Positions 1 to 21,959 of a DNA stretch of 21,959 nt are shown in pieces (position 1 is the stretch's first letter; each line of letters opens with the position of its first letter). The DNA lies in IMG/VR virus record IMGVR_UViG_3300046007_008395, positions 1 to 21,959 of that record. One strand, given 5' to 3'. The stretch is from a virus. The position numbers and the translations under genes were made by a program. The notes beneath the pieces are model-generated. The model was given only the letters and a program-made list of their open reading frames with translations. It had not been told where the DNA came from and ran no database searches.

Positions 1-506
1 TTGCCAATACGCCCGTTTACATTCAGGGCGCGCGTGCGACCGGTGCCGTGAATCCGTTACCTGTGCAGACGCAAGGCACAGTGCCCGTGTCGCTGGCGAC
101 CAACACACCAATTCCTGCCGCCGGCACAGCCCTTTCAAACGATGTAGGGGTGCAATACCGCGCAAACGCAACTGGCGCCGCATCAATTTCGTCTGTGATT
201 GCCGCAGCGACAACCAACGCAACTGTTGTCAAGGCGTCAGCAGGCCGCTTGATCGGGTGGCAGCTGCAGAACACCACGGCATCGATTGTGTACGTAAAGA
301 TGCACAACCAGACCACGACGCCAACGGCAGGTGCCGCGGTGGCGTTTGCCATCCCCATTCCGGCTAACGGCAAGAGCGAAATCACCCTTGCCGCCGGTAT
401 CGCGTTCACAACCGGCATTGGCTATACGACCGTCACCGGATCGGCGAACACAGACGCAACCGCAGTGGGTGCGGGCGCAATCATTGGATCACTTCACTTC
501 GCGTAA
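1..506 (+). CDS. Virion beta-rich structural protein, 5' end missing
   Basis: The frame is open from base 3 to the TAA at 504-506 (167 codons visible), so the gene almost certainly begins upstream. A GTG at 48 is an in-frame codon but has no ribosome site, and sensible protein sequence precedes it. The visible protein is rich in Ala, Thr, Gly and Val. It has an imperfect N-terminal repeat (ANTPV near its left edge, ATNTPI about 30 residues later). A C-terminal beta-sandwich-like stretch follows, with a pattern (GRLIGWQLQNTT, then YVKMHNQ, then IPANGKSEI) that I associate with small phage structural or decoration proteins. There is no signal peptide or membrane segment. Its place upstream of the portal suggests a head-associated or accessory virion protein. 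The function is inference; that it is a real gene is fairly sure. Confidence 0.7.
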   Translation, partial: ANTPVYIQGARATGAVNPLPVQTQGTVPVSLATNTPIPAAGTALSNDVGVQYRANATGAASISSVIAAATTNATVVKASAGRLIGWQLQNTTASIVYVKMHNQTTTPTAGAAVAFAIPIPANGKSEITLAAGIAFTTGIGYTTVTGSANTDATAVGAGAIIGSLHFA

Positions 507-516
507 AGGAAACGCT

Positions 517-960
517 ATGACAACCACCGTCACCGTACTATCAGAAATCAGCAAAAAGTACCAAGTTCAAGTCGACTTCCCAGTTGCGCACAGCCGCTCA
601 GAGGCGCTTGCGGGCTGCACCGTCCATACCCCGACAATGGATACCGCTGAGCGGCTCATGCTGCTCGCTTCAAATTACGAGGTGGGCTTGAAGACAGGCT
701 GGCCCGAGTGGGTTTCGCAAGACGAAGCGCGCGACGTGCAAATCCTCTCGCAAAGCGAGCCAACGCCGGACGCGCTTGACCCAGATTGGGTGTATTACGA
801 CATCGTCGCATCGTGCACCGTCAATGCCACTGCGCGCCTCACCATTGCCGTGGAAACGGATCTCGACATCGAAAGCACCGAAGGCATCGCGTTTGTTCAA
901 GCGCAGGCTGAAGCCGCCGCCGCCGCGTGGATCGTCGAGCGCAATTTTGTTGCGTTGTAA
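517..960 (+). CDS. Hypothetical phage protein (147 aa)
   Basis: ATG at 517 is preceded by a good ribosome site (AAAGGAA at 505-511) and follows the previous stop by 10 bases. An in-frame codon far upstream (331) would overlap the preceding gene by about 175 bases and has no ribosome site. The protein is acidic and soluble. It has an N-terminal half with mixed alpha/beta character, a Trp-containing segment (WPEWVSQDEARD) near residues 68-79, and an Ala-rich helix (residues about 125-140) ending in WIVERNF. I do not recognise the family. Its position between a virion beta-protein and the head-tail genes suggests a late structural or assembly role, but nothing in the sequence shows it. Confidence 0.7.
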   Translation: MTTTVTVLSEISKKYQVQVDFPVAHSRSEALAGCTVHTPTMDTAERLMLLASNYEVGLKTGWPEWVSQDEARDVQILSQSEPTPDALDPDWVYYDIVASCTVNATARLTIAVETDLDIESTEGIAFVQAQAEAAAAAWIVERNFVAL

Positions 961-976
961 CGCGTAGAGCAAAGCC

Positions 977-1171
977 ATGCTGCTCCTCTTGCTCCGTAAC
1001 AGCGGCACGGTGGAGCAGCAGCCCGTATTTGAGCCCGTCGCACCGCGCCGGTTTGCCGACCGCGCCAATGCCAATCGCCTCGGCACCACGCCGGATGCCA
1101 TCAATGCCAACCGCATCGGCAGCAGCACCAGCAAAGTCAACGCATCACGTTTAGGGAGCAGCCGCCAATGA
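977..1171 (+). CDS. Small repeat protein (64 aa), three 12-residue NAN/S-R-x-G units
   Basis: ATG at 977 lies 16 bases after the previous stop, with a weak ribosome site (GAGC near 966-969). It overlaps the next gene by the four bases ATGA (1168-1171), which supports it as part of the operon. The first third is hydrophobic (MLLLLLRNSG) and may be a short membrane or packing segment. The remainder holds three consecutive 12-residue units: RANANRLGTTPD, AINANRIGSSTS and KVNASRLGSSRQ. The repeat is also visible in the DNA as recurring CAATGCCAA/CAACGCATC blocks. A competing frame (927-1154) has no ribosome site and low plausibility. I do not recognise the protein. It is possibly a small virion or assembly factor. 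Confidence 0.6.
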   Translation: MLLLLLRNSGTVEQQPVFEPVAPRRFADRANANRLGTTPDAINANRIGSSTSKVNASRLGSSRQ

Positions 1172-1707
1172 TCGAAACCATCACCGTCGGCGACACGCTC
1201 GATTTCAGCACCACCGTTGCCGATTACCCGCCCGGCGATGGTTGGACGCTCAAGTTTCGCCTGGTGCCGCGCGCCGCAGGCCCCACGCCCATCTTGCTCA
1301 CCAGCGCAGCCGATGGTGACGCACACCGCGTGCAGGTCGGGCCAACTACCGCTGCCACATGGACGGCCGGCGATTACTCGTGGACCAGCTGGGTTGAGAA
1401 GACTGGTGCCCGGTACACCGTCAGCGAAGGCCAAGTCACCCTGTTGCCAGATCCTGCAGTGGTCACTAGTCGTGACAACCGCAGCCAAGTGCGCAAGACG
1501 CTGGATGCAATCAATGCTGTCATCGAAGGCCGCGCAACAAAGGACCAGCAAGAGTATTCCATCGGGGACCGCACACTAAAACGCATGCCAATAGCCGATC
1601 TTCTCAAATTTCGCGACCGTTATCGCGGCGAAGCCAACGCAGAAGCCAATGCTGAACGCATTGCTGCCGGATTAGGCGGTCGTAACCGTGTGTTAGTGAG
1701 GCTCTAA
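1168..1707 (+). CDS. Head-tail joining protein candidate: beta N-domain plus gpW-like C-domain (179 aa)
   Basis: ATG at 1168 overlaps the previous stop (ATGA), with AGGGAGCAG at 1153-1161 serving as ribosome site. Residues about 1-95 look like a beta-sandwich (DTLDFSTTVADYPPGDGW, then WTAGDYSWTSWVEK). Residues about 103-155 fit the pattern of lambda gpW: a helix (RKTLDAINAVIEGRA), a polar beta hairpin (QEYSIGDRTLKRM), then a second helix (IADLLKFRDRYRGE). In lambda, gpW sits at the head-tail joint beneath the portal. The gene lies directly before the portal gene, as lambda W does. The tail of the protein is Ala/Glu/Asn-rich (EANAEANAERIAAG). The gpW call rests on pattern memory and position. 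Confidence 0.6.
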   Translation: MIETITVGDTLDFSTTVADYPPGDGWTLKFRLVPRAAGPTPILLTSAADGDAHRVQVGPTTAATWTAGDYSWTSWVEKTGARYTVSEGQVTLLPDPAVVTSRDNRSQVRKTLDAINAVIEGRATKDQQEYSIGDRTLKRMPIADLLKFRDRYRGEANAEANAERIAAGLGGRNRVLVRL

Positions 1708-1709
1708 CG

Positions 1710-3251
1710 ATGGCCGCAATCATGCAACAAGCCGCAGATTGGGTCGCAAAACGCTGGGGCTCATCAGCTGCCAGAGCCCCCATTAAGGCCGCTTTTGGCG
1801 CCAACAAGCGCAAATTTGATGCCGCCCAGGTGTCGCGCCTCACCTTTAGCATGGCGCGCACCAATACATCGCTTGATTACGACTTGCTGCGTGATCTTGA
1901 CAAGCTCCGTGCCGCGTCGCGTGACCAGTCTTACAACAACGACTACATCAAAAAGTTCTTGCAGCTTGTGTGCACGCATGTGGTCGGGCCGAATGGCTTT
2001 AGCCTGCAAGTCCAAGCCAAAAACGGCGGCGGCAATCTTGATGAGCGTGGCAATGCTGCGGTCGAGGCCGCGTTTTATTCCTGGTGCCAGCGAGGCGTGT
2101 GTGATGTCACCGGCAAGCTAAGCTTTCTTGACATTCAAGCGCTGGTGGCCAAGGCCGTTGCTCGTGATGGTGAGGTTCTTATCCGCAAGGTGTACGGACC
2201 AGCAGCAAATGCGTTTGGTTTTGGTCTTCAGATGCTCGATATTGATCGGTTGGATACACAGAAAAACGAGGAGCTTGCCAACGGCAACATCATCGTCATG
2301 GGCGTCGAGCAAACGCGATACGGCAAGCCGGTGGCCTACTGGCTTCGCAAGCGCCACCCCGGCGCAATGGGCATGCCGCAAGCCTTTACCGATGTCTACG
2401 ATGTTGTGCCGGCAGACGAAATCTACCACCTATTTTTGCCAGACCGTGCAGAGCAAACGCGCGGTTTTCCGTGGGCGCATGCTGCCATGACGCGCCTGCA
2501 AAATCTGCATGGTTTTGAAGAGGCCGCCATTATCGCCGCAAGGGTGGGTGCCGCCAAGATGGGCTTTTTTACCACGCCAGACGGCAACGCAACATCCATT
2601 GCCGACGGCGAAAATCAAGACGGTGATCTGCATATTGATGCCGAACCAGGCGAATTCAAAACGCTGCCTGAAGGCGTCGAATTCACCCCGTGGGACCCAC
2701 AGTATCCGCACGCGCATTACGAATCATTTATCAAGTCTTGCTTGCGTGGGGTTGCATCCGGTCTGGGAGTGGCCTACCACACGCTGGCCAGTGACCTTGA
2801 AGGCGTCAATTTCAGCAGCATGCGCGGTGGCACGCTTGAAGAGCGTGACCAGTGGATGGTCATTCAATCTTGGATGATCGAATCGTTTCTCGCGCCGCTG
2901 TACAAAGACTGGCTGCGATTCGCGTTGCTCAATCAGCAGATCACCTTCAGCAATGGCAGCATCATGCCGCTCGATGCGCTGACCAAATTCAGCGATGCCG
3001 GTGTTTGGCAAGGCCGCCGCTGGCAGTGGGTAGACCCTATCAAAGATGTTGAGGCTGCCACACTGGCCATCGAGCAAGGTTTCAAAACCCGCAAGCAAGT
3101 CATTGCCGAAATGGGGCTGGATATTGAAGATGTATGGGCGCAGCTTGCGAAAGAAAAAGAAAAATCCCAAAAACTCGGCCTTGAACTAGGCAAAAAAGCA
3201 CCAGCGCAACCAAAAGGTGCTGGCCCTGAGCCAGATCCCGTACCAGCTTAG
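1710..3251 (+). CDS. Portal protein, lambda gpB type (513 aa)
   Basis: Forms the dodecameric ring at the capsid vertex through which DNA is packaged and to which the tail attaches. The length matches the lambda portal family (about 500-535 aa). Recognisable family stretches include the N-terminal SLDYDLLRDLDKLRAASRDQ and YIKKFLQLVCTHVVGPNGF, the LQMLDIDRLD strand, and late in the protein NFSSMRGGTLEERDQW, a hallmark of lambda-type portals. The C-terminus is Lys- and Pro-rich and probably disordered. ATG at 1710 follows the previous stop by two bases, with GTGAGG at 1696-1701 as ribosome site. The stop is followed by a short intergenic segment carrying a terminator-like hairpin. Confident family call. 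Confidence 0.95.
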   Translation: MAAIMQQAADWVAKRWGSSAARAPIKAAFGANKRKFDAAQVSRLTFSMARTNTSLDYDLLRDLDKLRAASRDQSYNNDYIKKFLQLVCTHVVGPNGFSLQVQAKNGGGNLDERGNAAVEAAFYSWCQRGVCDVTGKLSFLDIQALVAKAVARDGEVLIRKVYGPAANAFGFGLQMLDIDRLDTQKNEELANGNIIVMGVEQTRYGKPVAYWLRKRHPGAMGMPQAFTDVYDVVPADEIYHLFLPDRAEQTRGFPWAHAAMTRLQNLHGFEEAAIIAARVGAAKMGFFTTPDGNATSIADGENQDGDLHIDAEPGEFKTLPEGVEFTPWDPQYPHAHYESFIKSCLRGVASGLGVAYHTLASDLEGVNFSSMRGGTLEERDQWMVIQSWMIESFLAPLYKDWLRFALLNQQITFSNGSIMPLDALTKFSDAGVWQGRRWQWVDPIKDVEAATLAIEQGFKTRKQVIAEMGLDIEDVWAQLAKEKEKSQKLGLELGKKAPAQPKGAGPEPDPVPA

Positions 3252-3288
3252 TCGTACTTACTTCAAACCGCCTTACCTGAATTACCCC

Positions 3289-3321
3289 AAGCCCGTCGCC
3301 GTCACAAGCGTCGGGCTTTTT
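3289..3321 (+). terminator. Terminator-like hairpin just before the capsid gene
   Basis: AAGCCCG (3289-3295) pairs with CGGGCTT (3312-3318). A T-T mismatch and an inner CGC/GCG stem (3297-3299 with 3308-3310) close an eight-base loop, and the T-run continues to 3321. This is a textbook Rho-independent shape. It lies inside an apparent single operon, ending six bases before the capsid ribosome site (GGAG, 3327-3330). It may attenuate readthrough from upstream genes or serve as a stabilising or processing 5' structure for the capsid message. Confidence 0.7.
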
Positions 3322-3335
3322 GCATTGGAGATCAC

Positions 3336-5270
3336 ATGGAAACCACCGAAGCGCCGATCATTACCGTCGAGCAAATCACCGCATTCCGCAAGCTAGACCC
3401 TGCGCAGCAGGTCGGGCAGCTGCGAGGCCAATCTGCGGAGCGCGCGTTCAGCGTGCAGCGTGATGGTGCCATCGACAAGGAGGCACGCACCGTGTGGCTT
3501 TCCATCGCCTCAGACGCGCCCTATGCGCGCTGGTGGGGCAACGAAATTCTGGACATGAACCCCAGCTCGGTGCGCGATACGCGCCTCAAGCAGGGGCTGC
3601 CCGGATTGGTAGACCACAACCCAGCCGACATTGTCGCCAAGGCCATGAACTTTGAGTTCACGCCAGACAGAAAACTTCGCGTTTTAGCCCGCTTTGGTAA
3701 AAGCGCGCGTGCCGAAGAAATCTGGCAAGACATCCTTGATGGCATTCGTACCGATTGCAGCGTGGGCTACGTGATTCACGACCTCGTTCTTGAGTCTCAA
3801 CAAGAGGACGTCAGCACCTACCGTGTCACCGCATGGGAGCCATTGGAATTTTCAATGGTCAGCATGCCGGCAGATCCATCGGTCGGTGTCGGTCGGCAGC
3901 TCCAAACGAAACAACCCCCATTACTCATTGAAAAGGAAACCATCATGGAAGTTAACGACAAAGCCGCTGACATCAATACCTCAGTAATCGAAAACGCAGT
4001 GCGCGAAAAAGAAATGAAGCGCATCAACGACCTCGAAGCGCTTGGCCAGCAGTTCAAGCAATTCGGTGGCGAAGCATTGGCGCGCAAGCACATGGCCGAA
4101 GGCAAGACCGTCGGCGATCTGCAAACCGCGCTGCTCGCCGTCGTTGGCAAGCGTGAAGTGCCAGATGCAGCGATCGGCATGGATGAAAAAGAGATCAAGC
4201 AGTTCTCTTTCATGCGCGCTCTAAATGCCCTGGCTAACCCAGCCGACCGCGCTGCACAAGCCGCCGCTGGTTTTGAGCGTGAAGTCTCCGAAGCGGCTGC
4301 TAAGAAATCGGGCAAGTCGCCAACCGGCATCTTGGTGCCTACCGACGTGCTGCGCTCTGCGCTCATGACCGACTTTGGCGCAGCAAACCAAGGCTACAAC
4401 GCCATGGCTCGCGCAATGGCAACGATGATGCGCGATTTGACCGTCGGCACGTCTACCGCCGGTGGTCACACTGTCTCTACCAACTTGCTGGCAGGATCGT
4501 TCATTGAGCTGCTGCGCAGCCGCATGGTTATGGCCCGTTTGGGCGCGACGATGTTGAATGGCTTAACAGGCAACATCGCTGTGCCACGTCAAACCTCGGG
4601 CGCCACCGCTTACTGGGTGGCAGAATCTGGGGCACCAACAGAAACGCAACAAGCCTTTGACCAAGTGACCATGACGCCCAAAACCTGTGGCGCATTCACG
4701 GACTACAGCCGCAAGCTGTTGTTGCAGTCCTCGATTGATGTTGAAGCGTTCATCCGTATGGATCTCGCCAAAGTGATCGGCTTGGAATTGGATCGTGTTG
4801 CGCTTTATGGCACGGGCTCATCCAACCAGCCGCGCGGTATCGATCAAACGGCCGGCATCAATACTGTCAACTTCGCTGCGGCTGCGCCGACCTTTGCCGA
4901 AATCGTCAACATGGAAACCCAAGTGGCGGCGGATAACGCCGATGTTGGCACATTGGCCTACCTGGTCAACGCAACCGGTCGCGGCGGCTTGAAGACTGCC
5001 GAAAAAGCCAGCTCTACCGGGCAGTTCATTTGGGAAAACGGCAACACCGTCAACGGTTACCGTGCAGAAGTCTCCAACCAAGTCGCTGCCGGCGATTTCT
5101 GGTTTGGTAACTGGGCGGATGTGTTGATGGGCTTCTGGTCTGGTCTTGACCTCACGGTCGATCCATACACCGGCAGCACCAGCGGCACCGTGCGTGTAGT
5201 GGCCTTGCAGGATGTCGATGTCGCAGTGCGCCACCCAGAGTCCTTCTGCAATGGCGCTGACAACCCTTAA
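3336..5270 (+). CDS. Prohead protease-scaffold-major capsid protein fusion, HK97 type (644 aa)
   Basis: ATG at 3336 is preceded by GGAG (3327-3330). Residues about 30-190 are an HK97-type prohead maturation protease (S78/U35 family). Probable catalytic His94 lies in LVDHNP and Ser142 in TDCSVGY, and the family's closing motif is EFSMVSMPADP. Residues about 204-300 are helical and charged, like an HK97 delta/scaffold domain. From about residue 330 (TGILVPTDVLR) to the end is an HK97-fold capsid subunit, with TAYWVAESG and CGAFTDYSRKLL typical of the family. HK97 itself encodes protease and capsid as two genes. Here they are joined in one frame, so the protease would have to release itself or the capsid part. 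An internal start with its own ribosome site lies at codon 204. Confident for both domains. Confidence 0.95.
   Translation: METTEAPIITVEQITAFRKLDPAQQVGQLRGQSAERAFSVQRDGAIDKEARTVWLSIASDAPYARWWGNEILDMNPSSVRDTRLKQGLPGLVDHNPADIVAKAMNFEFTPDRKLRVLARFGKSARAEEIWQDILDGIRTDCSVGYVIHDLVLESQQEDVSTYRVTAWEPLEFSMVSMPADPSVGVGRQLQTKQPPLLIEKETIMEVNDKAADINTSVIENAVREKEMKRINDLEALGQQFKQFGGEALARKHMAEGKTVGDLQTALLAVVGKREVPDAAIGMDEKEIKQFSFMRALNALANPADRAAQAAAGFEREVSEAAAKKSGKSPTGILVPTDVLRSALMTDFGAANQGYNAMARAMATMMRDLTVGTSTAGGHTVSTNLLAGSFIELLRSRMVMARLGATMLNGLTGNIAVPRQTSGATAYWVAESGAPTETQQAFDQVTMTPKTCGAFTDYSRKLLLQSSIDVEAFIRMDLAKVIGLELDRVALYGTGSSNQPRGIDQTAGINTVNFAAAAPTFAEIVNMETQVAADNADVGTLAYLVNATGRGGLKTAEKASSTGQFIWENGNTVNGYRAEVSNQVAAGDFWFGNWADVLMGFWSGLDLTVDPYTGSTSGTVRVVALQDVDVAVRHPESFCNGADNP
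3931..3947 (+). promoter_or_regulatory. Internal ribosome site and in-frame ATG within the protease-capsid fusion
   Basis: AAAAGGAAAC (3931-3940) lies five to nine bases before an in-frame ATG at 3945-3947, which is codon 204 of the fusion. This is exactly the boundary between the protease domain and the scaffold/capsid part. The motif closely resembles the ribosome site of the gene at 517 (AAAGGAAACGCT-ATG). Initiation here would give a 441-residue scaffold-capsid protein without protease, letting capsid greatly outnumber protease. It is seen in sequence; its use is inference. Confidence 0.6.
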
Positions 5271-5293
5271 GCCGTAGCTAACCCAACGTGAAT

Positions 5294-5341
5294 ACGACAA
5301 CCGCAGCGGGCTTGATTTCCGGCCCGCAGGCGGTTGATCGT
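5294..5341 (+). other. Strong stem-loop just after the capsid gene
   Basis: Three stacked stems separated by small bulges: ACGA (5294-5297) with TCGT (5338-5341), AACCGC (5299-5304) with GCGGTT (5330-5335), and GCGGGC (5306-5311) with GCCCGC (5322-5327). That is 16 base pairs with a ten-base loop. No T-run follows, so it is not a classical terminator. It ends four bases before the ribosome site of the next gene. It could protect the 3' end of the capsid message or be a processing site. Confidence 0.7.
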
Positions 5342-5356
5342 GCACAGGAGCCCACC

Positions 5357-5590
5357 ATGCGAATCCAAATCATCAAAAACACCAAGATTGACGGTGTTTA
5401 CACGCCAGCGTCGAAGAAAGTCATCGACGTGGCCGAATCCGACGCCCGCACGCTGATTTACCTTAAGCGTGCCGTTCCAGCCGAAAAGCCGGCTCCGCAG
5501 CCGTCTCAAGGAGCAGTTAAAGGCAAGCCCACCGAAACCAATGTGCCCGCCAGCGAAGAGCAAGCGGGCAAGGAGAGCAAAAATGATTAA
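5357..5590 (+). CDS. Small head-region protein (77 aa)
   Basis: ATG at 5357 has a strong ribosome site (AGGAG, 5346-5350). The upstream GTG at 5288 is rejected because the intervening bases form a long hairpin and encode an implausible leader. Residues 1-45 (MRIQIIKNTKIDGVYT, then KKVIDVAESDARTLIYLKRA) form a small beta-rich domain. This pattern is common in small phage proteins encoded just after capsid genes. Residues 46-77 are Pro, Lys and Glu-rich and look disordered. It overlaps the next gene by eight bases. The role is unknown; possibly a head accessory or tail-completion factor. Confidence 0.65.
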   Translation: MRIQIIKNTKIDGVYTPASKKVIDVAESDARTLIYLKRAVPAEKPAPQPSQGAVKGKPTETNVPASEEQAGKESKND

Positions 5591-5969
5591 ACAGAATTTG
5601 GGTGACGTTCTCACCCTGATCAGCATGCACCCTACCGCCGCGCGCACCGCGACAGGCAACGGTGCAGTGGCACCCGATCTGCGCGACATTGAAGGCGAAA
5701 TCGCCATCCTATTGGATAGCGCAGCAGGCACCGGCACCACGCCGACGCTTGACGTCAAGATTCAAGACTCGGCAGATGGTTCGACCGGCTGGACCGACAT
5801 TGCCGGTGCCACCTTCACGCAAGTAGTGGCAGTTGCCAGCCAGCAAAAGCTGGTGTTGAACAAAGATGCCGTGCGTCGCTACATTCGTATTGTTCACACC
5901 ATTGCGGGCACCACACCATCATTCACATTCAGCGTGAATGCCGTTGGCGTTAGCAAATACCCAGCTTAA
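5583..5969 (+). CDS. Beta-sandwich head protein, decoration-like (128 aa)
   Basis: ATG at 5583 follows AAGGAGAG (5571-5578) and overlaps the previous gene by eight bases. The protein is largely beta-strand. It contains a pattern (TTPTLDVKIQDSADGSTGWTDI, interrupted loops, then VRRYIRIVHTIAGTTPSFTFSV) that I have seen in small virion proteins encoded between capsid and head-tail connector genes, often suggested to be decoration or capsid-stabilising proteins. There is no Cys, membrane segment or signal. Its place two genes after the capsid fits a head surface role, which is inference. Confidence 0.7.
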   Translation: MIKQNLGDVLTLISMHPTAARTATGNGAVAPDLRDIEGEIAILLDSAAGTGTTPTLDVKIQDSADGSTGWTDIAGATFTQVVAVASQQKLVLNKDAVRRYIRIVHTIAGTTPSFTFSVNAVGVSKYPA

Positions 5970-5983
5970 CGGGTAAGCAAGCC

Positions 5984-6292
5984 ATGCCCTTCACCGAATC
6001 GCTCGCCGATTTCTACGACGATACTGACTTCAGCACCGCAGGCAGCTACACGCCTGCGGGTGGTGGGTCTGCCGTCGCGGTGAAGGGCATTTTTGATACG
6101 GAGTATGTCGAGCCGTTCAGCGAAATCACCGGCAGCCAGATCGCCTATCGCACCTGGGCTTCGCAGTACGCCAGCCGCCCGACCAAGAATGCCACGTTGG
6201 CCATCGCGGGCACGACATACCGTATCAAAAATGTGCAAGACATCCCGCCAAACGGCGCGGAGATTCGCCTGATGTTGGAGAAGACAAGCTAA
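5984..6292 (+). CDS. Head-tail joining protein, lambda gpFII-like (102 aa)
   Basis: ATG at 5984 lies 14 bases after the previous stop, with a modest ribosome site (GGGTAAG). The fold looks like the small gpFII/Gifsy-2 joiner family: an N-terminal FTESLADFYDD segment, a long disordered-looking loop, then strands around AVKGIFDTEY, ATLAIAGTTYRIKNVQ and a final EIRLMLEK. In lambda, gpFII binds gpW under the portal and provides the docking surface for the tail. Size and position between capsid and tail terminator agree. The stop overlaps the start of the next gene by one base (TAATG). Confidence 0.75.
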   Translation: MPFTESLADFYDDTDFSTAGSYTPAGGGSAVAVKGIFDTEYVEPFSEITGSQIAYRTWASQYASRPTKNATLAIAGTTYRIKNVQDIPPNGAEIRLMLEKTS

Positions 6293-6741
6293 TGGCCGAC
6301 CATCTGCGCGACCAGATCATCACCGCCGTGGCCACGCTGGTCACCGGCCTCACCACCACTGGCACGCGCGTGTTTGTCGATGAAGACAACCCGCTTGAGG
6401 ATGCTGACCTGCCGGGCATCACCATTTTGCAGATCGGTGAGTCAACAGAGGCCATGACGCTTGGCCGTCCGCGTGAAATGCAGGGGCTGCTAGATCTTGA
6501 GATCACAGCCTACGCTAAGCGCCTGCCGAGTCAGGCCGACGTGCGCAAGCAGGTCAACACCATCTGCAAAGAAGTGCAGATCGCGCTGGCGAATACCTCG
6601 CCAGGCGGTGCCAAGTACGGCACGCTCGTGCAGACCGATTTTGAGTTGTATGGCGACGCTGAAAAGCCCGCCGGCATGGCGCGTATGCGCTGGCAGTTTT
6701 TGTATCGCTTTGATGAAGATTCACCCGACGTTGCGCAGTAA
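6292..6741 (+). CDS. Tail terminator / minor tail protein (149 aa)
   Basis: ATG at 6292 overlaps the preceding TAA by one base. Short N-terminal helices (DHLRDQIITAVATLVTGL) are followed by strands (TRVFVDE, DLPGITILQIGES) and a central helix (SQADVRKQVNTICKEVQIALA). The end has an aromatic, acidic finish (MRWQFLYRFDEDSPDVA). This organisation matches the tail-terminator proteins (lambda gpU-like) that cap the finished tail tube and connect it to the head. Its position directly before the tail-tube gene, after the joiner, supports that. The closest alternative is another minor tail completion protein. Confidence 0.7.
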   Translation: MADHLRDQIITAVATLVTGLTTTGTRVFVDEDNPLEDADLPGITILQIGESTEAMTLGRPREMQGLLDLEITAYAKRLPSQADVRKQVNTICKEVQIALANTSPGGAKYGTLVQTDFELYGDAEKPAGMARMRWQFLYRFDEDSPDVAQ

Positions 6742-6769
6742 CCAATAACCTTTTTCGTTTCACCCACCG

Positions 6770-6811
6770 CCCGCTTGGCTCATTTTACTTTGAGGCCGTG
6801 CGGGTTTTTTT
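6770..6811 (+). terminator. Terminator-like hairpin just before the tail-tube gene
   Basis: CCCGC (6770-6774) pairs with GCGGG (6800-6804). An inner stem GGC-TCA pairs with TGA-G-GCC (one bulged G) around a short T/A-rich loop, and seven T residues follow (6805-6811). This is a convincing Rho-independent shape, six bases ahead of the tail-tube ribosome site (AGGAG, 6818-6822). It mirrors the hairpin before the capsid gene. Confidence 0.7.
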
Positions 6812-6828
6812 GTTTATAGGAGATGATC

Positions 6829-8043
6829 ATGGCCATTACCGGCGTAGACATGCAGTTGAAAGTCAAGAAGCAATCCGCGCTGGGGACAATCGCCAGCGGC
6901 GGCAGCGGCCAGTTGTTGCGCCGCGTGCAATCCACCCTGAATTTCAAAAAGGACGCCTACCAGTCGAACGAGATCCGCAGCGATTACCAAGTCCAAGATT
7001 TCCGCCACGGCGCGCGTAAGGTAGAGGGCTCAATTTCGGGCGAAATCTCGGCGGGCACCTATTCGTTGCTGATCCAGTCGGCAATGCGGCGCGATTTTGC
7101 TGCCGTCACCGCGATTACCGGCCTCTCGGTCACCATCGCAGGTTCAGGTCCCACTTACACAATCACCCGCGCCTCTGGCGACTTCTTGGCCGGCAACATC
7201 AAGGCAGGGCACGTTGTTCGCTTGAGCGTCGGCACATTGAATGCGGCCAACATCAACAAAAACCTGCTCGTGATCAGCGTCACGGCAACAGTGTTGACCG
7301 TTGTGGTGCTCAACGGTGTGGCAATGGTCGCAGAAGGCCCAATCGCCTCCACCACCGTCACGGTGCAGGGCAAGGTGACATTCTGCCCGCAGACGGCGCA
7401 CACCAACGACTTCTACACCTTTGAGCACTGGTATCCAACGCTCTCGCCAACGGCGTCTGAGTCGTATTGGGATTGCAAAGTCGGCGGCTTTAACATCAGC
7501 CTGCCACCAACAGGCATTGCCACGATCGAGTTTCCAATCATGGGCCTCGATATGCTGGCCGCTACATCTGAGGCGCTCACGTCACCAACAGCGGCCACCT
7601 CGACGGGTGTGCTCGCCGCGGTCAATGGCGTGCTACGCAATGCTGCGGGTGCATTGGCCAACGTCACTGGTTTGACCATCAACGTGACGAACAACAACAG
7701 CATGGCAGGGCCGGTGGTTGGTCTCAACAAGTACGTTGATATTGTCAACGGACGCCACATGGTCACCGGCCAGCTCACGGCCATTTTTGATAGCGTCACC
7801 CTGCGTGATGCCTTTATCAACGAGACCGAATTGGCGCTGTACGCTGCCTTCACGGCAGACAACACCGCCGCCGCCAGCTTTATCGCCATCACCATCGATC
7901 GCCTGAAGTTGGGCGCGGCCGACCGTGATGACAGCGAAGGTGTCAAGACCGTCACGCTGCCGTTCACTGCCTTGCTGAACAGCCCAGGCACCACCAGCAC
8001 AGACGTCACGACGCTCCGCGTGCAAGACAGCGCAGCGCCGTAA
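6829..8043 (+). CDS. Major tail tube protein (404 aa)
   Basis: Start chosen at ATG 6829, since AGGAG (6818-6822) is six bases before it. The ATG at 6823 directly abuts that site and is too close. The protein forms the stacked rings of the non-contractile tail tube. Family features are the opening MAITGVDMQLKVKKQ, an early KVEGSISGEISAGTYSLLIQ segment, and late strands such as DRDDSEGVKTVTLPF that end the fold in phage tail-tube proteins. Residues about 95-180 (ITGLSVTIAG to VTVQGKV) look like an inserted beta domain. Two hairpins flank the gene. No sheath gene follows, which is why a siphovirus tail is inferred. Confidence 0.85.
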   Translation: MAITGVDMQLKVKKQSALGTIASGGSGQLLRRVQSTLNFKKDAYQSNEIRSDYQVQDFRHGARKVEGSISGEISAGTYSLLIQSAMRRDFAAVTAITGLSVTIAGSGPTYTITRASGDFLAGNIKAGHVVRLSVGTLNAANINKNLLVISVTATVLTVVVLNGVAMVAEGPIASTTVTVQGKVTFCPQTAHTNDFYTFEHWYPTLSPTASESYWDCKVGGFNISLPPTGIATIEFPIMGLDMLAATSEALTSPTAATSTGVLAAVNGVLRNAAGALANVTGLTINVTNNNSMAGPVVGLNKYVDIVNGRHMVTGQLTAIFDSVTLRDAFINETELALYAAFTADNTAAASFIAITIDRLKLGAADRDDSEGVKTVTLPFTALLNSPGTTSTDVTTLRVQDSAAP

Positions 8044-8088
8044 ACCTTTTCGGGCATTTGCCGCGCATTTGCCTGCAACCCCAGCACG

Positions 8089-8133
8089 CCGCCGCTGACT
8101 GCCCATTGTGTCTCCGCACAACGCAGTCGGCGG
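8089..8133 (+). other. Long stem-loop between tail-tube and chaperone genes
   Basis: CCGCC (8089-8093) pairs with GGCGG (8129-8133), GACTGC (8097-8102) with GCAGTC (8123-8128), and TTGTG (8106-8110) with CACAA (8117-8121), closing a six-base loop. That gives 16 base pairs with small bulges. No T-run follows. It sits in the 123-base gap after the tail-tube stop and may stabilise the tube message or reduce downstream expression. Confidence 0.65.
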
Positions 8134-8166
8134 GTCGGGCGGCATTACTGAAAGACGGAGACAACA

Positions 8167-8556
8167 ATGGATCTCGATTTAGGCACCTATGACCCGCGCG
8201 ATTTGAACAACAAAGGCGCGTGGATCGACATCAAAAAAGCCGGTGAAGAGACCGGCATCACCATTCAAGTCGTTGGCTTGTATAGCGACGTGGTGCAAGC
8301 CCACCAGCGCAAAAAGTTTGCCGAAATGCAGCGCGAGAAAAAGCGCGGCAAAGAATTCAGCCTCACGCTCGATGAGCTTGAAGAGCGCACCGCCGAATTC
8401 TGCGCCATGTGCACGCTGGACTGGAAAGGTGTGAAGGTCAAGGGCGAGGTGGTCAAGTTCGACGCCAAGCTGGCCTTGGCGCTCTACAAAAAGCACCCGT
8501 GGATTACCAGCCAGCTCAACACGGCCATTGCCGAGGAAGCTAATTTTTTGGGCTGA
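8167..8556 (+). CDS. Tail assembly chaperone, gpG-like (129 aa)
   Basis: ATG at 8167 has a ribosome site (CGGAGAC, 8156-8162). The protein is charged and mostly helical, with DIKKAGEETGITIQVVGLYSD near the start. A central basic-acidic helix (HQRKKFAEMQREKKRGKEF) is followed by EERTAEFCAMCTLDWKGV and a C-terminal helix (LALALYKKHPWITSQLNTAIAEE). It sits between the tail tube and tape measure genes, as lambda G does. G-type chaperones hold the tape measure during tail assembly. The last codons contain a T TTT TTG slippery sequence that would allow a fraction of ribosomes to continue into the next frame. The family call rests on position, size and the frameshift. Confidence 0.85.
   Translation: MDLDLGTYDPRDLNNKGAWIDIKKAGEETGITIQVVGLYSDVVQAHQRKKFAEMQREKKRGKEFSLTLDELEERTAEFCAMCTLDWKGVKVKGEVVKFDAKLALALYKKHPWITSQLNTAIAEEANFLG
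8533..8550 (+). promoter_or_regulatory. Predicted -1 ribosomal frameshift site (T TTT TTG)
   Basis: In the G frame the codons read GCT AAT TTT TTG GGC TGA. The heptamer T-TTT-TTG occupies 8544-8550 and matches the X XXY YYZ rule. Slipping back one base puts ribosomes into a frame that is open to 8948 and encodes a conserved-looking chaperone T domain. A GAGGAA (8533-8538), five bases upstream, could act as an internal Shine-Dalgarno stimulator. I see no convincing close downstream pseudoknot. Confidence 0.85.
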
Positions 8557-8948
8557 GTCTGAGGCCGCTGTTTGACTACGCTCGCGCCGATTTCAAACTT
8601 AACCGGCGTGAGCCGGACGGCCACACCAAACGCCATCACCTCGAAAGTGCGGCGCAGCAGGGTAGCGCAGCGGCAATCATCGAGCTGGATGAGCAGCCTG
8701 ATCTGCCCTACCACCTCACCTATCTGTGGGGCTGGTTTGGCGAGTTGGCGGGGCGGCGGCAAAGCAACGGCATGGATGTCTCGCCGATTGCCTGGCGCGA
8801 GATTGAAGCGTGGGCAAGCCTCACCGGCCGCAGCTTAAAGCCGTGGGAGGTGCAGGCATTGGTCAAGCTCGATGATCTCTTGCTGAATGACCACCACGAA
8901 GCGCAAGCCGCAAAGCAAAAACCGCAGATTCACATTGCGAGGCACTAA
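8550..8948 (+). CDS. Tail assembly chaperone gpT-like domain, made as a G-T fusion by -1 frameshift
   Basis: This frame has a stop at 8541-8543, no good start codon of its own, and continues open to the TAA at 8946-8948. Read from the slip at 8550, it extends the chaperone to a 260-residue product (8167-8550 joined to 8550-8948). The sequence contains LPYHLTYLWGWFGELAGRRQ, then SPIAWREIEAWASLTGR and LKPWEVQALVKLDDLLL. The Tyr-Leu-Trp...Glu-Ile-Glu-Ala-Trp...Pro-Trp-Glu pattern is one I recognise from phage tail-chaperone T-type proteins. In lambda the longer G-T form recruits the tail-tube subunits to the tape measure. A TTG at 8745 would give only the last 67 residues and cuts the domain, so it is not used as a start. 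Confidence 0.85.
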   Translation, partial: GLSLRPLFDYARADFKLNRREPDGHTKRHHLESAAQQGSAAAIIELDEQPDLPYHLTYLWGWFGELAGRRQSNGMDVSPIAWREIEAWASLTGRSLKPWEVQALVKLDDLLLNDHHEAQAAKQKPQIHIARH

Positions 8949-9686
8949 GTGATTGTCATCAAAGTTCAAAGCAACATGAAAGAGCTGATGGCGCTGCACA
9001 ACGCCGATCAAAAGCATCTTCGATTGTCCGCCGCTATTGCTTTGACCAAAACGGCAAAGTCGGCACAGCAAGAGCTTCGCAGCGAAATGCAAAAGGCATT
9101 TGATCGGCCCACGCCCTACGCACTCAACAGCACCTATGTGCGCACTGCCAATGTCAATCGCCTTGAGGCCGAGGTTGGCATCAAAGATGAAGCCATCAAG
9201 GGCACACCAGCCATCAACTTTCTGGGACCGCAGATCGGCGGCGGCGAGCGTCGGCTCAAGCGGTTTGAAAAGGCGCTGCAGGCGTACTCGTTGCTGCCGC
9301 AGGGGATGTACGCCGTGCCGGGTAGTGCAGCGAAGCTAGACGGCTTCGGCAACATGGCGCGCGGCCAGATTATGCAGATTTTAAGCGCGCTGAAAGCCGC
9401 TGAACGGTACTCGGGCTATTCGGCAAACCGCACTCGCGCGTCAGCTAAACGCAAAAAGAATCAGCCGCAGTTTTTTGTCGGGCGACCGGGTGGCAATCGG
9501 TTACCGCTTGGCATTTGGCAGGTGTTTCGTTTTGGGCATGGCAGCGCAGTGAAGCCAGTCGTGATTTACACCAGCCGCGCCACTTACAAGGCGCGGTTTG
9601 ACTTTCAAGCCATTGTCGAACGGGTCGCCACCAGCGAGTTTGACAAGTTCTTTGTTGAGCAACTGCAATCAAGGGTGTCAATCTAA
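8949..9686 (+). CDS. Minor tail protein, gpZ-like (245 aa)
   Basis: GTG at 8949 follows the previous TAA immediately, with GCGAGGC (8937-8943) as ribosome site. Residues 10-55 are helical (LRLSAAIALTKTAKSAQQELRSEMQKAF), followed by DRPTPYALNSTYVRTA. This opening is typical of a family of minor tail proteins resembling lambda gpZ. The middle is basic (GGGERRLKRFEKAL, then ASAKRKKNQPQFFV), and the end is a compact alpha/beta segment. gpZ acts late in tail completion at the head-proximal end. Here the gene sits between the chaperone and tape measure, not before the tube gene as in lambda, so the exact role is uncertain. Its TAA overlaps the next ATG by one base. Confidence 0.6.
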   Translation: MIVIKVQSNMKELMALHNADQKHLRLSAAIALTKTAKSAQQELRSEMQKAFDRPTPYALNSTYVRTANVNRLEAEVGIKDEAIKGTPAINFLGPQIGGGERRLKRFEKALQAYSLLPQGMYAVPGSAAKLDGFGNMARGQIMQILSALKAAERYSGYSANRTRASAKRKKNQPQFFVGRPGGNRLPLGIWQVFRFGHGSAVKPVVIYTSRATYKARFDFQAIVERVATSEFDKFFVEQLQSRVSI

Positions 9687-12600
9687 TGGCAATCCGCGAA
9701 TCCAAAACCATCCTGACTGCCGAAGACCGCACCGGCGGTGCCTTTGCGTCGATGCAGCGGAGTCTGCAAACGACCATGGGCCAGTTTGAACGCTGGCAAG
9801 GCTTGATGGCCGGCATCGCCGGTGGTGGAGCGGTGGGCGCATTTGGTCTGATGATCAAAAACGCGCTGGACACCGGCGAAGCCCTCAACAAGATGTCTCA
9901 AAAGACCGGCATCGCTGTCGAGCAACTATCTGAGCTTTCCTACGCGGCCAAGCTGGCCGACGTCTCAAACGAGACACTTGGCAAAGGCATCAAGGCGCTC
10001 TCTGAGAGCCTTGTCGCGGCCAACGACCCCACGTCGAAACAAGCCAAGCTATTCAAGGAGCTGGGTGTCAACATCAAGGGCGACACGCTCAGTGCGCTCG
10101 AGCAGCTCGCCAAGCAATACCAGTCGCTGCCGGATGGTGCGACCAAGGCCGCACTCTCAACTGAGCTGTTCAAAAAGGCCGGTCAGGATCTGATTCCGTT
10201 TCTCAATCAAGGGGCAGACGGCATTGCCAAGCTGCGCGGTGAAGCGCGGGCGCTTGGGTTGACCATGACCAGCGAAACCGCCAAAGCCGCTGAGACATTT
10301 AACGACAATCTCAAGACTCTGCAAGCCTCAACGGGCAAGCTCGGCATTTCGTTGGTTAACGATCTTGCGCCCGGCCTGGTTAAAGCCAGCGACGCCATGA
10401 AAGAAGCGCTCATCGAATCCGGCAAGCTAAAAGCCGCATGGGTTGGGCTGGGGGCTGTCGGTGCGTTCTTGTTCACCGACGACATGCTGAGCAGTCAGCA
10501 AAAGATCAATAAGGAAATCGCAACGCTGCAAGGCCGTTTGAGTGATCTGAATAGCGAAAAAGTGCAGGGCGGCTCATGGCTCAGCATCATTGCCAACGCT
10601 GGTGAACAGGGCGCAATGTCATCGCTCGACAATCAGATCAAGCTGGTGACAGACCGGCTGGCTGGCTTGCAATCCCAGCTAGACAAACTTAACAAGGCTG
10701 ATGCGGGCGCGACCGCAAAAGCCGCAGCAGATGCAAAAGCCGCCGCAGAGGGCAAAGCAAAAGAAGACGCGCTCAAAAAGCTGCTCGCCGACCAAAAGGC
10801 CGCCGCCGACGAAAATGCCAAGCACAACGAGCGCATGCGCCAGCTCGACATCAAGGGCTGGGTGGCGTATGCCGACCAAGTTTTTGCCGAGGCCGACGAA
10901 CTCAACAAATCGCTGGCTGAGGTCGCGGACGCCTACTGGAAAGGCGAGGAAAAAGCCAAAGAGACCGACATCAAAGGCTGGGTTGCCTACATCGAGGCAA
11001 TGGAAAAAGAGTACGAAGAGGGCCTCAAAGCCATCGGCGACAAACAGCCCTCATTTTTCCAAGCGCAGCAAAAGGAGTGGGAGGGCTATCTTGGCCGCAT
11101 CGAGTCAGGCTTCAGCGACATCTGGACCAAGCTCATCGACCGCAGCCTGTCTAGCTGGAAGCAATTCACCAGCTCGCTGCGCGATATGTTCAAGCGCACC
11201 GTGTCGGATTTCATTTACCAGGCGTTTGCCAAGCCGATCGTGCTACAGCTGGTCGCCACAGCGGCGGGCGGCTTGGGCATCAGCGGGTTGGCAAGTGCCG
11301 CCACGGGTGCGGCGGGGGCGGCATCAGGGGCCTCGTCGCTGTTGGGCCTGGGCAGCCTGGGCAGCATGTTTGGTAGCGTCGGTGCGGGTGCAACCTTCGG
11401 CAGCTCAGTCGGCATTGGCGGCACGCTTGCAAATCTCGGCGCGGGCGGCGGTTCGTTCGGTTTTCAGGCCGGCTCGGTCATGGGTGCAGCCGGTCCGTAT
11501 GTGGCCGCCGCGCTCGCCGCCTATCAGGCCTACAACGCGTTCCGCGACAAAGGCGAAAACCCCAAGTACCGCCTTGGCTTCGGCTCAGCCGCGCAGGGAT
11601 ACGCCAGCGACTCCATCTTTGGCATGCAGGGTTTTCAGTATGCCCAAGGCAATGACGCCGCCAACCAAGGCTTCCGCAACTTTCAGCGCGGCTTGGGGGG
11701 GCTGGATACACAAATCGGCGGGCTGCTCACGCCCGCGCAGATCGCCGCCGCCGCTGGCCGCTTGAATGGCGTCACCGGCCGTGAGTTTTCCTTCCCGAAG
11801 GGCGACCCGACCGCCAGCGAGCAACTCTCCAAAGAGTTTCTGCAAATAAAGTATTCAGCCGTCTTTGCCGACCTGAACAGCGGCATCTCAGATGCCATCA
11901 AGAATTTCGCGGGTAACTCCGAGGAGCTTATCAAATACATCGGCGAGCAAGTCGGTGCATACACCGCGCTCAACGCCGCCATCGCCAGCATCACCGCGCA
12001 GATGGATGGTTTGTCCGGTAACAGCATGGCGCAGTTCACCAAGCAGCTCACGCAGCTTGCCGATTCGGTCGATCAAGCCAAAGCTGCGTACACCTCCGCC
12101 ATGGCCGCGAACGACCCCGCCGAGCAAGTCAAAGCGCAGAACACTTTGCTGGCCGCGATTCAAAACCGCTACAACGTCGAGTCGCAGCTAGTTGCCACGC
12201 TCACCGCACAGATCGACAGCGTGCGTCAGTCGCGGTATCAGGCGTCTGAGGCGATGGAGGCCAGGTATCGCACGCTCGGGATCGACCCCAACCGCAGCCG
12301 TTTCACCAGCGGCGATAACAGCTACGCCTACGCCGAAAGCCTCAAGGCCGGTATCAAGGATCGCACTGCAGACCCACAGCGCCGCTTGGGGCTGATCGAT
12401 CAATACCTCACCGCCGTCGACGATTGGATCAAAGAAAACACCGAGATAAGAAAACAAGGTGCCGACCAGTGGCGTGCCATTGTCGAGAAAAACAAAGTCG
12501 CCTTAAACGAGCAACTTTCGCTACAGCAAACGCAACTTGACGGTCTCAAGCGTATGCGTGACTTTGCCGAGAGTGTAAAGCAAACGATCGATGGCATCCG

Positions 12601-13291
12601 CACTTCGGGCGAATCCCCGCTGAGCATCGGTGAACGCTACCAGCTCGCCACAAACCAGCTTCAAGAGCTTTCCACCCGCTACGAAAACGCCAGCGGCGAC
12701 ACGCGCATCAAATACGGCCAGCAGCTTGTGGCCGGCGCACAGTCACGCTTCCAGCTTGGCGCCAGCATGTACGACCGCAGCTCAGATCAGTATGTCAGCG
12801 AGTACAACGAAATGCTGCGCATTCTGAACAGAGTGCAAAACGATTCGTTTGATCTGTCCGCAGCCATACCGAGCGTGGAAGCGAGCATCCAGATCACGAA
12901 CGCGTCGCTGGCCGAACAAGCCACCATCTTGTCGAGCATCGACACCATCATGGCCGAACAGCTCAAGGTCTACAACGACACCTACAAGATGACGCTCGAC
13001 TTTGCGTCGAAGTATCAGACCGAGATTTTTGACAAGCTCGAAAACACCGCCACCGAGCAGCTCAGCGAAGTGCAGCAAACGCGCATGACGATGACCGAAA
13101 TGCGTACTCTGTTGCAAGAAATCCGCGATGGCTTGCGTGCTGCGCTGCCACCGGTAGAGGAAACGCCAACAAACGACAATGCACCGACAACGGTCAATTT
13201 CAACCTCGATAGCCGCGTGCTCGCAACGAGTTTCATGAACTTCGTACGTGACAACCGCCGCGACATCGACATCATCTTGAGTCAAGTGTAA
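9686..13291 (+). CDS. Tail tape measure protein (1201 aa)
   Basis: Sets tail length by spanning the inside of the tube during assembly. ATG at 9686 overlaps the previous TAA by one base. Residues 1-240 carry the phage tape-measure N-terminal domain (TGEALNKMSQKTGIAVEQLSELSY). Residues about 265-480 are long, charged and coiled-coil-like, including an eight-residue repeat DIKGWVAY at 388-395 and 428-435. Residues about 480-520 resemble the lambda gpH C-terminal region (FSDIWTKLIDRSLSSWKQF, then FKRTVSDFIYQAFAKPI). Residues about 520-610 are Gly/Ala-rich and hydrophobic, a candidate membrane-insertion segment for DNA entry. The rest is mainly helical. At a rule-of-thumb 1.5 angstroms per residue the tail would be about 180 nm. 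The final stop overlaps the next ATG by one base. Confidence 0.93.
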   Translation: MAIRESKTILTAEDRTGGAFASMQRSLQTTMGQFERWQGLMAGIAGGGAVGAFGLMIKNALDTGEALNKMSQKTGIAVEQLSELSYAAKLADVSNETLGKGIKALSESLVAANDPTSKQAKLFKELGVNIKGDTLSALEQLAKQYQSLPDGATKAALSTELFKKAGQDLIPFLNQGADGIAKLRGEARALGLTMTSETAKAAETFNDNLKTLQASTGKLGISLVNDLAPGLVKASDAMKEALIESGKLKAAWVGLGAVGAFLFTDDMLSSQQKINKEIATLQGRLSDLNSEKVQGGSWLSIIANAGEQGAMSSLDNQIKLVTDRLAGLQSQLDKLNKADAGATAKAAADAKAAAEGKAKEDALKKLLADQKAAADENAKHNERMRQLDIKGWVAYADQVFAEADELNKSLAEVADAYWKGEEKAKETDIKGWVAYIEAMEKEYEEGLKAIGDKQPSFFQAQQKEWEGYLGRIESGFSDIWTKLIDRSLSSWKQFTSSLRDMFKRTVSDFIYQAFAKPIVLQLVATAAGGLGISGLASAATGAAGAASGASSLLGLGSLGSMFGSVGAGATFGSSVGIGGTLANLGAGGGSFGFQAGSVMGAAGPYVAAALAAYQAYNAFRDKGENPKYRLGFGSAAQGYASDSIFGMQGFQYAQGNDAANQGFRNFQRGLGGLDTQIGGLLTPAQIAAAAGRLNGVTGREFSFPKGDPTASEQLSKEFLQIKYSAVFADLNSGISDAIKNFAGNSEELIKYIGEQVGAYTALNAAIASITAQMDGLSGNSMAQFTKQLTQLADSVDQAKAAYTSAMAANDPAEQVKAQNTLLAAIQNRYNVESQLVATLTAQIDSVRQSRYQASEAMEARYRTLGIDPNRSRFTSGDNSYAYAESLKAGIKDRTADPQRRLGLIDQYLTAVDDWIKENTEIRKQGADQWRAIVEKNKVALNEQLSLQQTQLDGLKRMRDFAESVKQTIDGIRTSGESPLSIGERYQLATNQLQELSTRYENASGDTRIKYGQQLVAGAQSRFQLGASMYDRSSDQYVSEYNEMLRILNRVQNDSFDLSAAIPSVEASIQITNASLAEQATILSSIDTIMAEQLKVYNDTYKMTLDFASKYQTEIFDKLENTATEQLSEVQQTRMTMTEMRTLLQEIRDGLRAALPPVEETPTNDNAPTTVNFNLDSRVLATSFMNFVRDNRRDIDIILSQV

Positions 13292-16200
13292 TGGCTGGCA
13301 TTGTTCAAGACCCTACCACCGGCGGCCAAGAAAACCGGCGCGTCAATGCCTTTTTGCGCGGCCCGATTGTGGCTGGGCAAACCGCACCGCGTTACAACCT
13401 CGCCGTCGAAGCAGAGGTGCGCAATGGTGTGCTACATCAGGCCGTGCTCAATACGCTGCCAAGCCCGCGCGATTCACTGGCAAACGATTTTGGCGTGCAG
13501 ACGTCTGGTGGGTTTGATGCCACGATTATGGCCACAGATTTGCTGCCCGACACCTACAGCGCAGATGGCCATTGGGATGGCTATTCGCTTGTCTCGCTCT
13601 ACGGCGAAAACCCGTCGTCGTTTACGCGCAATTTGCCGATCCCGGTGCCGGATCACGAAGGCGTATATCGGTGGACACTGCCGGATGAATTCGCACCGGC
13701 AGCGGGCTGCCGAAGGATCGAAAACCTCATCAACCGCATCGCAGGCGCGAACACGATCACGCTGGCGGGCGTCACGTTGTCCGGGGCGACCCTAAGCAGC
13801 ACGCCTGACGCGGACGGATTTTACACACTGACGCGCACCAGTGCTGCTCTGAATTGGGCAAATCTCACGTTTGAGTCATTAAACATTGGCTACTCGATGG
13901 CAGACAGGCAATTCACGCCGTCGGTTGAGGTAAAGCGTGTTTCGGTCGATACCCTGTTTACAGTGCTGGCGTCGGACGTAACCACCACAACAAAATCGTC
14001 ACCGTTATACACGGCTGTCGCTGACGCCAAGCTCTATGCGGCCACACTTTCCGGTTTTGCCAACACTGGCTTTATAGGCGCGATCGGCATCGGTCTGTCG
14101 AACAACGGAGACGCGATTAAAATTCGCTTCCCGCAATGCGAAGACGTGACCGGCGCAAGCGTCAAGGGGCCGTCCCAACGTGTGTCTGTTGGCGCGGTCA
14201 GCGCGTGGCCGTTTCACGGTTTCGGCAAGGACGGCATCGTATGGAGTCGCGCATTCAATGCCAACACAGTGAATGCCACAACCGGCGTGGTCACGGTGGC
14301 GACGCCCACTCAGCAACGACAGGCATGGTTCTACCTGCCTGGGCGAACAGGCAACACGCTCAGCACGCCAAGTGCCGCGGCCAATCAAATCGCGGGTGAT
14401 CTCGTCATCATTGCGCAGATCGTCGTGCCGGCGGTTGCGGCGGTCAGCACCATTCTCGAAGGCTCGTATGCAGGCGCTTCGACAAACACCAATTTTCTTT
14501 TTCAGTACGCGGCGGGGCCGCTACGCTACTATTGGGCGGTCGGCAGCTCGCTGTTTTCAGTAGACAGTGCCGACCTGTCCGCATCGGTGCCGCCTGGCTC
14601 GCTGGTGGTTGTCCGCCTAAAGCACACCGTCAACAGTGCCGGCAATCGCATCGTCGAGTTTGCGTGGTCTTACGACGAAATCAATTGGACGGTGCTCACT
14701 ACATCGACCAGTGCCACCGGCGTCGGCAATCGCAACGTCGGCGCAAACACTTGGTACATCGGCGCATGGCAAGGCCTCAACGATCCCTACGCTGGCCGCA
14801 TTTTGCAGGTGAAAGTCTTCAACGGCTTCGCCGCCACCACGCCGGCGGTGTGGGCGGATGCAGGGCGATTTGCCGTCGGTGCCAGCACCGCCGTCATGTC
14901 CACCGGCGAAACGTGGACGGTCAACACCAGCGGCGCGGGCAACGTCGCCCGAATCGCCGAAGCCTTCACCGACGCCACACAGCGGCCATCACGTCATGAT
15001 CCAGCTGAGGCGCAGCTCAACACCACCGCACTCGGCTCGTGGGGCGGCACGGCAGCGGTCACCAGCGGTGCCGTTGACGCCGCCGGCACCGCCGCCGCCT
15101 TCACCGTTGCCGATGCTGATGCGGCCAGCCTGCTTTCTCGCGATCTGGCGTTGACAGTCGCCAACGACGCACTCACGCACTCGGTGCTCTGGCCAGTCAA
15201 AAAAGACGCCACACCGCGCGCCACCCGCGCCATCGGCTGGCTGGTGGCATACAGCGGCGGCACCGGTATCAGCAACAACGTGTTTTTCGATACCAGCACG
15301 GGCGAGATCGCCGTGACGGGTGCGGGCGGCGCCACGGCCACCGTCGATGGCGACACATTGCAGGATTGGTGGCTGGTGCGTATTTCGCACGCAAACAACA
15401 ATCTCGGTAACACCACTTGGACGCTCACCTTCTACCCAGCCGCCGGCACCACCTTGGCCACCACCGCCACCGCCACCACCGGCAGCGCGATCGTGATGGA
15501 GCCAACCATCGTCAAATCCGCCCGGGTCTCGTCGTACAACACCCGCAGCGGCGGCACGCGCAACGAAGCCGCGCTGCAGTTTGCCGCATCGGTGGTCAAT
15601 GACCCCGAGGGCATGGTCTACCTCGAGGCGCAGCTTGACGCCATCCCTGCGGCTGACGTGGTGCTCATCGGCGACAGCGGATCCACCCGGGCGTTGGCGA
15701 TGGTGCCGCAGTCCGCTAATAAGAAGTTCGGCACGCGCGATGGCACCAATACCGTCAATGCCACCAGCGCCCGCGACACAGCCCGCAACCGGCTGGCCGT
15801 GGCATGGTCTGGCGCGGTGCAGGATCTGTGCGTCAATGGCACCATCGAGACCGCTGCCGGCGCGTATGACGGGGCATTCTCGCCTACGCTTTTAAACATC
15901 GGCGCAGCCAATACCAGTGGCAGCGCACCATCTGGCTCGATCGGCCCCATCAAGTGGGCCAAAAAACGCCCACCCACCAGCTACCTCACCAGTTGCAACG
16001 CCGCCCGCGATCTTTTCTCACGCGGTGATTTCGACACCATCCGCGATAACAGCAAAGGCACGACATGGGAGCTTGAGATTCTTTCGCAGCTCACGCGTGC
16101 CAACGGCGCTTCGATCGAGCTGACTGACGTGCGCCGCGCCGTGGCCAAGCGCATCTCGGTCACGAAAAACAAACTCTCGCTGAGTTTTGCCGACATCGAT

Positions 16201-18246
16201 ACTGACGCGCTCGATCGCGTGTACCCGTCGAACAAATACAGCAAAGAAGAATTCACGAACATCTACGAAGGCCACATTGGCCGCGTGATCCCTGATCTGT
16301 CACCCGGCACGCAGCTCAAGGTGCCTGGTGCATTTATCAATACCAACGGCACCACGACGTGGACCATCTCGTTTGGTGAGCGCCGCACCGGCCCCACCTA
16401 CACCGTGAACACCGTGTACCGCGACGGTCGTATTGTCAGCGCATCCGAATACAGCGTGAGCACCGCCACGGCCACCAGCGGCCTTGTGGTGGTCACAGTC
16501 GTATTTGCCCGTGAGCAACGCGACACCAGTGGCAAGCAGTACGAATTCACTGCGGACATCACCGTCAGCGGCACCCGCGAGCCATCGACAGAGATCCAGC
16601 GCCTGCTCACCAAGGTGGGTGTGCCAACGGATGCGGCCAGCTTCACAACAGCGGCGGCAGTTGATGTGGCTGGCGGCTTCTATATCGACGCCGCCTACAC
16701 CACCGAAGTGCAGCTGAAGGTCATCATCGAATACTTGCTGCAAGTGGCGCGTGGTGATTTGGTCAAAACCTCCACCGGCGCGTGGGCGATTGTGCAAGAC
16801 AAGGTGCGCTCCAGCGTGGCCACACTACGCGAGCAGGATTCACTGATCGACATCGAATCCGTCGAAGAGCCGATGCCGCCTCGTGCGTATGAGCTTAAGT
16901 ACCGCCCACGCTTCCCTGCCAGCAACGATTGGCAATTCACCGCCACCCGCACTGGCACCGGCACGGCTGAAACGATGCGGATCCAGAACCCGTACATCTA
17001 TGACGGCAACGTGGCCGACCGGCTGATCGACTACATCGCCAAACGTGAAAACACCCGCCGCGATGCCAAGCTGAAGGTGTGGGGCGCTATGTTCGATAAC
17101 GGCGACGTGCTGACCGTGACGGGCGTGAGCTGCTACACCGGCAACCGTGATTGGCTCATCCGTGGTGTCGAGCGGCCAACGGATGCGAACACGCTCACCG
17201 CACGGCAATACGACGCCAGCATTTACACATACGGGGCAGGCACGATACCCGCAGGCGCGTCGAGTGGCTATGCGGCGGACTACTCACAGACCGCACCCAG
17301 CGCACCGACTGGCTTGACCTACACCGGTGGCAGTAGTGGCACGACAATCTCAACAGACGGCGTGGCGCGGGCGTATATGTTCTTTAGCTGCACGCCACCC
17401 ACGCCTGCCAACAGCTTTGCACGAATCATCTTCACCGCACAAGACGGCGGCGGTGGGTATGTGCGGGTGGAAGGCAAAAAGAATGGTGCGGTGTACGAAG
17501 CTGTGCTGGGTAACTTGCGGCCGGGGGTCAGCCACACGGTGAATGCGTATGCGGTGAGCGCCAATGGGCAAGAAGGGTCGCTGGTGAGCACCTCGCAGAC
17601 GTCGCCGGGGTATTCGGTCACGCCGGCCACACCGGGCGCGAGTGCATCCGCCACGCAGGTCGGTAGCCGAAAAGTACGGTTTAACTTTTCACCATCTTCG
17701 TCAACCAATATTGCCAAGTATCAGGCGCGATTCTCAAACGACTTGGGCAGTTCATGGGGCGCGACGCTGGATTTTGGCTCATCGGTTGTCGAAGGTGAGT
17801 TCAGCGACGCGGCGCTGGCCGCTGGCTTTGCCTCCGCGGACATTCGCGCCGTCGATACCTTTGGCACGGTCAGCGCATGGCGGGGCATTTTTAGTTCGTC
17901 GCTGAGTGCAAATATCACCGACAAGACCGTCGCCACCAACGCAATTGCAAACGGCAACATTCAATCAAGCGCAGTCGATAACGGCAAAGTCACAACCGCG
18001 ACGCTGACGTTATCACGGCAGAACACGGTGGACTACTACTTTTTCTCAAGCGTAGCCGCTGGCACAAACATTGATCTGCAATTCCTTGCTGGTACGTACG
18101 CGCCGCGTATCACGGCAGATAACCCAGCTGATTTCACATTGCGGCCAGCCAATGACGCTGGCGGGTTTGGCACGGCACACATCGGCGTCTACAACAACGC
18201 GGGTGTTGCCCGCACGCTTTATAGGTATTACAAGGTGCTGTCATGA
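13291..18246 (+). CDS. Giant tail-tip / receptor-type protein with lectin-like, hub-like and fibronectin III domains (1651 aa)
   Basis: ATG at 13291 overlaps the tape-measure stop by one base. Proposed order, from sequence patterns: an unrecognised beta-rich N-domain (1-310); a concanavalin/LamG-like domain (about 314-512); a second beta domain (about 570-760) with STGEIAV and DWWLVRISHAN, as in phage carbohydrate-binding modules; a third LamG-like domain (about 768-903). A tail-hub-like region follows (about 920-1330, with DRVYPSNKYSKEEFTNIYEG, GTQLKVPGAF and TGAWAIVQDKV). Next are two fibronectin III-like domains (about 1336-1450 and 1450-1534), a TVATNAIANGNI repeat-like linker and a C-terminal beta domain. 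It probably combines distal tail, hub and host-binding roles. No separate lambda M, L, K or I homologues are seen. Domain assignments are inference; the tail role is confident. Confidence 0.8.
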   Translation: MAGIVQDPTTGGQENRRVNAFLRGPIVAGQTAPRYNLAVEAEVRNGVLHQAVLNTLPSPRDSLANDFGVQTSGGFDATIMATDLLPDTYSADGHWDGYSLVSLYGENPSSFTRNLPIPVPDHEGVYRWTLPDEFAPAAGCRRIENLINRIAGANTITLAGVTLSGATLSSTPDADGFYTLTRTSAALNWANLTFESLNIGYSMADRQFTPSVEVKRVSVDTLFTVLASDVTTTTKSSPLYTAVADAKLYAATLSGFANTGFIGAIGIGLSNNGDAIKIRFPQCEDVTGASVKGPSQRVSVGAVSAWPFHGFGKDGIVWSRAFNANTVNATTGVVTVATPTQQRQAWFYLPGRTGNTLSTPSAAANQIAGDLVIIAQIVVPAVAAVSTILEGSYAGASTNTNFLFQYAAGPLRYYWAVGSSLFSVDSADLSASVPPGSLVVVRLKHTVNSAGNRIVEFAWSYDEINWTVLTTSTSATGVGNRNVGANTWYIGAWQGLNDPYAGRILQVKVFNGFAATTPAVWADAGRFAVGASTAVMSTGETWTVNTSGAGNVARIAEAFTDATQRPSRHDPAEAQLNTTALGSWGGTAAVTSGAVDAAGTAAAFTVADADAASLLSRDLALTVANDALTHSVLWPVKKDATPRATRAIGWLVAYSGGTGISNNVFFDTSTGEIAVTGAGGATATVDGDTLQDWWLVRISHANNNLGNTTWTLTFYPAAGTTLATTATATTGSAIVMEPTIVKSARVSSYNTRSGGTRNEAALQFAASVVNDPEGMVYLEAQLDAIPAADVVLIGDSGSTRALAMVPQSANKKFGTRDGTNTVNATSARDTARNRLAVAWSGAVQDLCVNGTIETAAGAYDGAFSPTLLNIGAANTSGSAPSGSIGPIKWAKKRPPTSYLTSCNAARDLFSRGDFDTIRDNSKGTTWELEILSQLTRANGASIELTDVRRAVAKRISVTKNKLSLSFADIDTDALDRVYPSNKYSKEEFTNIYEGHIGRVIPDLSPGTQLKVPGAFINTNGTTTWTISFGERRTGPTYTVNTVYRDGRIVSASEYSVSTATATSGLVVVTVVFAREQRDTSGKQYEFTADITVSGTREPSTEIQRLLTKVGVPTDAASFTTAAAVDVAGGFYIDAAYTTEVQLKVIIEYLLQVARGDLVKTSTGAWAIVQDKVRSSVATLREQDSLIDIESVEEPMPPRAYELKYRPRFPASNDWQFTATRTGTGTAETMRIQNPYIYDGNVADRLIDYIAKRENTRRDAKLKVWGAMFDNGDVLTVTGVSCYTGNRDWLIRGVERPTDANTLTARQYDASIYTYGAGTIPAGASSGYAADYSQTAPSAPTGLTYTGGSSGTTISTDGVARAYMFFSCTPPTPANSFARIIFTAQDGGGGYVRVEGKKNGAVYEAVLGNLRPGVSHTVNAYAVSANGQEGSLVSTSQTSPGYSVTPATPGASASATQVGSRKVRFNFSPSSSTNIAKYQARFSNDLGSSWGATLDFGSSVVEGEFSDAALAAGFASADIRAVDTFGTVSAWRGIFSSSLSANITDKTVATNAIANGNIQSSAVDNGKVTTATLTLSRQNTVDYYFFSSVAAGTNIDLQFLAGTYAPRITADNPADFTLRPANDAGGFGTAHIGVYNNAGVARTLYRYYKVLS

Positions 18247-18803
18247 TTTTTTTTGTCACGGCACTATTTGCCGACAACGGCGATTTTTTAGAGTGCGCCG
18301 CTGGCGAGCTTCCCATCTGGCCAGAAGGTAGCAGCTTGTTTGACAAACCACACTCAAGCTGCGGCGTGGTGCTCCTTAAAACCGGCGTGAACCCGAGCAT
18401 GATTAGCCGCTATGTGGAGCCAGACGGGCAGGGCGGCGCACGGTTCAAAGACACGATTGGCGAGATCGCGCAACTGTGTTGCCGTCGAACGCCAGTCACA
18501 ACAGAACTCTTGGCTGAAAAGCTCTGTGAGGAGGGCTGCGGCTCGATGCACATCTTGGCGAGAACGTGGCTGGCCGAACGCTTGCCGACAGAAAAGGCGG
18601 GGTACTTCGGCACGGAGATTGTAGGCGATAGCCGAGCGCTGCCGACCGTGCGCAACATTCTCGAAAAGAAGTACAACAAAGACGCGTTGCCGACCGGCTT
18701 TAAGAAATTTGAGCGCGCACAGGTGGCAAAGGTACACGAGCGCATCGCCGCCGATTCTGCTTGGCAGGAAATGATCGACGCAACGAACGAGGCCGCACCA
18801 TGA
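18243..18803 (+). CDS. Unrecognised tail-end protein (186 aa)
   Basis: ATG at 18243 overlaps the preceding stop (ATGA), with AAGGTG (18231-18236) as ribosome site. It overlaps the following gene the same way (18800-18803). The first 35 residues are hydrophobic and beta-rich (MIFFVTALFADNGDFLEC) but not a clear signal peptide. Later come a Cys cluster (LCCRRTP, LCEEGCGS), a helical middle (HILARTWLAERLPTEKAG) and a basic-helical end (YNKDALPTGFKKFERAQVAKVHERIAADSAW). I do not recognise the family. Between two tail-tip genes it is likely a tail accessory or adsorption protein or its chaperone. Confidence 0.75.
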   Translation: MIFFVTALFADNGDFLECAAGELPIWPEGSSLFDKPHSSCGVVLLKTGVNPSMISRYVEPDGQGGARFKDTIGEIAQLCCRRTPVTTELLAEKLCEEGCGSMHILARTWLAERLPTEKAGYFGTEIVGDSRALPTVRNILEKKYNKDALPTGFKKFERAQVAKVHERIAADSAWQEMIDATNEAAP

Positions 18804-19552
18804 GCTTGCTTTACACCAGCCGCATCATCCCGACCACCGCCACCGCCACCAGCGCGGCCAGCGGCTATGCGGCCACCAATGTGCTACTGCAAGCCCTCGG
18901 CGCACCTTGGCGCTCGACCTCTACCGCGCTGCAAGATGTGGTGATCGACTTAGGCTCCGCACAAACGCCACGCGGCATCGGCGTGCAAGACACCAACGCC
19001 ACCAGCATCGTCATCGCATCGAGCGCAGACAACATCACCTACACCGACCGCGCCACGCTGGACCTGACCAACGTTGATCGCTTCAACCGTCGGCGTGGAT
19101 GTGCCGGTGTGAATACGTCTGCACGTTACTGGCGCCTGCGTATTGCTTCAGCCACGGCCCCGGACGGCTTGGCCTATTGGCGCATCGGTGCGGTCTATGT
19201 GTTTGGTGCGGTGACGGATGTGATCCCGCCGCAGTATGGCTTCAGTGTCCGCAGCAACCACAACGAGAGCCGAGAGCAGCTCGCCAATGGCCGCGAAGCC
19301 ATCGCCGCAATCGGCAGTAGAGCGGATTTGATCAGCGGCAAATTCGGCGTGCAAAGCACAGGGCCAATGGTGATCGGCTCACTCTTGGCGGATCTGCGCA
19401 CCGGCTCGGTGTGGCTGGATATGCAAGTGACCGCACGGCCCAGTTGGACATGGCCGCTCATCAACGCTGCCGGCAGCGATGACGAAACGATGGATATGAA
19501 CACGCCGGATTACACAACGATTTCACTAAACGCACGCGAGGTGGTGGGATGA
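18800..19552 (+). CDS. Tail protein with galactose-binding-like (discoidin-type) N-domain (250 aa)
   Basis: Start chosen at ATG 18800, which overlaps the previous stop (ATGA). A longer frame to a TTG at 18761 gives an implausible leader. Residues about 10-135 follow the discoidin/F5-8C layout: YAATNVLLQALGAPWRS, then DVVIDLGSAQTPRGIGV, SADNITYTDRATLDL and a closing ARYWRLRIASAT. This jelly-roll fold often binds glycans. Residues about 140-250 have strands (PQYGFSVRSNHNES, then WLDMQVTARPSWTWPL) like a tail-baseplate adaptor. With the neighbouring lectin-like giant protein, this supports a role in recognising surface sugars. Domain calls come from pattern only. Confidence 0.65.
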   Translation: MSLLYTSRIIPTTATATSAASGYAATNVLLQALGAPWRSTSTALQDVVIDLGSAQTPRGIGVQDTNATSIVIASSADNITYTDRATLDLTNVDRFNRRRGCAGVNTSARYWRLRIASATAPDGLAYWRIGAVYVFGAVTDVIPPQYGFSVRSNHNESREQLANGREAIAAIGSRADLISGKFGVQSTGPMVIGSLLADLRTGSVWLDMQVTARPSWTWPLINAAGSDDETMDMNTPDYTTISLNAREVVG

Positions 19553-19884
19553 AAGACTTTGACTGGCATGGGTTCGAGCTGATCACCGCCGTGCTCGGCT
19601 TTATCGGAGCGGCGCTCGGTATTAGCTACAGCCCGCCAATGACCAAGAAAGAAATGTTCGCCGCACTGCTCGCCGGGGTAGTGTGCGCGGTGCTGGGGCC
19701 ATCACTCGTGATGCAGGTCTACACGTTGCCGCCGATTGTGAACAACGCGCTGGCGTTCGTTTTTGGTATTGGCGGGATGTTCATCGTGCCTGGCTTGCTG
19801 TCGATCTGGCGCGGGTTCGCAAACGACCCGTGGGCGTGGCTTGATAAGTTGCGGGGCACCACCAAGGCGGGGGGTGACAAGTGA
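19549..19884 (+). CDS. Putative holin, three membrane segments (111 aa)
   Basis: ATG at 19549 overlaps the previous stop (ATGA) and follows GAGGTGG (19539-19545). Three hydrophobic segments at about residues 10-28, 36-58 and 65-87 are separated by short loops. The end is polar and basic (WLDKLRGTTKAGGDK), a typical class I holin layout. The size fits holins. It opens the lysis cassette ahead of another small membrane protein, DUF5675 and Rz/Rz1. A holin would permeabilise the inner membrane at the set time. No family is recognised with certainty. Confidence 0.7.
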   Translation: MKDFDWHGFELITAVLGFIGAALGISYSPPMTKKEMFAALLAGVVCAVLGPSLVMQVYTLPPIVNNALAFVFGIGGMFIVPGLLSIWRGFANDPWAWLDKLRGTTKAGGDK

Positions 19885-20198
19885 TTGAGCAGATCCTCAA
19901 CAGCACTGCTTTGGTCATGGTGTGCCTGTGCATGCTGCTCTATATCAACAAACACATGAACCGTCACACGGCGGGCTGCGAACGCTGGGGCTTTGTGCTT
20001 ACTGCCGCCGGGGCGTTCGGCCACGCCTGGGGCTACTGGTGGCCTTGGGGTGGTGGCGACGAAGTGGAGATCATCCTGCACATTGGCTTGGCGCTGGTGG
20101 CCGTGGCGATGGTGCGCGGCGATTTGAGAGAGATGCTCAACCGCGCAAAAGCGTGGGACGGCAAAGAGAGAAGGGGGAACTGTGAATCTATTACTTGA
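19881..20198 (+). CDS. Small membrane protein, second holin or antiholin (105 aa)
   Basis: GTG at 19881 overlaps the holin stop (GTGA). Hydrophobic stretches occur at about residues 6-24, 36-54 and 62-80. A basic linker (NKHMNRHTAGCERWG) sits after the first, and the C-terminus is charged (LREMLNRAKAWDGKERRG). The shape resembles small phage membrane proteins annotated as putative holins that begin with a short hydrophobic helix, then an Arg/His linker. A holin/antiholin pair is plausible; the two roles cannot be assigned from sequence. Confidence 0.6.
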   Translation: MIEQILNSTALVMVCLCMLLYINKHMNRHTAGCERWGFVLTAAGAFGHAWGYWWPWGGGDEVEIILHIGLALVAVAMVRGDLREMLNRAKAWDGKERRGNCESIT

Positions 20199-20622
20199 GC
20201 GCAGACCATCTGGCGCCACCTGCACCATCGGCGACCTTTACATCGACGGCGATTGGTTCTGCTTCATTCTTGAAGACATCGTGCGCGAAGTCGAGGGCCA
20301 GCCGGTCGAGAGCTGGAAGGTGAAAGGCAAGACCGCCATCCCCGCCGGCAACTACAAAGTGCAGATTACCTACAGCAACCGATTCAAGCGCGACCTGCCG
20401 TTGCTGGTGGGTGTGCCGGGCTTTGAAGGCATCCGCATTCACACGGGCAACACCGATGCCGACACCGAAGGCTGCTTGCTGCCGGGGCTGGCCTTGGGGC
20501 TGGGGGGCGAGAGTGTCAGCCGCAGCCGTGAGGCATTCGAGGCGCTATACGCCAAGCTACATGCAGCCGAGGATGCCGGTGAGGAGATCGAGATCACCAT
20601 CACCAGTGCGGGGCAGATGTGA
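20182..20622 (+). CDS. DUF5675 family protein, candidate cell-wall enzyme (146 aa)
   Basis: GTG at 20182 has a strong ribosome site (AAGGGGGAA, 20171-20179) and overlaps the previous gene by 17 bases. The sequence matches the DUF5675 pattern: an opening LLLERRPSGATCTIGDLYIDG, then TAIPAGNYKVQITYS and FEGIRIHTGNTDADTEGCLL. Conserved polar residues are His87, Asn90, Asp92, Asp94, Thr95, Gly97 and Cys98. The His...Gly-Cys arrangement recalls the HG...[ST]-HGC motif of L,D-transpeptidases, though no catalytic role is established from this. It stands where an endolysin would normally be, between two holin-like genes and the spanins, and no lysozyme, amidase or peptidase motif is seen elsewhere. 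The family call is firm; activity is inference. Confidence 0.85.
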   Translation: MNLLLERRPSGATCTIGDLYIDGDWFCFILEDIVREVEGQPVESWKVKGKTAIPAGNYKVQITYSNRFKRDLPLLVGVPGFEGIRIHTGNTDADTEGCLLPGLALGLGGESVSRSREAFEALYAKLHAAEDAGEEIEITITSAGQM

Positions 20623-21203
20623 TCACCGCACTCCGCATGTGGCTAGATGTTGCCTTCCCGCTGTGGCGCATCGCTGCCGCTTTTGCTGTGGTGGCCGCAT
20701 TCGCCGCGGCGGTTTGGTGGATACGCGACACCGGCGTGCAGGCAGAACGTGAGCGTTGGCAAGCCAAGATGGCGACGGCCAAGGCCGAATGGCAGGCCGA
20801 ACTCGACAAAGCCAACGCCGCCAACCGGGCCACCGAACGACAAAGCGCCCAAGTGATCGCTGACGTTTCAACCTACTACCAAACGGAGCTGAAAAATGCA
20901 CAAGCCCAAAAAACTGCTGATCGTGATGCTGTGCAGCGCGGTGGCCTCCGGCTGTTCGACCCCTTTTTCACCAGCGGGCAAGACACTTGCCGAAAGCTGC
21001 CCGGCGCCCGTGAGGCTCTCGCCGCCGCCGGCGGACGTGATGGTGAAACGGGAAGCGAACTTTCGAGACCGACTGCTGCAAATCTTCTCGACCTCGCCAA
21101 CGACGCCAACGCCATCGTCGCCCAGCTCGCCGCTGCCCAAGCTGTGATTGTGGAGTACCAGCGGGTTTGCGGAGCGCCCGCGCCCGCGTCAGGCGGCCCG
21201 TAG
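20619..21203 (+). CDS. Rz: Inner-membrane spanin, Rz-like (194 aa)
   Basis: GTG at 20619 overlaps the previous stop (GTGA). A single membrane segment (residues about 13-35, FPLWRIAAAFAVVAAFAAAVWW) is followed by a periplasmic coiled coil (residues about 40-100, rich in Ala, Glu, Lys and Gln), ending near ELKNAQAQKTAD. This is the i-spanin layout: N-terminal anchor plus helical rod that spans the periplasm and fuses the membranes with Rz1. Residues after about 105 contain two Cys and a Pro/Gly-rich end. This last part is encoded over the Rz1 gene, which constrains its sequence. Confidence 0.9.
   Translation: MITALRMWLDVAFPLWRIAAAFAVVAAFAAAVWWIRDTGVQAERERWQAKMATAKAEWQAELDKANAANRATERQSAQVIADVSTYYQTELKNAQAQKTADRDAVQRGGLRLFDPFFTSGQDTCRKLPGAREALAAAGGRDGETGSELSRPTAANLLDLANDANAIVAQLAAAQAVIVEYQRVCGAPAPASGGP
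20896..21147 (+). CDS. Rz1: Outer-membrane lipoprotein spanin, Rz1-like (83 aa), nested in Rz
   Basis: ATG at 20896 with GGAG (20885-20888) as ribosome site. The gene lies wholly inside Rz in the +1 frame. The protein has a lipoprotein signal: basic start (MHKPKK), hydrophobic core (LLIVMLCSAV), and lipobox A-S-G-C with Cys20 as the lipidated residue. The mature 64 residues are Pro/Ser/Thr-rich (LSPPPADV near the middle and a Pro/Ser tail). This matches o-spanins, which join Rz across the periplasm to fuse the membranes. Confidence 0.88.
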   Translation: MHKPKKLLIVMLCSAVASGCSTPFSPAGKTLAESCPAPVRLSPPPADVMVKREANFRDRLLQIFSTSPTTPTPSSPSSPLPKL

Positions 21204-21213
21204 CGCCGCGCGA

Positions 21214-21675
21214 TCAGCCCGGCGGTGGTATGGTAGCCGCCCACGCGGCCCGATGAGGGCTAGAGTCGACGCGGTTGCCAAGCCATGCGGCATAAGCCGC
21301 GCTGTCAAACGGCACCAGACGCACGCGGTCGTTGAGCGCCAACATGGCCGCGCACGCTGACTGGTGCGGTCGCCACATCACCGGCTCGCCAAGCCAGTCT
21401 TGCATCTGCGAATACCAGACCAACGGCATAGATTCCGGCTTCTGCCCGTCGTGAGCGTCGATGTTGTCTTGGATCGCGTCAAGCATCGCGTCGATCGCGC
21501 GCTCGCGCCAGTCAGCCAGTTCCCGCATGCGTTCAACGACGTCGGCGGGTACGGCGCGTTTGCCGTCCTCCCAATGTTGCCAAGCGCGATGAGACGTGCC
21601 TGAAATCATCGAGGCCGCCTCTTGCTGCGTGAAAAAAAGCAAGCGCCGAAGCGCTTGCAGTTCGGTGGCGGTCAT
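21214..21675 (-). CDS. YdiL-like (DUF1870) helix-turn-helix protein (153 aa)
   Basis: Residues 1-70 (TATELQALRRLLFFTQQEAA, then HRAWQHWEDGKRAVPADVVERM) closely follow the N-terminal pattern of E. coli YdiL, a helix-turn-helix protein of the DUF1870 family. The Trp-x-x-Trp-Glu-[DN]-Gly-Lys motif sits near residues 32-39. After it come a helical linker (ERAIDAMLDAIQDNI) and a C-terminal half containing WYSQMQDWLGEPVMW and HQSACAAMLA, unlike a pure DNA-binding protein. ATG at 21675 lies three bases after the stop of the upstream minus-strand gene, so the two form an operon. The gene converges on the spanin genes with a 10-base gap. It is probably a transcriptional regulator or antitoxin-type partner. 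Confidence 0.75.
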   Translation of the reverse strand: MTATELQALRRLLFFTQQEAASMISGTSHRAWQHWEDGKRAVPADVVERMRELADWRERAIDAMLDAIQDNIDAHDGQKPESMPLVWYSQMQDWLGEPVMWRPHQSACAAMLALNDRVRLVPFDSAAYAAWLGNRVDSSPHRAAWAATIPPPG

Positions 21676-21678
21676 CGT

Positions 21679-21959
21679 TCAAATTTCAACGCGAACGATA
21701 AAACTGGCGGGAATGTCATGTTCAAGCGTGAAATCGCCGTTTGAAGCGACGGTTTTGCCAAAAATCACACCATCAACCATTTTGGTGAAAACTGCCGTCT
21801 GCTCTTGCGAATGGTCGTCAATGTAGAAAATGTTGGTGTTTTCGTTCATCACCAAATAAGAGCCGCTGTTTAGCGCGTTCCAGCGCGGCAAATCTTTTGA
21901 AAGCAAAACATCGAACCAATCACCACCTCGGGACGCGACTGCCCAAACGCCGGATGGAC
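21679..21959 (-). CDS. Unrecognised minus-strand protein, 5' end beyond the window
   Basis: The frame is open from the TGA at 21679-21681 to the window edge on the minus strand. A TTG at 21906 marks an in-frame codon but not a convincing start. The residues encoded upstream of it (SGVWAVASRGGDWFDVLL) look like real protein, so the gene continues past 21959. The visible part (about 92 residues) is beta-rich and acidic, with SYLVMNENTNIFYIDDHS and GDFTLEHDIPASFIVRV. It precedes the YdiL-like gene in the same direction, with a three-base gap. I do not recognise it. Base composition is lower in GC than the phage genes beside it, which suggests separate acquisition. Confidence 0.6.
   Translation of the reverse strand, partial: PSGVWAVASRGGDWFDVLLSKDLPRWNALNSGSYLVMNENTNIFYIDDHSQEQTAVFTKMVDGVIFGKTVASNGDFTLEHDIPASFIVRVEI

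Follow-up and report, generated by a model that had tools for sequence, protein, structure and literature searches.

Phages with Gram-negative hosts follow an established lysis route, from holin through endolysin to spanin. The virus record analysed here (21,959 bases, hereafter the window) carries a lysis cassette and raises the question of which of its products cuts the cell wall. The original prediction had described the cassette as two membrane proteins, a DUF5675 protein and Rz/Rz1, with no known endolysin family among them. Pfam, PHROG, hydropathy and lipobox analyses upheld this composition (Table 1), and neither Pfam nor PHROG gave a cell-wall hydrolase match for any cassette gene. Since the window is probably a fragment, it cannot by itself demonstrate that an endolysin is absent from the rest of the genome.

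Table 1. Features of the lysis region and the adjoining loci in the window (aa, amino acids)
Feature	Position	Strand	Basis
Holin candidate, a small membrane protein with 3 hydrophobic segments	19549..19884	+	weak phrog_2359 (holin) match, 4.9e-7; hydropathy
Another small membrane protein, with 2 hydrophobic segments; candidate second holin or antiholin	19881..20198	+	hydropathy; kept in relatives
DUF5675 protein (146 aa, soluble), the proposed endolysin	20182..20622	+	PF18925, 1.1e-32; AlphaFold pLDDT 91.7; exchanged with M15_3 at its locus in other phages
His87 codon	20440..20442	+	invariant in 72/72 distinct family members
Cys98 codon	20473..20475	+	invariant in 72/72 distinct family members; putative nucleophile
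Rz, inner-membrane spanin	20619..21203	+	phrog_2466, 4.4e-15; PF03245, 6.5e-8; one N-terminal hydrophobic segment
Rz1, lipoprotein spanin of the outer membrane, encoded within Rz in a different frame	20896..21147	+	phrog_3198, 1.2e-5; lipobox ASGC read from the sequence
Aca2/YdiL-like regulator	21214-21675	-	PF08965, 8.4e-23
75-aa ORF	21679-21906	-	no family match

The DUF5675 gene starts with GTG, preceded by a strong Shine-Dalgarno sequence (GAAGGGGGAACTGTG). Its product matched PF18925 (DUF5675) with 112.7 bits against a gathering cut-off of 26.7, and residues 4-127 covered positions 1-113 of the 114 in the profile, which places the protein in this family over the full domain. In PHROG it fell into phrog_1501, labelled 'unknown function' (1.3e-25). 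The dN/dS of the gene was 0.07-0.18 among five closely related sequences (the window, three viral contigs and a contig of a Rhodocyclaceae MAG), and this purifying selection together with the family match ruled out a chance open reading frame. The best 19-residue hydropathy mean was 0.98, without a hydrophobic segment, so the protein is neither a SAR endolysin, for which an N-terminal signal-anchor segment is missing, nor a membrane protein. A spanin or holin identity was ruled out by its solubility.

The gene neighbourhood was then compared across relatives. The gene of the holin candidate was kept beside DUF5675 in three related viral contigs (L002, G002 and G003) and in the Rhodocyclaceae MAG contig (L086); the second membrane protein had no Pfam or PHROG family match. 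As is typical of an endolysin gene, the DUF5675 gene of the window is encoded in a lysis cassette with a candidate holin and spanins. At 28 of 46 distinct DUF5675 loci, a gene for a small membrane protein lay on the same strand no more than two genes away; this held for 156 of 949 other genes on the same contigs (p 7e-11). In Campylobacter phage PC11 an annotated holin is three genes from DUF5675, and in Thiohalocapsa phage MD03 the DUF5675 protein is annotated as 'peptidoglycan hydrolase' and lies near an Rz-like spanin. In the microvirus Dulem virus 260, the DUF5675 gene shares four bases with the gene of a short hydrophobic protein that has a lipobox-like LTSC (L059, 4039-4254) and could act as holin or as a spanin-like partner. 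On the other strand of the window, the 75-aa ORF is followed by the Aca2/YdiL-like gene. A short ORF with an Aca2-like regulator is the layout of anti-CRISPR loci, and the ORF is thus an anti-CRISPR candidate, by association only.

In two other groups of phages, the place of DUF5675 was found to be held in close relatives by a known class of wall peptidase. In the Bacteroides fragilis phage VA7 the gene order is gp15 (DUF6549), gp16 (DUF5675), gp17 (membrane-type) and gp18. Phage B124-14 has the same neighbours, with proteins 93-99% identical, and at the place of gp16 a 131-aa Peptidase_M15_3 (1.8e-23). The two phages share 95.5% DNA identity as far as VA7 position 7808 and 93.9% from 8269, and the break between them is the DUF5675 gene (7810-8271), coinciding with the gene ends. 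M15_3 held this place in all six of B124-14, NCTC, Barc2635, BF344P1, BF8P1 and B40-8, and BF766P1 carries DUF5675 there as VA7 does. The M15 gene bears the RefSeq/NCBI label 'endolysin' in B124-14 and B40-8. A DUF6549 coiled-coil protein adjoins DUF5675 or M15_3 in these phages (L068, 7203-7808; L143, 6765-7370) and may act as a spanin in Bacteroides phages; gp27 of crAss001, a 'lysis regulatory protein', gave a weak DUF6549 match (0.0017).

A further exchange was found in ssDNA microviruses. Microviruses retrieved from IMG/VR by their capsid protein contained no DUF5675, so the GenBank microvirus set was taken instead. In the complete microviruses RodF7_5 and RodF8_16, the DUF5675 gene lies directly upstream of Rep, the replication initiator. 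At its place in RodF7_5, bajarodmic 601 and 1034 encode Peptidase_M15_3 (4.5e-18 and 2.2e-17, respectively); their MCPs are 46-49% identical to that of RodF7_5, and scaffold, pilot and Rep are homologous. M15_3 in microviruses had earlier been proposed to be a horizontally acquired endolysin (PMC3394797). The swaps in B. fragilis phages and in microviruses together indicate that DUF5675 is exchanged for the same wall-peptidase class in two unrelated virus groups. The M15_3 endolysins of both groups resemble DUF5675 in place and neighbours and in being soluble single-domain proteins of similar size, but there is no detectable homology, M15_3 being a zinc peptidase family and DUF5675 having an invariant His and Cys. 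An obvious holin is lacking in microviruses, which counts against the endolysin reading as far as the route to the wall is concerned.

Known endolysin families were sought in DUF5675 records and in controls. The search covered five families, and the results showed Phage_lysozyme in 0 of 35 DUF5675 records and M15_3, Amidase_2, GH19 and SLT each in 0 of 38. As controls we used 26 contigs of more than 30 kb that share the terminase with a close relative, searched for four families with SLT excluded; portal relatives of the window had been dropped as a control set because the fragments were too small. One control has DUF5675 and none of the four families. An endolysin family was present in 10 of the 25 controls without DUF5675: six Phage_lysozyme (PF00959), three GH19 and one M15_3, the last a weak match below the cut-off. 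The contrast between the two sets gave a Fisher p of 2e-5 with kinship ignored. Since a family was detectable in only 10 of 25 control phages, some DUF5675 genomes may hold an undetected endolysin.

The annotations of Vibrio phages 1.226.O and 230E39-1, Campylobacter phage DA10, Curvibacter phage PCA1 (first 50 kb) and Bacteroides phage VA7 list no endolysin, and no canonical endolysin was seen among the predicted ORFs of G002, a close relative of 38 kb. The first and last 195 bases of G002 (L136+L137, 38139 bases) are nearly identical and an integrase lies at 14371-15399, suggesting a near-complete temperate phage that is close kin of the window; its Rz region differs from that of the window, and DUF5675 is retained. 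Weak matches, all below the curated cut-offs, were obtained for a permuted papain-like Peptidase_C92 in G002 and MW202455 and for C93 in phage MD03, and these proteins may serve either as peptidases of the tail or as wall enzymes. If such a C92/C93-like protein, or one encoded in a missing part of the genome, were the true endolysin, DUF5675 would be a lysis regulator or accessory. The weak matches in three DUF5675 genomes and the probably fragmentary window fit this explanation, but C92 is absent from that place in the window and in G003, the five common families occur in none of the DUF5675 genomes tested, and the M15_3 exchange recurs in two lineages; we consider it highly improbable. In crAss001, DUF5675 is gp30 of the annotated cassette gp27-gp30, and gp89, far outside the cassette, is a Glucosaminidase (1.2e-20), so that DUF5675 is not always the sole wall enzyme. 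DUF5675 takes the place of known endolysins in relatives and, with crAss001 as the one exception, the survey revealed no consistent coexistence with a canonical endolysin. Gene place and gene content thus make the DUF5675 protein very probably the endolysin of this phage, and the proposal made originally is strongly supported by the two independent M15_3 exchanges together with the absence of the tested families.

A tblastn search placed DUF5675 in at least 173 phage records, among them Vibrio, crAss-like, Bacteroides and Campylobacter phages as well as microviruses of 5-7 kb; the members from microviruses and from crAss, Vibrio and Campylobacter phages that this search brought up also retain the His and GC. 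The polar motif reported in the original prediction, H87 TGNTDADTEG C98, is present in the window protein as described. Across 72 distinct sequences, part of them retrieved by patterns containing GNTDADT, Gly56, Tyr58, Gly89 and Gly97 are invariant along with His87 and Cys98; Asn90 and Asp94 are each kept in 70 of 72, as is Thr95 (Thr or Ser). Asp92, which had been counted in the motif, is not generally conserved. The conservation of the His87...Cys98 motif is far beyond chance. DUF5675-like domains also occur within phage proteins of 1251 aa (Ralstonia phage RP31; BFVD A0A1L7N1E2) and 868 aa (BFVD A0A8S5VTR0), which are possibly virion-associated wall enzymes.

The His and Cys had been likened to those of L,D-transpeptidases. 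In a Pfam scan of 40 DUF5675 members, Tlde1_dom was touched by nine (best 0.011) and YkuD by four (best 0.0053), with the aligned stretches stopping at the GC motif, and every other non-DUF5675 family was matched by one member only. The curated cut-offs were reached neither for YkuD (PF03734; 14.4 bits in the member L055 versus 23.4, the window protein having no match) nor for the Tlde1 domain (PF10908; 16.6 versus 30.1 bits). The L,D-transpeptidase motif is H-X14-17-(S/T)HGC-hydrophobic (PMC9638812), and that of DUF5675 is H-X7-(T/S)-X-GC-hydrophobic. The order His ... (S/T)-x-Gly-Cys-hydrophobic of YkuD-type L,D-transpeptidases and Tlde1 effectors is kept, but the His-Cys spacing is shorter, with a His-to-(S/T) gap of 7, and the His preceding GC is not conserved. 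The weak matches that end at the GC motif could also mean that DUF5675 modifies the wall, as an L,D-transpeptidase or carboxypeptidase trimming or editing cross-links in the manner of the T6SS effector Tlde1a, while an unrecognised protein is the main cutter. Tlde1a, a carboxypeptidase/exchange enzyme, has a motif that likewise ends in (S/T)HGC-hydrophobic (PMC9638812), and the crAss001 glucosaminidase would suit such a division of labour. This is unlikely in our judgement, as DUF5675 substitutes one for one for a peptidase between unchanged flanks, and microviruses of 5-7 kb leave hardly another gene for cutting.

Structure prediction gave confident AlphaFold models for the window protein and for L055 (pLDDT 90.2), and no solved fold was matched at all: Foldseek against the PDB found no significant match for either model. 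The highest query TM-score in the PDB list of the window model belonged to the L,D-transpeptidase 4lpq (TM 0.34, E 0.66, not significant), and the viral structure library returned only DUF5675 relatives and unlabelled proteins. An hhalign comparison against five YkuD domains gave no significant match (probability 1.6%) and aligned only TEGCLLP with SHGCIRM, and PDB sequence searches with the window protein and with the 40-member profile found no relative. Within the endolysin reading, DUF5675 might cut peptidoglycan at a different bond and be unrelated to L,D-transpeptidases, with a separate fold and a convergent His...GC site. The two confident models without a significant structural match, the YkuD comparison and the gap of 7 instead of 14-17 residues are in keeping with this; YkuD and Tlde1 as the sole other Pfam families matched by more than one of the 40 members, and 4lpq at the head of the TM-scores, speak against it, and we regard it as possible but doubtful. 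Taken together, the invariant His and Cys, the weak profile matches and the lack of a significant fold or hhalign match make L,D-transpeptidase-like chemistry a plausible lead and leave YkuD membership unsupported; the proposed likeness thus persists at the level of residues and weak matches and found no confirmation in the structural or profile-profile comparisons. Cysteine-histidine chemistry through Cys98 and His87 is likely, judging from the sequences, and L,D specificity is suggested tentatively by analogy.

We infer that DUF5675 cuts the wall and that Cys98 and His87 are catalytic. Gene place and the lack of an export signal would put the protein on the holin-endolysin-spanin route: it would be made without an export signal and be released to the periplasm once the holin opens the inner membrane. 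There it would attack the peptide stem of peptidoglycan through Cys98, with His87 assisting. The bond cut may be that after mDAP3 (L,D-endopeptidase/carboxypeptidase), which would open 4-3 cross-links; this is a guess from the resemblance to L,D-transpeptidases. Rz/Rz1 would then clear the outer-membrane barrier. Beyond this phage, we lean towards the view that DUF5675 forms a widespread unrecognised class of Cys-His, L,D-transpeptidase-like endolysins in ssDNA microviruses, in crAss-like phages and in numerous other tailed phages that infect Gram-negative hosts, undergoing single-gene exchange with M15 peptidases.

Among known systems, gp30 of crAss001 and its relatives belong to PF18925 like the window protein, to which they are 37% identical, and their cassette is annotated 'lysis regulatory protein/holin'. 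Depositors of crAss-like genomes label DUF5675 'L,D-carboxypeptidase/transpeptidase', as an annotation only, and the literature searched held no paper arguing for, testing or surveying this label. A crAss001 paper mentions a late-gene 'holin, endolysin' module and does not name the gene (PMC8375218). The Vibrio phages Virtus and R21Y have PF18925 ORFs reported as hypothetical or domain-containing proteins; in Virtus a TM-helix protein follows it, and the paper on this phage names no endolysin. Where the literature searched mentions the family, no function is given, and nothing on point was found there on L,D-transpeptidase endolysins or crAss lysis. Within that literature, DUF5675 seems not to have been described as an endolysin, and neither its occurrence in microviruses nor its exchange with M15 in two lineages seems to have been reported.

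The M15/DUF5675 exchange makes the endolysin reading directly testable in existing isolates. If it is true, PF18925 and phrog_1501 would gain a function that applies to at least 173 phage records, and the likely lysis enzyme would be named for cultured crAss-like and Bacteroides phages and for some microviruses. A cysteine-based class would then be added to the endolysins of Gram-negative phages, whose other members belong to known families of glycosidases, transglycosylases, amidases and peptidases.
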